Shown: positions 1 to 64,000 of the stretch, in pieces
Layout of the letters: each line of letters starts with the position of its first letter
How positions within the stretch are numbered: position 1 is the first letter of the stretch
DNA from: Nitrospirota bacterium
GTDB taxonomy: Bacteria > Nitrospirota > Thermodesulfovibrionia > Thermodesulfovibrionales > JdFR-88
Assembly (NCBI GenBank): GCA_021840255.1
Contig: JAKBYX010000001.1
Location: forward strand, 186,001-250,000
Direction of reading: 5' to 3'
Length of the DNA stretch: 64,000 nucleotides
Notes under the pieces: generated by a model
Databases searched by the model: none
Told to the model about the DNA's origin: nothing
The model's input: only the letters and a program-made list of their open reading frames with translations
Position numbers and translations under genes: made by a program

Positions 1-209
1 CGCTGAGGGCTGAGATCCTGGGTGACGCGCTCAAGGTGTTGATCGCCAAGTTCCATTTCAGCGAGGGCATGCCGCTTGACAAGTTGGCCAAAAAGCTGGG
101 GCTGCCGCTTGCCCGGCTGGAGAACGCGAAAAACGAGATGCTGGCGGAAGTTGAGCAGGCCGCCATAGAACGCTACAAGGAAGAGTCGGGGAGTTCCGGC
201 AACGCATAA
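1..209 (+). CDS. C-terminal end of an unidentified protein (partial)
   Basis: An open frame enters from the left edge (first complete codon at 3) and stops with TAA at 207-209. The visible 68 residues are charged and predicted helical (for example EGMPLDKLAKKLGLPLARLE), with a possible helix-turn-helix-like stretch KLAKKLGLPLARL. The gene starts outside the window, so the family cannot be named. It lies 37 bases upstream of the next gene on the same strand and may share its transcript. Confidence 0.6.
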   Translation, partial: LRAEILGDALKVLIAKFHFSEGMPLDKLAKKLGLPLARLENAKNEMLAEVEQAAIERYKEESGSSGNA

Positions 210-246
210 CCTTTTCTCCTTCGCCTGACAAGAAAAAACAAAAATC

Positions 247-690
247 ATGGCAGACATAAGCATATCCAAGATCGGGAAAACCAGGGCTTTCAGGGAAAAC
301 CTGAGGTTCGACGTTACGCCGGAACTGCTCTTTAAACCCCGGTTCGCGAACACCTCGGGCAACGAAGAGTTTATCAAAGAGACGCAGGGGTTTTCCTTTT
401 ATGTGGAATACATGGAGGGCATGGATAAGCCCGCCCTCATGGTGATGAAGACCTATCGCCTTACGTCAAAAAGCATAGCCCAGGTGACGGACGCGCCGGA
501 AGAGCTCCTTTGGGGGGCCGTTCGTGAAAGCGGGGCCAGGGACATAATGGGGATGTATCCTCTCAGCAAGCCCCTTGAGGACTGGATCAGAAGCCAGATA
601 GAGGCACAGGCGAAAAAAACGCAAGGAGACAAAAAAGATGCAGGACACAAAGGCGGTAATAGAGACCAAATTCGGCAACATCACCCTTAA
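247..690 (+). CDS. Hypothetical protein, 147 aa
   Basis: I do not recognise this protein. It is soluble, with no signal peptide or membrane segment. The N-terminal half is mixed (KIGKTRAFRENLRFDVTPEL) and the C-terminus is hydrophilic and Lys/Gln/His-rich. Its last 53 bases overlap the cyclophilin gene, whose own ribosome site and start lie inside it. The overlapping tail (KKDAGHKGGNRDQIRQHHP) looks like low-constraint read-through sequence, so the protein may once have ended earlier. It is probably co-transcribed with the cyclophilin. Confidence 0.6.
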   Translation: MADISISKIGKTRAFRENLRFDVTPELLFKPRFANTSGNEEFIKETQGFSFYVEYMEGMDKPALMVMKTYRLTSKSIAQVTDAPEELLWGAVRESGARDIMGMYPLSKPLEDWIRSQIEAQAKKTQGDKKDAGHKGGNRDQIRQHHP

Positions 691-1132
691 GTTCTTTCCC
701 GATGTGGCCCCAGGCCACGTGAAGAACTTCATTGACCTGGCCCAAAAAGAATTTTACGACGGAACGCTATTCCACAGGGTGATCCCGGGCTTTATGATAC
801 AGGGAGGGGACCCGAACACCAAGGGGCCCAACCGCGCGACATACGGCATGGGCGGCCCCGGCTACACGATAAAGGCCGAGTTCAACTCAAGGCCCCACAA
901 GAGGGGGATCCTTTCCATGGCGCGCTCCAGCAACCCGGACAGCGCGGGCTCGCAGTTCTTCATAACCGTTGCCGATGCGTCCTTCCTGGATAACCAGTAC
1001 ACGGTCTTCGGGGAGGTGGAGTCCGGCATGGACGTGGTGGACGCCATCGTGAACCTGCCAAGGGACGCCTCCGATAACCCCAAGGAACGGGTGGAGATGA
1101 AGGTTAAGATCATCGAGGGAGAAAACAACTAG
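638..1132 (+). CDS. ppiB: Cyclophilin-type peptidyl-prolyl cis-trans isomerase
   Basis: This protein catalyses cis-trans isomerisation of X-Pro bonds during protein folding. It has no signal peptide, so it is expected in the cytoplasm. The 164 residues are one complete cyclophilin domain. Visible motifs are FHRVIPGFMIQGGDP (catalytic Arg and substrate pocket), the SMARSSNPDSAGSQFFI segment, and FLDNQYTVFGEV near the end. The start is supported by AAGGAG about ten bases upstream. It overlaps the preceding hypothetical gene by 53 bases and is followed by a strong hairpin terminator, so it is probably the last gene of its transcript. Confidence 0.93.
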   Translation: MQDTKAVIETKFGNITLKFFPDVAPGHVKNFIDLAQKEFYDGTLFHRVIPGFMIQGGDPNTKGPNRATYGMGGPGYTIKAEFNSRPHKRGILSMARSSNPDSAGSQFFITVADASFLDNQYTVFGEVESGMDVVDAIVNLPRDASDNPKERVEMKVKIIEGENN

Positions 1133-1186
1133 GCATCCCCGCAGGATATTTATCTAACCGCCAGGCTGCGGGAAGCGGCTGCAAGA

Positions 1187-1225
1187 AAAGGGGAAGGGGA
1201 CGAATTTTTCGTCCCCTTCCCCTTT
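1187..1225. terminator. Long perfect hairpin, probable terminator
   Basis: An 18-bp perfect stem (1187-1204 pairing with 1208-1225) with a 3-nt loop lies 55 bases after the cyclophilin stop. The arms are AAAGGGGAAGGGGACGAA and its complement. T-rich sequence follows on the plus strand (1226-1243). It probably ends the ppiB transcript and separates it from the promoter just downstream. Confidence 0.75.
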
Positions 1226-1243
1226 CTTTACAAGCATTTTTTC

Positions 1244-1278
1244 TTGACAATATATCAAAAAAATTTTATATATATAAT
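1244..1278 (+). promoter_or_regulatory. Sigma-70-like promoter upstream of the ACR3 remnant
   Basis: TTGACA at 1244-1249 is followed by a very A+T-rich stretch. TATATA lies at 1267-1272 (17-nt spacer), and a perfect TATAAT at 1273-1278 is too far away for this -35 box. The promoter now faces only the broken ACR3/FmdE fragments. Confidence 0.45.
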
Positions 1279-1404
1279 ACAATGCGATTATATTTAAGGA
1301 CTTTTTGAGGCAAGCATTATATTTACATAAAAAGAGTTCCATAAATAACAAGAGGCACAGGCAAGTTTTTCAGAGCATAAAAAACGGGAGGGGACGGATA
1401 AGAA

Positions 1405-1932
1405 ATGGCAATAACGCTCTGCGGAAACGCGGAGGCCACCTGCCCGGCCACCCCGCCCCGGATAAAGGTGCTTTTCTTTTCCGTGTACGCATATGTATTC
1501 ATCACCGTGCTGCCGTCATGGCTGGGGCTTAAAGGCGCGATCGTAAACGTCACGATAGGACAGATCGCAAAGAGCGTTTTCATCTATCTGGGCGTCCCGT
1601 TTCTGGCTGGTTTGATTACGCGGTTAACCCTGATAAGGACAAAGGGCCCCGAATGGTACAGGCGGGAGTTCATGCCAAGGATAAGCCCCGTCACCCTCAT
1701 ATTCCTGCTTTTTACGATAGTCGTAATGTTTTCACTCAAGGGCAATTACATAGTCAGGCTCCCGTTTGACGTTCTGCGTGTCGCGGTCCCTCTCCTCATC
1801 TATTTTGTGGTCATGTTCCTGGTCTCCTTTTATCTTGGCAGGAAGATCGGGGCGGACTATGAGAAGACGGCCACTTTGGCGTTTACCGCGGCAAGCAATA
1901 ACTTTGAGCTTGCGATAGCCGTTGCCGTGCGA
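1405..1932 (+). pseudogene. ACR3 arsenite efflux transporter, internal fragment
   Basis: The frame encodes an internal part of an ACR3-family arsenite permease (bile acid:sodium symporter superfamily). Recognisable stretches are [38 protein letters not shown] and [15 protein letters not shown], with about five hydrophobic segments. The first four or so membrane helices and the C-terminal helices are missing. After AIAVAV the sequence no longer resembles ACR3, and from about 1932 the DNA encodes the tail of an unrelated protein in another frame. The N-terminal 20 residues ([20 protein letters not shown]) also do not look like ACR3. The remnant cannot form a full transporter. Confidence 0.75.
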
Positions 1933-2152
1933 GATAACAGATCCTCTGGTGGAGAAGGTGCTTTCCCTCCCTGAAGAGGAGTTGCTCGATATAAGCGAGA
2001 TTAAGACAGTTGGGGTCCAGCAGAAAAAAGGAAAAAACATATTTGAGGCTGAGCGCTGTGAGCACTGCGGCGAACTGACGTTCGTAAACAAACTGAGGCT
2101 CACCACGGAGGGAAAGCTGGTCTGTATCCCCTGTTCAGGATATGGGGATTAA
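1930..2152 (+). pseudogene. C-terminal fragment of an FmdE-type zinc-finger protein
   Basis: This frame starts within the end of the ACR3 remnant. It encodes the tail typical of FmdE (formylmethanofuran dehydrogenase subunit E) family proteins: [20 protein letters not shown], then a zinc-ribbon pair CEHC...CIPC. The large N-terminal catalytic-like FmdE domain is absent, so it is either a remnant or at most a free-standing zinc ribbon. A plausible ATG exists at 1922 but lacks a good ribosome site. I read the junction as a deletion that joined two neighbouring genes. Confidence 0.6.
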
Positions 2153-2385
2153 AACGATCTCTTCATACTGGTGAATCAAATAAGGCAGAATTCTCCTTAA
2201 AGGGGCACAAAAATGATCATTGCCGCTGCCGCAGGTGCGGGTGAAACTGCTGCTTAAACTATATGCATGAAGAAATGGTGAAAAAGGGGAATTTTTGTCT
2301 CCTGATGAGGACGCCTCTAAAGCCGCAAGCCTTTCTTAAAGAAAATTGTTTTAAAATCCATTCCCCGATTTTGTAAAATAGAGAT

Positions 2386-3489
2386 ATGAGAATATGGACT
2401 ACCAAGACACTGGGGGAAACTTTTTTCCCCGGCAAAGAGTTCGATCTGGAGATCCGTTCGCCAAATGAGATCCAAAGTTCGTTTCTCCACGGGGCCGTAC
2501 CAGGGGACATGGCCCTGATCGATCTTCCTGAAGATTATATCGGGTTTCTTGCGCTGGCAAAGGCAAAGGGGATAATGGGGCCTTTCATATTCATTTCACC
2601 TGAGCCCACGATAATAGAGGAACAGCTTAAGAGATACAGGGCCTTGATACTGGACATACAGAAAAATGAAATATCGGAAATAAGAGAGGTAGTAAATTTC
2701 ATCGCGCAAAGGTACCTGGAGCGTGACACGAGGCCTGTTTCCGTTCATGACACGGCAACTGAAATGGCCGCCAGCGAATTCAAGGTTTACCATGCCGGAG
2801 TGCAGGTAAAGGATACTTCCCGGATAAAACAGGTTCTGGAATATATCCTTCGGGCGGAGATCCCCGTGATAGTGTCCGTAAGCATTCTTGAAGACGGGGA
2901 ACCCGTGACGGCAAGGGGGCTTTGCCGTATGGAGTCTTTAAATGACCAGGAAATTGTCATGCACAGGTTTACTCCAAAGGTGTTTTCAGAAATAATCAGG
3001 GAGAATACTCAGATCAAGCTGGTCCTTTCCCATCGCGATCAGAACTTTGACGCCGTTTCGACCGTGCTTACGACCGGTACGGACAGCCTGCGTATAACCG
3101 TGCCCGATACCCTTTTTGAGGAAAAAAGAAGAAATATCCGCGTGGAACCCGGCCGGAAAAATCCGGTACTGCTTTATATTCTAAGGAAAAACGAGCGGAC
3201 AACCGAGTGCCGGGTGGTTGATATCAGCATTGACGGACTGCGTTTTGAAACAGGGACCGAACTAATAACAGGCGGCGTATACGGGTTCACCGTTGTCTTG
3301 CCAGGGGAGAGAAATACTGTCCTTAGTTACGGGAAAATACTGTATCAGCTGGCCGCGGCTGGGGCTTACCGTTACGGCGTTCAACTGGATATCCATCCGG
3401 GGGATGAGGAGCGCATTGCCCACTATATCATGAACAGGGAAAAAGAGATCGCATCCCTGCTGCCCCGTTTTATCACGCAAAAAGCCTGA
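2386..3489 (+). CDS. PilZ domain protein (predicted c-di-GMP receptor)
   Basis: The C-terminal third carries a PilZ domain, a known c-di-GMP-binding fold. It shows the N-terminal arginine motif (EKRRNIRVEP) and, about 40 residues later, DISIDGLRF, matching the (D/N)xSxxG signature. The central region (about residues 130-235) resembles a YcgR-N-like beta domain. The first 120 residues are unassigned and may be a degenerate receiver-like or sensor region. There is no membrane segment. The output partner cannot be told from the neighbours: the gene stands alone between the ACR3 scar and a convergent sulfate permease gene. Confidence 0.8.
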   Translation: MRIWTTKTLGETFFPGKEFDLEIRSPNEIQSSFLHGAVPGDMALIDLPEDYIGFLALAKAKGIMGPFIFISPEPTIIEEQLKRYRALILDIQKNEISEIREVVNFIAQRYLERDTRPVSVHDTATEMAASEFKVYHAGVQVKDTSRIKQVLEYILRAEIPVIVSVSILEDGEPVTARGLCRMESLNDQEIVMHRFTPKVFSEIIRENTQIKLVLSHRDQNFDAVSTVLTTGTDSLRITVPDTLFEEKRRNIRVEPGRKNPVLLYILRKNERTTECRVVDISIDGLRFETGTELITGGVYGFTVVLPGERNTVLSYGKILYQLAAAGAYRYGVQLDIHPGDEERIAHYIMNREKEIASLLPRFITQKA

Positions 3490-3521
3490 AGGCGCGGAAG
3501 GGCCCACACCCTCCGATGCCA

Positions 3522-5216
3522 TCATTGCGCGTTCTGCGCCGCTTCCGCCTGATATGCCTTGAGGACATCAAGGATCGTAATGTAGTAGGAGTCCTTGCCG
3601 GTCAATTGGGTGAGCTGAGAGCGGTCCAACTCCTCATGGACGTGGTCTGTGACCCCTGCCAGCACCAGGCGTATCCCTCGGCCCTTCAGGTCTTCCGCGA
3701 TTTGGCGCAGCGTTTCCGCCGCGGAAAAATCCACATCGTCGATCGCGCCCGCATCGATGCAGAACCAGCGCAGCCGGGGTTTCGCCCCTTTCACCAGATC
3801 GCCTGCCTCCCGGGAAAGCTGTTCCGTGTTCGCGTAGTACATTGAGTGCGTAAACCGGTAAACCATAAGCCCGGGGGCCAGCTGCTCCGGAGAGGACACC
3901 GGCACAGGCATGAACCTTTTGTTCTCGTCCGTTTTGATCACGGAGTTTTTGGGCCGGTAGCCATGGCGTGTATGGGCCACAATGGAGAGGAACATGGCGG
4001 CAAGTATGCCCTCCCCTACGCCCGCGAATATCACGGTGAGGGCGGTGATGAGCGCCACCCAGAATTCCCACGGCCGCTCGAAGAAAATCCTGCGCATGCC
4101 CCTGATGTCTATCAGTTCGAGGCCTATGAGAAAAACCACCGTGGAAAGCACGGCGCCCGGCATGTAAGAAAGAGGGGCCGTCAGGAACAGGAGCACCAGG
4201 AAAACGAAAATGCTTGCCGTTATCTGCGCAAGCTGGCTTTGCCCGCCCGCCGTCTCCACCATCTGCGTCTTCGTGGGGCTGCCGTTCACAACGAAGGCGC
4301 CCGACAGGCCCGCGCCGATATTGGCCAGACTCAGGCCCAGCAGATCTATATTCTGGTTGAACCGTTCATTGTGCCTGGCGGCGTATGCCCTGGAAGTGGC
4401 CGCGCTCTGGGCCAGGATAACGACGAACATGGAGAAGGCAATGGGCAAAAGCCGGTCTATCAGGTCCCACTTCCATTGGATCCGGGGAAAGGCGACAGAG
4501 GGCAGTCCGCCAGGTATGACGCCCAGTACGTGCACGCCGTGTCCCTGCAGGTGAAACAGCGCACTGGCAGCGATGGAGCCGATGACCGCCATCAGCGCCC
4601 CCGGGATCTTCTTCGATATCCTGCCTGAAACAACGATGGTCAGCAGTGTCCCGGCAGAAACCAGAAGGTTATAAACGCTTGCATGGCTGATGCGCCCGGA
4701 AGCGTTTATCATCATTCCGATAAGGCCCCTGCCGTGTGCGGAGAAACCCAGCATACCGGGGATCTCGCCTAATGCGACCTGCACCCCCACACCGGTGAGA
4801 AAGCCTACCAGAACGGTCCGGGACAGGAAATCGGCAAGGAAGCCGATGCGGATGACCCGCGCCATAAGAAGAAGCCCCGCCGACATGAACGCAAGCACGC
4901 CCGCATAAGCCATCCACTGCGCGGAGGCAGGGGTTGCCATGCCGCTCAAACCCGCAAAGAGGATCGCGGCGGTGGCGGAATCCGCCCCTACGACCAGGTG
5001 CCTGGAGGAGCCCGAAAGCGCGAACAAAAGCATCGGGACAAGCATGGTATAAAGACCGGCGATAACCGGGGTGCCCGCTATCTTTGCATAACCCATCACC
5101 TCTGGTATGGCCAGGGCGGCAAGCGTGACGCCGGCGGCAATGTCCGCCGTCACCAGGGAGCGTTTAACCGGCAGGATACCCTGGAGGACCGGCAATCCGG
5201 TCCGGCATCTTTTCAT
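3522..5216 (-). CDS. SulP family anion permease with STAS domain
   Basis: An inner-membrane anion transporter, probably for sulfate, but the SulP family also includes bicarbonate and other anion carriers. The 564-residue protein has 10-12 hydrophobic segments starting at ADIAAGVTLAALAIPEVMGY, which is the typical SulP first helix. It ends in a cytoplasmic STAS domain of about 120 residues (LRWFCIDAGAIDDVDFSAAE). The frame is open to a TTG at 5312, but that start has no ribosome site; I prefer the ATG at 5216, which begins MKRCRTGL. The gene follows the terminator of the upstream cysteine-cluster gene, so it should have its own promoter. Its 3' end converges with the PilZ gene. Confidence 0.88.
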   Translation of the reverse strand: MKRCRTGLPVLQGILPVKRSLVTADIAAGVTLAALAIPEVMGYAKIAGTPVIAGLYTMLVPMLLFALSGSSRHLVVGADSATAAILFAGLSGMATPASAQWMAYAGVLAFMSAGLLLMARVIRIGFLADFLSRTVLVGFLTGVGVQVALGEIPGMLGFSAHGRGLIGMMINASGRISHASVYNLLVSAGTLLTIVVSGRISKKIPGALMAVIGSIAASALFHLQGHGVHVLGVIPGGLPSVAFPRIQWKWDLIDRLLPIAFSMFVVILAQSAATSRAYAARHNERFNQNIDLLGLSLANIGAGLSGAFVVNGSPTKTQMVETAGGQSQLAQITASIFVFLVLLFLTAPLSYMPGAVLSTVVFLIGLELIDIRGMRRIFFERPWEFWVALITALTVIFAGVGEGILAAMFLSIVAHTRHGYRPKNSVIKTDENKRFMPVPVSSPEQLAPGLMVYRFTHSMYYANTEQLSREAGDLVKGAKPRLRWFCIDAGAIDDVDFSAAETLRQIAEDLKGRGIRLVLAGVTDHVHEELDRSQLTQLTGKDSYYITILDVLKAYQAEAAQNAQ

Positions 5217-5320
5217 CGGATCATGCAAAGGCGGGGGATCTTTCACAGGAGGGTGGGCTTCCGTGTTTCCGGTCTGCCATGCGCGATATGAAGGGCGGTT
5301 CTTAAGTGCCAATTTATTGG

Positions 5321-5348
5321 AAAAAAGTCCGCCCGAAAAGGGGCGGAC
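5321..5348 (-). terminator. Rho-independent terminator of the cysteine-cluster gene
   Basis: On the minus strand, GTCCGCCC (5348-5341) pairs with GGGCGGAC (5334-5327) across a 6-nt loop, and is followed by six T residues (5326-5321). It starts four bases past the stop codon of the minus-strand gene ending at 5352. Confidence 0.88.
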
Positions 5349-5351
5349 CGG

Positions 5352-6185
5352 CTACTTCTGTTCCTTCTTCGCGGCCTTGGCGGCCTTCGTCATGGCTTCT
5401 CTTTCCTTCAGCACTTCCTGTTTAACATTGAGCGTCTGCTCCAGCCCCAGGATGAATTTAAGGTGCTTGAAACCAAGCTTCATGAGCGCCTCTTCGGAGG
5501 CCTTTATCTCTTCGACCTCTGCTTGCGGGATGTCGAATATCTCAAGGAAGCGGCTGCCAAGCACGTATTCCCTGAACTTGTCCAGGTCATAGCTGGACAT
5601 GAAAAAAAGCATCTTCTTTTTATCATTGAGCATAGGCTGGCCGGGCAGGTTCCTGCGCATGAGGAGCTGCTTCCATTCCCGGTTCATGCCGTCGTACTGG
5701 GTTATCTCCTGGTCGTCTTTCCAGGAATCAATGGTCCATTCGGTCTGTTCCTCGTAACCCTTGCAGTGTTTTTCCTTCACGAAGAAATAGAACTCCTCGT
5801 GCAGGATCCCGCCCTTATCATCGTTTTTTTTGATCGTCCCCTGCCCTATGGGATAATAGCGGCAGCTTACCGGCCTGTCCGTATACACCGTGCAGCCGTC
5901 CGGAACTGTCACGAACGGGCATTTCCTGGAGGACTCCTCCATCATCTTAAGGAAGGCATACGGATGTGAGGACTGCTTGTCCACGCGCACCACCGTGTAT
6001 TTATCAAGGAACTCTCCGGAGGTCATTCCCAGACGCTTTTTAAGCCTGAGAACGTCGTATGGGGTGAGCATGATATCCACGTTGGAGCAGCAGTGGGTGA
6101 AACAGGAAATCGCTTTATGGCACTTGAATTTGAACCTGGAGTCGGGGCCGAGCTCACGCGGTTCGACCGCCTTCATATTGAACAT
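5352..6185 (-). CDS. YkgJ-like cysteine cluster protein
   Basis: Member of the YkgJ (UPF0153) cysteine-cluster family, thought to bind a zinc or iron-sulfur centre; the biochemical role is not established. The conserved N-terminal pattern is visible as FKCHKAISCFTHCCSN, with a second cluster KCPFVTVPDGC...RPVSCRYYPIG about 70 residues later. The C-terminal third is a charged helical region ending in an Ala/Lys-rich tail. A TTG at 6257 would extend the frame by 24 residues, but no ribosome site supports it; family members begin near MFNMKAVEPREL, so I use the ATG at 6185. It is transcribed alone and ends at a clear terminator. Confidence 0.82.
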   Translation of the reverse strand: MFNMKAVEPRELGPDSRFKFKCHKAISCFTHCCSNVDIMLTPYDVLRLKKRLGMTSGEFLDKYTVVRVDKQSSHPYAFLKMMEESSRKCPFVTVPDGCTVYTDRPVSCRYYPIGQGTIKKNDDKGGILHEEFYFFVKEKHCKGYEEQTEWTIDSWKDDQEITQYDGMNREWKQLLMRRNLPGQPMLNDKKKMLFFMSSYDLDKFREYVLGSRFLEIFDIPQAEVEEIKASEEALMKLGFKHLKFILGLEQTLNVKQEVLKEREAMTKAAKAAKKEQK

Positions 6186-6416
6186 AACCGGAAAAGACCT
6201 CGCTTCCAAAAATTTATCTATTCTAACACATACCTTTTTGTTCTTGTTTATATCCAATTATTATTTTAGAATTGAAATGAACAACGGGCGTATTCCCCCG
6301 CGGCATGAAGGCAAAAAACAAAAATTGCCACGGGGTCGAGTGAGCGAACACAACAAAAAAATGAAATCCCTTACATCAGGTTCCCCGCAGCTTGCCGCAG
6401 GGGACCTCAATCGGAT

Positions 6417-8141
6417 ATGGAACCTTTAATCTCCCTGGAGGAGTTCCTTAAGGAACCGAAAATAGCCTATTTTTCCATGGAGATAGGCGTGCACAACGAC
6501 ATGCACACCTATAGCGGCGGGCTTGGCGTGCTCGCCGGAGACACCATCCGCTCTGCGGCCGACCTTAAGATCCCCCTGCTTGCGGTGTCTCTGCTAAGCA
6601 AAAAAGGCTACTTTAACCAGGACATAGACGCCGAAGGAAACCAGAAAGAAAACCCCGCCCCGTGGCAGCCCGAACAGTTCATGGAGCCCCTGCCTCTGAA
6701 GGTGTCCGTGGAGCTTTGCGGAAGGCCTGTTGCGGTAAGAAGCTGGCTGTTCGTGCAGCGGAGCGTCACCGGGGGCAAGGTGCCCATCCTGTTTCTCGAT
6801 ACGGACATCCCGGAGAATGCCCCTGAAGACAGGGAGATAACCGCCTCTCTTTACGGGGGAGACATAAGATACAGGCTTATGCAGGAGGCCATCTTGGGCA
6901 TCGGCGGGGTCAGGATGCTGAGGAAACTGGGTTTCGATATAAAGAAATATCACATGAACGAGGGGCACGCAAGCTTCCTTACCCTGGAGCTCCTGCTTGA
7001 ATACCGGAAGGACATAGAGGCCGTCTGGGACGAGGACCTGGTGTGGGATGTCGCAAAGGTGAAAGACCTCTGCGTGTTCACCACCCATACCCCCGTGGAG
7101 GCCGGCCATGACGTCTTCCCATACGACCTTTTCAAGGAGGTCATGGGCGAGATCATACCCATCAGGATAATCAAGAAATGGGCGGGCCCGGACAAGCTTA
7201 ATATGACCCACCTTGCCCTGAACCTTACGGAATATGTAAACGGGGTGGCCAAAAAACACAAGGAAGTCTCCATGCTGATGTTCCCCGGGTACGAGTTCTC
7301 CTCCATCACCAACGGTGTCCACTCGTTTACCTGGACAGGCGAGCCGATGAGGAACCTCTTTGACAAATACCTTCCCGGATGGGCAAACGAACCGGAGCTT
7401 TTCGTCCGGGTGGGGCGCATACCGGAGGATGAGCTATGGGAGGCCCACATGGCCTCAAAGCGCTCACTGATAGATTATGTGAACCGGGCAACGGGGGCGG
7501 GCTTAAGCCACGACCTGCTGACCATAGGGTTTGCCAGGAGGGCCACCGCATACAAGCGGGGAGACCTGATATTCAGGGACATCGAAAGGCTGGGGCGCAT
7601 CGGGCAGGGCAAGCTGCAATTCATATTCGCGGGCAAGGCCCATCCAAAGGACACCCCCGGCAAACAGGTCATAAAGCATGTTTTTGAATGCATGAAGACG
7701 CTGGCCGACCGGATAAAGATCGTATATCTTAAAAACTATGACATGGACCTGGCCCTGAAGCTCGTCTCCGGGGTGGACATATGGATGAACACCCCGCAGA
7801 GGCCCAGGGAGGCGTCAGGGACATCCGGGATGAAGGCCGCCCACAACGGAATAGTCAATTTCAGCGTCCTGGACGGGTGGTGGATAGAAGGGCATATCGA
7901 GGGTTATACGGGATGGGCAATAGGCCCGGCGGTTTCAAACGAGAGCGAGACGCAGGAGGTGAGGGATGAAAAAGACGCCGAAGACCTCTATGGCAAACTG
8001 GAAAAGACTATTATCCCGCTTTATTATGGAGACAGGCACATGTGGGTGCGCATGATGCAAAATGCGATAGGCAAAAACGCCTATTACTTCAATACCCACC
8101 GCATGATGCTTAGATACGTGACGGAAGCCTATATTAAATAA
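6417..8141 (+). CDS. glgP: Alpha-glucan (glycogen/maltodextrin) phosphorylase, short form
   Basis: Phosphorolysis of alpha-1,4-glucans to glucose 1-phosphate with pyridoxal phosphate (GT35 family). At 574 residues it is the shorter bacterial/archaeal type. It opens with IAYFSMEIGVHNDMHTYSGG. Other visible motifs are MNEGHASFL, TNGVHSFTW, the cofactor region RPREASGTSGMKAA (the Lys is the expected PLP Schiff base residue) and a C-terminal GWWIEG. AGGGGA upstream supports the ATG at 6417. It stands alone on the plus strand, divergent from the cysteine-cluster gene; no other glycogen genes are in the window. Confidence 0.93.
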   Translation: MEPLISLEEFLKEPKIAYFSMEIGVHNDMHTYSGGLGVLAGDTIRSAADLKIPLLAVSLLSKKGYFNQDIDAEGNQKENPAPWQPEQFMEPLPLKVSVELCGRPVAVRSWLFVQRSVTGGKVPILFLDTDIPENAPEDREITASLYGGDIRYRLMQEAILGIGGVRMLRKLGFDIKKYHMNEGHASFLTLELLLEYRKDIEAVWDEDLVWDVAKVKDLCVFTTHTPVEAGHDVFPYDLFKEVMGEIIPIRIIKKWAGPDKLNMTHLALNLTEYVNGVAKKHKEVSMLMFPGYEFSSITNGVHSFTWTGEPMRNLFDKYLPGWANEPELFVRVGRIPEDELWEAHMASKRSLIDYVNRATGAGLSHDLLTIGFARRATAYKRGDLIFRDIERLGRIGQGKLQFIFAGKAHPKDTPGKQVIKHVFECMKTLADRIKIVYLKNYDMDLALKLVSGVDIWMNTPQRPREASGTSGMKAAHNGIVNFSVLDGWWIEGHIEGYTGWAIGPAVSNESETQEVRDEKDAEDLYGKLEKTIIPLYYGDRHMWVRMMQNAIGKNAYYFNTHRMMLRYVTEAYIK

Positions 8142-8377
8142 ATGCGCCTTCCCTCTTCATTCCCCTGTTTTTATTTTTAGCCGTCATTCCCGCAAGCGAA
8201 GCGCGCCGAGAATCCTTCCGGAAAAGGGCAAAAAAGGATTCCGCCCGATTTTTACATAAATAAAATCCTGGCCGGAAAGACAACGGTTAATGCAACGATA
8301 GGGTTATCAAATAAGGGATTTATGAAATACCGCAATTTATGAAAAATACTACACCGGAACAGTTCAACGGAAAGTTC

Positions 8378-8602
8378 TCAGTGGCAGCTTGAGCAGGAGG
8401 AGCCGCTGCAGGAGCCGCATCCGGAGGACCGGGAACCTCCCCCGGAGGGTGACGCCTTTTTCCCGCCCCCCATGCCAAAAGATGACATTTTTTTCCTTAC
8501 GTCCTGGGAGCCGCATTCAGTGCACGTGACCGTCGCCTGCCCAAAGACCAGTCTCTCGAATTCCCTGGAGCATTTGTTGCAAATATACTCGTAAACCGGC
8601 AT
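8378..8602 (-). CDS. FmdB family zinc-ribbon protein
   Basis: Small putative regulator of 74 residues. The first 45 residues are the standard FmdB zinc ribbon (MPVYEYICNKCSREFE...CTECGSQDVRKK), with two CxxC pairs. The tail is Gly/Ser/Cys-rich (CGSCSGSSCSSC) and could hold a metal, a common trait of this family. Function is not defined; the name comes from a repressor in methylotrophs. It is monocistronic. The 236 bases between glgP and this gene contain a short inverted repeat (AATCCTT...AAGGATT) within a TCATTCCCGC-type sequence but no gene. Confidence 0.88.
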   Translation of the reverse strand: MPVYEYICNKCSREFERLVFGQATVTCTECGSQDVRKKMSSFGMGGGKKASPSGGGSRSSGCGSCSGSSCSSCH

Positions 8603-8744
8603 GGTTTATTATAAACATCGTTATTTGTGGTTGCAATCACAGAAATTATCTATATCCACAGAATTTTATTTTTAAATCGGCAGGTGAGCGGCCTTAAGGG
8701 GCAGGATTTTCCCCGAGTGGAAGCCTGATCAGCAGCCGGCCCGG

Positions 8745-9245
8745 TCAGTACCCGGGGATACCCGGCTTGAAACTCTTGTGGACGATGCCTCTTTCCTCCA
8801 TGAAAAGGATTATCTTTTTGCCGTGGGACTGCTTCTTTTCGATCAGCTGTTTCAGCCGGGCCACTGCCTGCGGATCTTTTTCTCCCGTAAAGACGTCCCA
8901 GAAAAACCCTTCGACTGCGCTTTCCTCAAGCTTCAGGGACAACCGCAGCGCGTCTTCCAGGGTGATATCCCCCTCGCCCAGTCTCTTTTTTATGGTTCTG
9001 GCCAGCTCCAGGGCCTCGTTTATGAAGGGCATTGAATGCTGTTCAGAGATGTCCGGCAAGTCATCTTCCGGGCTGCCGCCCTTGCCCATTATGAGTGATA
9101 CAGCGTGGTTTTTTTCTTCGCCGGACAGTGCGTTCCACAGGCCGCCGGCTTCCGGAAACCGTTCCGAGAGGCTCCGGTATATCTCCGCGCAGGCTATCTC
9201 GACGGCTATGCAGCCGTCCATCCTGTAGTCCGATCTCACTCTCAT
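8745..9245 (-). CDS. Rubrerythrin/ferritin-like protein
   Basis: A 166-residue all-helical protein with a ferritin-like pattern: CAEIYRSLSERFPE, then ALSGEEKNHA, later LKLEESAVEGFFWDV and a closing HGKK. The spaced Glu and E-x-x-H residues are those expected to bind a di-iron centre, but only part of the canonical set is obvious, so activity is uncertain. It lacks the rubredoxin-like C-terminal domain of classical rubrerythrin. A role in iron or peroxide handling is inferred from the fold. It is monocistronic and divergent from rluB. Confidence 0.6.
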   Translation of the reverse strand: MRVRSDYRMDGCIAVEIACAEIYRSLSERFPEAGGLWNALSGEEKNHAVSLIMGKGGSPEDDLPDISEQHSMPFINEALELARTIKKRLGEGDITLEDALRLSLKLEESAVEGFFWDVFTGEKDPQAVARLKQLIEKKQSHGKKIILFMEERGIVHKSFKPGIPGY

Positions 9246-9402
9246 GCCGCTCCCCCTGCCCTGCTTATACCTATTTTCTCATTTTAAAAACGGCAGTCAA
9301 TACCTTGTCCATCTGCGCGCTTATCTCCCGTTTTCTTTTTAATGGGCATAGCGGGCGGGGCTTCTCTGGTATAATATCAGGCTTGGAGAGTGTAAAAAAC
9401 CT

Positions 9403-10389
9403 ATGGAAATGAGACTTCAAAAATTCCTGTCTGAAACCGGGGTAGCTTCGAGGCGCAAGGCCGAAGAGATGATCATCGAGGGCCGGATCGCCGTAAACGG
9501 GAAACCCGCCCAATTGGGCATGAAGGTGGACCCGGCAAAGGATTTCATAAAAGTGGACGGCAAACCGGTCACCAGGTCCGGGCCGAAACTGTATTTTGCC
9601 TTTCACAAGCCCAGGGCCGTAATGAGCACCCTTGAAGACCCCCAGGGCAGGCCCACAGTGAAGGATTTCCTGCACGGGATAAAACAGCGGGTTTACCCGG
9701 TTGGCAGGCTGGATTACCACTCGGAGGGACTGCTGCTTATAACCAATGACGGCGAGTTTGCCAACATGGTGCTCCATCCAACCAGAAAGATACCCAAGAC
9801 TTATGAGGTCAAGGTCAAGGGGATAGTGGAAGAGGAGAACCTGGAAAAGTTGAGGGGCGGGATAAAGCTTGAAGACGGCATTACCCAGCCCGCAAAGGTA
9901 TCGCAGATCGGGAAGACGGAAGCAGGCAATTCATGGGTTGAGATCACCATACACGAGGGCAGGAAACGGCAGGTCAGAAGGATGTTCGACAGAGTGGGTC
10001 ATCCGGTGCTCAAGTTGAAACGCACCAGCGTTGGCGGCGTAAAGCTGGGAGCGCTTGCACCCGGCGCGCTCCGCCCTCTCTCCCCGCTGGAAGTGGAGAG
10101 GATAGTGAAAAGCGCAAAGGGGACCTCCGGACCGGAGATGAAGAACCGGGCGGTAAAAAAGGGAAAAGAAAAAGAGAAAGAAAAAAAGAGCGGGATAGTC
10201 GAAAAAGTCAAAAAAGCCAAAAAAGTCAAAGAAGTCGAAAAAACAAAAACCCCAAAAAAAAGGGCCATCAATAAAACAAAAACCAAAGAGTTCAAAAAGA
10301 GCAACACAGGCCAAATCAAAAAGAAAAACATAAGCCAAAACAGAAAAGCAGGGACAAGAAATCCAAAAAGGGAGGGTTTTCACTCTTAA
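9403..10389 (+). CDS. rluB: 23S rRNA pseudouridine synthase (RluB/RsuA type) with Lys-rich tail
   Basis: Converts a specific uridine of 23S rRNA (U2605 in E. coli RluB) to pseudouridine. Residues 1-60 are an S4 RNA-binding domain (RLQKFLSETGVASRRKAEEM). The catalytic domain follows, with the conserved Asp in VGRLDYHSEGLLLITNDG and the EGRKRQVRRMFDRVGHPV segment. After residue 240 there is an unusual tail of about 85 residues that is almost only Lys, Glu, Thr and Ala. This is likely disordered RNA-binding sequence, and it coincides with A-rich DNA. The TAA stop directly abuts the ATG of aspS, so the two genes are translationally coupled. Confidence 0.92.
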   Translation: MEMRLQKFLSETGVASRRKAEEMIIEGRIAVNGKPAQLGMKVDPAKDFIKVDGKPVTRSGPKLYFAFHKPRAVMSTLEDPQGRPTVKDFLHGIKQRVYPVGRLDYHSEGLLLITNDGEFANMVLHPTRKIPKTYEVKVKGIVEEENLEKLRGGIKLEDGITQPAKVSQIGKTEAGNSWVEITIHEGRKRQVRRMFDRVGHPVLKLKRTSVGGVKLGALAPGALRPLSPLEVERIVKSAKGTSGPEMKNRAVKKGKEKEKEKKSGIVEKVKKAKKVKEVEKTKTPKKRAINKTKTKEFKKSNTGQIKKKNISQNRKAGTRNPKREGFHS

Positions 10390-12189
10390 ATGCTGAGGAC
10401 GGGATGCGGCACCGTAAGCGAGGCCCATATAGGTCAGGAAGAGAAAAAACAAAAACTCCGGTTTTCCGGCTGGGTATACAGGCGCAGGGACCATGGCGGG
10501 CTCATATTCATAGACTTGCGGGACAGAAGCGGTATCCTGCAGGTTGTTTTTAACCCTGATGTGGCCCCTGAGGCACACAGCCTGGCCCATGGACTGAGGG
10601 CTGAATACGTCATTGAGGTTTCGGGCAAACTGGGCAAGAGACCCGAAGGCACCCAAAACCCGGGGTTGCCGACCGGGGGCGTGGAGCTATATGCCGACAA
10701 CCTCACAATACTGAACGAATCCGCGCCGCTTCCTTTCAGCCTCGAAGACCCGGACACGTCGGAGGCCCTGAAGCTGCGCTACAGGTACCTGGACCTGAGG
10801 AGCCCCCAGATGCAGAAAAATCTGTTCTTAAGGCACAGGGCGGTGAAGGCCATCCGGGACTACCTGGATTCCGAGGGTTTCCTGGAGATAGAGACCCCGA
10901 TGCTGACAAAAAGCACCCCGGAGGGGGCCAGAGACTATCTTGTTCCAAGCAGGGTGAACCCTGGCTTCTTTTATGCTCTGCCCCAGTCCCCGCAGCTGTT
11001 CAAACAGATACTGATGGTCTCGGGGTATGAGAGATATTTCCAGGTGGCCCGCTGTTTCAGGGACGAGGACTTGAGAGCCGACAGGCAGCCGGAATTCACC
11101 CAGATCGATATGGAGACCTCGTTTATGGACTCCGAGGATATAATCAGGATAACGGAGGTGATGCTGGCCCGTGCCTTCAAGGAGACTATCGGCGTGGAGC
11201 TTCCCTTGCCTTTCCCGAGGCTCTGTTATGAAGAGGCCATGGGACGCTTCGGCTCGGATAAGCCTGATATGCGTTTCGGTCTGGAGCTTGCCGACATGGC
11301 AGGGCCCGCCCGGAAAAGCTCCTTCAAGGTCTTTCTGGACGCCCTTGACAAGGGCGGCAGGGTTATGGGCCTGAGGGGCCTCGGGATGGCCGGCCTGTCC
11401 AGGAAAGAGGTGGACGACCTCACCAACTCCGTGAAAGAGATGGGCGCAAAGGGCCTTGCATGGATAAAGATCAGGAATGGTTTTGATTCCCCCATAGCCA
11501 AGTTTTTCCCAAAAGAAGCCATGGAGGAAATGGCGGCAAGCCTGCAGGCGCAGGAGGGCGACATGATGCTCTTCGTTGCGGACACCGAAAAAATCGTCCA
11601 AAACACGCTTGGAAGGCTGAGAATAGAACTGGGCAAAAAACTGGGGCTGATAGAAAACCAGTGGCGGCCTTTGTGGGTAGTGAATTTCCCCCTTCTGGAG
11701 TGGGATGATGAGGAAGAGCGGTTTGCCGCGGTGCACCACCCGTTTACTTCACCTGCCGATGCGGACGTGGAACGCATACTTTCCGGTGACATGAGTGATA
11801 AAGCTCTCCTTGCCTCCCTCAAATCAAAGTCGTATGACATAGTGCTCAACGGCTATGAGATAGGCGGCGGGTCCATCCGTATCCACAGGCAGGAAGTGCA
11901 AAGCAGGATGTTCGAGATGCTTGGCATATCAAGGGAGGACGCCGCAAAGAAATTCGGATTTCTCCTGGACGCCCTCCAGTTTGGCGCCCCGCCGCATGGC
12001 GGGCTGGCCCTTGGGCTGGACAGGCTCGTGATGCTGCTTTGCGGGGCGGAGTCCATAAGGGACGTTATAGCCTTTCCCAAGACCTCGAAGGCGTCTGACC
12101 TGATGAGCGGAGCGCCTTCGTCCGTGGAACAAAAACAGCTCAGGGAACTGCATATAAAGCTGGATATTCCGATGGAAGAGAACATCTGA
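10390..12189 (+). CDS. aspS: Aspartyl-tRNA synthetase
   Basis: Charges tRNA-Asp (and perhaps tRNA-Asn) with aspartate. At 599 residues it is the long bacterial type. It has an N-terminal OB-fold anticodon-binding domain ([21 protein letters not shown]), class II motif 2 ([20 protein letters not shown]), the bacterial GAD insertion in the middle, and motif 3 ([15 protein letters not shown]) near the end. Whether it is discriminating or non-discriminating cannot be decided here; no GatCAB genes are in the window. The start codon immediately follows the rluB stop. Confidence 0.96.
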
Positions 12190-12628
12190 AGCGGCCCATT
12201 GGAAGGGCAACAATAAGTGCGTTGCAGGACCAGGAACCCGGCTCCAAAAATTGTCTAATTTCCTAAGCGGGCAGGCGGCAAACTTGCCTCTTCAGGATTT
12301 TTTTGGCGCCGGGGCGGACGGCATACCGCGTTAACCGCACTGTGCCACTCTGGTTGCCGCTGCGTTATGTGACGCGCCCGCGTCATCCACTGCGCTCACA
12401 CCATCCGCCCCCTTTACGTTTACATGGGTTTCCGCCCTGCCTTTTTTCTCCTTTCCGTTTCACGGGGGTATGGGGGCGAAGCCCTCATACAAAAAAGGGC
12501 GGGAGAGTGGGTTTTAAAAAAATAATGGGAAAAATGCCCGCGGGAACACCTGAAAAGCCTTAAAAATTATTGCAGAGATTTTTTCAGGACGCGCCTGAAA
12601 ACCGGCAGTCAAGGGCCAAAAAAACCTT
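12190..12628. other. 439-base intergenic stretch holding a repeat element
   Basis: No convincing gene. It contains the palindromic repeat at 12312-12410 and a hairpin at about 12467-12491 (GTATGGGGGC / GCCCTCATAC around GAA). No T-run suitable for termination follows on the plus strand. aspS on the left and the dsbC-like gene on the right converge here. Confidence 0.6.
12312..12410. repeat. Palindromic intergenic repeat, copy 1
   Basis: About 100 bases bounded by near-perfect inverted ends: GGGCGGACGG at 12312 and ACCATCCGCCC ending at 12410. The right half shares TTGCCGCTGCG, ATGTGACGCGCCCGCG and GCTCACACCATCCGCCC with a second copy at 16213-16355, and similarity continues past the right end (CTTT-CGTTT...TGG). 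It has no coding capacity and looks like a small MITE-like or REP-like element. Confidence 0.65.
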
Positions 12629-13438
12629 TTACTTCTTCTTTACCTGCTTTGCGGCCTGGTCTATGCGCATCAACAGGGTTTGCTCAGGCAGCGCACCGAC
12701 CACCATCTCCCCGTCCGGAAGTATAAGCGTGGGAGTCCCCGTGATATTCAGTTTCTTCCCAAGAGCGATGTTCCTGTCTATCTCCGGGGCTTTGCAACCG
12801 GGCTTGGGGATAGGCTTGCCCTCTAGCGATTCCTCAAGGAGCTTTAACGAATGTGTGCATTCTATCTCCTGCGCCTTTTCCTTCGATCCCGGATGTATGG
12901 CAAGCGGGAAGAGTTTTATGTAAAAGGCGATGTCTTTTCTCTTGCTGACTATGTCCTTCATCACCTGATGAAGCCTCGCGCAGAAAGGTCAGACGGGGTC
13001 GTCGAAAACGATCACGCGGATGGGGGCATTCGCTTTACCAAGAATCAGGGCATCGCTTAAAGGTATCTTGGATACATCGACCTTGTTCAGCTGGGACATG
13101 CGCTCGCTGGTTATGTCCGCCTTGGTCTTTATATCTATTATGGAGCCCTGGATCAAATGCTTTTTGGCATAATCGACATAAATGACGCTCTTCTTGCCCA
13201 TGAACTCGAAAGTGACTTCCCACAGCCCGCCCACCTTGGACTTGGCAACGCCTAAAACCTTTATTGATGGATTGAAGGAACTCAGTATCCCCTGCGCCTC
13301 GGCTGGCTTAAGGGAATGGCAGGACTGGCAGTCTCCGCCGCACGCCCCGGTCGTTCCGGCAAAGCCGTACGAGCCCGTGGCAAGGATCAAAATGGTGAAT
13401 GCCGCCGCAATGAGAGAGATCAACTTTCGCATTACCAT
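12629..13438 (-). CDS. dsbC: DsbC-like thiol-disulfide isomerase, predicted selenoprotein (in-frame UGA = Sec150)
   Basis: Read through one in-frame TGA (12991-12989), this frame gives a complete 269-residue periplasmic disulfide isomerase. Residues 1-27 are a signal peptide. CQSCH (37-41) is a c-type haem-binding motif. Residues 45-130 match the DsbC N-terminal dimerisation region. The thioredoxin fold begins at about 138: VIVFDDPV-U150-PFC153-ARLHQ, where DsbC has its CxxC followed by a Leu-His. Then come a Cys pair (C194, C215) as in DsbC and the cis-Pro loop TGTP236. The frame is unbroken on both sides of the TGA, so a frameshift is not needed. Ordinary gene calling would split it into 12989-13438 and 12629-12964. 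A SECIS-like hairpin follows the UGA. The alternative is a point mutation of TGC/TGT to TGA. Confidence 0.82.
12956..12991 (-). promoter_or_regulatory. Bacterial SECIS-like hairpin after the UGA codon
   Basis: From the UGA (12991-12989), 22 nt lead to an apical loop AGGU (12966-12963). The loop is closed by a perfect 7-bp stem, CUUCAUC (12973-12967) with GAUGAAG (12962-12956). Bacterial SECIS elements lie in the coding region just downstream of the UGA, with a short stem and a G-U-containing loop; E. coli fdhF has AGGUCU. The distance and loop both fit. The element also encodes RLHQVMK, so its sequence is under protein constraint too. Confidence 0.7.
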
Positions 13439-13605
13439 TTAGTATATCATACCTGCGAAAAAAAACAGCCGGGGCTATAAACAGGCGGCAAAATACTTGA
13501 AGCCGGGCCCTCATCGTCTTTTTCCAAGATGCCGGCTGGCGGATTTTTTCTTTTTCTTTTTCCTCACCTTGAAAATTCCAGCCCCTTAATGGTTTAATCT
13601 CTGGG

Positions 13606-16185
13606 ATGTCAGAGCTTACCCCCTTGATGAAGCAATACCAGCAGATCAAAGAGCGTTATCCTGACGCCATTTTATTTTTCCGCCTTGGGGATTTTTACGA
13701 GATGTTCGGAGAGGACGCCAAGGCCGCTTCCAGCATACTCCAGATAGCCCTTACGTCGAGGGACAAAAGCAAGGACGATCCCGTGCCCATGTGCGGCATA
13801 CCTTACTTCTCCGCGGAAACCTATATCAACAAGCTTATAGGGGCGGGGCGCAAGGTTGCGGTCTGCGAACAGGTGGAAGACCCCAAAGAGGCCAAAGGTA
13901 TTGTGATGCGTGAGGTCGTGCGGGTAGTTACCCCCGGCACCCATACGCCTGAAAATCCGAAAGAAAACAACTTTATAGTCTCTTTTTTCCCCGTCGGCAG
14001 AAAGCATGGCATCGCGCTTGCGGACATCTCCACCGGAGAGTTTTTCCTTTTTGAGACCGGAAACCCGTTCGAGGACGAGATAGGCAGGTTTGAGCCAAGA
14101 GAGATCGTGTTCCCCGAAAGCCTTGGGCGCGACCTGCGCTACGCCGGGGCGCTCAAGAACTTCTTCACCACAGCCGCCGATGACTTCCTTTTTGATTATT
14201 CCGAGGCATACAGGGGGCTTCTGTCCTATTTCAAGGTGTCAAGCCTGGCCGCCTTCGGCTGCGAGGGCCTGCGCGCGGCCGTTTCCGCCGCCGGGGCGCT
14301 GCTGTCCGTGCTCCTGAATACCCAGCGGGGGCCCTTGAGCTTCACGAAACTTACCCATCTTAAAGACAGCTCCGCCATGTTCCTGGATTATTCCACCAGG
14401 AGGAACCTTGAGCTCATCCACAACCTCAAGGACGGTGGAAAGGAAGGGACCCTCCTTTGGGCGCTGGATGAGACCTTGACGCCAATGGGGGGCAGGTTTC
14501 TTAGAAACGCGGTGTTAAACCCCCTGGTTGAATCGGACAAGATCAGGCGGAGGCTTGGGGCGGTCTCCCTGCTGGCCAATGAATATGAGCTTACGGACAC
14601 GCTCAGAGTGGCGCTGAGAAAGATACAGGACCTTGAGCGGCTTGGGGCCAGGGTACGCATGGGCACGGCAAACGCCAGGGACCTGATAGCCCTCAAAAAC
14701 TCCCTGAAGCCGCTTCCGGGTATCAAAAAAACTCTTTCATCCCCGGAGGACCCCGTGCTGGCGGAGGTATCGGCCGCAATAGGCGATTTTACCCCGCTTG
14801 TGAACTTTCTAGAGGCCAGCCTTAAAGAGCATCCGCCGCTGGGGCTCAAGGACGGAGGCATCATAAAAGAGGGCTTCCATCCCCAGGTGGATGAATTAAG
14901 GACGCTTTGCACCAGTTCGCGGGATTATATCGCGGGCATAGAGGCCAGGGAAAAGCAGGCCACGGGAATAGCTTCCCTGAAGGTGGGCTTCAACCGTGTT
15001 TTCGGCTACTTCATTGAAGTGACGAAACCCAACCTGCCCCAGGTACCCCCTCATTATATAAGGAAACAGACCCTGGTGAACGCCGAGAGGTTCATAACGC
15101 CTGAACTGAAGGACTACGAATCCAAAACCCTCGGGGCCCAGGAGCGGCTTACGACCCTTGAGTACGAGGTGTTCATGGGGGTGCTGGAAAAGGTGCAGAC
15201 CCAGGCGGCGGCCCTTAGAGAGACGGCGCAGCAGATAGGTTTTCTGGATTTCCTTATTTCCCTTGCCATCGTCGCAAAGCGGAACGACTATGTAATGCCG
15301 GAGGTGGACGACGGCTACGCGCTTGAGATAGAAAACGGCAGGCACCCGGTGATAGAGCGTCTCCAGCTTGGCGAGCGGTTCATACCAAACAGCGTGGACA
15401 TGGACGGGGAGGATGTGAGGATGCTCATAATAACCGGGCCCAATATGGCCGGCAAATCCACCTACATGCGGCAAAACGCCCTTATAGCCCTTATGGCCCA
15501 GATCGGCTCCTTTGTGCCGGCCGGGGGCGCGCGTATGGGCATAGCGGACCGCATATTCACCAGGATCGGGGCATCCGATTTCTTGAGCATGGGGCAGAGC
15601 ACCTTCATGGTGGAGATGCTCGAGACCGCAAACATAATCCATAACGCCACGAAAAGGAGCATCATCGTCCTTGACGAGGTGGGCAGGGGCACAAGCACTT
15701 TTGACGGCATAAGCATAGCCTGGGCCTCCGCGGAGCACATCGTAAAGAACATAAAGGCCCGCACCTTCTTTGCCACCCATTACAATGAGCTTACCGAGCT
15801 GGCAATGGGCCTGGAAGGTATAAAAAACTGCAACGTCGCGGTAAAGGAATGGGGAGATGAGATAATCTTTCTGAGGCGGATAGAAGAAGGGCCTTCCGAT
15901 AAAAGCTACGGCATACAGGTGGGCAGGCTTGCCGGGCTTCCGCAGGAGGTCGTGGACCGGGCCAAAGCCATCCTCTCAAACCTGGAAAAACAGGTGCTTT
16001 CCTCCGGGGGGACACCGCGTATGTGGGCCGGCGGCCAGGGATCTTTCCGCACCCGGCAGCTTGGGCTCTTCGGCGGCAAAGAAGACGCCTTGATGGAAGA
16101 GCTGCTTGGTATACCGGATGACATTACCCAGGAACAGGCCCTCCAGAAATTGCTTTCGCTCAAAAAAAAGGCAAAAGAAAATTAA
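13606..16185 (+). CDS. mutS: DNA mismatch repair protein MutS
   Basis: Recognises mismatched bases and recruits MutL, coupled to ATP hydrolysis. The 859 residues are full length for MutS1. The N-terminal mismatch-binding domain shows FRLGDFYEMFGEDA (the Phe-x-Glu wedge motif). The connector, core and clamp domains follow, then the ATPase domain with Walker A GPNMAGKSTYMRQ, the Walker B region VLDEVGRGTSTFDG and the dimer-contact His in FFATHYNELTEL. It is transcribed divergently from the dsbC-like gene and no mutL is nearby. A palindromic repeat copy lies just after the stop. Confidence 0.97.
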   Translation: MSELTPLMKQYQQIKERYPDAILFFRLGDFYEMFGEDAKAASSILQIALTSRDKSKDDPVPMCGIPYFSAETYINKLIGAGRKVAVCEQVEDPKEAKGIVMREVVRVVTPGTHTPENPKENNFIVSFFPVGRKHGIALADISTGEFFLFETGNPFEDEIGRFEPREIVFPESLGRDLRYAGALKNFFTTAADDFLFDYSEAYRGLLSYFKVSSLAAFGCEGLRAAVSAAGALLSVLLNTQRGPLSFTKLTHLKDSSAMFLDYSTRRNLELIHNLKDGGKEGTLLWALDETLTPMGGRFLRNAVLNPLVESDKIRRRLGAVSLLANEYELTDTLRVALRKIQDLERLGARVRMGTANARDLIALKNSLKPLPGIKKTLSSPEDPVLAEVSAAIGDFTPLVNFLEASLKEHPPLGLKDGGIIKEGFHPQVDELRTLCTSSRDYIAGIEAREKQATGIASLKVGFNRVFGYFIEVTKPNLPQVPPHYIRKQTLVNAERFITPELKDYESKTLGAQERLTTLEYEVFMGVLEKVQTQAAALRETAQQIGFLDFLISLAIVAKRNDYVMPEVDDGYALEIENGRHPVIERLQLGERFIPNSVDMDGEDVRMLIITGPNMAGKSTYMRQNALIALMAQIGSFVPAGGARMGIADRIFTRIGASDFLSMGQSTFMVEMLETANIIHNATKRSIIVLDEVGRGTSTFDGISIAWASAEHIVKNIKARTFFATHYNELTELAMGLEGIKNCNVAVKEWGDEIIFLRRIEEGPSDKSYGIQVGRLAGLPQEVVDRAKAILSNLEKQVLSSGGTPRMWAGGQGSFRTRQLGLFGGKEDALMEELLGIPDDITQEQALQKLLSLKKKAKEN

Positions 16186-16212
16186 TTTTCAGCCTCTCCG
16201 GATTTGTATGGG

Positions 16213-16355
16213 GGGCGGACGGTATTTTACTCGCTCCGCTCAGTGCCGTCTCACCAGTTTTGCTAGATAGCATGTATACCGCGCCAGGTCTTCCTGATTG
16301 CCGCTGCGAAATGTGACGCGCCCGCGCCACTCCGCTTCGCTCACACCATCCGCCC
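16213..16355. repeat. Palindromic intergenic repeat, copy 2
   Basis: About 143 bases between GGGCGGACGGT (16213-16223) and ACCATCCGCCC (16345-16355), inverted ends with one mismatch. The right half is clearly related to 12353-12410, with shared blocks TTGCCGCTGCG, ATGTGACGCGCCCGCG and CGCTCACACCATCCGCCC. The left half is longer and less similar than in copy 1. Confidence 0.65.
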
Positions 16356-16528
16356 TCTTTTGCGTTTCCCTGGTTTTTCTGCGTTGCCGTTTCAAGGGAA
16401 TAGGGCCGGGCTTGATGCGTGAGGCACCAGCCTCACGGTTAAATGGGTGAGGTATATTATCCGCTTTTCTTGACAAAAAATACCGCCTGTGTTTGAATTT
16501 CAAATCTATGCGTTGAATTTGCCTGAAT

Positions 16529-16556
16529 TTGTTTGAAAAACGATTATTGGTATACT
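16529..16556 (+). promoter_or_regulatory. Probable promoter of gcvH-lpdA
   Basis: TTGTTT (16529-16534) and TATACT (16551-16556) are separated by 16 nt, in locally A+T-rich DNA. They lie 38 bases before the gcvH start, and a GGAGG ribosome site lies between. The -35 box is weak. Confidence 0.4.
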
Positions 16557-16593
16557 AACCTTTAGTGAAAATAACGATGGAGGTTTTAAAACT

Positions 16594-16977
16594 ATGAATC
16601 CGGACAACCTGAAGTACCACAAGGAACACGCGTGGGTCAAAGTCTCCGGCGGCAAGGCCACAATCGGCATCACCGATTATGCCCAGGAAGCCCTTGGGGA
16701 CATAGTTTACATCGATCTGCCGGAGGCGGACACGAGCGTGGAGGCAAACCACGAGGTGTCAGAGATCGAATCCACCAAGGCCACTTCTCCCGTGATATCC
16801 CCGGTAAGCGGCACGGTGGTGGAAGTGAACGACGAGCTTTCCGATAATCCCGAAATAATAAACGAGGACCCATATGAAAAGGGCTGGATAGCCATTATCG
16901 AGCTTTCGGATCCCTCCGAGCTCGACGCCCTCATGGACGCCTCCGAATACGACGCAATGCTAAAGGAGCAGATGTGA
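16594..16977 (+). CDS. gcvH: Glycine cleavage system H protein
   Basis: Lipoyl carrier of the glycine cleavage complex, shuttling the aminomethyl group between the P, T and L proteins. The 127 residues are full length. The lipoylated Lys is K62 in VSEIESTKATSPVISP, and the family start YHKEHAWVKV is intact. GGAGG precedes the ATG. It overlaps lpdA by four bases (GTGA), so the H and L proteins are translationally coupled. gcvP and gcvT are not in the window. A free H protein could also serve lipoate metabolism. Confidence 0.95.
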   Translation: MNPDNLKYHKEHAWVKVSGGKATIGITDYAQEALGDIVYIDLPEADTSVEANHEVSEIESTKATSPVISPVSGTVVEVNDELSDNPEIINEDPYEKGWIAIIELSDPSELDALMDASEYDAMLKEQM

Positions 16978-18362
16978 AGATAACGGTATTAGGCGCCGGC
17001 CCCGGGGGTTATGTTGCGGCCATAAAGGCCGCGCAGCTTGGCGCCCAGGTCACTGTGGTGGAGGCCTCGGAGGTTGGAGGCGTCTGCCTTAACAGGGGTT
17101 GCATCCCCACCAAAGCCCTTGCCGCCAGCGCCGAGCTTTTCATGAAGGCAAAGGAGTTCAACAAGTTTGGCATAAATCTGAACTGCGAGCCTGCACCTGA
17201 TTTCGCCGCCATGATGGAACGCAAGAACAAGGTCGTGGACATACAGGTCAAAGGCATCAGGGGGCTGTTTAAAAGCTGGGGCGTCCGCCTGGTGGAGGGC
17301 AGAGGCAAACTGCTTGGAAAAAACAAGGTGGAAGTAACAGGCAAGGACGGCTCCGAGGTAATCGATTCCGACAGGATAATCATCTGCACGGGCTCAAGGC
17401 CCGCGCGGATACCGGCTTTCCCGTTTGACGGAAAAAACATCCTTTCAAGCGATGACGCCCTAAATATGGACAGCATCCCCAAAAGCATGATAGTCGTGGG
17501 GGCCGGCGTTATCGGCTGCGAGTTCGGGAGCATCTTCGGGGCGCTTGGCACTGACATAACAATGGTCGAGATGATGGACAGAGCCATCGCCACGGAGGAC
17601 ATCGAGGTCTCCGATCTACTGGAGCGGGAGTTCAAGAAACGGAAAATAAAGCTTGCGCATAAAAAGACGAAGATAGATAAAGTGGAAGTGCGGGAGGACG
17701 GGGTGCATGCCTTCACCGCGGACGGCCTGGAGCTGACCGCCCAGAAGATGCTCGTTTCCATCGGCAGGTCCCTGAATGTTGAGGACCTGGGCCTTGAGGA
17801 GACAGGCGTTGAACAGGGCAAGCGCGGAGAGATACTCGTGAACGATAAAATGGAAACGAACGTGCCTGGCGTTTATGCCGTGGGGGACGTCACTGGAAAG
17901 ATGCTCCTTGCCCACGTGGCCGAAAAGCAGGGGATCGCGGCGGCCATAAATGCCATGGGCGGCAGCCAGACGATGGATTACTCCGCCGTGCCCGCAGCCG
18001 TTTTCACGGTGCCGGAGATAGCCTCCGTAGGCCTGAGGGAGTTCCAGGCAGAAGCAAAGGGCATAAAGGTGAAGACCGGCAGATTCCAGTACCGCGCCCT
18101 GGGCAAAGCCCATGCCATCGGCGAGATCGCGGGTTTCATAAAGATCCTTGCGGACCCCGAGACCGACCGTGTGCTGGGGGCCCATATAATAGGGGCCCAC
18201 GCCTCCGACATGATACACGAGATGACGGTTGCCGTGAGGCATGGCCTTACGGTCAGGCAGGTAGCGGAAACCATCCACACGCACCCGACTTTGTCCGAGG
18301 GAGTGATGGAGGCCTGTGAGGCCGTCCACGGAGAAGCCATACATTTACCGAAAGAGAAGTAG
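16974..18362 (+). CDS. lpdA: Dihydrolipoyl dehydrogenase
   Basis: FAD-dependent E3/L protein that reoxidises dihydrolipoamide with NAD+. The 462 residues show the FAD motif TVLGAGPGGYVAAIKAAQLG, the redox disulfide GGVCLNRGCIPTKAL, the NAD-binding site VVGAGVIGCEFGSIFGALG, and the C-terminal dimer-interface catalytic pair in HTHPTLSEGVMEA. It begins with GTG within the gcvH stop. Pairing with gcvH suggests service to glycine cleavage, but it could also serve 2-oxo acid dehydrogenases encoded elsewhere. Confidence 0.95.
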   Translation: MKITVLGAGPGGYVAAIKAAQLGAQVTVVEASEVGGVCLNRGCIPTKALAASAELFMKAKEFNKFGINLNCEPAPDFAAMMERKNKVVDIQVKGIRGLFKSWGVRLVEGRGKLLGKNKVEVTGKDGSEVIDSDRIIICTGSRPARIPAFPFDGKNILSSDDALNMDSIPKSMIVVGAGVIGCEFGSIFGALGTDITMVEMMDRAIATEDIEVSDLLEREFKKRKIKLAHKKTKIDKVEVREDGVHAFTADGLELTAQKMLVSIGRSLNVEDLGLEETGVEQGKRGEILVNDKMETNVPGVYAVGDVTGKMLLAHVAEKQGIAAAINAMGGSQTMDYSAVPAAVFTVPEIASVGLREFQAEAKGIKVKTGRFQYRALGKAHAIGEIAGFIKILADPETDRVLGAHIIGAHASDMIHEMTVAVRHGLTVRQVAETIHTHPTLSEGVMEACEAVHGEAIHLPKEK

Positions 18363-18473
18363 AGAGGGGAATACCTCACCCTCCCCTCTCCCGCAGGGAA
18401 AGGGGAAAAACCCCCGGTCTCATGGGAAAAGAAACAAGAAAGCGTGAAGGGTATCTTTCTTGAATTTTTTTAA

Positions 18474-19784
<1,311 letters not shown>

Positions 19785-19887
19785 GGCGGGCTGCTGCCGC
19801 AATATCCGCTGATATTAAGAACCGGGGCCTGAAGATTGCAGATATCAACTTTTAAGGCGGGCGTGTTATATAATATCTGGGATAAAC

Positions 19888-20250
19888 ATGGCATACAGCA
19901 GGGGAACCACGGATAGCAGGGCTGGCGGAAACGCTGCCTGGCGGCAGATGCGGGCCGAGAAGAAGAGGGCCAGTTACGTCTTCTGGACCGTCGTGCTCCT
20001 TAGCCTTCTGTATCTGGCAGGGGCCCTGGTTTTTGGCGATATGGGCTACCTGAAGCTGAGGACCCTCAAGGCCAGAAGCCTTGCGCTGAAGACGGAGGTC
20101 GCAAGCCTTAATCAGAAAGATGCGCGGTTAAAGGCCTCCATGAAGGATTACCGTGACGATGAGTTTTATCAGGAAAAACTCGCCCGGGAGGACCTGGGCC
20201 TCGCCAAGAAAAACGAATATATATTCATCTTCAACAGCCCGGACAGATAA
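19888..20250 (+). CDS. ftsB: FtsB/DivIC-like septum formation protein
   Basis: Small bitopic division protein. After a basic cytoplasmic N-terminus (MRAEKKRASYVF) there is one membrane helix (about residues 30-52, VVLLSLLYLAGALVFG). A coiled-coil follows (RTLKARSLALKTEVASLNQKDARLKA), and then the C-terminal motif (YQEKLAREDLGLAKKNEYIFIF) that matches the DivIC/FtsB family. It would act in the FtsQLB divisome subcomplex. Its position directly after enolase is the common arrangement for ftsB. A hairpin follows the gene. Confidence 0.8.
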   Translation: MAYSRGTTDSRAGGNAAWRQMRAEKKRASYVFWTVVLLSLLYLAGALVFGDMGYLKLRTLKARSLALKTEVASLNQKDARLKASMKDYRDDEFYQEKLAREDLGLAKKNEYIFIFNSPDR

Positions 20251-20276
20251 GCCGGCCCGAACGGATAAACCGGTTT

Positions 20277-20309
20277 GCAACTCCACGCAGGCTGCCTGTA
20301 TGGAGTTGC
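20277..20309 (+). terminator. Hairpin after the ftsB-like gene
   Basis: GCAACTCCA (20277-20285) pairs with TGGAGTTGC (20301-20309); an inner CAGG-CTG-CCTG hairpin extends the structure. Only a weak T-rich tail (TCTTTT, after AAAAA) follows, so termination efficiency is uncertain. Confidence 0.5.
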
Positions 20310-20379
20310 GGCCTGAAAAATCTTTTCGTTAAAACCGCCCATTGGAAGGACTTATCTTTTTTTAAAAAAACCCTCAAAC

Positions 20380-21129
20380 ATGAAGAAATCCTGGAAGGAT
20401 AACGTCTCTTTTTTACTTGTCTGCCCCAGGGAGGGCGGGAATGTGGGGGCCTCGGCCAGGGCACTCAAGAATTTTGGCTTCACCCGCCTGGAACTGGTGA
20501 AGCCAAAAAAATTCCCCTCCGATGAGGCCCTCTGGTTTGCCCACGGGGCCCTGGACATCCTGGAGAAGGCCACGGTACATGAGCGGTTCTCCGATGCCGT
20601 AAGCGAAAAGGCGCTGGTGGCGGGCACCACAAGGAGGCTGGGAAAGCAGAGGGGGCCGGTCTACACACTGAGGGAGGGAGTAAAGAGGGTCAAAAAATAT
20701 GCGCTTGAGGGACCTGTCTCCATACTCTTTGGAAGGGAGGACAGGGGGCTTACAAACCGGGAGACCGAAGAGTGCTCCTTTCTGATGAATATCCCGGCAA
20801 ACACGGAGATGCCTTCTTTCAACCTGTCGCAGGCCGTGCTCCTTATGGCTTATGAGCTCTTCATGGCGGGCCGTGTCCCGGCCAAAGGCAACGCCGAAGC
20901 GGGGCCAGCCGGAAAATCTGCCTCGCGCGATGAGCTTTCCTTCTTTTTTGAAAGGCTGGCGGGCACACTGGAGCTGCTTGAGTACGTGCCCAGGGGCAAC
21001 AAGGACATGGAGATAACCATTATAAAGAACCTGCGGCACATGCTGGGGCGCGCCCAGGTGGCCCAATGGGAGCTTAAAATGCTGCACGGCCTCCTCTCCA
21101 GGCTCGATGCCCGGTTGAGACAGGAATAG
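20380..21129 (+). CDS. trmJ: TrmJ-like tRNA/rRNA 2'-O-methyltransferase (SPOUT family)
   Basis: S-adenosylmethionine-dependent ribose methyltransferase of the TrmH group 1 family; TrmJ methylates position 32 of tRNA anticodon loops. Visible SPOUT motifs are PREGGNVGASARALKNFGF (motif 1), ILFGREDRGLTNRE (motif 2) and NIPANTEMPSFNLSQAVLLM (motif 3, knot). A helical C-terminal region of about 80 residues is typical of TrmJ. Target position is inferred from family, not shown. It lies downstream of the ftsB-like gene and converges with the lipoprotein gene. Confidence 0.85.
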   Translation: MKKSWKDNVSFLLVCPREGGNVGASARALKNFGFTRLELVKPKKFPSDEALWFAHGALDILEKATVHERFSDAVSEKALVAGTTRRLGKQRGPVYTLREGVKRVKKYALEGPVSILFGREDRGLTNRETEECSFLMNIPANTEMPSFNLSQAVLLMAYELFMAGRVPAKGNAEAGPAGKSASRDELSFFFERLAGTLELLEYVPRGNKDMEITIIKNLRHMLGRAQVAQWELKMLHGLLSRLDARLRQE

Positions 21130-21185
21130 ACACCACCACCCACCACTACACCACTTTCCCCCACCACTCTAACCAGCCCGCTCTT

Positions 21186-22160
21186 TCAGTTTCGGCCGCT
21201 CTGCTTCCACGCAAAATCCTGAAGACTCTCACTTTCAACAAACTGTTCAGGAATCCAGCCTTTTTCTTCTTTGCCATTTGCTGCATCTTTAAATTCCACA
21301 TTGAACCATTTATGATTTTTCCCCAGAATTTTTATCCTGTCCCCGCCTTCCAAAGTTGCGACTACCCGGCCGTGCGCTGAAGATGAAGCCATGACATCAA
21401 TTTTCCCATATTGGTTTTTTACCCTGGCGGCCGGTTCTATCGCCATTGTAATTCTTTTATTTTTATGTGCCGTCCGAAGATACTTTTTCGTGCGGCCTCT
21501 TGCTTTGAAATGCCTGGCTTTACAGGTCGAACGGTAGATCATCGATGCATACTTCGCATAAATGATATCTTGTGAAGGATCACTGGCCAATCTTACGAAG
21601 GAGGGTTGAATTCTTTTATCAATGTTCCGGTAAAAAATAAACTGTATAGTATTGGCAATTTGCGGAAGATCCTTCAGGTGCCTTTTTATTAACCGGGCAA
21701 ATGCTTTATCCTGCCAAAAAGAGAGCTTTGTATTTACCGTAACACCATAATTCCCTTTTTTAATGAAAATATTCAAATCACAATAAAACGCCGCTTTCCA
21801 TGATCCCTTGCCCATCCCTGAAACGCCATTTAAATTCTTTTTACCCGTTCTGATAACTCCGGCGTTTTTATCCAGCATGTCAATGCTTACATGCATTTCC
21901 ATAATAGAATGCAATATTGAGTTCCAGACCTTGTCATAACTTTGCCCGTAGACAGCCGCCACCGGTGCGGCTTTATTAAAGGGCGCGGCTTTATTAAAAT
22001 CAACACCGGAAGATTTCCCGCTTTTCAAATTGATGTTTGTGTAAGCGCCGCTTCGCGTGGCGTCCACGCTGGACACCTTTGTGACCGGCGCAGAAGTTCC
22101 GCATCCATCAAGCAATAAAAGAAAAAGAATTATTGAAAAAATTAAGATCGGCCTGTGCAT
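21186..22160 (-). CDS. Lipoprotein with C-terminal SH3-like domain
   Basis: A 324-residue exported protein. The signal peptide ends in a lipobox, LLLLDGC, with lipidated Cys20. The middle has an alpha/beta region (VYGQSYDKVWNSILHSIMEM) resembling DUF-type lipoproteins of the BamC-like fold. The last 65 residues look like a bacterial SH3 domain (GKIDVMASSSAHGRVVATLE, then GWIPEQFVE), probably binding peptidoglycan or peptide. The DNA is noticeably more A+T-rich than its neighbours, suggesting a different origin. It stands alone on the minus strand and its function is unknown. Confidence 0.75.
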   Translation of the reverse strand: MHRPILIFSIILFLLLLDGCGTSAPVTKVSSVDATRSGAYTNINLKSGKSSGVDFNKAAPFNKAAPVAAVYGQSYDKVWNSILHSIMEMHVSIDMLDKNAGVIRTGKKNLNGVSGMGKGSWKAAFYCDLNIFIKKGNYGVTVNTKLSFWQDKAFARLIKRHLKDLPQIANTIQFIFYRNIDKRIQPSFVRLASDPSQDIIYAKYASMIYRSTCKARHFKARGRTKKYLRTAHKNKRITMAIEPAARVKNQYGKIDVMASSSAHGRVVATLEGGDRIKILGKNHKWFNVEFKDAANGKEEKGWIPEQFVESESLQDFAWKQSGRN

Positions 22161-22585
22161 AAATGTCCCCTCGCCTAACGATGTTTAAGACACAGATCCA
22201 TAAAATAATTTCTCGGCGTTTAAAAAGGATCTTTTCCCGCGTAAAGGGCATTGGAAAGTTCCCCAGTGATCTCAGGTAATTTACGAATCGGTCTTTTTGT
22301 TTTGGTCCTTAAGAGGGCGGAAACAGAAAGATTCAGAAAATTCAGACCGATCTCGATCCTTGAGAGAACTGTTCGTTCCCGCTGCATGGATAAACAGGCT
22401 TTGTTAAAATGCTCCGTGCAATCAGACCAGAACGGACCCGGCTATGAATATAATGCTACTCCCATCCAATCCGGTTTTCAATAAATTTCAAAAAAACAGG
22501 AACGGCTTCACCTGCCCGGAGTACCGGGAGATGAGATATAACCGGATGGCTTAGGCTGAGGTTTGGAGACAAAAAGAAGAAAGAT
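22161..22585. other. 425-base stretch without a convincing gene
   Basis: A frame at 22251-22484 (+) is open but its product resembles no family and has no ribosome site. The stretch is A+T-rich like the neighbouring lipoprotein gene and must contain that gene's promoter. I see no repeat or RNA structure of note. Confidence 0.4.
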
Positions 22586-22828
22586 TTATTTTATCTTTTT
22601 TGCGACTATGCTCCAGTAGCCGTCTCTTTCCTCAACCCTGATCAGTTCCTGCCCGGCCTTTGCCAGCCATAAAGGGGCAGCCACACTTGTATCTTTTTCC
22701 GCGGAGAGAAGTTCGATAACAGTTCCGATTTCTTCGGTTTTGAAAGCTGAAATAAGTTCCATGAGGGGGCCGGGACATCCCAGGGAACAACGGGCGTCAA
22801 TTGTCTTGCCGATTTTCACTTCCGCCAT
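22586..22828 (-). CDS. TusA/SirA-like sulfurtransferase
   Basis: An 80-residue protein of the TusA family, which carries persulfide sulfur on a conserved Cys for tRNA thiolation, sulfur oxidation or molybdopterin synthesis. The family motif CPGPLMEL is present in DARCSLGCPGPLMELI, with an additional Cys four residues before. The rest has the expected two-layer alpha/beta pattern (TVIELLSAEKDTSVAAPLWL). The context (accessory metal region) does not point to a partner; dsrE-like genes are not visible. Confidence 0.85.
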   Translation of the reverse strand: MAEVKIGKTIDARCSLGCPGPLMELISAFKTEEIGTVIELLSAEKDTSVAAPLWLAKAGQELIRVEERDGYWSIVAKKIK

Positions 22829-23298
22829 TTAAACCTCATTTTTATTGACAATTTGCCATTGACAGAAAGATGTTATCAATATCCCTCCGGGCAAGTCAAT
22901 ATCAAATCACGCACCACAGTTGCTTATAGCAGGCATATCGGCGCAGATGCCAGGTTAGCGCAACGCGACGCTTCCCTCACAGGAATCTCAGCGGCTGAGG
23001 TGCGGGCTGCCTTGCCTGTTTCAAACGGAAAGGCGCGGCGGGTCCGTTTATCCTTAGGTTGAGACATTTGCCTTCGAACAAACGGTTTCGGGTAGCCGAA
23101 ACTATATCAAGAGTACAATCGGAATAAAACGCCTCCGAAAAACTAAGAGGGAGGAGAGCAGCCTACAAAGCAAAAAGATTGGACTCCAAGGAGCCAAAAA
23201 AAACATCCTCTACTCAGCCCTCTATTCTCGAGGCCCCCCTTTTCCCTTAACCAGCCAAACCAGTCATCAGCCCGGCGCAGCCCCCCCTAAAAAAATCA
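22829..23298. other. 470-base stretch without a convincing gene
   Basis: An open frame at 22853-23062 (+) has no family resemblance. The DNA between 23060 and 23290 is purine-rich then C-rich and looks eroded. No repeat or RNA gene is evident. The right end leads into the feo promoter. Confidence 0.4.
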
Positions 23299-23349
23299 TT
23301 GACATAAGAAACGGGCTTCTGGTAAATTGCTTCATGAGACTGGGTCTCA
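23299..23349 (+). promoter_or_regulatory. feo promoter with overlapping palindromic operator
   Basis: TTGACA at 23299-23304 and TAAATT at 23323-23328 (18-nt spacer) form a promoter. Just downstream, at the expected transcription start, is the perfect palindrome TGAGAC-TGG-GTCTCA (23335-23349). Its position suits repression by a dimeric regulator. Given that iron-uptake genes follow, an iron-responsive Fur-type or DtxR-type regulator is the obvious candidate, but the sequence is not the classic Fur box. Confidence 0.6.
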
Positions 23350-23359
23350 ATTTCATAAA

Positions 23360-23587
23360 AGGAGGTGACGCTGCAAAGGAAAGACGAGGTTCGAACCTAA
23401 ATTGGATAACGGGTACCATTACCACCTCATCTGCCTGAGATGCGGCCAGTTTACTGAAATCAAAGACAGAGAAATCGAAATACTTCAGGACAAACTTGCT
23501 CAGGCGAATGATTTAATTCCCATGCGGCACAAGTTAGAAATATACGGTTTATGTAAAAAATGCGGATTGGAAGGGAAAACACAATGA
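23360..23587 (+). pseudogene. Broken fur-family regulator (C-terminal metal-binding half)
   Basis: An excellent ribosome site, AGGAGGTGA (23360-23368), is followed not by ATG but by CTGCAAAGGAAAGACGAG, which stops after ten codons. In another frame, FEPKLDNGYHYHLICLRCGQ begins at 23390 and continues to KKCGLEGKTQ. This is the C-terminal half of a Fur-family repressor with its HYH metal ligands and two CxxC zinc pairs. The DNA-binding domain (about 75 residues) is missing. The remnant could be expressed from the TTG at 23402 as a 61-residue metal-binding fragment. It overlaps the next gene by four bases (ATGA), so the original gene was part of the feo operon. Confidence 0.7.
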
Positions 23588-23976
23588 GCGCACTGGACGG
23601 CGGAATGGACGGACTCGAAAAACATCACATGCCATTGGGTCTTTTAGCAGACGGGGAGATGGCCATGGTCGTTAGGATAAGCGGGAAGAAAGAAGACGGA
23701 CAAGAATCCGGGAGGAAAGAGGAGTGCCACGCTTGCAGCGGTAAACAGTCACGAGGGGAAAGTTGTCAGACCGGTGTAGTAATCGCCGCAGACGCTGGCT
23801 CTCCTGACGCCTGCGGAAACCGCATAGAGGATATGGGCATCCGGGTCGGCAAAAATATCGAGATGCTCAAAAACCCCGGCCGCGGTCCCCTTCTTCTTAA
23901 AATGGATGAGGCACGCATCGCTATCGGACGCTCCATGGCGATGAAGATATTTGTAAGGAGGAAAGAACCCAGATGA
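23584..23976 (+). CDS. FeoA-domain protein with a Cys-rich insertion
   Basis: A 130-residue FeoA-like (SH3 fold) protein of the ferrous iron uptake operon. The domain starts at MPLGLLADGEMAMVVRIS and resumes at NRIEDMGIRVGKNIEMLKN and MDEARIAIGRSMAMKIFV. Between these parts a hydrophilic insertion of about 40 residues carries four Cys (ECHACSGKQSRGESC), which ordinary FeoA lacks and which could bind iron or sense redox state. The start ATG lies in the fur remnant stop. The 3' end overlaps the next feoA by four bases. Confidence 0.78.
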   Translation: MSALDGGMDGLEKHHMPLGLLADGEMAMVVRISGKKEDGQESGRKEECHACSGKQSRGESCQTGVVIAADAGSPDACGNRIEDMGIRVGKNIEMLKNPGRGPLLLKMDEARIAIGRSMAMKIFVRRKEPR

Positions 23977-24200
23977 AACTCTCAGCACTAAAATGCGGCC
24001 AGAAAGGCCGGATAACAAAGATGGACGGTGCGGGCCCACTTAAAAGGAGGCTCATGGACATGGGGGTGCTTGTGGGCGAAGAGGTGAAAATGGAGAAGGT
24101 GGCCCCGCTTGGAGACCCCCTGGAGGTAACAATTAAAAGCTACAAACTCTCTTTACGGAAAAAAGAAGCTGACGGCATTTTAGTGGAGGTAGTGGCATGA
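23973..24200 (+). CDS. feoA: Ferrous iron transport protein A
   Basis: A 75-residue cytosolic FeoA, an SH3-like accessory protein thought to modulate FeoB. Features are LSALKCGQKGRITKM, then RRLMDMGVLVGEEVKMEKVA and the C-terminal LSLRKKEADGILVEV; this is a complete minimal FeoA. It starts inside the stop of the preceding FeoA-domain gene and overlaps feoB by four bases, giving a tightly coupled feoA-feoA-feoB unit. Confidence 0.92.
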   Translation: MKLSALKCGQKGRITKMDGAGPLKRRLMDMGVLVGEEVKMEKVAPLGDPLEVTIKSYKLSLRKKEADGILVEVVA

Positions 24201-26425
24201 GCACTTCGGCAAACAGCACAAGCCAGGTCCACGCGGTCCACGCCCATGGGAAAATAAAAAAACAGATTACGATAGCCGTCGCGGGCAATCCCAATTCGGG
24301 CAAGTCCACCCTGATAAACGCCATCGCAGGTACAAGGCTGCATGTGGGCAACTGGGCCGGGGTAACCGTGGGAAAAAAATCCGCTTTTTTTGAGTACGAA
24401 GGCACGAGCATCACAATAGCCGACCTGCCCGGCACTTACAGCCTCTCCCCATACAGCCAGGAGGAGATCATCGCCCGGGACTATCTCGTACATGAGAAAC
24501 CGGACGTAATCATAGACGTAGTGGACGCGACCAACCTCGAACGGAACCTGTATCTAACAACACAGATAATGGAGCTTGGCATCCCTGTGGTCTTGGCGCT
24601 CAACATTTACGATGAGGCCGAAAATAAGGGTTTTAAAATCGATTTCGCCAAGATGGCCGGGATACTCGGAATCAAGGTAGTCCGCACCATTGCCACCAGA
24701 AAAACCGGTCTTGACGACCTGATGAGGGCCGCCATAGCCTGTGCTGAAAATCCCGCTGCCCATGCGCCAAAGCGGCTTAATTATGGCGGCGACATTGAAG
24801 CTTCCGCAAAAATACTGGAAGACCACCTGCGGCAGGACCATCCGTCAGTGGCCGCCGCAATGCCCCCCAGATGGCTCGCCCTCAAGCTGATGGAAGGCGA
24901 CACGCATGTTCTGGAGAAGACCGGATTGGACGAGAGCGGTCTTTTGGGCAAGACGCTCAGGCACCTGCGGGCCGCCCATGGCGAAGATATCGAATCCATA
25001 ATGGCCGATGCAAGATACGCCCAGGCGGCGGGGCTTACCCGCGAGGTCCTCAAAAAACCCGATATACGGAAACTGGAATTAACTGAAAAGATAGACAAGA
25101 TAGCGCTTAACCGGTTTTTAGGCATTCCCATATTTCTTGCGGCGATGTGGCTTGTATTTAAACTGGCCTTCGACGTTTCCGCGCCTTTTTCCGACTGGAT
25201 AGACGGGGTGAGGTCCGGACCTCTTACGAGGTGGGCGGGGGTGCTTTTGAACGCACTGCACGCCCCGGCCTGGCTGGGCTCCCTGGCAATAGACGGGGTC
25301 CTGTCCGGCGCGGGCTTTGTCCTTGTGTTCGTGCCCGTAATAAGTTTGATAATGTTTCTCATCACCTTTCTTGAGGGGAGCGGATACATGGCCAGGGCCG
25401 CCTTCGTGATGGACAGGCTCATGCACTCAATCGGGCTCCACGGGAAATCCTTTATTCCCATGCTCCTTGGGTTCGGCTGCAACGTGCCCGCCATTTACGC
25501 CACCAGGGTGCTTGAAAGCGAGAGGGACAAAAAACTGACCGCGTTTCTGATACCGCTTATGTCCTGCGGGGCGAGGCTGCCTGTTTACGTGGTATTCATT
25601 GGCACGTTTTTCGCCGCGAATTCCGGCACCGCGCTTTGGTCGATGTATGTGCTTGGAATCGTTATAGCCATATTGATTGGGCTTTTGCTCAAGGCGACCA
25701 TGTTTAAAAAGGAGGCGCCCGTATTCATAATGGAGCTTCCGCCTTACAGGATGCCCACCGGAAGGGACCTCATGATACACACCTGGCAGAAGACCAAACA
25801 CTTCGTCGTGAAAGCCGGCACAGTCATACTTGCGATGTCGGTGCTGGTTTGGTTTCTGCTCAATATCCCATGGGGGGTGCAGAACAAGAAGGATTCCCTG
25901 ATGGGCAGGATGGGGCAGGATGCCGCGCCGGTGCTTGAGCCAGCGGGGTTTGGCAACTGGCAGGCCGCCTCTTCTTTAATGGCTGGCGTGATGGCCAAGG
26001 AGATAGTCGTGGGGACGATGGCCGAGATATATGCGCCCAAAAAGGAAGAGAAGAAGGATGCCCCCTCCTTTGCGGAAGACCTTAAAGGGATCGGCACATC
26101 ATTCATCCAGGCTGTGAAAGAGGCTGGTTCGAATGTGTTTGGAGGCCTGGGCATAAAGAGCCTGTCATCCTCGGAGTCGCCGGAGGAAAAGGCCGGACAT
26201 GCGCCCCTGAGGCACGCGCTCCTGGGCGCCTTTACCCCGCTTCAGGCATACGCCTTCATGGCCTTCGTCCTCCTCTACTGGCCCTGTTTGATTACGGCTA
26301 TCGCCATGAAACAGGAGTTCGGGAGCTGGAAGATTTACGGCCAGGCGGTGCTGATCCATTCCGCCCTCGCCTGGACTGTGGCGGTTTTGATATTTCAGGG
26401 CGGAAAATTTTTAGGCTTGGGATAG
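24197..26425 (+). CDS. feoB: Ferrous iron transport protein B
   Basis: Inner-membrane Fe(II) transporter with an N-terminal G domain. The 742 residues are full length. G motifs are GNPNSGKSTLINAIAGT (G1), DLPGTYSL (G3) and LNIYDEA (an NxxD-like G4); a GDI helical domain follows to about residue 280. The membrane part has two Gate regions, including GFGCNVPAIYATRVL and LMSCGARLPVYVVF with their conserved Cys residues. The segment at about residues 615-670 (KKEEKKDAPSFAEDLKG) is a cytosolic loop. It is the central gene of the iron operon under the palindromic operator upstream. Confidence 0.96.
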   Translation: MSTSANSTSQVHAVHAHGKIKKQITIAVAGNPNSGKSTLINAIAGTRLHVGNWAGVTVGKKSAFFEYEGTSITIADLPGTYSLSPYSQEEIIARDYLVHEKPDVIIDVVDATNLERNLYLTTQIMELGIPVVLALNIYDEAENKGFKIDFAKMAGILGIKVVRTIATRKTGLDDLMRAAIACAENPAAHAPKRLNYGGDIEASAKILEDHLRQDHPSVAAAMPPRWLALKLMEGDTHVLEKTGLDESGLLGKTLRHLRAAHGEDIESIMADARYAQAAGLTREVLKKPDIRKLELTEKIDKIALNRFLGIPIFLAAMWLVFKLAFDVSAPFSDWIDGVRSGPLTRWAGVLLNALHAPAWLGSLAIDGVLSGAGFVLVFVPVISLIMFLITFLEGSGYMARAAFVMDRLMHSIGLHGKSFIPMLLGFGCNVPAIYATRVLESERDKKLTAFLIPLMSCGARLPVYVVFIGTFFAANSGTALWSMYVLGIVIAILIGLLLKATMFKKEAPVFIMELPPYRMPTGRDLMIHTWQKTKHFVVKAGTVILAMSVLVWFLLNIPWGVQNKKDSLMGRMGQDAAPVLEPAGFGNWQAASSLMAGVMAKEIVVGTMAEIYAPKKEEKKDAPSFAEDLKGIGTSFIQAVKEAGSNVFGGLGIKSLSSSESPEEKAGHAPLRHALLGAFTPLQAYAFMAFVLLYWPCLITAIAMKQEFGSWKIYGQAVLIHSALAWTVAVLIFQGGKFLGLG

Positions 26426-26441
26426 GAGGTTTTAAATAAAA

Positions 26442-26591
26442 ATGGGAATGGCTGATGTCATTTTGGTGGTCCTGATCATAGGCGGGGCGGTGTATCTTCT
26501 GTACCATTCCCTGTTGAAGAAAAAGGGGGGCTGCGCGGGATGCTGCGACTCTGGGGAATGCGAAACGGACAGAAAAAAATCCTGCAAGTAG
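26442..26591 (+). CDS. FeoB-associated Cys-rich membrane protein
   Basis: A 49-residue protein. After MGMADV one membrane helix (VILVVLIIGGAVYLLYHSLL) is followed by a Cys-rich cytosolic tail (GGCAGCCDSGECETDRKKSC). This matches the small FeoB-associated Cys-rich proteins (sometimes called FeoC-like or P-domain proteins) found after feoB. GGAGG precedes the ATG. It is 16 bases from the feoB stop and certainly co-transcribed. A role in metal delivery or complex stability is presumed. Confidence 0.85.
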   Translation: MGMADVILVVLIIGGAVYLLYHSLLKKKGGCAGCCDSGECETDRKKSCK

Positions 26592-26625
26592 ACTCACTAG
26601 AAAAATTTTTAAGGGGGAGTTTTGA

Positions 26626-27477
26626 ATGGAGCGGGTATTTTTGTCTCTTTTGGCAGTATTTTGTATGTTTCCAATAGTTTTCCTTTTGGGCTGGCGGGCG
26701 GCTTATGCTGAAGACCCCGCGCACGTAGAAATCCAGAATCCGTGTGTGGGCCCCTCAGCGCTCCTTTCACTCCTGGACCGTCCGACCTTCTCGGACAGCG
26801 CGTGCTCTGCGCCGCTTGGGCACGCCGTTTTGGAGCTGGGCTTCATGCACGCGAATGTCAGGGGCGATGGGGACGGCACTGCCGATAACTACCCCGAGGC
26901 CGAGTTGAGATTTGGGCTTCCGGGCGCAAACGAGTTTAAAGTCCTGGCGTCCAACTACACGAGCCAGAGGTCAAGCATACCGGAAGAAGATTCCTCCGGT
27001 CTTTCGGCCACCAGCATCGGTTTCAAGCGCGAGCTTGGTTATACAGATAAATGGCTTGGCGCGGTGGAGGCTGTCCTGACCCTGCCCTCAGGAAATGACG
27101 TGTTTGGAAGCCGGGGGCTTGGTGCCATGTTCAGCGGGATAGCCGCATATTCCCTTACCGAGCAAATCGGGCTGTCGCTCCAACTAGGTGTAGGCTCCCA
27201 GACCGATCCGGTCTCGGCCGGTGGCAGGCGTTTCACGACTTTTACCCAGTTTCTTACCGCCACCTGGGACCCGATGGAAAGGCTGCAGTTCTATGGCGAA
27301 GTCTTCGGGCAGACGAAAACGGCGAGCGATGAAGGGGCGGGCTATAACTTCGATGGGGGCGTCCAGTATCTTATTGTGCGGTGGTGGGAAGTGGACCTAG
27401 AGGAAGGCGTGAGGCTTGCTGGCAACCTCGGCGGCTTCACCCATTATTACGGGGCGGGCATGGGATTTCTGTTTTAA
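26626..27477 (+). CDS. Outer-membrane beta-barrel protein (MetA-phenol-degradation/transporter-like)
   Basis: A 283-residue exported protein. The signal peptide (VFLSLLAVFCMFPIVFLLGW...AYAED) is followed by alternating amphipathic strands and a terminal Phe (YYGAGMGFLF) typical of outer-membrane barrels. The pattern resembles the MetA-pathway (PF13557) transporter-like family (LPSGNDVFGSRG, then FYGEVFGQT). It follows the Feo genes on the same strand by 34 bases and may be part of the operon, which would suggest iron or metal passage across the outer membrane. That role is inference. Confidence 0.7.
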   Translation: MERVFLSLLAVFCMFPIVFLLGWRAAYAEDPAHVEIQNPCVGPSALLSLLDRPTFSDSACSAPLGHAVLELGFMHANVRGDGDGTADNYPEAELRFGLPGANEFKVLASNYTSQRSSIPEEDSSGLSATSIGFKRELGYTDKWLGAVEAVLTLPSGNDVFGSRGLGAMFSGIAAYSLTEQIGLSLQLGVGSQTDPVSAGGRRFTTFTQFLTATWDPMERLQFYGEVFGQTKTASDEGAGYNFDGGVQYLIVRWWEVDLEEGVRLAGNLGGFTHYYGAGMGFLF

Positions 27478-27583
27478 GCCAAATATGTCTTCCCTATTCC
27501 AAAAAAGAAAATCCGAGCGGAAAGAGGTAAAAATTCACGGGGAATGCCCGACCATGGGACCTGGTGGATGTTAAAATAAAAAA

Positions 27584-28258
27584 ATGGCGATGGAAAAAAT
27601 TCAGTTGAATATGCAGCCGGAAAGAGCATCTTTTTATAAATGGGCCGCCGCTCTAGCCCTTATTACCATAGTTTACAATCTTGCCGAGGGCGCGATCTCG
27701 GTCTTTTTCGGCGCTAAAGACGGGACTGTCTCACTCTTTGGATTCGGCGTGGATTCGTTTGTAGAGGTGATATCCGGGATCGGCATCTGGCACATGGTCC
27801 TCAGGATGAGGCAAAACGGTCAAAACGAAGACAGGTTCGAAAAAACCGCGCTCAAGATTACTGGAGGCGGTTTTTATATACTCACCCTAGGATTAATCGT
27901 TACCTCGCTTCTGGATATCTACAAAGGTTATAAACCAAGCACCACCTTTTGGGGAATTATAGTATCTTCTTTTTCGATTCTGGCAATGTGGCTACTGATT
28001 CATTACAAGGTAAAGGCCGGCAGGCGGTTCAATTCGCGCGCGCTCCTGGCAGACGCGGCCTGCAGCAGGACATGCCTGTATTTGTCCATTGTTCTTTTAG
28101 TCGCGAGCGTGGGCTATGAATTGACGGGAGTTGGCCTGATTGATTCTCTGGGGGCGCTCGGCATAGCCGCTTTCTCTTTCAGGGAAGGACGCGAGGCATT
28201 TGAGAAGGCGAAAGGAAAACCATGCTGTTGCGGTGGCGTGTGCGATCCGGGTACATAA
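27584..28258 (+). CDS. Cation-efflux (CDF-like) membrane protein
   Basis: A 224-residue inner-membrane protein with about six hydrophobic segments. It resembles the transmembrane domain of cation diffusion facilitators: VYNLAEGAISVFFGAKDGTVSLFGFGVDSFVEV corresponds to CDF helices I-II, and SRALLADAACSRT to helix V. The canonical metal-site pattern is only partly kept: FGVDS in helix II, and AD-AACS where many CDFs have AD-xxHS. The cytosolic C-terminal domain is replaced by a short Cys cluster (CCCGGVC). The substrate is unknown. It follows the iron genes by 106 bases. Confidence 0.72.
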   Translation: MAMEKIQLNMQPERASFYKWAAALALITIVYNLAEGAISVFFGAKDGTVSLFGFGVDSFVEVISGIGIWHMVLRMRQNGQNEDRFEKTALKITGGGFYILTLGLIVTSLLDIYKGYKPSTTFWGIIVSSFSILAMWLLIHYKVKAGRRFNSRALLADAACSRTCLYLSIVLLVASVGYELTGVGLIDSLGALGIAAFSFREGREAFEKAKGKPCCCGGVCDPGT

Positions 28259-28760
28259 TTGATCCATCCCTTCGCAAAGAAACAATAATCCGGGGGACGG
28301 TATGCCTATATCTGATTAAATTAAAAAAATCAGTCCACCTGGATCTGAGCTATTAAGAATTTAGATAAAGAGCGGCGCTGCGCCTTGCAGGTACTTCCAT
28401 TATTTTTTCTGGTAAAAATTGCCGTTTGGCATCTTCGGAAGCGCCGCGGTATGGCGCGCCTGCCGGAGGAGCCGTGAGCAGTTTTCATTCCGAAATGTAT
28501 TTGTTACGAACGGTATAAAACAGTTCTCAAAAATTGAAACCAGGTTTCTGGACGCATCTTTGCCCGCCTCGAATTCTCGGAAGATGCCATGTTCCGTCCG
28601 GAACTTTTCGCCTGTAGGGATATCGAGCCGGGGCCGGATTTGCACCATGGTGCAATCTTTTATCATGCAATGTAGAATAGCGCAGCGGCCGCCGCATCCG
28701 TTTTAATGCGCCGGTTGCATATTTGCTGAACATATGAATAATCAGGAGGGGCATGAAATT
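28259..28760. other. 502-base stretch without a convincing gene
   Basis: Frames at 28400-28666 (-) and 28419-28706 (+) are open, but neither product resembles a family and neither has a good ribosome site. The segment may be decayed coding DNA; it contains GGTGCAATC and short imperfect palindromes (CACCATGGTG at about 28643-28652). I see no RNA gene. Confidence 0.4.
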
Positions 28761-29282
28761 ATGAGCCAGTCATTGAGGTCAAGGGAAGAGATCGAGGAAA
28801 TCAAAAAAGGGATAATGCCGCTGAATATGATTTGGGGCGCAATGCTCGGCTCTTTATTCATGTATCTGGTTGTTGGCCTCTACACCAGAAATACCATAAA
28901 TATCCCCATGGAAAAAGATGTTTTGGATAAATTAAGGTTAGCTCTTTACGCGGCATCATTTGTTACTTTAACCGCCACAAGATCTATCAGAAAATTTATT
29001 CTGAACAGAAAGCCGGGAATTATTTCACGAACCACGGTTCCACCCAAAAACCCTGTCATCGCGCGATACACGACAGCGATGGTAATAGCCCTGGCCCTTT
29101 CGGAATCCATAGGAATTTACGGCCTGATCCTGTTTTTCATGGGGAAAAATGCAAAGGATCTATCTTTGTTCCTGCTGGTTGCAGCGGCGGCCATGATCTC
29201 ATACCGCCCAAGGGAGGAAGAAATAATCAGCCTTGCCAAGAGGATGAATCAATTGAAGTCCGGGACTACTGAAAGAGCCTGA
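28761..29282 (+). CDS. Hypothetical membrane protein, 173 aa
   Basis: Four hydrophobic segments are visible: MIWGAMLGSLFMYLVVGLYT, LRLALYAASFVTLTAT, TTAMVIALALSESIGIYGLIL and LSLFLLVAAAAMISY. The ALSESIGIYGLILF segment is reminiscent of proteolipid c-subunit helices, but I do not assign it to an ATP synthase. An ATG at 28734 would add nine residues, but AGGAGGGG (28744-28751) lies between the two starts and points to the ATG at 28761. Function is unknown. It is 146 bases downstream followed by an MBL-fold gene. Confidence 0.65.
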   Translation: MSQSLRSREEIEEIKKGIMPLNMIWGAMLGSLFMYLVVGLYTRNTINIPMEKDVLDKLRLALYAASFVTLTATRSIRKFILNRKPGIISRTTVPPKNPVIARYTTAMVIALALSESIGIYGLILFFMGKNAKDLSLFLLVAAAAMISYRPREEEIISLAKRMNQLKSGTTERA

Positions 29283-29452
29283 CATACTGCGCCTAATGGA
29301 AAAGCGTGCGTCTTCTCCGGGAAAACTGTCCGGCAAGACCGGGCGGCATCCGGCCTTGCTCGCCCAGTATAATCTTGATCGCCAGTATAATAGGTTATGG
29401 CGAGCGGACAGTCTGTATTGCGTGATAGAAAAGGGGCGGAGGAGATATTTTT

Positions 29453-30322
29453 ATGAGAGACGGTTGGGAGCCTGTAAGCGCATCCATTACGATACTTGTG
29501 GACAATACCGTTATGGAGCTGATACCTGGAAGCAAATTCGTGACCAGGCTATCCAGGCCCCAAAGCAGTTTTCTGTCCGAACACGGTTTCTCCGCATTAG
29601 TAGAGTCAGGGAACAAGAAGATCCTCATCGATACAGGGGCAACCGGTGTTGCGGTGGCATATAACCTGAAACTCCTGGGGCTTAAACCTGAAGACATCGA
29701 TACGGTGGTCCTTTCCCACGGTCACAACGATCACACCGGCGGACTGGCGCTTTTCCCAGGGGAGATCATTGCGCACCCGGACGCCTTCCTTAACAGGTAC
29801 CTGGTAACGCCGGCGGGGGCAAGCTTTGATCTGACATGCCCCGCTCAGGAGAAATTCAAAGACAGGGTCCGGTTTGAAAGGGGCCCGGTCAGGCTTGCTC
29901 CGGGGGTTTGGACCACAGGCGAGGTAGAAAGGACCCACAAGTGGGAGGAGCTGAATTTGTTCAGGATACAAAGGGAAGGCGCCCTGGAATATGACAGCGT
30001 CCGGGATGACCAGGGGGTCGCGATAAGCTCCGCAAACGGGCTTGCCATTATTGCGGGCTGCAGCCATGCCGGGATCATTAATACAATCGGGCAGGCCGTC
30101 AAAATATCCGGAATAAATGAAGTGTATTGTGTCATAGGCGGGTTCCACCTGATAGGGCCGGGAGAAAGCAAGATCGAAAGGACCATCGCGGAGCTGAAGA
30201 GATTAAATGTGAAGAAGGTCGTTCCCATCCACTGCACGGGTTTTGAGGCCATAAAAAGATTATCGATCGAGATGCCCTCGGAGTTTGAGTACGGGACGGC
30301 GGGGTGCAAAATAGACCTGTGA
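29453..30322 (+). CDS. MBL-fold metallo-hydrolase
   Basis: A metallo-beta-lactamase-fold enzyme of 289 residues. The metal motif is VLSHGHNDHTGG (HxHxDH), with later ligands at GCSHAGI and PIHCTG. The layout (long insert after the first motif, and GGFHLIGPGE) matches the subfamily annotated as dihydropterin/aminobenzene-phosphate synthase-like MBL proteins, whose bacterial substrates are mostly unknown. GGAGGAG lies eight bases before the ATG. It converges with the cobalamin operon end, 14 bases away. Confidence 0.85.
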   Translation: MRDGWEPVSASITILVDNTVMELIPGSKFVTRLSRPQSSFLSEHGFSALVESGNKKILIDTGATGVAVAYNLKLLGLKPEDIDTVVLSHGHNDHTGGLALFPGEIIAHPDAFLNRYLVTPAGASFDLTCPAQEKFKDRVRFERGPVRLAPGVWTTGEVERTHKWEELNLFRIQREGALEYDSVRDDQGVAISSANGLAIIAGCSHAGIINTIGQAVKISGINEVYCVIGGFHLIGPGESKIERTIAELKRLNVKKVVPIHCTGFEAIKRLSIEMPSEFEYGTAGCKIDL

Positions 30323-30336
30323 AAAAGAGGCCTCGC

Positions 30337-31593
30337 TTAGAATTCGTGCTTCAGATACTCATATAAAATTTCATCAACCTTCCCCAGGACTTCTTTGAAT
30401 TCCCCTCCGTGGCTTTTGGCATTGGAGAAAAGCTCCGCCCGGAGAGAGGCCATTTCCGGGTCCGATGCCCTTGAAAAAGTAAGCGCCTCGCCGCGCTGAA
30501 GGGCCATGCGCTCCAGCATCAGAAGCCTCCCGGCCTTATCAGCAAATCCCCGAAGCTCCGCTATCAAGGATTCGACATCATACTCCCGCCTCTCGGACAA
30601 TATAGCCCGTTTTTTAGATGATTGAGATTCCACCCTTTGGGCCAACTCCTTTACAAGCTCGTAAAGCGTGAAATACTCAAGCCCCCTTATCCCCCTTCTC
30701 CACCTTACTATCCACCCATCCTTGAACCACAGGAAGTTCCTGCACCCAAGCTCGAACAGCTCCTCCACGGGGGCCAAAAGGCCACTGGAAAGGGAGGAAC
30801 GCCCCGCACTATGAAGCAGCCGCCTTTCCTTGTCCCCTGCTTTTATTTTTTCTCCCCCGAGGTGCATCCAGAGGTTTTGAAGCGCCTTTGCGCCGTTTGC
30901 GCCGCGGGGGGTGTCCAGATGTATAAGCGTTAAAAAGACGCGGCCTGCCCCGCAAGCGCCCTCAAGGGCCAACGGCTCTCCGCGCATCCTTTCAGGGTCC
31001 AGATTAAGCCTGTATTCGGCCTCAAGCGCTTCCCAGTTACGTACGGAACCCACGTTAAGGTCCGAGCTGAAGGCCGCCTGGGTGGCCTGCTCAAAGCTGG
31101 CCACTACCTGGATGGAAGGGTCCTCCGGCTTGAATTGCGAAGGCCACCATATATGAAAAAATGGACTTTTTGTTTTTGATTTGCCTGTAATGCCGTTCCA
31201 GAAAGGGTGGGGAGACACTGCACGGGCCATGATCTTCCCGCTTAAGGAGGGTACCCTTTCTTCAAGAGGCCTTCTTTTGATGTCCAGAAGCCCTATCCCC
31301 TCGCTGGTCGCCAGCCCCGCCCCGCCGCAGACACCGATATAGGAGCCGCCGCCTTCCACGAATTTTTTTATCCTGCGTGCCCCTTCGTCTCCCAGGGAGG
31401 CAAGCTTGTTGGATGCCCAACCGCCGGGCACATAAAGGAGCCTTTTGCCCTCAAGCGCCCCCTGTTTTATGTCCTCGGAGGTCACCAGGGAGAAGTCCAG
31501 GGAAAGCCCCTTCAGTGCCCTGCATGCTATTAGCCCCCACAAAAAAGACTCATCCCACAGGAGGGCGGCACTAGAGGGCATACTTTTTTTCAT
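30337..31593 (-). CDS. BPL_N-domain protein at the end of the cobalamin operon
   Basis: A 418-residue cytosolic protein. Residues 1-230 resemble the BPL_N domain, a class I glutamine-amidotransferase-like fold also found N-terminal to yeast biotin ligase: LYVPGGWASNKLASL, then GGSYIGVCGGAGLAT with the Cys at the nucleophile-elbow position. The C-terminal 190 residues are helical and unassigned (YDVESLIAELRGFADKAG). AAGGGG precedes the ATG, and the start overlaps the cbiG-cbiH stop by 23 bases. It is therefore translated from the cobalamin operon. Its role is unknown; an amidation or ligand-binding step is possible but unproven. Confidence 0.75.
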   Translation of the reverse strand: MKKSMPSSAALLWDESFLWGLIACRALKGLSLDFSLVTSEDIKQGALEGKRLLYVPGGWASNKLASLGDEGARRIKKFVEGGGSYIGVCGGAGLATSEGIGLLDIKRRPLEERVPSLSGKIMARAVSPHPFWNGITGKSKTKSPFFHIWWPSQFKPEDPSIQVVASFEQATQAAFSSDLNVGSVRNWEALEAEYRLNLDPERMRGEPLALEGACGAGRVFLTLIHLDTPRGANGAKALQNLWMHLGGEKIKAGDKERRLLHSAGRSSLSSGLLAPVEELFELGCRNFLWFKDGWIVRWRRGIRGLEYFTLYELVKELAQRVESQSSKKRAILSERREYDVESLIAELRGFADKAGRLLMLERMALQRGEALTFSRASDPEMASLRAELFSNAKSHGGEFKEVLGKVDEILYEYLKHEF

Positions 31594-33346
31594 ATCCCCT
31601 TGGGGTCAGCATATACCCACCCAGCCGGCGGCTCATGGAATTTCCGATTATGACGGTGCTTTTCATGTTTATCTTTGCGGTATCGACCTGGGAGAGGGTG
31701 GTGATAACGGCGTCTTCCCCCTCCCTTGTGGCGTCCGTTACGATGCCCACGGGCGTGCCGCCGTCTCTGTAGCCGCGCATAATGTTTAACGCCTTTTCTA
31801 TCTGCGTCTTTCTGCCGCCGCTTTTGGGGTTATATATTACCGTGACCATGTCCGCGCCCGCCGCCGCCTGGAGCCTTTTTTCTATGGTCTCCCACGGGGT
31901 GAGCCTGTCTGACAGGCTTATGACGGCAAAGTCATGCATAAGGGGCGCGCCAAGCATGGAGGCGCAGGCGTTTACAGCCGAGATACCGGGTATAACCAGC
32001 ACCTTCAATGCGGGGTCCACGTTGGAGGCCACCTCTATGGCAAGCCCCGCCATCCCGTAGACGCCGGGGTCCCCACCGCTTACAAGACAGACCCTGTGCC
32101 CCTGCGCGGCAAGCTCCGCCGCCTCCCTTGCCCGCACGACCTCCTCGGTCATCGCGGAGGAGATGACGGTTTTCCCCTTTATGAGGGGCTCTAAATGGGC
32201 CAGATAGGATTTAAATCCTATTACGGCATCGGCCTGTCTTATTGCATCCATCGCGGCAGGGGTAAGATGCTCAAGGCCGCCGGGGCCGGTACCCACCACA
32301 AAAAGCCTTTTCTCCTTCAGCCCGCCTGCTCCCGCTCTTGCCGCGGCAACCGTAACATTTCCGATCGCCCGCTTGCCCATCATAATAGCGTCGTCATTCC
32401 TCCCCGCTGCAAGCAGCGCGGCGGGTTCCGCCACCGCCTGCGCGCCAAGGGCCTTAACGGCGGCCTCGGACCGGGCCACGCCGGAGACGGCATTAAGCTC
32501 TTCGCTTGAAAAACCCCTCACGGGAATAGAATGCCTGGCCACGTACTCCAAAAGGCCGGGCTCCACGGCTTTTTTCTGATGGGTTGCGATCATTTTTACG
32601 GAGCCCCAAGCCAGCCCCGCATCCCTTAACGCCATGGCCACGGCACTGTCTATCTCTTCCGCCCCGGTGCCGCTGTTGCATCCTATCCCTAGCACCAGGC
32701 TTTTAGGACGGAGATAAAAAAACCCGGAGGCCGGAAGAATACCGTCCAGGACCTTATCCGTTATAAGAAGGTCCGCCTTCGCGGGTTCTTCCACTTTCGT
32801 ATAATCGTCCGGCAACTCAATGTCGATATCCGTGTAAACATTGAGCGTCCTTTTCTCCAGGTGCCTTGCGGAGAGTGCGGGCAAAAGGCCGGGCGTCTCC
32901 ATTGAAAGAGCATTTTCCCTTGCAAAGAGATCAACCGCGGTAAGCCCGTTTAGATCGGTCGCCGTGGTTATCACCGGGTTTGCCCCCAGGAAGGCAGCCA
33001 CTTCCCTGGCAATGCGGTTTGCCCCGCCCTCGTGGCCAGAAAGAAGGCTTATCACGTTTTCCCCTTTTTCATCCATGACGACGACGGCAGGGTCCTGCCT
33101 TTTGCTTTTTATATGGGGCGCGATGGTGCGCACCGCTATCCCCGCCGCCCCGATGAAAAGAAGCGCGCGCGCCTCCTGCCAGATATCTTTGAATTCTCTG
33201 TTTTCTTTTTTATTCCTTAATTTTTTGAAACTGATGATCTCGCCCTCAGGAAACAGAGAGGCCTTGAGCTTTTGGGCCAGCTCTCTGCCCGAAGGGCTCA
33301 CATAGATAATGGAAATACCTTTAAGACCAGAAACCCGTTTATCCAT
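31571..33346 (-). CDS. cbiGH: CbiG-CbiH fusion (cobalt-precorrin-5A hydrolase / precorrin-3B C17-methyltransferase)
   Basis: A two-step corrin enzyme. The first 310 residues match CbiG (ALLFIGAAGIAVRTIAPHI, SLLSGHEGGANRIAREVA, VLGIGCNSGTGAEEID), which opens the delta-lactone and releases acetaldehyde. From about residue 330 comes a CbiH/CobJ methyltransferase (LFVVGTGPGGLEHLTPAA, VCLVSGGDPGVYGMAG, IYNPKSGGR), which contracts the ring. The frame is open to 33493, but the ATG at 33346 overlaps the cbiF stop by eight bases and gives the normal CbiG start, MDKRVSGLKGISIIYVSPSG. It acts on cobalt-containing intermediates in the cytoplasm. Confidence 0.93.
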   Translation of the reverse strand: MDKRVSGLKGISIIYVSPSGRELAQKLKASLFPEGEIISFKKLRNKKENREFKDIWQEARALLFIGAAGIAVRTIAPHIKSKRQDPAVVVMDEKGENVISLLSGHEGGANRIAREVAAFLGANPVITTATDLNGLTAVDLFARENALSMETPGLLPALSARHLEKRTLNVYTDIDIELPDDYTKVEEPAKADLLITDKVLDGILPASGFFYLRPKSLVLGIGCNSGTGAEEIDSAVAMALRDAGLAWGSVKMIATHQKKAVEPGLLEYVARHSIPVRGFSSEELNAVSGVARSEAAVKALGAQAVAEPAALLAAGRNDDAIMMGKRAIGNVTVAAARAGAGGLKEKRLFVVGTGPGGLEHLTPAAMDAIRQADAVIGFKSYLAHLEPLIKGKTVISSAMTEEVVRAREAAELAAQGHRVCLVSGGDPGVYGMAGLAIEVASNVDPALKVLVIPGISAVNACASMLGAPLMHDFAVISLSDRLTPWETIEKRLQAAAGADMVTVIYNPKSGGRKTQIEKALNIMRGYRDGGTPVGIVTDATREGEDAVITTLSQVDTAKINMKSTVIIGNSMSRRLGGYMLTPRGYEKKYAL

Positions 33347-34166
33347 GCCTTTCTCTCTTTGCCCCTGCCCGCTTATCCACTGAATATCCTTCTTTATCCC
33401 GGTATTCATGGGAAAATTCCTTATCGTAGAGCTTTGACCTTTTTGGTTCTTTGCCCCCGTTGCAAATCCGGGCCCCAAGAGCCGCACCCACATATATAAG
33501 GGCGGTCTTTTTTATCCCGGCCTCCGCGGCCTTCCGTGCTATATCCGCAAGGCTGCCCTTTATCGTCCGTTCTTCAGGCCACGAGGCCTTCTCCACAACG
33601 GCCACAGGGGTCTCTGGCGGGTAGCCTCCAGCCAGGAGTTCCTCCATCACCTTGCCTATCATCGCGGAGCTTAAAAAGATGACCATGGAGCTTTGATGGG
33701 AGGCAAGCGAGGCAAGCGCCTCCCGCCCCGGCACGGGGGTCCTTCCCGCCATCCGGGTGACTATGACCGTCTGGGAGACCTCGGGTATCGTTAGCTCCTG
33801 CCCAAGGGCCGCGCAGCCCGCCCCCAGGGAAGAGACGCCAGGCACCACCCGGCAGGCAATGCCCGCATCTTCAAGAAGGGATATCTGCTCCGTAATGGCG
33901 CTATAGTACGAGATATCTCCGGAATGAAGCCTCACGGCAAGCCTTCCCGCAAGCGCCGCTTCCTTCAGGACCAGTGTGGTCTCTTCAAGCGTCATGGATG
34001 CCGAGTCGTGCAACTGCGCCCTGACACCTCTTAAAAGGTCCGGGTTTACCAGGCTTCCGGCATATACGATGACATCCGCGGCGTCCAGTAGCCTCCGCCC
34101 CTTCAGGGTCAGAAGCTCCGGATCACCCGGCCCTGCTCCTATAAAATAAACAAAATGACTTTCCAT
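33339..34166 (-). CDS. cbiF: Cobalt-precorrin-4 C11-methyltransferase
   Basis: An S-adenosylmethionine-dependent methyltransferase of the corrin pathway (CbiF/CobM). The 275 residues show VYFIGAGPGDPELLTLKGRR at the start, VRLHSGDISYYSAITEQ (the conserved GD region), and PGVSSLGAGCAALGQELT with IVTRMAGRTPVP, typical of CbiF. The C-terminal end has an extra Lys/Arg-rich tail of about 45 residues. That tail overlaps the leading part of the open cbiG frame, and the real overlap is eight bases. Confidence 0.94.
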   Translation of the reverse strand: MESHFVYFIGAGPGDPELLTLKGRRLLDAADVIVYAGSLVNPDLLRGVRAQLHDSASMTLEETTLVLKEAALAGRLAVRLHSGDISYYSAITEQISLLEDAGIACRVVPGVSSLGAGCAALGQELTIPEVSQTVIVTRMAGRTPVPGREALASLASHQSSMVIFLSSAMIGKVMEELLAGGYPPETPVAVVEKASWPEERTIKGSLADIARKAAEAGIKKTALIYVGAALGARICNGGKEPKRSKLYDKEFSHEYRDKEGYSVDKRAGAKRERHG

Positions 34167-34171
34167 TTTTT

Positions 34172-34918
34172 TTATTTCCCGCCTCCGGCAATAATTATCG
34201 TGGAAAAATAATCGAGGTCTTTTCCCTCTACCTCCGGGACCGGCTTTATGATCTCCCCGTCAAGCCCCGCCCGGCAGACGTACACGGCGCTATCAGTTAG
34301 CCCTGTCTCCTCAAGCACTTTCCTGATCTCCGGAAAGACGCTGTGCACCTTCATGAGCGCCACGCACTCGAACCTGCCAAGGATATCCTTAAGGCTATCC
34401 GCCGCATTGGAGGCGGGCGCCGTATGAGACAAATAAGTGGCTGGCACGATCGCTATCTTTTCTCCGGAGAGGGCCAGACCCCGTCCGGTCCGGGCCGCGG
34501 CCGCGGTGATGGCCGTAATGCCGGGGACTATCTCCACCTCTAGCGCTGGCTCCATAAATAAAAGCGCCTGCCTTATTCTGAAAAAAGTGCTGTAGATGGA
34601 GGGGTCTCCCAGGGTGACGAACGCCACGTCCTTTCCTTTTTTCACCTCGTCCAGTATGGTTTGAGCGGCCGGCGCCAGCGCCTTGGGAGAAAGGTCCTTC
34701 ACCATCGGGAAATGGATGTCCAGTATCTCCTTACCGGCCAGCCCCACCGCCTTGCCGATTATGCCAAGGGCCATACTTTCTCCATCCCGCCTGCCTTTGG
34801 GCACCGCTATCACGCTGCACCTGCCCAGTATGCGGACCGCCTTCAGCGTCAGAAGCTCCGGGTCCCCAGGCCCCACACCCACGGCATATACTTTCCCGTT
34901 TTTATCCATTTTGTTCAT
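34172..34918 (-). CDS. cbiL: Precorrin-2 C20-methyltransferase
   Basis: Methylates C20 of cobalt-factor II/precorrin-2 (CbiL/CobI). The 248 residues show VYAVGVGPGDPELLTLKAVR, IAVPKGRRDGESMALGI, FVTLGDPSIYSTFFRI and VPGITAITAAAARTG, all standard for CbiL. It is separated from cbiF by only five bases and from cbiE-cbiT by ten, so it lies within the operon. Confidence 0.94.
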   Translation of the reverse strand: MNKMDKNGKVYAVGVGPGDPELLTLKAVRILGRCSVIAVPKGRRDGESMALGIIGKAVGLAGKEILDIHFPMVKDLSPKALAPAAQTILDEVKKGKDVAFVTLGDPSIYSTFFRIRQALLFMEPALEVEIVPGITAITAAAARTGRGLALSGEKIAIVPATYLSHTAPASNAADSLKDILGRFECVALMKVHSVFPEIRKVLEETGLTDSAVYVCRAGLDGEIIKPVPEVEGKDLDYFSTIIIAGGGK

Positions 34919-34928
34919 TTCATCTCCC

Positions 34929-36329
34929 TTAAAAGCGGGCCCTTATGATAAAGACCGGGTTCAGGGCCTTAAGATAATTCTTCTGATCCTTCCGGCCATC
35001 GTTTTCCCGGGGTTTCCCCACGGGCTCCATCCTGGATGCGGCCACACTCACCGCGTCCACAGAACAAAAACCCTCTTTCGAAAACAAAGAGAGAGCCTCC
35101 CCTATGCTTTCAAGCGTGACCGCGGACACCACTATTATGCCTCCAGCCCTTATTGCCCCGGAAGCGAATTTGATTGTATCCGCAAGCCTGCCTCCCGAGC
35201 CCCCGATAAAGACCCTGTCCGGGGCCGGAAGCCCCGCAAGCGCTTCCGGGGCCTCACCCTGCACCATGGTGATCCCGCCTGCCTGAGATCTTACGGCGTT
35301 CCTGTATGCCTGGGCAAGCCTCTCGGGGTCTCTTTCCACCATGTAAACATCAAGGTTCGGACTCAGTCTCTTTGCCTCAATGCCTACGGACCCGGAGCCC
35401 GCTCCGATGTCCCAAAGCACCCCCTCCAAAGGCAGCCTCAGCTTGTGGAGGATGACCGCCCTTGCCTCATCCTTGGTTATAAGACCACCATTGATATCGG
35501 AAGAGTTCCCACCCCTTGTACCGGAAGATTTTTTGTAATGTTCGAAATCGCTTTCCTCCAGGCCAAACCGGACTTTTTGATTTTGTTTTTGCTTTTGATC
35601 TTCAGCTTTACCGCCCCCCATCTCGACGGTCATCCCGCCCCCGGTTTCAACGATCATCAGATTGGGTTCACTAAAATCCGGCTTTGAAGGCCCCGCCTTT
35701 TTTATCTCTGAAGCCCCCTCGTTTTTTATCTTAGAAGCAGTAGTTACGGTCATTTTCTCATCCGGCAACCCCAGGCGCTCCAGCACATAGACCTTCGAGT
35801 CTTCGGGAAGAAACCGTGCGATCTCGCAAGGCCGGTTCTCTCCCCCGGTCAGTATCGCCAGTTTTGGGTGTATGCTTGCCAGAAGCGGAAGGTCTTCCGG
35901 CTTCCAGCGCCTTTTTTTGGGGCCGTGCAGGCTCATGAAAAAAGCGTCCTCCCAGCTTTTGCCCGCCTTCGCGAAGGCAAGCTGAACGGAAGAGACCGCC
36001 GGATATATCTTTACCTCTTCAGGAGGAAACTCGGAAAGAAGTACCCCTCCGATGCCAAAAAAAAGAGGGTCCCCGGAGGCAAGCACGCTTGCCCTGCCCT
36101 CAAAGCCGCGCAAAAAAGAGATGGTGTCTTCCACACGGGGGATGACCTTTATCTTTTGGCTTAAAGTGCCGGAAACGCCTGCGGAAAAACAGGAAAACTC
36201 CTCCGATGCGAAGACCTCATGAAGCCTGGGGCTTGCCAGTATAACATCGGCTTCTGCAAGACGAGCCGCCGCCTCCCTGCTTAACGCAAAGCCTGATTGA
36301 AGACCTATAACATTTATCTTTCTACTCAT
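34929..36329 (-). CDS. cbiET: CbiE-CbiT fusion (precorrin-6B/7 C5,C15-methyltransferase, decarboxylating)
   Basis: A bifunctional enzyme adding methyl groups at C5 and C15 and decarboxylating the C12 acetate. Residues 1-200 are CbiE (RASVLASGDPLFFGIGGVLL, YPAVSSVQLAFAKAGKSWED, LTGGENRPCEIARFL). From about 285 comes CbiT with an AdoMet motif (VLWDIGAGSGSVGIEAKRL). Between them is an unusually long Lys/Gln/Gly-rich linker of about 70 residues (KAEDQKQKQNQKV). Fused CbiE-CbiT (CobL) is common. The start overlaps the cbiD stop by eight bases. Confidence 0.93.
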   Translation of the reverse strand: MSRKINVIGLQSGFALSREAAARLAEADVILASPRLHEVFASEEFSCFSAGVSGTLSQKIKVIPRVEDTISFLRGFEGRASVLASGDPLFFGIGGVLLSEFPPEEVKIYPAVSSVQLAFAKAGKSWEDAFFMSLHGPKKRRWKPEDLPLLASIHPKLAILTGGENRPCEIARFLPEDSKVYVLERLGLPDEKMTVTTASKIKNEGASEIKKAGPSKPDFSEPNLMIVETGGGMTVEMGGGKAEDQKQKQNQKVRFGLEESDFEHYKKSSGTRGGNSSDINGGLITKDEARAVILHKLRLPLEGVLWDIGAGSGSVGIEAKRLSPNLDVYMVERDPERLAQAYRNAVRSQAGGITMVQGEAPEALAGLPAPDRVFIGGSGGRLADTIKFASGAIRAGGIIVVSAVTLESIGEALSLFSKEGFCSVDAVSVAASRMEPVGKPRENDGRKDQKNYLKALNPVFIIRARF

Positions 36330-37437
36330 CTGAGCTTAAAAAAATCTTTCCCTCATATGATACAAGAAAGGCCGTAACGGGAAGCCCGGATACCTGATGT
36401 CCGTAAGCCGCGGCCGCAGCGCACACTTTTTTTGCTCCTTCCCCCGGCCCTGCTTGCGGCCCTGTTTGTAGAATGTAACGGAATATCTCCCGTGCCGTGT
36501 TATACGGCCTTTCGGGCAGAGGTATGCCGCATTCATGCCTCAGGAAATCCGCCGCCCGGCTTACGTCCATGGCGCCAGAGCGCACATGGGTGTCCGGCGT
36601 ACCCATCGCTATCTTTATGAGCTTCGCCCATTGGGCGCAGATGTGTATCCGGCCGAACCTCTGCCTGGCCGCCTCCTTCAGGCTGAACTCAACGTAGTCC
36701 CCCATCATGATATAGGAAGGCGGCGGCAGAAAAAACTTGAATTTCCGCATATGTGCGCGCTCAGACGTCCTTCCGGCGGACAGGACCACGGTTTCAATCC
36801 CCATGGCGCGCGCCACTTTCATGGAGGCGCTGATAGCGGCCCTCCAGGCCGCTCCTGAAAGCGGTTTAACGATGCCGGTAGTACCCAATATCGAAATGCC
36901 CCCCACGATGCCAAGCCGCGCGTTAAGCGTTTTTCTGGCTAGCTCCTCTCCCTGGGGAACTGATATGGTCACCTCAATAGGGCGGGAAAGGGAAAGAGGC
37001 CCCATCACCTCCCGCACCGCCTGCGTGATCATCCGCCTGGGCACGGGATTTATGGCGGGCTCCCCAACGGCAACCGGAAGCCCCGGCCTGGTGACCAACC
37101 CCACGCCTTTGCCGCCCTTTATCAGCACGGAAAAAGTCTTCCCTTTCGCAAAAGCGGCGCTTGCCGCTATCTCTGCCCCGTTCGTGACGTCGGGATCGTC
37201 CCCCGCGTCCTTTATCACAGATGCGCAAGCCTGGCCGGCTTCCAGGGAAAGTTCGCAGCCAAAGAGCCTGAAAGAGGCCCTTTTCCTTCCCGGTAATGGG
37301 ATGTCCACCTCATCACCCGGTTTTAACCGGGCTCCGGACAGCAGCTGCGCCGCGGCCTTTGCCGCCGCTGCCGCGCATGCCCCGGTGGTATATCCGGAAC
37401 GTAAAGAATCTGCGGTCTTCTTACGGACGGGTGTCAT
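36322..37437 (-). CDS. cbiD: Cobalt-precorrin-5B C1-methyltransferase
   Basis: CbiD methylates C1 in the anaerobic cobalamin route and is a marker of that route. The 371 residues start with the typical LRSGYTTGACAAAAAKAA and contain GGKGVGLVTRPGLPVAVGEPAINPVPR, broken here by no gaps, and STSPN-region equivalents such as GTTGIVKPLSGAAW. Late motifs include GAMDVSRAADFL. It lies 41 bases after cbiO. Confidence 0.94.
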   Translation of the reverse strand: MTPVRKKTADSLRSGYTTGACAAAAAKAAAQLLSGARLKPGDEVDIPLPGRKRASFRLFGCELSLEAGQACASVIKDAGDDPDVTNGAEIAASAAFAKGKTFSVLIKGGKGVGLVTRPGLPVAVGEPAINPVPRRMITQAVREVMGPLSLSRPIEVTISVPQGEELARKTLNARLGIVGGISILGTTGIVKPLSGAAWRAAISASMKVARAMGIETVVLSAGRTSERAHMRKFKFFLPPPSYIMMGDYVEFSLKEAARQRFGRIHICAQWAKLIKIAMGTPDTHVRSGAMDVSRAADFLRHECGIPLPERPYNTAREIFRYILQTGPQAGPGEGAKKVCAAAAAYGHQVSGLPVTAFLVSYEGKIFLSSDE

Positions 37438-37478
37438 TTTACCTGCTGAACTCTTTCAAAGGCCATCGTTTTCCATGA

Positions 37479-38363
37479 TCATTTCTGCAACCCGTGCTGC
37501 GGCTTTTTTTCTTCCTGCTCCAAAAGTTCTTTTTTTGCCTGGCCTATGGTCAGGGGGAGCGAGGGGAAGCGGTACTCGCCGTCCCGCTCCAGCAGCTCGG
37601 CCAGGTGGGCCACACGCGGAAGCCTCAGATTGCACGCGCGTAACAGGTCCTTTCTGGCAAACACATCTGCCGTGGGGCCGGACAACCTGATACTGCCCCT
37701 GTCCATCACGTAAACCCTGTCCGCCAGCAGCGGGACGATATCAACATCATGGGTCGCAAAGAACAGTGTTATGCCCAACTCCCGGTTGATGCCGTTAAGC
37801 AGCTCCACTATCCTGGCCGCGCCAAGCGGGTCCAGAGAGGAGGTGGGCTCATCTAGCACAAGGACCTCCGGCCGCATGGAAAGCACACTGGCCAGGGCCA
37901 CCTTTTTTTTCTCTCCGCCGCTTAAGTTAAGCGGGCTTCTGTTCTCATACCCGTCCAGCCCTACCACCTGAAGCGCCCAGGCAATGGCCTGCTCCACCTG
38001 GTCTGCGGCTATGCCCAGGTTGACCGGTCCGTAGGCAACCTCCTGGCGCACCGTGCCTGAAAAAAGCTGGTCGTCCGGGTCCTGAAAAACCATGCCGATC
38101 ATCCGGCGGACCTCTTTCAGGTGTTTCAGCTTTAGCTTTTTATTTTTTTCGCCCTTTTCTATAGCCCTGCCTTTGACCGAAACGGTCCCGCCAGTGGGGG
38201 ACAAAAGCCCGTTAAACAGCTGGAAAAGCGTGGATTTCCCCGCCCCGTTGGCGCCAAGCACAGCCACCCTTTCCCCCGCCTTCACCGAGAGATCTATGCC
38301 GGAGAGCGCCCTCGTTCCGTCCGGGTATTCAAAATTTACGGCAGAAAGGGAGATCAGACCCAT
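37479..38363 (-). CDS. cbiO: Cobalt ECF transporter ATPase
   Basis: The ATP-binding subunit powering the CbiMNQO cobalt importer. The 294 residues show Walker A LGANGAGKSTLFQ, Q-loop FQDPDDQLF, signature LSGGEKKKVALA, Walker B VLVLDEPTSSLDP and the H-loop FFATHDVD. A TTG at 38381 is possible, but the ATG at 38363 has AGCAGGGG just upstream and overlaps the cbiQ stop by ten bases, so I use that. A C-terminal tail of about 50 residues is rich in Glu/Lys. Confidence 0.94.
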   Translation of the reverse strand: MGLISLSAVNFEYPDGTRALSGIDLSVKAGERVAVLGANGAGKSTLFQLFNGLLSPTGGTVSVKGRAIEKGEKNKKLKLKHLKEVRRMIGMVFQDPDDQLFSGTVRQEVAYGPVNLGIAADQVEQAIAWALQVVGLDGYENRSPLNLSGGEKKKVALASVLSMRPEVLVLDEPTSSLDPLGAARIVELLNGINRELGITLFFATHDVDIVPLLADRVYVMDRGSIRLSGPTADVFARKDLLRACNLRLPRVAHLAELLERDGEYRFPSLPLTIGQAKKELLEQEEKKPQHGLQK

Positions 38364-39160
38364 ACGCCCCTGCTTTTCCAATTGATCGCAAAGTTGCAGA
38401 CCAGGAGGGCCAGCAGGACCATGCAGGATGCCGCTCCGGCCAGCAGGTCCCTGAACGGTACCGGGCCGGTGTAATAGGGTGAGGCCTTGGCGTCTTCATC
38501 ATACCCTCGGGCAAGCATGGCTTTGTATATCCTCAGGCTGCGGTCAAAGGCCTTTATCAGCAGGTTCCCGGCCACTATCCCCATGTCCCTGGCCTGCCTG
38601 CGCCATGAAAGCCCTTCGCCTCCCCTTGCACGCTGGGCCTTGCGCATAGTCACGGCAGTCTCTTCTATCAAAAAAACGTAGCGGTAGATCATGTCTGCCA
38701 GGTCCAGGATAAGGCCCGGCGCCTTAAGCAGGCGCAGCGTGGCAAGGATATCGCCCATTGGGGTGGAAAAAGACAGCAGCATCGCCAGGGAGACCGCGGC
38801 AAGGATGCGCAGCATGATCAGGAAACCCAGCAGCGCGCCTTCCCGGTAGACATGCAGGGCAACTTGCCCTAATCGGGCCGTGCCTAAAACAGTATGTCCC
38901 GTGGTGAACATAAGGCTGAGCAGAACCAGCCAGGCCACACCAAAAGGCACGGACAAGCGCAGCAATATTCTTTTAAAAGACAGCCGAAGCGTAAAGATAA
39001 GGGCCCATGCGACAGCCAGGGTCCCCGCCGCCAGGGGCCACCTGGTGAGTAGGCTCACCGTGACAATAGCGGCCAGAAGGACGACAGTCTTGATCCGTCC
39101 GTCCATGCGGTGCAGATAGCTTTCGCCGGTGGCCAGCCTGCTGTATGCGGAAAGTCTCAT
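38354..39160 (-). CDS. cbiQ: Cobalt ECF transporter transmembrane (T) component
   Basis: The energy-coupling membrane subunit. The 268 residues have about six helices and the two T-component coupling motifs, visible as AQRARGGEG and KAMLARGYDEDA (Ala-Arg-Gly type). These insert into the CbiO dimer. It is five bases from the small upstream gene and overlaps cbiO by ten. Confidence 0.92.
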   Translation of the reverse strand: MRLSAYSRLATGESYLHRMDGRIKTVVLLAAIVTVSLLTRWPLAAGTLAVAWALIFTLRLSFKRILLRLSVPFGVAWLVLLSLMFTTGHTVLGTARLGQVALHVYREGALLGFLIMLRILAAVSLAMLLSFSTPMGDILATLRLLKAPGLILDLADMIYRYVFLIEETAVTMRKAQRARGGEGLSWRRQARDMGIVAGNLLIKAFDRSLRIYKAMLARGYDEDAKASPYYTGPVPFRDLLAGAASCMVLLALLVCNFAINWKSRGVWV

Positions 39161-39165
39161 CTGTT

Positions 39166-39570
39166 CTACTTTTTTTCCTTTTCCCGTTCGACCCGTTTGT
39201 CTTCCCGCCCGAACAGTTTCTTCCAGTTGTGTCCCACTATCATGCCTGCAAAAAAGTTGGCCACGGAAAATGCGCCCACCTGGGCATCGCCTGGCAGGTT
39301 TACAAAGGGATGGGCCTTTACACGGGCCACCCTGGAGGCCATGGCATTTACCGTATCATCAGTGCCGCCGCCCGTCATTTTGTGCACGTCCATATATTTG
39401 GAGACGGCAAAGATCATAAACAGCAAGGCGAACATGATCACCAGCATCCAACGGGTAAAGGGATCGAACCAGCTTATGTTTTCCGCTCCGCTTCGGGGAA
39501 TGGTTTCCGCCCTGCTGATGTCATTTTTGCCATTTTTATTTTTTCTCATATTGCCAGATTTATTTTTCAT
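39166..39570 (-). CDS. Small membrane protein in the cbiN position
   Basis: A 134-residue protein between cbiM and cbiQ, where cbiN normally lies. After a Lys/Asn-rich start there is one clear membrane helix (WMLVIMFALLFMIFAVSKYM), a periplasmic-type loop of about 50 residues, a weaker second hydrophobic stretch (VGAFSVANFFAGMIVG) and a basic end. CbiN is also a two-helix protein with an extracytoplasmic loop, so the topology agrees, but I see no convincing CbiN sequence match. It overlaps cbiM by four bases (ATGA), so it is certainly in the operon. Confidence 0.7.
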   Translation of the reverse strand: MKNKSGNMRKNKNGKNDISRAETIPRSGAENISWFDPFTRWMLVIMFALLFMIFAVSKYMDVHKMTGGGTDDTVNAMASRVARVKAHPFVNLPGDAQVGAFSVANFFAGMIVGHNWKKLFGREDKRVEREKEKK

Positions 39571-40301
39571 ATTGATACGCCGGGCTCCGCATCCCCGGCT
39601 TTTCCTGCAGCCGGGAGCGTTCCCACCGGTTTTTTATCCTTTGGTTTCTGTTTGTTCATGGAGGGCAACAGATCGGGCCGCCTGTTGTACATTGCCTGCA
39701 GCACGGCAGCCGTGAAAACCGCTTCGGCCACTGCCAGCGGCAGCTGTGTCGGGCCGTACCCGGCAAAAAAGATCATCCACTGTTTGACCAGGGGGATATG
39801 ACCGTGCAGGCTTAAAGCCAGCTCAAAAGCGGAAGTCAGGTAGGTCACCACATCACCCACAAAGCCGGCTGCGCCTGCCGCAAGCCATAAGGGAGAATTT
39901 AAACGCCTCAGGAGCCGCCAGCAGAGATAGCCCGAAATCCCACCGGCAATGCCCATTGAAAAGTCATTGGCCCCGATGGTGGTGATGCCTCCGTGCCCAA
40001 GAAAAAGGGCCTGAAAAAAAAGAATGACCGATGTGACCACAGCCGTGGCGAAAGGCCCCACTATGATGGCCGCAAGTGGTGTGCCGCAGGGATGTGAGCA
40101 GGAGCCCGTGACCGGAACCGGCAGGTGCATGGCGGAAATAACGAATACCGCCACCCCAACCATCGCTAAAAAGGGCTTGTAGGAGAGGTTTTCCCTGATC
40201 CGCCTTTTTATCTCCCGGAGCCCCGGATAAACGAACAGAGCCGTGACCCCGTACCACATGGCGCAGGTCTGGGCAGGCAGAATGCCGTCTTCAATATGCA
40301 T
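39567..40301 (-). CDS. cbiM: Cobalt ECF transporter substrate-binding protein
   Basis: The cobalt-specific S component. The 244 residues begin MHIEDGILPAQTCAMWYG; the N-terminal Met-His is the known metal-binding end, so this start is firm. Several helices follow, with HLPVPVTGSCSHPCGTPLAA and LFLGHGGITTIGANDFSMG, both hallmark CbiM segments. A hydrophilic Lys/Pro-rich tail of about 35 residues extends past the family domain. Under riboswitch control, cobalt import and corrin synthesis are repressed together when cobalamin is plentiful. Confidence 0.95.
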   Translation of the reverse strand: MHIEDGILPAQTCAMWYGVTALFVYPGLREIKRRIRENLSYKPFLAMVGVAVFVISAMHLPVPVTGSCSHPCGTPLAAIIVGPFATAVVTSVILFFQALFLGHGGITTIGANDFSMGIAGGISGYLCWRLLRRLNSPLWLAAGAAGFVGDVVTYLTSAFELALSLHGHIPLVKQWMIFFAGYGPTQLPLAVAEAVFTAAVLQAMYNRRPDLLPSMNKQKPKDKKPVGTLPAAGKAGDAEPGVSI

Positions 40302-40348
40302 GAGGCCCCGTCTCCATATCCTGGTAGAAACGCTCCGGGCGCGAACGG

Positions 40349-41347
40349 TCAGTTTTTATCATTTTTACCGGCCAGAAGTAAAAGCGCGTTTACGATGGCC
40401 GCAGCCACGGTGCTTCCGCCTTTCCTGCCCGCGTTGGCGATGAAGGGGATTTCCGCTTTTTCTCCCTGTGAGGCAAGGAGCGCCTTCGACTCCACCGCGC
40501 GGACAAACCCCACGGGCACGCCTATCACAAGCCTTGGTTTCAGGACTCCTTCATTTATAAGCCCGATGCAGGCAAAAAGAGCGGTAGGGGCATTGCCTAT
40601 CACGTAGATGCCCGCATTGGGCTCCTTGAGGGCCAGCTCGCATAATCCCCTCTCCGCTCTTGTCCTTGAGGGGTCATCGCCTTCCACGCTGTTTATGCCG
40701 CACAGGACCTTTCCGCCGAAGACTGAAAGCGCCTTTTTATTGATGCCCGCCCGCACCATCTCCACATCCGTTATTATGTCCATGCCGCTTCTTACGGCCT
40801 CGATGCCGGCCCTGACCGCATCCTGATGGAAAATAAGGGTGTCCATGAATTCAAAATCCCCGGTCGCGTGCACCACCCTTTGCACAATGGGCACCATCTC
40901 ACCAGACAAAAGACCCGCCTCTTTGGCTATTATTTCAAAACTCCTTTTCTCTATCTCCCAAGGCCTTATTTCCCCTTTTGCCGCCTCTATACGCGCTTTT
41001 GCCACGCCCACTATCTCGTGGGCCACCCCAAGAGGCTCGGTATAGATGAAATCGATCCCGGGATAGAGAGCGCGGGCCTCCTCTGTAATGCCGGGGATGT
41101 CCTTTGTCACATGCGCCCCCGCGTTTAAAAAATAGGGGTGGATTATTATCCGCTCCGGCTGGTCCAGCGCGGCCTCTTTAATGGCCGACATCAGGTCCGG
41201 CTGCTCGAACTGCAGATAGCACACCTTTACGCATTCTTTCCGCACGCAGCCGGGGTGTAGCATTCCGTGTAATATCCTGCCCACAATGTCCATCCGGTTA
41301 GCGTCTTTTTTGGGGCTCCCGTGGCCTACAAGAATAATGACCTCCAT
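40349..41347 (-). CDS. cbiXC: CbiX-CbiC fusion (sirohydrochlorin cobaltochelatase / cobalt-precorrin-8 methylmutase)
   Basis: Combines the first committed and a late step of the anaerobic pathway. Residues 1-120 are a short-type CbiX chelatase (IILVGHGSPKKDANRMD, with IIIHPYFLNAGAHVTKDIP holding the metal-site His residues). Residues 130-332 are CbiC (EIEKRSFEIIAKEAG, VQRVVHATGDFEFMD, GNAPTALF), which moves the C11 methyl to C12. Direct physical linkage of steps so far apart is notable. It lies ten bases after cbiA. Confidence 0.93.
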   Translation of the reverse strand: MEVIILVGHGSPKKDANRMDIVGRILHGMLHPGCVRKECVKVCYLQFEQPDLMSAIKEAALDQPERIIIHPYFLNAGAHVTKDIPGITEEARALYPGIDFIYTEPLGVAHEIVGVAKARIEAAKGEIRPWEIEKRSFEIIAKEAGLLSGEMVPIVQRVVHATGDFEFMDTLIFHQDAVRAGIEAVRSGMDIITDVEMVRAGINKKALSVFGGKVLCGINSVEGDDPSRTRAERGLCELALKEPNAGIYVIGNAPTALFACIGLINEGVLKPRLVIGVPVGFVRAVESKALLASQGEKAEIPFIANAGRKGGSTVAAAIVNALLLLAGKNDKN

Positions 41348-41357
41348 AGAATGAAAA

Positions 41358-42794
41358 CTACCCCTTCCTTTCCTTTTTTGAGCGCCTTATGGACCGGACC
41401 ATATTTTCGGCCGCCCTGGGGTTGGAGCCAAAATGGAAATGCGTATAGCCCGCCAGGGTGGATTTATACAGCGCCGAAGATTTTTTTGTTTTTATTTTTA
41501 TTTCCATTTTCTTGTCCATTTCCCCTCTGTCCGCTTCGCCAAAAACATTAAAGCGCACCCCCGGCTTTCCGTCTTTTATCTCAAGGACCTGGCTGTAGTG
41601 GAATTCATGCCCGCGCAGCCTGGCATTTTTTCCCCCAAGCATGCAGTCCTCTGAAAAAACGGCCTCCCTGTACCCAAGCGAGGGCCTTCCCTTTACAGTT
41701 TCGCCCGTATGCTGCATTATCCCGGTAACCATGGGCAACACCCCGCAGAGTGGGAAAAATTCCCCACCTTCCATTATGTCTTCACCTGAATACCCGCTTC
41801 GAATGCCTTCACCCAGATACATAAACCCGCCGCACTCGGCAAATACCGGCCCCCAGGCCTCCGCCCAATTTCTTATGGAGGCGGTCATGCTTTCGTTTTC
41901 GCAAAGCTCCCGGGCGTAAAGCTCCGGGTAGCCGCCGCCAAGATATACCGCATCCGCGTCCGCTGGAAGCCCGCCATCCGAAAGGGGGCTAAAGGGTAGG
42001 ATCCGGGCCCCGGCGTCCCTCAGCATATCCAGGTTGTCCTCATAGTAAAAGCAGAAGGCCCTGTCCCTGGCCACCGCTATATTCACCGTGGACCCAGGTT
42101 CATTTTCCGGGCTCTCAAGCGCGGGGCTGCATGTCTTGCCGTCCTTTGCCGTTTCCGCCAGCTCCCGCACCCTTTTAATGTCAATGTGGCGGATAACTGC
42201 CTCAGCCAGCAGCTGCAGCGCTTCTTCGCTGATTGGCCTTTCCTCTGCCACGGTCAGCCCCAGGTGCCTGGCAGATATGGAATAGCCTGCGTCCCTGGGC
42301 AGATAACCAAGCACTTCAACGCCCCGGCACGCGGACTTGAGTTTCTCATAATGTCCCGCCCCCGCCACACGGTTGAAAATGACCCCCCGTATCCCGCCTT
42401 CGCTGTTAAACCCCCGGATTATGGCCCCGGCGCTCTCGCCCATGCCGCCGGCATCTACCACAAGGACAATGTTTTTTGTCCCAAGGGCCTTGGCCAGGGC
42501 CGCAGTGCTCCTTTCCCCTCCGTCAAAAAAACCCATGACCCCTTCGGTTACCGCCAGGCCGGCCCCGGCGCAATGCCTTCTTACGCATTCCCGCACGTAA
42601 TCGACGCCGCACATCCATAGATCCAGGTTCCTTGAGGGCCGGCCCGCTATCATACTGTGAAGGCCGGTGTCTATGAAGTCCGGGCCCGCCTTGAAAGGCT
42701 GGACATCATGTCCTGAAAACTTTAGGGCCGCCAAAAGCCCCAGGACCACCGTGCTTTTGCCGCACCCGCTGTGAGTGCCCGCTATAATGAGCAA
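41358..42794 (-). CDS. cbiA: Cobyrinate a,c-diamide synthase
   Basis: ATP- and glutamine-dependent amidation of the a and c side chains of cobyrinate. The 478 residues show a P-loop AGTHSGCGKSTVVLGLLAAL, an internal dethiobiotin-synthetase-like domain, and a C-terminal glutamine amidotransferase with YLGGGYPELYAREL and the nucleophile Cys in FAECGGFMYLGEGI. It is the first gene of the operon, 37 bases after the riboswitch terminator. Confidence 0.95.
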   Translation of the reverse strand: MLIIAGTHSGCGKSTVVLGLLAALKFSGHDVQPFKAGPDFIDTGLHSMIAGRPSRNLDLWMCGVDYVRECVRRHCAGAGLAVTEGVMGFFDGGERSTAALAKALGTKNIVLVVDAGGMGESAGAIIRGFNSEGGIRGVIFNRVAGAGHYEKLKSACRGVEVLGYLPRDAGYSISARHLGLTVAEERPISEEALQLLAEAVIRHIDIKRVRELAETAKDGKTCSPALESPENEPGSTVNIAVARDRAFCFYYEDNLDMLRDAGARILPFSPLSDGGLPADADAVYLGGGYPELYARELCENESMTASIRNWAEAWGPVFAECGGFMYLGEGIRSGYSGEDIMEGGEFFPLCGVLPMVTGIMQHTGETVKGRPSLGYREAVFSEDCMLGGKNARLRGHEFHYSQVLEIKDGKPGVRFNVFGEADRGEMDKKMEIKIKTKKSSALYKSTLAGYTHFHFGSNPRAAENMVRSIRRSKKERKG

Positions 42795-42830
42795 AGCACG
42801 TGCCTCCTCAGGTCTCAGGATATGGAATAA

Positions 42831-42877
42831 AATAAAAAATCCCGGTTGGTTTTTTATTAATTAAAAAACCAATCGGG
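42831..42877 (-). terminator. Expression-platform terminator of the cobalamin riboswitch
   Basis: On the minus strand CCCGATTGGTTTTTTA (42877-42862) pairs with TAAAAAACCAACCGGG (42856-42841), 15-16 bp with one wobble or mismatch. It is followed by ATTTTTTATTTT. It sits between the aptamer and cbiA, as expected for premature termination when cobalamin is bound. Confidence 0.88.
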
Positions 42878-42961
42878 ATTGCACCCAGTTTGCTTCATCC
42901 CAGGACAGGACTTTCCACATCCCGCCCGCTCCTTCCGCGAAGGGAAAGAGCTTCTTATATC

Positions 42962-43135
42962 GGATCGCAGGCAGGTCTTCTGGCTACCCGGTTCATCCTC
43001 ACCTTCCCTTCCCATGCCCCTTTTTGTAAGGCACAGTGGTTTTGAAGGTTCTTGTCCCCGGTTACAGCGGCGGGACCGCTCCCGATTTCCACGGGATTCC
43101 CTTTTTCTGCCCCCGCAGGGGCACCTGCAAACCGT
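42962..43135 (-). ncRNA. Cobalamin riboswitch
   Basis: Read on the minus strand, this leader holds the cobalamin aptamer hallmarks. Closing helix P1 is GCAGGT (43128-43123) with ACCTGC (42976-42971). GGGAATCCCGTG and GAGCGGTCCCGCCGCTGTAACC form the core. AACCACTGTG is the B12-box region, followed by GGGAAGG and GATGAACCGGGTAGCCAGAAGACCTGCC at the end. It controls all downstream cbi genes by cobalamin level. Confidence 0.93.
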
Positions 43136-43191
43136 ACGTCAGTAAGACTCCCGTATCGTCAAATTCGATATGAGGGACGCCTATGCTAACC

Positions 43192-43221
43192 ATTAAATCA
43201 GAAGCGTCCCCAGATTGTCAA
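43192..43221 (-). promoter_or_regulatory. Promoter of the cobalamin operon
   Basis: On the minus strand a perfect -35 box TTGACA (43221-43216) is followed after 18 nt by TTTAAT (43197-43192). Transcription would start near 43185, about 57 nt before the riboswitch P1 helix. Confidence 0.7.
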
Positions 43222-43256
43222 TTTTCGGGCATCATCTTGCCGGTCCTGTTGACCCT

Positions 43257-43538
43257 TTACAGGCGTTTCCCGGGAGTCTTAGCCGATGCCAGATACCCTT
43301 TATTTCCGCATATCTTTGCCTGTTTACGGCTCATGGGCATTATCTTGACCCCACAGAGGGCGAAGATATTTCCCTCTGCCACTTTTGCCTTGAAATCGTG
43401 ATAGAACCTGGCAGAGGCGGTGCGGGCTCTGGACTCAGCCGCCCTCATGCCATGGTCATAACCTATGCTGAAGCCGGTCAGGATGCCTATAGCCAAAACG
43501 CCAAAGAAAAGCACCAGTCTCGCTAATTTCATGTTCAT
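43257..43538 (-). CDS. Small membrane-anchored hypothetical protein
   Basis: A 93-residue protein. One N-terminal membrane helix (ARLVLFFGVLAIGILTGFSIGY) is followed by a hydrophilic domain with two Cys (FALCGVKIMPMSRKQAKICG). The open frame extends to 43586, but AGGAGG lies eight bases before the ATG at 43538 (MNMKLARL), so I use that start. Function is unknown. It ends 36 bases before the cobalamin operon promoter and is on the same strand, so it may read through into the riboswitch leader. Confidence 0.65.
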   Translation of the reverse strand: MNMKLARLVLFFGVLAIGILTGFSIGYDHGMRAAESRARTASARFYHDFKAKVAEGNIFALCGVKIMPMSRKQAKICGNKGYLASAKTPGKRL

Positions 43539-43670
43539 GCCGCTTCCTCCTTTCAAGAAAAAAGGAAAATTCAAAGGATCTGACATTACCCCATTATCTC
43601 AACAGAAACCCACCCTTGCAACCGTTTTTTCCAGTCTAAACTTATAGTTATAACTGTTATAATTGACGAT

Positions 43671-43955
43671 ATGGAAAAGGCCAAGGCGCACGTGATATTC
43701 AAGGGCAGGGTGCAAGGGGTCAACTTCCGGGCCTTTGTGCAGAGGGCCGCGGAAGCGCTGGACGTGGACGGATGGGTCAGAAACCTCCCTGACGGCACGG
43801 TCGAAGCAGTATTCGAGGGAGACAGGGGCTCTGTCGAGGAGGCCATAAAAAAGTGCCGCACCGGCCCGGCTTTCGCCAATGTTACGGAGGCCGGCATAAA
43901 GTGGCACCCTTACGAAGGGGAGAAGCCCGGCGGCGGCTTTTCCATAAGATATTAG
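43671..43955 (+). CDS. acyP: Acylphosphatase
   Basis: A small enzyme hydrolysing carboxyl-phosphate bonds such as in acetyl phosphate and 1,3-bisphosphoglycerate. The 94 residues are a complete domain: VIFKGRVQGVNFRAFVQRAA contains the phosphate loop and catalytic Arg, and WVRNLPDGTVEAVFEGD contains the catalytic Asn. It is followed 20 bases later by bioB. Confidence 0.93.
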   Translation: MEKAKAHVIFKGRVQGVNFRAFVQRAAEALDVDGWVRNLPDGTVEAVFEGDRGSVEEAIKKCRTGPAFANVTEAGIKWHPYEGEKPGGGFSIRY

Positions 43956-43975
43956 GACCAGAATAAAATATTCCA

Positions 43976-44938
43976 ATGATAAAAACCATGACCGAAAAAG
44001 TCCTTGCCGGAGGAATGATCACCAGGGAGGAGGCCCTTTTTCTGGCTGCAGTGGATGCCGGGGAAACGGCTGCACTTTTTGAGGGGGCAAACCGCATAAG
44101 AGCGGCTTTCAGGGGAAACCGCGTCGATCTATGCTCCATAATAAACGCGAAGTCGGGGGCCTGCCCGGAAAACTGCGCCTATTGCGCCCAGTCCGCAGCG
44201 GCAAGGACGGACATTAAAACGTATCCGCTTTTAGGAACGTCAGAGGTATTGAAATCGGCCGTGGAGACAAAAGCAACCGGGGCAAAGAGGTTTTGCATCG
44301 TCACAAGCGGCAGGAAACCGGGGAGCAGGGAGCTTCAAGCTATTGCCAGATCAATAGAAAGCGTGCGGAAAGCTGGGCTCCTGCCATGCGCCACCTTGGG
44401 GCTTTTGTCCCTGGGCGAACTTAAGTCTTTAAAGGACGCGGGCCTTAACCGTTATCACCACAACCTTGAGACCTCAAAGCGGTTTTTCCCGGAGGTCTGC
44501 CAGACCCATACGTTCGAGGAAAAGCTGGCGACGATCGAGGCGGCAAAGGAGGCCGGGCTGGAGCTTTGCTCCGGGGGGATATTCGGCCTTGGAGAGGAAT
44601 GGGAAGACAGGGTGGACATGGCCCTTCAGGTAAGGCAGTCCGGCGCGGACTCCGTCCCCCTTAATTTCCTCATCCCGGTACCTGGCACCGCCCTTGGCGG
44701 CAGGGAGGTCCTGCCTGCCCTTGAAGCGCTCAAGATCATAAGCCTCTACAGGTTTCTGCTGCCTCAAAAAGAGGTGCGCGTATGCGGAGGCAGGGGGCAG
44801 TGCCTTGGGGAATTTGGCCCTATGGTGTTCAAGGCCGGGGCAGACGGGCTTTTGATAGGGAATTATCTTACAAAAAAAGGCTGTTCGCCTGAGGATGACC
44901 TGCGCATGATAAAAGAGCAGGGGCTCACCCCGGCCTAA
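43976..44938 (+). CDS. bioB: Biotin synthase
   Basis: A radical SAM enzyme inserting sulfur into dethiobiotin. The 320 residues show the [4Fe-4S] motif CPENCAYCAQS, then YHHNLETSKRFFPEVC and GIFGLGEEWEDRVDMAL, and close with RVCGGRGQCLGEFGPMVFKA. BioB of this length is normal. It precedes bioW by seven bases, forming a two-gene biotin unit. The remaining genes bioF, bioA and bioD are not in the window. Confidence 0.96.
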   Translation: MIKTMTEKVLAGGMITREEALFLAAVDAGETAALFEGANRIRAAFRGNRVDLCSIINAKSGACPENCAYCAQSAAARTDIKTYPLLGTSEVLKSAVETKATGAKRFCIVTSGRKPGSRELQAIARSIESVRKAGLLPCATLGLLSLGELKSLKDAGLNRYHHNLETSKRFFPEVCQTHTFEEKLATIEAAKEAGLELCSGGIFGLGEEWEDRVDMALQVRQSGADSVPLNFLIPVPGTALGGREVLPALEALKIISLYRFLLPQKEVRVCGGRGQCLGEFGPMVFKAGADGLLIGNYLTKKGCSPEDDLRMIKEQGLTPA

Positions 44939-44945
44939 AGAAATT

Positions 44946-45830
44946 ATGAAAAAAGAAAAAGGGGGAAAGAAAGAAAAAAAGAAAAATCCCCGGCCTCTCT
45001 GGTCAATCCGGATGAGGGCAGGCAAGGGTGGCGGCCACATATCCGGGGCAGAGGGCATTTTCGACGAAAAAGACGTGGCAAAAACCCTTCAGGAATACTA
45101 CAGGAGGGCCCTTGCGCATTCCAGGGGCAAGCCGGATGCCCTGGTGCTGAAAGCGGAGCTCCTTCCCGCCCCTCCCCTGTCCATTACAGCTCTTCCCGTA
45201 TCTACCCTGGCAACAGAAACAAAAAGTCCGAAGGAGGCAAGGCAAAGGGCCGTGGAACTATTGATCTCCGCCGGGGTGTCGCGGCGGGCTGCAAGCGCTG
45301 CCCTGAAGATACTTCGGACCGGGGGACTGAAAGGGGCCGCCCTGCTGGATGCGGAAGAAGGCATAAGGCTGGACGCGGAGGAGAAAAAAGGGGTGCGGGC
45401 CTCGATGCTCGGGATCACAAAAAAGGCGGAGGGGGAGCTTTCAGCTGGCCTGAGGCGGGCAGGCATCGGCGAGGTGCACTCCCGTGTAAAAGACGCCCTT
45501 ATAATAGCCTCCAAAGTGGCCTCAGCCCCTGGAGTGCTGGCCGAGCTTTGCATATCTGACGATCCGGATTACACGACGGGTTACGTTGCGGGGGCATCGC
45601 TTGGGTACATGAGGCTGCCCGGCATAAAGAAAAACGGGGACCGCGGAGGAGGCAGGGTCTTCTTCATAAGATCCGGCCTAATAAAGGAAGGCCGCCAGCT
45701 TGACCAACTGATCGAATACCTGGGGAGAACCCCCGTTATGGTTGGAAAAATTTCCTCCGTGAACGATATAATCACCTCCCATGAGCCCCGAAAATCAAAA
45801 ACCACTGGAAAGCAAAATAGAAAAAAATAA
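44946..45830 (+). CDS. bioW: 6-carboxyhexanoate-CoA ligase (pimeloyl-CoA synthetase)
   Basis: Activates pimelate with CoA to start biotin synthesis by the BioW route rather than BioC-BioH. The 294 residues match BioW: LWSIRMRAGKGGGHISGAEG near the start, YRRALAHSRGKPDALVLK, SAALKILRTGGLKGAALLD, and DDPDYTTGYVAGASLGYMRLP. The first 18 residues are an unusual Lys-rich extension (MKKEKGGKKEKKK), which may be a start-site artefact. Its end overlaps the lipid kinase gene by 50 bases. Confidence 0.9.
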   Translation: MKKEKGGKKEKKKNPRPLWSIRMRAGKGGGHISGAEGIFDEKDVAKTLQEYYRRALAHSRGKPDALVLKAELLPAPPLSITALPVSTLATETKSPKEARQRAVELLISAGVSRRAASAALKILRTGGLKGAALLDAEEGIRLDAEEKKGVRASMLGITKKAEGELSAGLRRAGIGEVHSRVKDALIIASKVASAPGVLAELCISDDPDYTTGYVAGASLGYMRLPGIKKNGDRGGGRVFFIRSGLIKEGRQLDQLIEYLGRTPVMVGKISSVNDIITSHEPRKSKTTGKQNRKK

Positions 45831-46728
45831 AAAACTCTCCATCATCGCAAATCCGGCGGCAAGGAAATCGTCTTTAAAGAAAGTTGAACTCGCCTCGGAG
45901 CTCCTGGGCAGGGCAGGGTGGGATGTGGAGCTCATGTGGACGCAGGAGGCGGGGCACGCAACCAGGCTGGCAAAACAGGCGGCCGATGGGGGAGCATATC
46001 TTGTGGTTGCGGCCGGAGGGGACGGGACGTTTAATGAAGTAATGAACGGCCTCACGACAGGTAATGAGGTAATGAATGGCCCTGCGGCGCGCGGGCCGGC
46101 CATGGCCCTTCTTCCCTTGGGCACCACGAACGTGCTGGCAAAGGAGTTGAAGGTTCCGGAAGATGCCCGGGGTGCGGTCAAAAGGATACTTGAAGGCCGG
46201 GTGCGGGAGATATACCTTGGGAGCATGTCTTTCCCTGACGGCCGTCGTAGAAGGTTCTTCCTCATGGCGGGTATGGGCTTCGATGCGGAGGCGGTCTATC
46301 AGGTAAACCGGAGGCTCAAGAAGCTCTACGGGAAAGCCGGATACCTGACAAGCGGGCTTAAACTCCTTAAGAGCTGGGCGCCGGAGCCAAAGAGCGTATT
46401 GATCGACGGCAGGCAATATTTCTTTTCAAGCCTTATTGTCTGCAACGGGGCCAGATATGGAGGTTATCCCAAAATGGCCCCGGATGCCAGCGTTGAGAAC
46501 GGCTGGCTTTATGCCGTGGTCATGAGCGGCAGGAAAAGGCTTGATGTCCTCAAGTACGCATTGGGCGTCGTTACGGGAAGGCATACCTCCTTTAAGGACG
46601 TGGCCTATCTGAAGTGCCGGTCCGTACAGGTGCAGGATACGGCCCGCATACAGGCCGACGGGGACTATATCGGGGAAAGCCCGGTGCTCATCGAGTCCGC
46701 CAAAGAAAAACTGAAGCTGGTTTATTGA
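45781..46728 (+). CDS. Diacylglycerol/lipid kinase family protein
   Basis: A YegS/DgkB-type lipid kinase, probably phosphorylating diacylglycerol or a related lipid. The 315 residues show the nucleotide motif VVAAGGDGTFNEVMNG, the following PLGTTNVLAKEL, and GMGFDAEAVYQV. An internal near-duplication is visible: NEVMNGLTTG is followed at once by NEVMNGPAARG, inserting about ten residues compared with relatives. The start at 45781 lies within bioW and lacks a strong ribosome site. No later ATG preserves the SIIANPAARKSS strand, so the start is kept. Confidence 0.88.
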   Translation: MSPENQKPLESKIEKNKKLSIIANPAARKSSLKKVELASELLGRAGWDVELMWTQEAGHATRLAKQAADGGAYLVVAAGGDGTFNEVMNGLTTGNEVMNGPAARGPAMALLPLGTTNVLAKELKVPEDARGAVKRILEGRVREIYLGSMSFPDGRRRRFFLMAGMGFDAEAVYQVNRRLKKLYGKAGYLTSGLKLLKSWAPEPKSVLIDGRQYFFSSLIVCNGARYGGYPKMAPDASVENGWLYAVVMSGRKRLDVLKYALGVVTGRHTSFKDVAYLKCRSVQVQDTARIQADGDYIGESPVLIESAKEKLKLVY

Positions 46729-46750
46729 GGCCGTTGCCGGGCCGGAGACC

Positions 46751-47089
46751 TTATATCTTCAGCTCATCACAGAGTTTCAGGAACCCGTCCTTTATTTTGG
46801 AAAAAGCCGGCAGTTCGAGCGCATCGAGGTCATGCTCCAGCTTTCTGCCCGTCCTTGATTGCAAATCCAGAAGTATATCCTTTTTGATCTCAGCGACTAC
46901 AGGGTACCGCGCCTGGTCATGGAACCGGTGCTTCTCCTTCTCTATGTGTTTTTGAACCTCGTGCAGTTTCTTCTTCAGGTCCTCGCTTTTATAATCATCG
47001 GCCGAGGCGTGCAGGACCGGCTCGAACAGTTTTTCATCCAGGAATTTAACAAGCTCTTCTCTTTTTCTGTCTTCAACTTTAATGGCCAT
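46751..47089 (-). CDS. Hypothetical helical protein, 112 aa
   Basis: A charged, fully helical soluble protein (KREELVKFLDEKLFEPVLHAS, then LKKKLHEVQKHIEKEKHRFHD) with possible coiled-coil character. It resembles no family I can name. The frame is open to 47125, but GGGGAGG precedes the ATG at 47089 and supports that start. It converges with the lipid kinase gene. Confidence 0.6.
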   Translation of the reverse strand: MAIKVEDRKREELVKFLDEKLFEPVLHASADDYKSEDLKKKLHEVQKHIEKEKHRFHDQARYPVVAEIKKDILLDLQSRTGRKLEHDLDALELPAFSKIKDGFLKLCDELKI

Positions 47090-47311
47090 AGAGATTTCCT
47101 CCCCTTTCTGATCAAATGTTATCAATGAACCGGCCTGCGTTCAAGTCGTCCTGAAAAAGGAAAGAAGCCGGGATAGAACCTTTGCCGCTTCTTTGATAGA
47201 ATCCAATCAGGAAGAGAAAGAATTACGGCAGGCAGCAGGGAAAAAAGAAAAAATCCTGGCGTATTTTTTGACCCAAAAACCACAAATCTTTTCTGAAGGA
47301 GGACAAAAACC

Positions 47312-47626
47312 ATGCCAAAGACGGCAAAAATAGAGGAGGCGCTTATAGCCGCCCCGAACAATTACAAACTGCTTTTTGAAAATGACCGCGTGCGCATGCT
47401 CTCGCTCACCATAGACCCGGGCGAAAGGACCGCCATGCATTCCCTGCGGGACCATCTGGTCTATAACATTTCGGACTGCACCGCCACCTTCATAAGCCCG
47501 GAGGGGGAAGCCGAAAAATGCAACATGAACGCGGGCCAGGCGCACTGGTTTCCCGGCACATCCCACGAGATGGCAAATGAAGGGTCCAAGCCTCTGGAGC
47601 TCATCATCACGGAGTTCAAAGACTGA
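47312..47626 (+). CDS. Small cupin-domain protein
   Basis: A 104-residue single cupin barrel. The metal-ligand motif is partly kept (GERTAMHSLRDHLVYNI, then QAHWFPGTSHEM), and the closing strand LELIITEFKD is typical. Similar proteins are annotated only as cupins, so the ligand is unknown. AGGAGG lies eight bases before the ATG. A bidirectional hairpin follows. Confidence 0.8.
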   Translation: MPKTAKIEEALIAAPNNYKLLFENDRVRMLSLTIDPGERTAMHSLRDHLVYNISDCTATFISPEGEAEKCNMNAGQAHWFPGTSHEMANEGSKPLELIITEFKD

Positions 47627-47712
47627 AGTTTTTACGCCGGGAATTGCAAAAACAAAAATTTCGCGGCAACAAACAAAAGCCGCTGCAAAAAGCAAAAACA
47701 AAAACCTCAGAA

Positions 47713-47744
47713 AGCCGGGCGGTCTTTACGGAGGCCGCCCGGCT
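47713..47744. terminator. Bidirectional terminator between cupin and RND operon
   Basis: AGCCGGGCGG (47713-47722) pairs perfectly with CCGCCCGGCT (47735-47744) across a 12-nt loop. T-rich sequence follows in both directions (TCTGCTTTATTTC on plus; TTCTGAGGTTTTTGTTTTT on minus). It serves the convergent cupin gene and RND operon. Confidence 0.85.
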
Positions 47745-47750
47745 TCTGCT

Positions 47751-50700
47751 TTATTTCTTCCTGACGCCTAAAACGTGGAATATGCCAGGCAATATGAACA
47801 GCACCAGCGGGAACTGGACAACCAGGCCGGAGATGATCGCTATGGCCAGGGGTTTTAGCATAGCGGCCCCCTGGCCAATGCCAAGCGCAAGCGGAAGCAG
47901 CGCCAATATGGCCGCAAATGTTGTCATCGCTATGGGGCGCATACGGTTTTTCCCCGCCAGGACAAGCGCTTCCTTTTTGTCAGCGCTTTCGTCCAGGTCA
48001 TAGTATTCAGAAACATAAAAAATAGCCACTTCCGTAGCGATCCCGATGATCATCGTCATTCCCATCATGGCGGAGATGTTAAGCTCGGTGCCCGTGATGA
48101 ACAGCCCGATAAATACCCCCATGACCGCCAGAAGAGAGGTTGCCAGGATGGCCATAGCCACCCGGAAACTTTCATAAAGGTAAAGGAGCAAAAGGAAAAC
48201 CAGCGCAACAGCGGCGGCAAATACTGCCATAAGGCCCGCAAAGGCTATTCTCTGTTGCTTGTAAAGCCCTCCAAGACTGTAATAGACGCCTTTGGGGAAA
48301 AGTCCCGGCCGCGCAAGGGCGCGCTTTACGTCACGGATCACCGAGCCCATGTCCCGGCCGCTTATCCTGCCGGTAACAGCGACCATCCTTTTTAAGTTGT
48401 CGCGCATTATCTGGGGCTGTCCGGTGATGGCGCTTATGGTGGCGATCCTGCCAAGCGGGAACAGATGCCCGTCGGGAGCCCGCAGCTGAAGCAGTGAAAG
48501 GTCCTCTTCAGTGGCCCTGAACTTCTCCGGTATCCAAACCCGCACACCTACCATCTTGGGGCCCTGCCGCACCTGGGTAGTGACCAGGCCGCTCATAAGG
48601 GCATCCAGGTCCTTGGTGATGGTTTCCGGGTTCACCCCTTCAAGCGCGGCCTTCACGCGGTCCACCTTTATATCCAGCGCGTCTCCCGCAAGGACTATCC
48701 CGTTGTCCACATCCACCACGCCTGGGATATTGCTTATCAGGTCCGCCACCTTGGGGCCAAGCTCCCTTAGCACCTTGCCGTCATCTGAGTATATCTTTAT
48801 ATCTATCGGCTGCGGGACCCCGGTAAAATCCCCTATCATGTCTTCTAAAAGCTGGGCCATCTCGATGTGCAACCCTGGAACGGCACCCTCTACTTTTTTC
48901 CGAACGTCGTCCATCACCTGCTCTATGGGCCTTCTGGGGAAAGGTTTTAACCTCACAAAGAAATCGCCTTCATAGGCTTCGGTGACGCCCCCTCCAAGCT
49001 GAAGCCCCGTGCGCCTGGAATAGGTCTGGACATCGGGCGTCTTGCGAAGTAGGCTTCCCACCTGCCTGAGCAGGCGGTCCGTCTCGGCCAGCGAAGTCCC
49101 GGGCTCCGCCAGGTAATCGATGATGAAGCCCCCTTCGTCCATTTTGGGCATGAAGCCCGTGCCAAGGTGCTTGTAGCTCACCCATCCTGCCAAAAGGAGC
49201 GCCGCCACGGGCAGCAAAAGCAGAGCCGGACGGCCAAGCAGGCGGCCCATGACCTTCTCATACCCCCTGTGGGCCTTCTCTGTAACAACTCCCCCTTCCT
49301 CCTGGTCCGCGTCCTTTTGTCCCAGCAGATGGTCGGCAAGAAGGGGGACCGCAAGCCATGCCACAAAATAGGATATGAACAGGCTGGCGGCCATCGTAAG
49401 GGACAGCGCCTTGAAAAAAGCCCCCGTGACCCCGGAAAGAAAGGCCAGCGGCGCGAAAATGACGATGGTCGATGCGGAAGAGCCCACAAGCGGCCTGGTA
49501 AACTCTGCCGCCGCGTGCATTACCTTATTGTGATGTGCGGCCGCTGTTTCTTTGCCGCCCCCGCGCAATCTCCTTACGATATGCTCAAGCATGACGATGG
49601 TGTCATCGATGATAAGCCCCACCGCCGCGGCCATGCCCCCAAGCGTCATCATGTTGAAGCTCTGGTGCATCACATAAAGCAGAAGGATGGAGGCCGCAAG
49701 CACTCCTGGCACGGTAATAATGGCAATGAGCGTTATCTTTATGTTCCTGAGAAAGACAAAAAGTATGATGGCCGCAAGCACCACGCCTATCAGTATCGCG
49801 TCCCGGACGCTCCCTGCCGACGCCTTTATGAGCTGGCTCTGGTCGTACCAGTTGGCGATCCTGACACCCGGTGGTATCTGGCTTTTGAACGAGGCCAGCC
49901 TGGCCTTCAGGTCACTGGCTATCCGGACGGTGTTTCCCCCGCGCTGTTGATAGATATTAAGCAGAACGGCATCATGTCCGTCAGCGGTAACGCGCGTCCA
50001 TTGCGGCACGGCGCCGCGGGTGACAGACGCCACATCCGCAAGCATCACGGGCCCGTTTGCCCCGGAGCGAAGGACGGTGTTTCGTATCTGGTCAAGCCCG
50101 GTAAACCTGGTGTCTGACATTACCAGATAAAGCTTGTAGTGGTCCTCAAGCCGTCCCACGGCGGTTATGACGTTTGCCGCCGAAAGGGATTTGGCAACAT
50201 CCGAAAGAGAAAGGCCGTAAGAGGCAAGCCTGGCCGGGTCCACCGTTACACGGTACTCCTCCACGGCCCCGCCCTGCACCTGTACCTTTGCCACTCCGTC
50301 CACCGCGGAAAGCAGCGGCCGGAGCTGATAATATGCAAAATCGCGCAGCCCGGTGAGCGATCGGGTATCAGAGGTCAGGCTGTAGGCCAGCACGGGGTCA
50401 ACCGTGGGGTCCATTCGCTTAACGGAGAATGTGGTGCCTGCCGGAAGCAACGGCATCGCCTGGTTTATGGCCGATTCCACCTGTAGCAGAGACTGGGCCA
50501 TGTCCCTGCCCCAGTCAAAATCAACAATCACCTCGGCGCTTCCCCGGCTGGTAGTCGAGTGGACGCTTACGACCCCTGGCACACTCCTTACCGCCTGCTC
50601 CACGGGCAGGGTAACCTCTATGGCCATCTGGCTTGCGGGGCGGTCCCCCGCATCCAGCTCCGCGGCCACCCTCGGAAAACTCACATTGGGCAGCAGGGCA

Positions 50701-50801
50701 ACCGGCAGTTTTACGCTGCTTGCGATACCCCCAAACATGAGCACCGCCAGGAGAAAGAGGATGGAGCGGCGGTGATGCTGGACCCACCCGGTAAAGGTCA
50801 T
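47751..50801 (-). CDS. RND efflux transporter, inner-membrane permease
   Basis: A 1016-residue proton-driven pump of the AcrB/MexB/CzcA superfamily. It has the duplicated layout: a helix near the start (RSILFLLAVLMFGGIASSVK), a large periplasmic loop, six helices, a second loop and six more helices. Visible motifs include LPVALLPNVSFPRVAAEL and GLIIDDTIVMLEHI in helix 4, with the paired acidic residues of the proton relay. Drug versus metal specificity cannot be fixed from sequence alone. It overlaps the adaptor gene by four bases. Confidence 0.93.
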   Translation of the reverse strand: MTFTGWVQHHRRSILFLLAVLMFGGIASSVKLPVALLPNVSFPRVAAELDAGDRPASQMAIEVTLPVEQAVRSVPGVVSVHSTTSRGSAEVIVDFDWGRDMAQSLLQVESAINQAMPLLPAGTTFSVKRMDPTVDPVLAYSLTSDTRSLTGLRDFAYYQLRPLLSAVDGVAKVQVQGGAVEEYRVTVDPARLASYGLSLSDVAKSLSAANVITAVGRLEDHYKLYLVMSDTRFTGLDQIRNTVLRSGANGPVMLADVASVTRGAVPQWTRVTADGHDAVLLNIYQQRGGNTVRIASDLKARLASFKSQIPPGVRIANWYDQSQLIKASAGSVRDAILIGVVLAAIILFVFLRNIKITLIAIITVPGVLAASILLLYVMHQSFNMMTLGGMAAAVGLIIDDTIVMLEHIVRRLRGGGKETAAAHHNKVMHAAAEFTRPLVGSSASTIVIFAPLAFLSGVTGAFFKALSLTMAASLFISYFVAWLAVPLLADHLLGQKDADQEEGGVVTEKAHRGYEKVMGRLLGRPALLLLPVAALLLAGWVSYKHLGTGFMPKMDEGGFIIDYLAEPGTSLAETDRLLRQVGSLLRKTPDVQTYSRRTGLQLGGGVTEAYEGDFFVRLKPFPRRPIEQVMDDVRKKVEGAVPGLHIEMAQLLEDMIGDFTGVPQPIDIKIYSDDGKVLRELGPKVADLISNIPGVVDVDNGIVLAGDALDIKVDRVKAALEGVNPETITKDLDALMSGLVTTQVRQGPKMVGVRVWIPEKFRATEEDLSLLQLRAPDGHLFPLGRIATISAITGQPQIMRDNLKRMVAVTGRISGRDMGSVIRDVKRALARPGLFPKGVYYSLGGLYKQQRIAFAGLMAVFAAAVALVFLLLLYLYESFRVAMAILATSLLAVMGVFIGLFITGTELNISAMMGMTMIIGIATEVAIFYVSEYYDLDESADKKEALVLAGKNRMRPIAMTTFAAILALLPLALGIGQGAAMLKPLAIAIISGLVVQFPLVLFILPGIFHVLGVRKK

Positions 50802-51889
50802 TGCGCCTTTTCCACCTTTACATTCATTCCATTCCGCAGTTCGTAGTTACCGAGCACCACGGCTTCATCGCCGGGTTTCAAGCCGATTCCGGAGACCTGG
50901 ACTTCGTTGCCGCTTTCAAGGCCGGTTTGTACGAAGTGTTTTACCGCTCGTCCATCCCTGACCGTATAAAGTACAAATTTACCGCTTTCAGGAAGCACCG
51001 CGCTCCGCGGCACGGCCAGCCCAAATGAGGAAGCCGTCTCTATCCTGCCCCTGATATATTCTCCCAGCAGAAAATCGCAATTCCCGGGTATAGAGACAAA
51101 TACATCCACCAAGCGCGTGGCTGTATTGACTGCGCGGGATATTTTCCTTATCTTTCCTGTAATCTTTTTCTGGATCGGCTCATTTACAGGGGAAAGCGAA
51201 ACGGACTGGCCGGAAATGAGCCGCTCTGCGTCATGTGGCTCAACCCCAAGCCGGACCTCAAGGCGGTTTTGCGATATGACCCCCACAAGCGGCTTGCCGT
51301 CCGCAACGATTGCGCCCTCCTGGACGTTGACCGAGCTTATTAATCCGCTCTCTTTTGCACGGATCACTTGTTTGCCGTCCACCCCCATCATTTTAAGGCT
51401 TTCAAGCTGCGAGGAGGCCTGCTGGAAAACCTCCTGGGCTTTTAGAATCTGGGTGTTCGTGGCAAGTTTGAGGTCAAACAACTGCTTTATGTGATCAAGG
51501 TTCTGTTTTGATATATTGAAGGAGTTTTCCGCCTGCTTGAGCTGAAGGACGGTATCGGGGCTTGGTTCCACTTCCAAAAGAGGCTCGCCCCTTGAAATCT
51601 TCTGGCCAGCGCTCACCATTACCTGGTCTACCCTTATTTCATATGGCACGGAGGCCACGCGCACTGCGCCCGGCGCTGGGACCACGTCTCCGAAAACACT
51701 AACAGAGGCAGAAATAGTTTTCTTTTTTATCGGGGCAACCCGAACGCTGGCTACAGGACCAGCGTCAACAGCCGTTTCTTCTTTCGCATTCGCTTTTGGC
51801 GTTTCTCCTTTATGAAGGACCCATAAGCCGTCAATGGCCAGACAAATGATCACAAATGTAATCAGGACGCTCCGCGAGGAGAATTTCAT
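50798..51889 (-). CDS. RND efflux periplasmic adaptor (membrane fusion protein)
   Basis: The periplasmic adaptor linking pump and outer-membrane channel. The 363 residues begin with one signal/anchor helix (VLITFVIICLAIDGLWVLHKG). A beta-barrel start (VASVRVAPIKKKTISASVSV), a lipoyl-like half motif, a coiled-coil hairpin (LKQAENSFNISKQNLDHIKQ) and the second lipoyl half with C-terminal barrel follow. It lies three bases after the outer-membrane gene. Confidence 0.92.
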   Translation of the reverse strand: MKFSSRSVLITFVIICLAIDGLWVLHKGETPKANAKEETAVDAGPVASVRVAPIKKKTISASVSVFGDVVPAPGAVRVASVPYEIRVDQVMVSAGQKISRGEPLLEVEPSPDTVLQLKQAENSFNISKQNLDHIKQLFDLKLATNTQILKAQEVFQQASSQLESLKMMGVDGKQVIRAKESGLISSVNVQEGAIVADGKPLVGVISQNRLEVRLGVEPHDAERLISGQSVSLSPVNEPIQKKITGKIRKISRAVNTATRLVDVFVSIPGNCDFLLGEYIRGRIETASSFGLAVPRSAVLPESGKFVLYTVRDGRAVKHFVQTGLESGNEVQVSGIGLKPGDEAVVLGNYELRNGMNVKVEKAQ

Positions 51890-51892
51890 TTT

Positions 51893-53269
51893 CTAAATAC
51901 CTCCTAAATTACCGTCGCTTCCAATATATTCTCCGGCGGTGATTTCAAGCGCAACATACAAACCGGCAAGGTTCTGCTGGAGTTTAAGGACATCCAGACG
52001 CCGTGTGGTCAGCCGGTCCACCTCATTGTAATAGCTCAGGACATCGATATTTCCTTCAAGAAAACCGCTGTATGAGACCTTGACAAGCTTTTCCAGGGTT
52101 TGCACTGATTTATCGGTGGCGTCTATTTGGGTTTTCACCGATTTAATGTCCGCCAATATGCCCGCGGCATCCGCCCTCGCCTGAAAGACCCTGTTCATGT
52201 AGTCATCATAAAGCTGTTTCCTGCTCGCCTTTTCAATCGCTATATGGCCCTGGTTACGGTCAAAGAAAGGAAGGCTTATCGATACGGAAAAACCGGTCGT
52301 TATGACATTGGTTGTATCCCGCGCGTGTGAAAACCCGATACTTATGCCAGGGAACTGCGCGCGCACCGCCGCCCTCAGACGGGCCTCCTGGCTTTGATAA
52401 CCCAGCTTCAGGGCAAGGAGGTCCAGCCGCCTGTTTTCGAGCCCATTCATGATGTCGTGCAGGGCCGGAAGAGTTTTGGGCCCGGCCAAGTTTATGATCG
52501 GTTTAAGCTGGATTTTGATTGACGGGGGAAAACCAAGGATGCGGTTCAGGCCAAGTCTTTCCTGATTGAGCTTCTGGCTGATATCAAGGACTGTGGAATG
52601 GATTCTTCTCAGCGTGGAGTCCACTGCGTCCTGGTCAACTATTGTCATATTGCCTTCGGCAACCGCCTTTTTGATGGCCTCCAGGTTCTTCCTGAGATCC
52701 TCCTCTTCTCTTTGCGCAACCCGAAGCTGGCCTTTAAGCATAACAATCCTGTAAACGCTCAATTTGGCGGACTCCGCCACTTGCCACTCCCTCCAGGCTA
52801 TATCGAGGTTGACGGACGCCTCTTGAGCGCGGGCGGCATCCACCCTGGCCCCGCGGGTAAGCAGGGATTTTATGTCCCAGTCCAGCCCAAGCCCGTAGGC
52901 GTTCACCGTACCCTGGTCGCTCCCGCCGGAAGGGACATCGAGGCTGTAGCTGAAAGCCGGGTTTGGAAGGATGCCGGCTTGAAGGAGCTGGGCTTTAGCG
53001 AGGCCCAGGCGGACACGCTCCGCACGGAGCGCGGGGTTCGTTATAACGGCGATTATCGCGGCATCACGGGCGGAGATGCCTTTTGAAAAATCGATATTGC
53101 GCGGCTTCAGCACGGGGTGTTTTATCTCTTCAGCTTTTATGCTTACCGCTTGCTTGTCCGGGGCCGCCAGCCTGCGGGATACGGCCGCCTGATCTATAGG
53201 TTTTGGCTGATAGACGGCGCAGCCCTGGAGGACCAGGATAAGAGCCAGAAAAAGCAGAGGCTTTTTATT
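51893..53269 (-). CDS. RND efflux outer-membrane factor (TolC/CzcC-like lipoprotein), non-standard start
   Basis: The outer-membrane channel of the efflux operon. Two TolC-type helical repeats are visible (AIIAVITNPALRAERVRLGL, SKLSVYR-region, ALKLGYQSQEARLRAAVRAQFPGISIG). A conventional start is the GTG at 53113 (406 aa), but the frame stays open upstream to 53373 and encodes KKPLLFLALILVLQGC, a textbook lipoprotein signal. The codon expected to be the start, 53269-53267, reads AAT, six bases after GAAGG. No ATG, GTG or TTG occurs on this strand between 53114 and 53385 in any frame. With the signal the protein is 458 aa, normal for the family. Confidence 0.8.
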   Translation of the reverse strand, partial: NKKPLLFLALILVLQGCAVYQPKPIDQAAVSRRLAAPDKQAVSIKAEEIKHPVLKPRNIDFSKGISARDAAIIAVITNPALRAERVRLGLAKAQLLQAGILPNPAFSYSLDVPSGGSDQGTVNAYGLGLDWDIKSLLTRGARVDAARAQEASVNLDIAWREWQVAESAKLSVYRIVMLKGQLRVAQREEEDLRKNLEAIKKAVAEGNMTIVDQDAVDSTLRRIHSTVLDISQKLNQERLGLNRILGFPPSIKIQLKPIINLAGPKTLPALHDIMNGLENRRLDLLALKLGYQSQEARLRAAVRAQFPGISIGFSHARDTTNVITTGFSVSISLPFFDRNQGHIAIEKASRKQLYDDYMNRVFQARADAAGILADIKSVKTQIDATDKSVQTLEKLVKVSYSGFLEGNIDVLSYYNEVDRLTTRRLDVLKLQQNLAGLYVALEITAGEYIGSDGNLGGI

Positions 53270-53363
53270 CGCCTTCGAAAATCGGACGTAAGGACCTTTT
53301 TTTTGGTCGATCGGATTCGTTCGCTTGCCCTTCTGGATGCGCTTACTTCCTTGCGATGAAAAT

Positions 53364-53398
53364 TTATTTTATTATAATACTCCCGGCATCAGCTCAAA
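53364..53398 (-). promoter_or_regulatory. Probable promoter of the RND operon
   Basis: On the minus strand TTTGAG (about 53398-53393) and a perfect TATAAT (53376-53371) are separated by 16 nt. Transcription would begin near 53364, leaving a leader of about 95 nt before the lipoprotein signal codons. Confidence 0.45.
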
Positions 53399-53565
53399 TC
53401 AAGGTTTTAAGCCCCCACCCCGAAAACACAGTAAGGTGAAAATGAAACGCCGAGCAGAAAGATCAATATGGAATGTCTTCAGATCATTGCCGGGAAACGC
53501 CTCTTTTGACGTTTTTTCATTTCAGGGCCTGGAAGTTCATTTAAGGCCCCGAATCATTTTGAAAT

Positions 53566-53895
53566 TCACTCCAATGCAAAGAAATAAAAAAGCTCCGCCC
53601 TTTGCGCAACGGGCATTATCTCATGCAGGTCCCCCGGCTCCACCACGATGCAGTCGCCACCCTTCAGGGGGACCTCTTCACCGTTGATCCTGAAGACCGC
53701 CTCACCTCCCACGCAGTAGAAGACCTCAAAGCCGTCTTCATGGGAATGGGCCACGGCGGAGTCGCCCAGCCCAAGCACAACATGGCTCAAATGTCTGACG
53801 CAGGCGGCCGGCTCGCGCGTGAAGACATGCTTTTTTATGCCCGGAGAATGGGTCACCGGGGTTTCCAGTGCATCTTCAAGCCTGAGGTGTCTCAT
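53566..53895 (-). CDS. Cupin-domain protein
   Basis: A 109-residue single cupin barrel with complete metal motifs: AVAHSHEDGFEVFYCVGGEA (HxH...E) and GDLHEIMPVAQRAELFYFFA. Such proteins bind a divalent metal and small ligands, and act as sensors, isomerases or dioxygenases. The actual substrate is unknown. It is monocistronic and divergent from the helicase gene. Confidence 0.85.
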   Translation of the reverse strand: MRHLRLEDALETPVTHSPGIKKHVFTREPAACVRHLSHVVLGLGDSAVAHSHEDGFEVFYCVGGEAVFRINGEEVPLKGGDCIVVEPGDLHEIMPVAQRAELFYFFALE

Positions 53896-53987
53896 GGGTT
53901 AGAGTTTATCATGGATGAGGAATGTTAGAACCTTCTCAAATAGGTTCAAGATTGTTATTTGCACCTTGCGTGCGATAATCTAACCAG

Positions 53988-56144
53988 ATGCAAATTGCCG
54001 AGTTGGAGAAATACGGGGCTCCCCCCCAGCTGGTCCAGGTCCTCCGGGCCGCAGGCCGCGAAAAACTGTATCCCCCGCAGGCCGACGCTGTCCGGGAGGG
54101 GCTTTTTTCAAGCGGGGATTCCTTTGTGATATCCGCACCGACTGCCGCAGGCAAAACCCTTATTGCGGAGATGGCCGCCCTTTCCGTGTTCCTTAATAAA
54201 AAGGGAAAGATTATCTACCTGGTCCCGCTCCGTGCGCTGGCAAGGGAAAAGTTCGAGGATTTTACCAGCAAGTACAAGGCCATCGGGATGAAGGTAGTCC
54301 TGAGCACCGGGGACTTTGACAGCGATGAGCCTTGGCACAGGCAGGCGGACCTCGTTATCTGTACAAATGAAAAGCTGGACTCCCTCATAAGGCACCGCGC
54401 GCCGTGGCTTTCTCAAGTCGGGCTCATAGTGGCAGACGAGGTGCATCTTCTTGGTGACGGGCACCGTGGGCCGACGCTGGAGGTTGTCCTCGCAAGGCTC
54501 AGGTTCGTCAATCCGTCCCTAAGGACCATATCCCTTTCAGCCACTATCCCAAACGCCATTGAGATAGCCGGATGGCTTGGGGCAAGGCTTATCCAGTCCG
54601 TCTGGAGGCCTGTGCCCCTCAAGGAAGGGGTTTTCTTCAACGGGGCCGTTATCTTCAACGACGGCAGCACCAACTGGGTGGAGGCCGCAAGCGGCCTTGA
54701 CGCCCTGGACCTGGCGCTGGAGACCATCGGGCAGGGCGGGCAGGCCCTCATCTTCGTGGGCACAAGAAAATCCGCCGAGGCGATGGCAAAAAAATCAGAG
54801 GCCCACGTGAGCGCCCGCCTTTCCGCGCTCGAGGCCGAAAAACTGGAAAAACTCTCCAAGGGGATCGAAGGCAGCCAGACGGAGCCCACGCGCCTTGGCA
54901 AAAAACTTGCCGGATGCGTGGCAAGCGGCGTTGCCTTTCACCACGCGGGCATCATCTACGCCCAGAGAAAACTGGTTGAGGACGCCTTCAGGGAAAACCG
55001 GATAAAGCTGCTTGCCTCCACAACCACACTTGCCATGGGGCTTAACCTGCCTTCCAGAAGGGTGATAATAAGGGACTGGTGGAGGTACGAACCCGGAGAA
55101 GGGATGCAGTCCATCCCGGCGATAGAAGTCAAGCAGATGGCGGGAAGAGCTGGGAGACCCGGCTATGACAGGTTCGGGGAGGCGGTGATGATAGCCAGGA
55201 ACAAGAGGGACGAAAAACACCTTTTCGAGAAATACATAAAAGGAGGGCCTGAGGAGATATCCTCCATGCTGGCAAGCGAGACCGCCCTCCGGACGCACAT
55301 ACTTTCTTCCATAGCCGGATTGTTCACGACGGACATGGGGCAGCTCATGGAGTTCCTGGGCAAGACGTTCTTCGCCCACCAGAGGGGCACCGGCTTTCTT
55401 GCCCCCATAGCGGAGAGCATAACCGGCTTTCTGCTGGAGGAGGGCATGATAAAAACCGGGGCCAATGGCCGGTTTGCCGCCACAAGGTTCGGCCGGAGGG
55501 TCTCGGAGCTGTACATCGACCCTCTGGGTGCGGTGATCATAAGGGACGCCCTCCGGAGTCCCAAAGAAAAAGACCCGTTTGCCCTTTTCCATATGCTTGC
55601 CCGCACGCCAGATATGATGAGGCTCTCGATAAAGAAAAAAGACCGTGACGAGATGCTGGACGTCTTTAACGCCCATGCCCCTTCCCTGCTCATGCCGGAC
55701 GATGACATCTACCTTACCGAAGGCCTGCTCTCGGAGCTTAAAACCGCCTCCGTTTTGATGCAATGGATACTGGAGATGCCGGAGGAAAAGATAGTAAACC
55801 ATTTTGGTATAGGGCCGGGAGACCTAAGGACGCTCGTGGAGCTGGCCGACTGGCTTCTTTATTCCTCAAGGGAGATAGCCAGGGTCATCGGGCTTAAGGA
55901 GGCGGGCGAGGACATTGCGATCACCAGGATAAGGACCCACTACGGCGTAAAAGAGGAGCTGCTTGCGCTTGTGAGTCTTCGGGGGATCGGGCGTGTGCGT
56001 GCAAGGGGCCTTTACGAGGCCGGATTTAAAAACCTGGAAGACATATCAGAGGCCACGGTGGAGAGCCTTTCCGCGATACCAGGCATTGGAGAGGGGATTG
56101 CGCAGGACATAAAAAGACAAACCGCCCCGGACAAAAAAGTGTAA
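53988..56144 (+). CDS. Ski2/Hel308-like DEAD/DEAH-box helicase
   Basis: A 718-residue superfamily 2 helicase of the Ski2-like/Hel308 type, best known from archaea, where it acts at stalled replication forks. Motifs are Q-like YPPQADAV, I APTAAGKTLIAEMA, II ADEVHLLG, III SLSATIPN and VI QMAGRAGRPGYDRFGEA. A winged-helix and ratchet region follows. A helix-hairpin-helix pair closes the protein (LRGIGRVRARGLYEAGF, IPGIGEGIAQDIK). This domain order matches Hel308. It stands alone, with a hairpin after its stop. Confidence 0.9.
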   Translation: MQIAELEKYGAPPQLVQVLRAAGREKLYPPQADAVREGLFSSGDSFVISAPTAAGKTLIAEMAALSVFLNKKGKIIYLVPLRALAREKFEDFTSKYKAIGMKVVLSTGDFDSDEPWHRQADLVICTNEKLDSLIRHRAPWLSQVGLIVADEVHLLGDGHRGPTLEVVLARLRFVNPSLRTISLSATIPNAIEIAGWLGARLIQSVWRPVPLKEGVFFNGAVIFNDGSTNWVEAASGLDALDLALETIGQGGQALIFVGTRKSAEAMAKKSEAHVSARLSALEAEKLEKLSKGIEGSQTEPTRLGKKLAGCVASGVAFHHAGIIYAQRKLVEDAFRENRIKLLASTTTLAMGLNLPSRRVIIRDWWRYEPGEGMQSIPAIEVKQMAGRAGRPGYDRFGEAVMIARNKRDEKHLFEKYIKGGPEEISSMLASETALRTHILSSIAGLFTTDMGQLMEFLGKTFFAHQRGTGFLAPIAESITGFLLEEGMIKTGANGRFAATRFGRRVSELYIDPLGAVIIRDALRSPKEKDPFALFHMLARTPDMMRLSIKKKDRDEMLDVFNAHAPSLLMPDDDIYLTEGLLSELKTASVLMQWILEMPEEKIVNHFGIGPGDLRTLVELADWLLYSSREIARVIGLKEAGEDIAITRIRTHYGVKEELLALVSLRGIGRVRARGLYEAGFKNLEDISEATVESLSAIPGIGEGIAQDIKRQTAPDKKV

Positions 56145-56212
56145 ACAAAATACTTTTTCCCACCTCGTCAAGCTGACATGCAGCACCACTCCACCCCTTT
56201 CAAATAAGTCCT

Positions 56213-56233
56213 CCCTCTCCCCATGGGAGAGGG
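56213..56233. repeat. Hairpin repeat between convergent genes
   Basis: CCCTCTCCC (56213-56221) and GGGAGAGGG (56225-56233) form a 9-bp stem with a 3-nt loop, flanked by GCCGGGGTGAGGG. A related CCTCACCCTCCCCTCTCCC stretch lies near 18375-18393. It resembles widely dispersed intergenic hairpin repeats and may act as a terminator for the two converging genes. Confidence 0.55.
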
Positions 56234-56268
56234 CCGGGGTGAGGGAAGCGCCAACCGGAAATCCCTTT

Positions 56269-56952
56269 TTAAGGGTATGCCTTCGAGATATGTTCAAATA
56301 TCTTTTTAATTCCGGCCCGGAACTCAGTTGCTCCCGCTTGTGCGGGGTGGCGCACGTAATCGCACGGGACCTCAAGGAGATCAAGTGCGGACTGCGCCTT
56401 TCTGCCTACCGCCACAACCTGCGAGGGGTCCAGGACGCTCCAAAGCTCCTTTAAAAGGGGGCAGAACGCCTTTATCTCCCGCAGCCTTGGCGCCCTTATC
56501 GTGAATGGTTTTTGTTTTTTGTCTTTTCCTTCCGCCTCGTGCGGATGAAGCGGCACGGCGTTCCACAAAAAAAACCGGGGGAACTCCGGAAGCAGAGCGC
56601 CCCAGAGAACCGCCCCGGACCTCTCCCTGTAAGGAGGGTCATGCCTGCCTGATCTCCTCCCTTTGAAAGGTAGCCCGCCTTGCACAAGCTGGCTTTCGCT
56701 TGTGAAAGGGATTCCAGAAAAACGGCAGCCCCACGGGCCCGCCGCCTCGCCCACCAGCAGCACGGGCGGGCGCTTTTTGTAGCACATGAGATAGTTTTTA
56801 AGGTTTTCCCTTCTTATCAAGTTGGCATTGGGCAGGTCGTATTCAGGGTCTGTGTCTCTGTACTGGTTAAAGAGGTCCGGCCCTGAGGGAACAGGGAAAA
56901 GGCGCTCTTCAAAAAGCGCCCAGAGCTTCTCCCAAAGTGGCGTCTTAACCAT
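56269..56952 (-). CDS. Uracil-DNA glycosylase superfamily protein
   Basis: A 227-residue protein of the UDG fold. Motifs are VLLVGEAAGPWGCRFSGIPFTSE (family motif A region, with Gly-Glu-Ala in place of GEAPG), FFLWNAVPLHPHE, and VVAVGRKAQSAL with VRHPAQAG (motif B His-Pro). This resembles uncharacterised UDG-like proteins rather than classic Ung; DNA repair activity is likely but unproven. A TTG at 56964 could add four residues. I use the ATG at 56952. Confidence 0.75.
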   Translation of the reverse strand: MVKTPLWEKLWALFEERLFPVPSGPDLFNQYRDTDPEYDLPNANLIRRENLKNYLMCYKKRPPVLLVGEAAGPWGCRFSGIPFTSESQLVQGGLPFKGRRSGRHDPPYRERSGAVLWGALLPEFPRFFLWNAVPLHPHEAEGKDKKQKPFTIRAPRLREIKAFCPLLKELWSVLDPSQVVAVGRKAQSALDLLEVPCDYVRHPAQAGATEFRAGIKKIFEHISKAYP

Positions 56953-57075
56953 CCGTTCGCCCAATGAAGATACGCGTCATGCCGGCTGCGGGCATTTTTG
57001 TTTTCCGGTTACAAATCTTTCCCCTATTACCGGTTACAGGGCTGGCCATAATTAATTCTATGGCAATCGGGGAAC

Positions 57076-58629
57076 CTAAGGAAGCGTTGCAGGAAAAGAT
57101 GCACGCCCGGAATGCGTGCATTCATTCTTGATGCCATCCAGAAGGGTCCCTATCTGCCCGGAAACCTCCTCCATCTGGCTGTAAGCCTGCTCCGCCTTTT
57201 TCCTGTCGCCCGAATTGATGGATGAGACCGCATCCCTTGCCAACTCGTGTATCTTTTTGTGGGGCGTGTCTATCGCCTTGTAGCTTGGTAGCTGGCCGCA
57301 GATCTCTTTCCCAACCCCAAAATACCATTTGCCGAAACGGCAGGAAAAGTGGTCTGTTATATCGGAGGCGGAAAGGGCCAGGTCCCCTTCCAAACAGGAG
57401 GCGATCTTCCCGCACCAGATACGGTGGTCCGTTTTCGCGATGTCGAGTATCATTAACTCGCCGCCTTTTGTTTTGAACTCCGCAGTGGAATTCCTCAGGC
57501 CCTCGATGACCTTTGTCAGAGAGTTCACCTCATGCATCACGTCTTGCGCCATTTTCTCCGTGTCCTTCGATATGGCCGATGTTGCTTCAATGCTTTTGGC
57601 CACCTCATCGGAGGCCGTTGACTGCTCCTCAACGGCCGTGGCTATGTTGGTTATCTGGTCCTTTACCCCCTGCACATCCTTCACGATATGGCTCAGGGAA
57701 TCTCCCACCTTTTTTATGTATTCAGTTGCCTGCGTCACCTCTGAGGAGGCCTCGTTCATGCTCTGGGCAGTCTGCGCCGATTCCGCCTGGATAGCCCCTA
57801 TTTTTTCCGACACCTCGGCTGTCGCCTTTATGGTCCTTTCGGCGAGTTTCCTTACTTCATCCGCAACAACGGCAAAACCGCGGCCTTGTTCTCCAGCCCT
57901 TGCCGCCTCGATGGCCGCGTTCAGGGCCAGGAGGTTGGTCTGGTCCGCTATGCCTTTGATAACAGTCACAATATCGCCTATTTCAGCGGCCCTGTTGTTT
58001 AATTTCTCCACCATCGCGGCAAGCTCCAATGTTGAATTATATACCCTGTTTACCGTGTGCACGGCCCCATCGGCCACCTCGTTGCCGTCATTTGCGGCCT
58101 TCATTGCTTCTTCCGATTTCTCAGTAGCCGTGGCGGCATTCCTTGCTATGTCCGTTATCGTCTGGCTCATCTCCTCCGCCGCCGTTGAGATCTGGTATGC
58201 CTGCGAGGATTGGTTTTTAGCGCCCTCGGCGGTCCTTTCCGCCCTTGTCCTTAAAACATCGACCGCGTGAATCACGTTGTTGGCAGACAGAACTATGCTG
58301 TTTATAAGGCCGCTGAACGAGGCGGCCATTTTGTTCAATGTATTGGCCAGCTCGCTTATCTCGTCGCCCTCCGCGCCCGCGGCAAAGTCTATTTTCAGAT
58401 TTCCCCTTGATACCTCTTCGGCAGCCGCGGTGAGTTTCCGCAGGGGGGCGACTATTCTCCGGTGGTTCATCAGCCAGAGCCCGGCCAGCATGATGAAATC
58501 TAATACGAACAGGACAAGCTGAAGTGTTTTTAGCGTCTTGGGGGCCAAGTGCAAGAAGACCGACAGCAGACTGGACAGAGAGAGGGCAAACAGCACAGCC
58601 ACAACGATTTTAAGACTGCTTGTTTTCAT
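57076..58629 (-). CDS. Methyl-accepting chemotaxis protein with C-terminal CZB domain
   Basis: A 517-residue chemoreceptor. Two N-terminal membrane helices with almost no periplasmic part ([39 protein letters not shown]) are followed by a HAMP domain. The long signalling hairpin with its conserved tip follows ([38 protein letters not shown]). The last 120 residues are a CZB zinc-binding domain: [31 protein letters not shown] and PHKKIHELA supply the His/Cys ligands. CZB domains sense zinc or hypochlorous acid and act from inside the cell. The weak periplasmic region agrees with cytosolic sensing. Confidence 0.93.
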
Positions 58630-58891
58630 GTGAATCGCCTTTCATTCAACTCTGATTTGGCAAGCCTCTGATTTGGTGAAAATAAAAATTGCATGAAAGG
58701 GAGTAAAACGGGGATTTTTCCTGAAAAGCGGAAGCGCTGAAGGATCCGGTCCGCACCGGACTTTTAACCTGATCAACCTTATCATTCCCTGTCCTCCCAC
58801 GAACAGATGCAGCTAGTTTTCTTATCGGTACAATTAATCATTTTCTTTAACATTATAATTTTAGACTGTCTATAACCAATGCCCGCTATGA
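58630..58891. other. 262-base gene-free region upstream of the chemoreceptor gene
   Basis: Holds the chemoreceptor promoter region. Two direct repeats TCTGATTTGG lie at 58651-58660 and 58667-58676, 16 bases apart (about one and a half helical turns), which may be binding sites for a regulator. A small hairpin CCGGTCCG-CACCGG lies near 58758. No coding sequence is evident. Confidence 0.4.
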
Positions 58892-58923
58892 AAAAACCAG
58901 ATGGGCGGGGACACCCGCCCATC
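58892..58923 (-). terminator. Rho-independent terminator of leuA
   Basis: On the minus strand GATGGGCGGG (58923-58914) pairs with CCCGCCCATC (58909-58900) across a 4-nt loop and is followed by TGGTTTTTTC. It lies 22 bases after the leuA stop. Confidence 0.9.
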
Positions 58924-58945
58924 TTCAATTTTGTTGTGCCGGGGA

Positions 58946-60670
58946 TCATTTGTTCTTTTGATCCGCCTGCTTTCTTACCGATCTGTTTAACGCGGAAAGC
59001 AACGCCTTGAAGGAAGCTATATCGATATTGGGATCGATCCCCGCACCCCAGTAATTTTCGTGTTTCTCATCCTCTATCCTGATGCAGGCAACGGCCTTCG
59101 AGCCGGCGCCTTTTTCAAGGGCGTGTTCGTGATAAGCCGACAGCCTGAAGACCATGGAGCACCCTTCATTCAAGGCATCGCACAAAGCATGGATGGGGCC
59201 GTTGCCAGAGCCCGTAATATTTTTTATTTCACCATCGCGGGCGATCACGGCCCTTATCGTAACACCGGACGATCGTTCTTCGATGCCTCTTCCCTTGTTA
59301 ATTAACTCATAGTTTTTAAATTCATAGGGCTTTGTTATTCCCAGATATTCCCGCGCGAAAGCATTCCAGACCTCCCTTGGGGCTACCTCCCGTCCCGTCT
59401 TGTCCGCTATGTCCTGGACAATTCGTCCGAATTCCGGCCGCATCTCCCTGGGCAGTTGAAGGCCGTATTCCTTTTCAATTACATATGCGGCGCCGCCCTT
59501 CCCGGACTGGCTGTTTATACGGACGATAGACTCATAGGTTCTCCCAACATCCGAGGGATCAATGGGCAGATATGGGACTTCCCAATAAGGGTTTTTTGTT
59601 TTTTTGTTTTTCCCCTCCGCCATGGCCTTCATGCCTTTACTGATGGCATCCTGATGAGAGCCTGAAAAAGCCGTGTACACGAGTTCTCCGGCATATGGAT
59701 GCCTTATGTGCACCGGAATATTTGTGCAGTCCTCATAGACTTTGATCATCCTGTCCATATTGCTTAGATCGAGCACGGGGTCAATGCCTTGGGTGTACAT
59801 ATTTAACGCCAGGGTGATGACATCCGCATTGCCGGTGCGTTCTCCATTGCCAAAGAGAGTTCCCTCCACTCGCTCCGCGCCCGCCAGTAAGGCAAGCTCT
59901 GTTGCCGCCACGCCTGTACCCCTGTCGTTATGAGAATGTACGCTGACAATGATGGAATCCCTGTTTTTAACGTGTCCGCAGAACCATTCTATCTGGTCTG
60001 CATAGACATTGGGCGTTGCCATCTCCATCGTCAGAGGCAGGTTGATGATGATCTTTTGCTCGGGGGTGGGCTGCCAAACGTCCATGACGGCTTCGCATAT
60101 TTCAACCGCAAAGCCGGGTTCGGTGGCCATAAAGCTTTCAGGCGTATATTCGAAGCGTATGTTGCTGCCCGTCAATTTTTCAGCCTCCTGCCTGACAAGC
60201 CTTGCTCCGGATATGGCAAGCGCTTTTATCTCTTCCCTGCTCATCCTGAAGACCACCCGCCTCTGCAATGATGAGGTGGAGTTATAAAGATGCACGATCG
60301 CACTTCCCGCGCCTGCAATGGATTCAAACGTCTTTCTGATCAAATGTTCCCGCGCCTGCGTCAGCACCTGAATGGTCACATCGCCCGGAATGCGTTGGCC
60401 ATCGATCAGGTAGCGGATAAAATCATGGTCCGCCTGGGATGCCGAAGGGAAACCCGCTTCTATCTCCTTGAACCCCGTTTCAGCCAGAAGTTTGAACATA
60501 TTCCACTTCTTCTCTGTATTCATGGGTGTTACAAGGGCCTGGTTCCCGTCTCTCAGATCGACGCTGCACCATTTGGGAGCATGAATGATATTTTTGTCCG
60601 GCCAGGTCCGGCCCGTTAATTTCACTCCCTGAAAGGGCTTGTATTTATAAAACGGCATTTTCGTCTTCAT
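58946..60670 (-). CDS. leuA: 2-isopropylmalate synthase
   Basis: Condenses acetyl-CoA with 2-oxoisovalerate in the first step of leucine synthesis. The 574 residues are the longer LeuA2 type. Motifs are VDLRDGNQALVTPMN (catalytic Arg-Asp), GFKEIEAGFPSASQADHDFI, the metal-binding HSHNDRGTGVA, LFGNGERTGNADV, and a C-terminal LeuA regulatory domain (allosteric leucine binding) from about residue 440. Control is by the attenuator upstream and, by family knowledge, by leucine feedback. Confidence 0.95.
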   Translation of the reverse strand: MKTKMPFYKYKPFQGVKLTGRTWPDKNIIHAPKWCSVDLRDGNQALVTPMNTEKKWNMFKLLAETGFKEIEAGFPSASQADHDFIRYLIDGQRIPGDVTIQVLTQAREHLIRKTFESIAGAGSAIVHLYNSTSSLQRRVVFRMSREEIKALAISGARLVRQEAEKLTGSNIRFEYTPESFMATEPGFAVEICEAVMDVWQPTPEQKIIINLPLTMEMATPNVYADQIEWFCGHVKNRDSIIVSVHSHNDRGTGVAATELALLAGAERVEGTLFGNGERTGNADVITLALNMYTQGIDPVLDLSNMDRMIKVYEDCTNIPVHIRHPYAGELVYTAFSGSHQDAISKGMKAMAEGKNKKTKNPYWEVPYLPIDPSDVGRTYESIVRINSQSGKGGAAYVIEKEYGLQLPREMRPEFGRIVQDIADKTGREVAPREVWNAFAREYLGITKPYEFKNYELINKGRGIEERSSGVTIRAVIARDGEIKNITGSGNGPIHALCDALNEGCSMVFRLSAYHEHALEKGAGSKAVACIRIEDEKHENYWGAGIDPNIDIASFKALLSALNRSVRKQADQKNK

Positions 60671-60714
60671 GGATTTTTTAATCTCCTTGGATCATTTTTT
60701 TGGGAATAAAGGCT

Positions 60715-60893
60715 AAAAAAACAAAAATGGCCGGGGACCCCTTTCAGGGACCGCAGCCATTTGTTTTTCTCTTCTATTTCAGTTTTCTATTTTTTATTGG
60801 CGGAAATCAGAAAACAAAAATGAAAATACACGGCCGGGACCCCTGAAAAAGGTCCCTTCTAAGTCGAAGCAGCGTATATTTCCGGCACATCAT
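60715..60893 (-). promoter_or_regulatory. leuA transcription attenuator
   Basis: Four pairing segments are visible on the minus strand. 1:2 is GGGACC (60856-60851) with GGTCCC (60841-60836). 2:3 is CAGGGGTCCCGGCC (60846-60833) with GGCTGCGGTCCCTG (60757-60744), 14 positions with one mismatch and three wobble pairs. 3:4 is a terminator stem of 15 positions, ATGGCTGCGGTCCCT (60759-60745) with AGGGGTCCCCGGCCAT (60742-60727), followed by TTTTTGTTTTTTT. The 2:3 and 3:4 hairpins exclude each other. A stalled ribosome at the Leu codons of the leader peptide would cover segment 1 and favour 2:3, allowing leuA transcription. Confidence 0.82.
60807..60893 (-). CDS. leuL: leuA leader peptide, 28 aa
   Basis: An open frame ATG ATG TGC CGG ... 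TGA encodes MMCRKYTLLRLRRDLFQG followed by SRPCIFIFVF. Leu occurs at residues 8, 9, 11 and 15, just before and inside attenuator segment 1. No Shine-Dalgarno sequence precedes the ATG. The promoter's expected start site (about 60894) is next to it, so translation is probably leaderless. E. coli leuL has a comparable 28-residue length with clustered Leu codons. Confidence 0.65.
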   Translation of the reverse strand: MMCRKYTLLRLRRDLFQGSRPCIFIFVF

Positions 60894-60900
60894 GAAAATA

Positions 60901-60929
60901 AGTTTAAGGAAGAAGTTTTCGAAAGTCAA
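60901..60929 (-). promoter_or_regulatory. leuA promoter
   Basis: On the minus strand TTGACT (60929-60924) and TAAACT (60906-60901) are separated by exactly 17 nt. Transcription should begin about 60894, next to the leader peptide ATG. Confidence 0.65.
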
Positions 60930-60978
60930 CGCACACGGCTTTTTCCCGGCGGCGCCGGCAAAAAAATAAAAAATGTTT

Positions 60979-62151
60979 TTAAGGCAGGTATAGCCCGCCC
61001 AGGATGACCCTTTTGCCTGCGCCGGTTGCGCCGGGGACGTTCGAGGGGCGGCCGGAAAGGGTCTCATTGGCGAGGATAGCGAAGCTCATGGCCTCCTTTG
61101 CGGAAGACGGGATGCCGTATTCGTCTATGCGGCTGACCCTGACCGGGCCCAGATGGTCTTTGAGGAGGCCGACCAGAAAGACGTTCTTCGCGCCCCCGCC
61201 GCACAGTATCACCTCTTCCACCGGATACCGGGGGAAAATGTGCCTCCGGTAGGCATCAATTATTGAATTAGCCGTAAAATGGGCGAGCGTGGAGATGATA
61301 TCCCTCGGGGAAATGCCCTTTTTTCCAGAACCGCTGGTCTTTTCTTTATTTGTCCCCCTAAGGGCCCGCTCCAGAAGGTCCCGGCTGAAAAACTCCCGGC
61401 CGGTGGATTTAGGCGGCGATTTCCTGAGATAACCGCGTGAAAGAAACTCGAGCCTTCCAAGAAGCGCCTTGTCCGGCTTGCCTTCGGATGCTATTTTGCC
61501 GCCCTTGTCCATCGGGCGGGAGAAAAACATCTCCATTGCCAAGTCCATCAGGCAATTGCCGGGCCCCGTGTCGAACGCTATGACGTCCTCTATTGCCGGG
61601 GTAACGACCGTGACGTTTGAGATACCCCCTATGTTCTGGACCGCATTGATCTTTTCCCCCCTGAACAGGACATGATCGGCAAACGGCACAAGGGGGGCGC
61701 CATGTCCTCCCACCGCCATGTCCGCCGGCCTGAACCCTGCCACAACCGGCACACCCGTAAGCTGGGCTATAACGGAGGGCTCCCCTATCTGCAGGGTGGA
61801 ACCGCGGTTTTTTGTTTTTTCCCGGCCCTTTTCCGGCGGGATATGGAATACGGTTTGCCCGTGGGAGGCGATGGCATCCGGCTGGATGCCTGAGGCCTTT
61901 ATGCAATCGTTCGCGGCCCTGGCAAAAAAAGCCCCCAGGGAGAAATTGAGCCTGCATATCTCCCTGGTAGAGCAGTCCCCCGCGGCGGCGACCTCGCTTC
62001 TTATCTTCGCGGAATAGGGATGAGAGGAGGAAAAAAGCAGCTTGGCCCGGGAACGCCCCCCAAATTCCACAATGGCTGCGTCCACACCGTCGTGCGAGGT
62101 GCCGGACATAAGCCCCAGGATCTTTCTTTTGCTCCGGATGCCAAAAAGCAA
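60979..62151 (-). CDS. anmK: Anhydro-N-acetylmuramic acid kinase
   Basis: Phosphorylates 1,6-anhydro-MurNAc during peptidoglycan recycling and cleaves the anhydro ring. The 390 residues match the family: GLMSGTSHDGVDAAIVEFGG (ATP/substrate motif), IASHGQTVFHIP, QIGEPSVIAQLTGVPVVAGFRPADMAVGG, broken here in two parts by normal loops, AFDTGPGNCLMD, and ILCGGGAKN. It ends 50 bases before the leuA promoter. No other muropeptide genes are in the window. Confidence 0.93.
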   Translation of the reverse strand: MLFGIRSKRKILGLMSGTSHDGVDAAIVEFGGRSRAKLLFSSSHPYSAKIRSEVAAAGDCSTREICRLNFSLGAFFARAANDCIKASGIQPDAIASHGQTVFHIPPEKGREKTKNRGSTLQIGEPSVIAQLTGVPVVAGFRPADMAVGGHGAPLVPFADHVLFRGEKINAVQNIGGISNVTVVTPAIEDVIAFDTGPGNCLMDLAMEMFFSRPMDKGGKIASEGKPDKALLGRLEFLSRGYLRKSPPKSTGREFFSRDLLERALRGTNKEKTSGSGKKGISPRDIISTLAHFTANSIIDAYRRHIFPRYPVEEVILCGGGAKNVFLVGLLKDHLGPVRVSRIDEYGIPSSAKEAMSFAILANETLSGRPSNVPGATGAGKRVILGGLYLP

Positions 62152-62170
62152 AGGGCCACGCCCTATCTTC

Positions 62171-62848
62171 TTATGAGGCCAGGCCCGGGATCAGGCCCGG
62201 GTTTTCGGTGACCTTTATCGTGTCCCTGAGTCCTTCCAAATAGGACTCGAGAGCGCGCTGGCGCTTCATGTTAAGAAGCGCGTCCTCGATAGCGCCGGCC
62301 GTCTTATCGTTCCCCTTGGGGATCGAGGCAAGCTCTGCCGGGGACAGCACTACAGGGTCTTCTATCAGCCTGCGCATCTTATCGGTAAGAAGCTCCTGCC
62401 TGAGGGAGGACTCGTACTCCTCCGGCGTGATACGGTTCATCCGCAGCACACTCAGGTAGGCGTTCCTGCTGAACGCCCCTCCCTGCCTGAACGCCGGCTC
62501 GGACGCTATGGCCGCCCTAAGCTCGTCATTGGTCACGGTGACCCCCGCAGAATGCGCCGCATGGGAAAGTATCTCGTTTACCACCATCTCCCCAAGCACC
62601 TGCTTTTCAAGGGCCTGCTTCATCTTGTCGTCGAATTTGGCTCCATATGTATCCCGGGCAGAGTCCTCTGCCCTCTGGTATACCCGCCAGTACTGGTTCA
62701 GGGATATCTTGGTGCCGCCAACAGATGCAACTATCTGTTTGTCCTTGCCGTTGCCCATCCCGCCCACACCCCAGAAGATGAAGGAGATGATGATCACCAC
62801 AAAAAGCGCATAGAAATATTTGGCGTGTCTACGCATTGATTTAAGCAT
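62171..62848 (-). CDS. SurA-N-domain periplasmic protein (chaperone-like)
   Basis: A 225-residue membrane-anchored protein. One N-terminal helix (YFYALFVVIIISFIFWGVGG) precedes a SurA_N-type chaperone domain (VGGTKISLNQYWRVYQRAED, VLGEMVVNEILSHAAHSAGV, TNDELRAAIASEPAF, ITPEEYESSLRQELL). This layout is that of PpiD or SurA N-termini, but the parvulin isomerase domain is missing. It may act as a holdase in outer-membrane protein transport. It lies 19 bases upstream of anmK. Confidence 0.8.
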   Translation of the reverse strand: MLKSMRRHAKYFYALFVVIIISFIFWGVGGMGNGKDKQIVASVGGTKISLNQYWRVYQRAEDSARDTYGAKFDDKMKQALEKQVLGEMVVNEILSHAAHSAGVTVTNDELRAAIASEPAFRQGGAFSRNAYLSVLRMNRITPEEYESSLRQELLTDKMRRLIEDPVVLSPAELASIPKGNDKTAGAIEDALLNMKRQRALESYLEGLRDTIKVTENPGLIPGLAS

Positions 62849-62859
62849 GGTCCGGTCCT

Positions 62860-63312
62860 TTAGTACCTCCCGTTGAAGTAATCTTTCAATATGTCCGTAT
62901 GGTCAAACACAATGGGCGAGGGCAGTCCTTCGCGCCTGAAAACGGCAGCCCGCAGCGCATCATCGGCGCCAAGGAGGGCGCCTTTCCCTTTTGCGACAAA
63001 CACGGTGCTTATGGTGTGCTGTCTTGGGTCCCGCCCGGGGTCTGAATACGTATGCATCTGCCTTACGAGCTCCACATCCAGCCCCGTTTCCTCCCTGGCC
63101 TCCCTGCGTGCGGCATCCTCCAGGGCCTCTCCGTAATCCACGAACCCTCCGGGGAGCGCCCATCCGTGCGGGGGGAATTTTCTCTCTACCAGGACTATGC
63201 CCTCCCCGAACTCTATTATGATGTCCACGGTGGAGGCAGGACCTCTCTTTACCGGCTGGGACTGTCCCTGAGCGGCTTCTTTTCCTCCAAGGGGCGGGTT
63301 GCAAGCGGTCAC
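62860..63312 (-). CDS. Nudix hydrolase
   Basis: Hydrolyses nucleoside diphosphate derivatives. The 150 residues contain a complete Nudix box, [23 protein letters not shown] (23 residues, catalytic REAREE), preceded by [11 protein letters not shown]. The closest pattern is ADP-ribose pyrophosphatase-like enzymes, but the substrate is not certain. A Pro/Gln-rich N-terminus of about 25 residues suggests the true start may be later. It overlaps hfq by four bases (ATGA). Confidence 0.88.
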
Positions 63313-63545
63313 TCGAAGTCGGTCTCCAGTTCCTTTTCGGGAAGGATGGTCGATATGGCGTGCTTGTAAATAAGCTGGCTTGTGGAGCCTTTGAGCATCA
63401 CGACGAAATTGTCGAAGCCCTTGATTATGCCCCTAAGCCTGATCCCGTTCGCAAGGTAGATCACTACCGGCACCTTCTCTTTCCTGAGCTTGTTCAGATA
63501 AGCGTCCTGAAGAGATTGCGTTTTTATATTATTGTCGGCGCCCAT
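63309..63545 (-). CDS. hfq: RNA chaperone Hfq
   Basis: A ring-forming Sm-like protein that helps small RNAs pair with mRNAs. The 78 residues show [20 protein letters not shown], the Sm1 segment [20 protein letters not shown] and Sm2 with the YKH motif ([14 protein letters not shown]), the expected proximal-face site. It has no long C-terminal tail. GGAGGGACATG precedes the gene, and it is the first gene of the hfq-nudix-surA_N-anmK series. Confidence 0.94.
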
Positions 63546-63705
63546 GTCCCTCCCCCTCTTTCTTACCCCTTTCCGGGGTCTTTTGTTTCAGTTTATTTTT
63601 TATTTTAAATCTAATCACTTTTTACCGCAAGGGCGGGTGCGCTATTCCAAAACTTGCACCGTTCTGTTATATTAGGGCTAAGCGTTGGCTTAGGACTTTT
63701 TATAA

Positions 63706-64000
63706 ATGTTTATCTGGGCTTTGACTCTTTTCATATTTATCTTCTTCCTGCCCTCCCATGCCTTTGCCTGGGGGCCGCTGACGCATATATACCTTGGGAC
63801 CGAGGTCTTTCTTACGGGCGCATCGGCGCTCCCCGGGACCGCCTACGCCGTAATAAAGAAATTCAGGCAGGACTACCTTTACGGCAACATAATGGCCGAC
63901 ATAATTTTCGCGAAAAAATACCTCCCAAAGGAAAAAAACCCTCACAACTGGGATGTTGGGTTCGAGCTGCTGGAGGATGCCAGAAGCGAGCCGGAGCAGG
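63706..64000 (+). CDS. Zinc-dependent phospholipase C-like protein (partial, N-terminus)
   Basis: The frame runs off the right edge. The N-terminus is a signal peptide (LTLFIFIFFLPSHAFAWG) with cleavage likely after AFA. Mature residues WGPLTHIYLGTEVF and GNIMADIIFAKKY, then HNWDVGFELLEDA, match the zinc-dependent phospholipase C/S1-P1 nuclease-like fold, where Trp1 and His residues bind zinc. The start ATG at 63706 begins MFIWALT. The family's substrates are mostly unknown in such bacteria. Confidence 0.78.
   Translation, partial: MFIWALTLFIFIFFLPSHAFAWGPLTHIYLGTEVFLTGASALPGTAYAVIKKFRQDYLYGNIMADIIFAKKYLPKEKNPHNWDVGFELLEDARSEPEQ

Follow-up and report, generated by a model that had tools for sequence, protein, structure and literature searches.

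A DsbC-type gene of Nitrospirota with a conserved in-frame UGA very probably encodes an exported selenoprotein

Thiol:disulfide interchange selenoproteins with a UxxC active site (PF13098; example WP_011366075.1) and DsbG-like selenoproteins, also with UxxC (NF041057), have been catalogued (PMC13188914), and thiol:disulfide interchange selenoproteins are listed for Geobacter and Syntrophus species (PMC1794560). In the open-access library searched, we found no paper on a selenocysteine (Sec)-containing DsbC in Nitrospirota. The gene described here lies in a 64 000-nucleotide stretch (the window) of a draft Nitrospirota genome (GCA_021840255.1, contig JAKBYX010000001.1; referred to as G000). With high confidence, we interpret it as encoding an exported thiol:disulfide isomerase/reductase of the DsbC type, with Sec in place of the attacking Cys and the UGA codon recoded by SelB together with a downstream SECIS hairpin.

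The gene is a 269-codon frame on the minus strand (window positions 13438–12629) that is interrupted solely by a TGA at 12991–12989 (U150) and ends in TAA. A first-pass annotation made from the sequence had described a frame intact over 269 codons bar one TGA, had placed this TGA where a DsbC-type CxxC has its first Cys, had pointed to a Cys pair at 194/215 and a cis-Pro in TGTP, and had expected standard annotation to give two genes. Translation with TGA read as U bears out the frame and the active-site position (U150-P-F-C153), the residues named are correct (C194/C215 and T235-P236) and ordinary ORF calling of the locus indeed yields two pieces of 149 and 111 aa. The features of the locus are as follows.

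12629–13438, minus strand: complete coding frame of the predicted seleno-DsbC, 269 aa with U150; TAA stop at 12631–12629.
13370–13432, minus strand: N-terminal signal-like hydrophobic segment MRKLISLIAAAFTILILATGS, from sequence, with a predicted helix at residues 3–19.
13316–13330, minus strand: codons of the CxxCH motif, C37-Q-S-C40-H41, from conservation in 98 homologues.
13109–13303, minus strand: DsbC_N-type dimerisation domain, approximately residues 46–110 (PF10411, E = 2.4e-10; DsbC is the best PDB match to the AlphaFold model).
12989–12991, minus strand: in-frame UGA, the putative Sec codon, which occupies the place of the first active-site Cys in U-P-F-C, from translation and 98 homologues.
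12956–12973, minus strand: putative SECIS hairpin CUUCAUC-AGGU-GAUGAAG, with the apical loop 22 nt past the UGA, from conservation, RNAalifold and folding.
12632–13048, minus strand: thioredoxin-fold catalytic domain, approximately residues 131–269, with U150/C153, cis-Pro P236 and the structural pair C194/C215, from Pfam, PDB sequence match, conservation and fold.

Translation probably begins at the ATG at 13432 (residue 3) and not at the first codon of the frame, since M3 is invariant in the homologue alignment and the homologues begin there. The signal-like N-terminus suggests that the protein is exported to the periplasm.

All 12 genomes searched in the family to which the source organism belongs carry the gene, and each of the 14 full-length homologues in them has exactly one TGA, at the codon for U150. 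The TGA is retained in homologues of ∼50–85% identity, in which the frame past it is also conserved. Among the close relatives, the named ones are metagenome assemblies of Nitrospirae. When the search was extended to the whole phylum, 252 of 396 genomes contained matches, and many of these had a single TGA. We assembled a wider set of 98 full-length copies, which were hand-picked (Nitrospirota and one Geobacter) and are not a random sample; the codon at the U150 position in this set is TGA in 62 copies, TGC in 20 and TGT in 16 (36 Cys codons) and nothing else. Residues C153, H157 and P236 are present in 98/98 copies and C194 and C215 in 97/98 each, in the Sec and Cys copies together, so that the UxxC/CxxC site (U or C at position 150 in 98/98) and the cis-Pro of the DsbC/DsbG family are found throughout. 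The first-pass annotation had proposed aligning homologues to see whether they carry Cys or UGA at this codon, and had held that TGC or TGT in relatives or a loss of conservation downstream would count against Sec. The alignment shows only the two proposed states, and the region 3′ of the TGA keeps the upstream frame and is strongly conserved. Relatives with TGC or TGT do exist, yet as the Cys homologues to be expected; they are not a sign of sequencing error in the window because all 14 full-length homologues in the family of the source organism have TGA.

The read-through protein matches the Pfam models Thioredoxin_2 (2e-17) and DsbC_N (2e-10) as well as DSBA-like models. Both PF10411 and PF13098 score above their cut-offs, giving the N-terminal dimerisation plus thioredoxin architecture of the DsbC/DsbG family, and the PF13098 score (63.7 bits against a cut-off of 27) occurs together with a UxxC site, the combination that marks the thiol:disulfide interchange selenoproteins. 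The predicted structure of the read-through protein (AlphaFold model) has a mean pLDDT of 90.9, and its top Foldseek match is E. coli DsbC (E = 4e-14). Whole-chain TM-scores are just ∼0.45–0.56, while chains of the catalytic domain alone reach ∼0.8 of the target, as expected for a hinged two-domain protein. The best PDB matches by sequence are also DsbC structures. In NCBIfam, the matches of 30 scanned family members were to DsbC, DsbG, thioredoxin and glutaredoxin models; with the protein of the window no model reached its cut-off, the DsbC equivalog NF008129 giving 70.7 bits, below its curated cut-off of 215. By analogy with the family, the protein would have isomerase activity.

The N-terminal CxxCH motif is nearly invariant in Sec and Cys copies alike (C37 in 96, C40 in 94 and H41 in 95 of the 98) and is also present in the Geobacter-type Cys homologues. 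It could be a haem c attachment site or an additional dithiol/redox motif. The motif lends some weight to an alternative in which the gene is a selenoprotein with another main function, such as a reductase for the CxxCH thiols of c-type cytochromes, a peroxidase or a selenium- or metal-handling protein, perhaps with haem on its CxxCH. Selenocysteine favours reduction, which would suit such a role, and no shared dsb or ccd partner gene stands next to the locus in the neighbourhoods examined in relatives, where the neighbours were a sensor kinase and response regulator, a sodium symporter and an HD-domain protein. Against this, the DsbC_N plus thioredoxin architecture and the DsbC fold match argue for DsbC-like work, and cytochrome maturation may itself be served by a DsbC. 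We therefore regard a different main function as possible but unlikely. A more specific proposal, that the proteins form an uncatalogued subfamily of exported DsbC-like selenoenzymes in which the CxxCH carries haem c or provides a second redox relay, appears to us distinctly doubtful; if it were true, Sec chemistry and haem or an extra dithiol would cooperate in cytochrome c maturation in Nitrospirota.

The conserved hairpin downstream of the UGA, which had gone unseen in the first-pass annotation, is the decisive comparative evidence for reading this codon as Sec. In the TGA copies, codons 6–11 downstream form CTTCA(T/C)C-loop-G(A/G)TGAAG, with a loop of NGGN in 60/62. All 7 bp are intact in 61/62 TGA copies, as against 1/36 among the Cys copies (Fisher P = 3e-24, with the sequences being related and not independent), and the RNAalifold consensus fold consists of this hairpin alone in the TGA copies and of nothing in the Cys copies. 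The constraint extends to synonymous positions: the Leu codon of the stem is CTT in 62/62 TGA copies versus 9 of 30 Leu codons in Cys copies, and the Lys codon is AAG in 62/62 versus 16/34. Codon entropy in Sec copies is 0.07 bits in the stem versus 1.19 elsewhere; in Cys copies the corresponding values are 0.99 and 1.27 bits. A compensatory T-A to C-G pair occurs in three copies (L050, L056 and L120), the 5′ change being silent for a His codon. Beyond the paired region, Sec copies prefer AAA at codon +5 (36 of 38 Lys codons) and AAG at codon +12 (44/46). The hairpin of the window, with 7 bp, a 4-nt loop (AGGU), a distance of 22 nt from the UGA and a folding energy of −8.3 kcal/mol, stays inside each of the four limits set by the bacterial SECIS model (PMC13188914), with a G among the first two positions of the loop. 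The case for a SECIS rests on the comparison, because a lone hairpin is not unusual: 6.4% of the TGAs in the 64-kb window pass a similar hairpin rule, and the single-sequence folding energy of the window hairpin is uninformative (z-score of −0.18). Its near-invariance across an order makes it a clean marker by which such genes can be found and re-annotated.

The same data bear on the reading in which the gene simply stops at the UGA, the functional forms being either two separate proteins of 149 and 111 aa or a truncated one. This would match the standard ORF calling exactly, and UGA recoding is incomplete, a figure given in PMC4513850 being 30–40% in vivo. However, the TGA would then divide the thioredoxin fold between U and its partner Cys plus cis-Pro, conservation continues past the TGA in the same frame as before it, and the hairpin is retained essentially only along with the TGA; we give this reading a very slight chance. 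In an incomplete draft, where single-base errors occur, one might suppose that the gene is an ordinary Cys-type DsbC gene and that its TGA reflects a mistake of sequencing or assembly, or the stop of a pseudogene, but this is refuted, to a probability close to nil, by the independent recurrence of the TGA at the same codon in the own-family and wider homologues, with TGC and TGT as the sole alternatives, and by the conserved frame and invariant C153, H157 and P236 beyond it.

For the Sec machinery, which the first-pass annotation had proposed to look for, the expectation was borne out in part: the source genome has selA (504 bits), selB (364 bits) and selD (354 bits), and a tRNA-Sec was not found in its 76%-complete assembly by Rfam, BLAST or a lineage-specific model built from eight relatives, nor near selB, selA or selD. 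The best Rfam tRNA-Sec match in the assembly (L011) was rejected as a tRNA-Ser. The selD gene (L048, G000:C10:54631–55554) carries an in-frame TGA of its own in SCAG-U-AAK, which we take to be the usual Sec site of that protein. A tRNA-Sec with a UCA anticodon was identified in 8 of 11 genomes searched (G001, G002, G007, G008, G010, G011, G025 and G163). It was likewise not found in one relative (G006) that carries the UGA gene and is listed as 100% complete. In G007, a transposase-like ORF stands within a few hundred bases of the tRNA-Sec, and drafts are prone to break at such places. Given this position and the 76% completeness of the G000 assembly, the missing tRNA-Sec in G000 is likely to be an assembly gap rather than a true absence. 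The same missing tRNA is the one point in favour of UGA being decoded as Trp or Cys by an altered code or a suppressor tRNA, which we consider to have next to no likelihood: TGA is the normal stop of aspS (12187–12189) and gcvH (16977) in the window, both named from our own reading of the translations, so that the genetic code is unchanged, the hairpins at these stops have at most 5 bp, selA, selB and selD are present, Cys is the sole alternative residue in homologues and the hairpin agrees with the SECIS model.

The reading as a Sec-containing disulfide isomerase, already put forward in the first-pass annotation, is thus the one to which the conserved TGA, the SECIS, selA/B/D, the Cys homologues and the predicted DsbC fold point. 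In this mechanism, SelB with Sec-tRNA would read the UGA as Sec through the coding-region SECIS, whose loop lies 22 nt downstream, so that Sec would be inserted at U150. The exported protein would presumably dimerise as DsbC does, Sec150 would attack disulfides and Cys153 would resolve the intermediate. The genome contains one CcdA/DsbD-TM-like (DsbD_TM) protein, and this membrane protein may maintain the reduced state. Acting on substrates, the enzyme would isomerise or reduce mispaired disulfides, possibly including those of cytochrome c precursors. The gene represents a well-supported, lineage-wide selenoprotein gene that standard ORF calling cuts in two.

Sec and Cys have been swapped repeatedly in the family. 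Mapped on a quickly built maximum-likelihood tree, the Sec/Cys state requires 16 parsimony changes, of which well-supported branches force at least six. Some genomes hold both forms: in G122 the Sec and Cys paralogues adjoin on the same strand (L128, G122:C15:32400–34600), and in G268 (L112) they are ∼4 kb apart. One Cys copy (TGT; L139:128–919) has a perfect SECIS hairpin, probably the fossil of a recent Sec-to-Cys change. Repeated switching, with both forms often in one genome and a fossil hairpin, provides a natural test set for the use of selenium by a disulfide isomerase.

Compared with known systems, the protein shares with E. coli DsbC the DsbC_N and thioredoxin domains, the active-site pair, the cis-Pro and a second structural Cys pair, and differs from it in having Sec for the first Cys, an extra N-terminal CxxCH and a score far under the DsbC equivalog cut-off. 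The SelD of the same genome relies on the same Sec machinery and serves as an internal positive control, although it is a cytosolic enzyme of selenium metabolism. The DsbG-like selenoprotein likewise has a UxxC thioredoxin fold, but the window protein matches its model (NF041057) at only 14.1 bits, below the curated cut-off of 190. With the thiol:disulfide interchange selenoproteins (WP_011366075.1) it has in common PF13098 as best Pfam match, UxxC and an interchange function. While Geobacter is listed for that type, all of the sampled Geobacter-family homologues of the window gene have Cys and not Sec; one match flagged for TGA (L170) was rejected as a Sec form, having Cys at its active site. 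By domain and motif it is plausible that the two groups are the same family, and we regard the Nitrospirota genes as a lineage-wide set of additional members of a catalogued selenoprotein type rather than as a new family.

Follow-up and report, generated by a model that had tools for sequence, protein, structure and literature searches.

The window analysed here, the whole stretch of 64,000 nt, comes from a 2.2-Mb, 76% complete genome of the Nitrospirota, a lineage that agrees with the distance from enterobacteria assumed in an initial annotation of this DNA. Its minus strand carries leuA, which encodes a 2-isopropylmalate synthase of 574 amino acids of the TIGR00970/PRK03739 type (766 bits against a TIGR00970 cutoff of 697). 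Genes of this type are patchily distributed, being present in 20 of the 176 genomes of the order, and the same genome has a second leuA (L002), of the bact-type, which is without a leaderless CGACTTA leader. The control region of the window leuA occupies positions 60929-60714 (-) and comprises a promoter, a leader ORF, mutually exclusive helices and a T-tract terminator (Table 1). The anatomy of this region, the reading frame of the leader, the heptamer described below and the recurrence of all of these in relatives are read directly from the sequence.

Table 1. Features of the leuA control region, numbered by position in the window
Feature	Position	Strand	Basis and remarks
leuA, 2-isopropylmalate synthase	58946..60670	-	574 aa; TIGR00970
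Shine-Dalgarno (SD) AAGGAG of leuA	60683..60688	-	sequence
T tract of the terminator, TTTTTGTTTTTTT	60715..60725	-	ends at 60715
3:4 intrinsic terminator stem-loop (predicted)	60726..60761	-	-21.2 kcal/mol; the further 20 leaders of the comparison share this design
Segment 3, AATGGCTGCGGTCCCT	60746..60761	-	folding; pairs with segment 2 or segment 4
Leader peptide ORF, probably leaderless, MMCRKYTLLRLRRDLFQGSRPCIFIFVF	60807..60893	-	28 codons; start site predicted at or next to 60893
Segment 2, AGGGGTCCCGGCCGTG	60829..60844	-	partner of segment 1 or segment 3; 2:3 = -21.4 kcal/mol
1:2 hairpin, arms GGGACCTTT / AGGGGTCCC	60836..60856	-	folding
Codon 17, CAG	60843..60845	-	in the closest relatives, L005, L006 and L007, a TAG stop stands here
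Conserved heptamer CGACTTA	60860..60866	-	Arg-10 (CGA), Leu-11 (CTT) and A; a ribosome is proposed to stall here, its P site holding CGA and its A site CTT
-10 hexamer TAAACT	60901..60906	-	promoter scan; 17-nt spacer to -35; 7 nt to leader ATG
-35 hexamer TTGACT	60924..60929	-	promoter scan; TTGAC[AT] at the equivalent place in relatives

Promoter and leader of the window leuA

The promoter has the 17-nt spacer first ascribed to it (TTGACT-17-TAAACT), and its -10 box is followed by TATTTTC and then by ATGATG, the first A of which lies at 60893 and not, as had been given, at 60894. A scan of 500 bp returned this one site against a mean of 0.5 in shuffled sequence, a result close to chance; the promoter by itself is therefore weak evidence, and the weight of the case comes from comparison with relatives. 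The leader itself is as the initial annotation described it, with 28 codons of which four, at positions 8, 9, 11 and 15, specify Leu, and there is no SD match at its ATG (duplex energy +1.7 kcal/mol).

The leaders of the three closest relatives end at the TAG of codon 17, where CAG in the window lets the ORF continue to 28 codons. This substitution at 60845-60843 (-) represents either a true stop loss or a sequence error. The 28-codon form terminates at nucleotide 84, as leaders of other families do, and so need not be defective. An ORF of 86 amino acids (61067-60807, -) shares the frame of the leader and begins upstream, within anmK; it is most likely spurious and constitutes a trap for gene callers.

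Related leaders and their Arg-Leu core

A set of 21 leuA leaders, that of the window and 20 others, was compiled from the upstream regions of the order's leuA carriers and of other Nitrospirota. Since the arrangement recurs, with a constant layout, in relatives whose leader peptides are otherwise unalignable between families, it goes beyond chance. The leader ATG follows the -10 hexamer by 5-7 nt in 18 of the 21 (mode 6), or in 16 of 19 when L115 and L119, which were found by a pattern demanding this gap, are left out of the count, and most of these leaders have no SD; such spacing favours the earlier suggestion that the leader is probably leaderless. The three exceptions are L018, for which TTGATT-18-TATGCT-6-ATG can be read by eye, L010 (2 nt) and L030 (30 nt). 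In L010 an SD-preceded ATG in another frame may be used instead; that frame reads ATG CAC GAC TTA, so that the heptamer would also yield Leu in a second frame. In Alphaproteobacteria, considered below, the first leader shows a gap of 6-8 nt in most cases and is likewise leaderless by spacing. A transcript with an untranslated 5' region and SD-driven translation would make all of this promoter-to-ATG spacing coincidental. Such an arrangement gains something from the near-chance outcome of the promoter scan taken alone and from the start site being a prediction, but it is very unlikely in view of the spacing found in both groups and of the missing SD at the window ATG.

Among the 7-mers of the related leaders CGACTTA is the most frequent, occurring in 16 of 21; L008 and L009 are without it. 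Its CGACT core occurs in 19 of the 21 leaders, all of which read it as an in-frame Arg-Leu pair (CGA CTN), in most cases at codon 10 or 11 and over the whole set 9-17 codons from the leader start. With about 28 codons, several related leaders contain no more than 2-4 Leu, and the classical Leu run is absent. Judged from these sequences, the one constant Leu of the related leaders is that of the CGA-CTN pair, Leu-11 in the window, and not a Leu cluster. The initial annotation had expected clustered Leu in relatives and had counted its absence against an attenuator; one Leu after Arg proved constant and the cluster itself unconserved, a result that goes halfway towards that objection yet does not refute the switch. 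Two leaders from more distant Nitrospirota families, L107 and L109, have a variant CGACTGA leader (RLxCPAS*), followed by an apparent second leader.

A constant R-L dipeptide at such a distance from the start could also be the mark of an arrest peptide, with Leu-Arg-Leu acting in the exit tunnel, or of a nascent chain that senses free leucine and not a shortage of Leu-tRNA. The residues preceding R-L are, however, unrelated between families, and the Arg codon stays fixed as CGA even though the peptide would be identical with any of the five others, which together leave sensing by the peptide very improbable.

The distribution of the element was surveyed in the 176 genomes of the order with the pattern TTGAC-N17-20-TANNNT-N6-ATG-N20-50-CGACTWA, the reversed pattern serving as control, and gave 11 matches against 1. 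Eight of the 11 lie before leuA, six before TIGR00970-type and two before bact-type genes (L115 and L119), and three lie elsewhere, two of these inside long ORFs. A leaderless CGACTTA leader also precedes a third bact-type leuA (L129, TIGR00973-like), and all three of these bact-type loci belong to other families of the order. The idea that one leuA subfamily is the carrier of the element was rejected on these grounds; because both subfamilies carry it, it is the leucine gene, and not one protein family, with which the element is associated. Most bact-type leuA genes examined in the order are without such a leader, and many apparently lie behind a pssA-like gene.

In Alphaproteobacteria, 24 of the 33 leuA loci have CGACTWA upstream, with 34 copies against 1.6 expected, and CGA-CTT accounts for 33 of the 48 Arg-Leu pairs near the stops of short ORFs when these are counted without requiring any codon. 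A scan of 190 alphaproteobacterial genomes yielded 12 matches, and the reversed control gave none; by coordinates, 11 of the 12 lie no more than 500 nt upstream of leuA. Tandem CGACTTA leaders are common before alphaproteobacterial leuA (L215, L217, L219, L221, L227, L229-L232 and L234); the first often ends like RLxxPA(A/S) and the second like RLxGGxR, with GC-rich inverted sequence after each. Outside these groups, the leaders of leuA in Desulfobulbaceae, gammaproteobacteria and others are as a rule Leu-rich and mostly without the heptamer. Those of Desulfobulbaceae (L025-L048 and others) lie 170-300 nt upstream, often with a shared tail resembling (S)RLHRQTVAG or GLHxxTVA, and appear to be a separate flavour of leucine control.

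In 31 of 36 cases A follows CGA-CTT, and four apparently real alphaproteobacterial leaders (L216, L218, L238 and L241) have another base there; as far as these sequences indicate, the A is a preference and not a rule. Conservation that extends beyond two codons to this A is what would be expected if the heptamer were a signal at the RNA level, recognised by a protein, a tRNA or an RNA partner or acting as a polymerase pause, with the leader peptide secondary. That is nonetheless unlikely: the motif keeps the frame of the leader ATG wherever its core is present, the Leu codon differs at its third base (CTT, CTA or CTG), the next A is dispensable in the four leaders just named, the motif mostly precedes leucine genes, and no enriched complement of CGACTTA was found nearby in the leaders. 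Pairing of the heptamer with 16S helix 44 (AAGUCG) was considered and dropped, since G1491 does not match the conserved A at the end of the heptamer. Frameshifting by +1 at CGA-CTT-A, where the next +1 codon would be TTA, was likewise set aside, no consistent downstream frame being apparent by eye.

Competing helices and the proposed switch

The folding of the window leader bears out the architecture first proposed for it. The whole leader is far more stable than its shuffles (z = -4.46; 0 of 200 shuffles), and the three mutually exclusive pairings are present, 1:2 at -17.1, 2:3 at -21.4 and 3:4 at -21.2 kcal/mol, the last followed by the T tract. The 1:2 pairing includes a local hairpin at 60856-60836, and the stretch from the motif to segment 2 has -13.7 kcal/mol. 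A simple terminator scanner listed nothing for the window leader, probably because the terminator stem has internal mismatches. In all 21 leaders an intrinsic terminator and an upstream partner compete, which, with leuA as the downstream gene, supports the description of the element as a complete leuA attenuator. In L119 there is almost no 2:3 pairing, and the antiterminator is very weak. With the helix pairing chosen by energy, 3:4 pairing exceeds permuted pairing (reached by 1 of 2000 permutations) and 2:3 covariation is weak (reached by 18 of 2000); one clear triple covariation links segments 2, 3 and 4, being T-A-T in 11 leaders and C-G-C in 5. That the region holds nothing but a constitutive terminator and a chance ORF, leuA being driven from elsewhere, is extremely improbable, given that conservation of the promoter, the ORF, the frame of the motif and the competition between helices extends across families with unalignable leaders.

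The combination of Leu codons in the leader, leuA downstream and a terminator with an exclusive antiterminator is the basis on which a leucine attenuator is proposed, and the element is very probably a leucine-dependent, ribosome-mediated transcription attenuator of leuA, with a leader that is probably leaderless. For the start site, the stalling and the leucine response, we infer the following sequence of events. Transcription would begin at the leader ATG, leaving a bare 5' end onto which a ribosome would load. Under a shortage of Leu-tRNA, this ribosome would stall about 10 codons in, with CGA in the P site and CTT-11 in the A site, and would cover segment 1; segment 2 would then be free to pair with segment 3, the 3:4 terminator would not form and leuA would be read. 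When leucine is sufficient, the ribosome would pass over segment 2, 3:4 would form and transcription would end before leuA. Segment 2 starts 22 nt downstream of the motif in the window and, for most relatives, at 12-30 nt, as would suit a ribosome held with CTT in its A site, and the placement of the segments is such that a ribosome halted at the sensing codon would mask segment 1 and not segment 2.

The least certain part of this explanation is the role of CGA. Within the window no Arg codon is rarer, CGA making up 1.7% of them, and the 109 Arg-Leu pairs there include no CGA-CTN. The tRNA-Arg set of the genome comprises ACG, CCG, TCT and CCT; a tRNA-Arg with TCG was not found in this genome, which at 76% completeness could be missing tRNA-Arg(UCG). 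Because no TCG tRNA was found, CGA is taken to be read by inosine wobble of tRNA-Arg(ACG), A34 being modified to inosine by TadA. The most likely effect of a near-invariant rare CGA before the sensing codon would be to slow that step through P-site wobble between inosine and adenine. In yeast, decoding is slow where a CNN codon follows a CGA held in the P site, with CGA-CUG among the slow pairs, and this has been attributed to I-A wobble (PMC6301793). By analogy, CGA in the CGA-CTT pair may make one step slow enough for a single Leu codon to suffice as sensor, a tentative reading to which we give somewhat less than an even chance. The wider proposal, that CGA-CUN is a dedicated sensor pair in at least two phyla, replacing the Leu run at a leaderless 5' end, is put forward with the same reserve. 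If it is true, leucine is sensed by one codon in bacteria of two or more phyla, the decoding of the next Leu being made rate-limiting through P-site wobble.

The attenuator reading would place leaderless leucine attenuation in the Nitrospirota, with an equivalent layout in Alphaproteobacteria. The near-invariant CGA offers a clue to attenuators with a single regulatory codon and raises the question of P-site wobble as a bacterial signal amplifier, and the pattern is useful for annotating leuA together with its leader in many genomes.

Relation to known leucine leaders

Attenuators of leuA are well known. Enterobacterial leuL (RF00512, Leu_leader) resembles the present element in its Leu-codon leader, competing helices, intrinsic terminator and position before leuA, whereas the window leader is without an SD, would start at the transcript end and has one conserved Leu, in CGA-CTT-A, instead of a Leu run. 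RF00512 gave no match in the window even at E values up to 5, and none at the gathering cutoff in 15 related loci; no T-box was among the Rfam matches up to E = 5 in the window, and the microRNA matches returned by the Rfam searches were dismissed as chance. The element is covered by no Rfam family.

Closer in some respects are the leader peptides that likewise precede leuA in Streptomyces (LeuL1 and LeuL2; PMC8079986) and Corynebacterium (PMC4046766). Both LeuL1 and LeuL2 of Streptomyces lividans are leaderless (PMC8079986), and a passage of PMC4046766 cites a Corynebacterium ilvB leader without a binding site. The Streptomyces and Corynebacterium leaders have Leu runs (MRFGLLLLSCRGEGL) and LeuL1 is without a terminator, whereas the window leader combines a terminator with the CGA-CTT core. 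The actinobacterial LEU element is a pseudoknot whose base stem includes the leuA SD and which has no terminator (Seliverstov 2005, PMC1262725); it shares with the window a Leu leader ORF before leuA, but the terminator at 60761-60726 sets the window leader apart from that terminator-free definition. In Sinorhizobium meliloti, trpL is described in portions of PMC7298713 and PMC10117765 as a leaderless attenuator whose RNA 5' end is the leader AUG. It is alike in this 5'-end AUG and in the attenuation of a biosynthetic gene, and differs in responding to tryptophan; those portions do not mention a CGA heptamer. The CGA-CNN pairs of yeast (PMC6301793) are of the same codon pair class, but belong to a eukaryotic quality-control context and are not known as a regulatory sensor.

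A search of the literature for a Nitrospirota leuA leader or CGACTTA found no paper, and an earlier mention in Alphaproteobacteria is possible. Leaderlessness itself is not new, being known in Streptomyces (including leuA), Corynebacterium and Sinorhizobium. As far as the literature found and Rfam go, what appears to be new is a leaderless leuA attenuator in Nitrospirota, the layout it has in common with Alphaproteobacteria and its CGA-CTT-A core.
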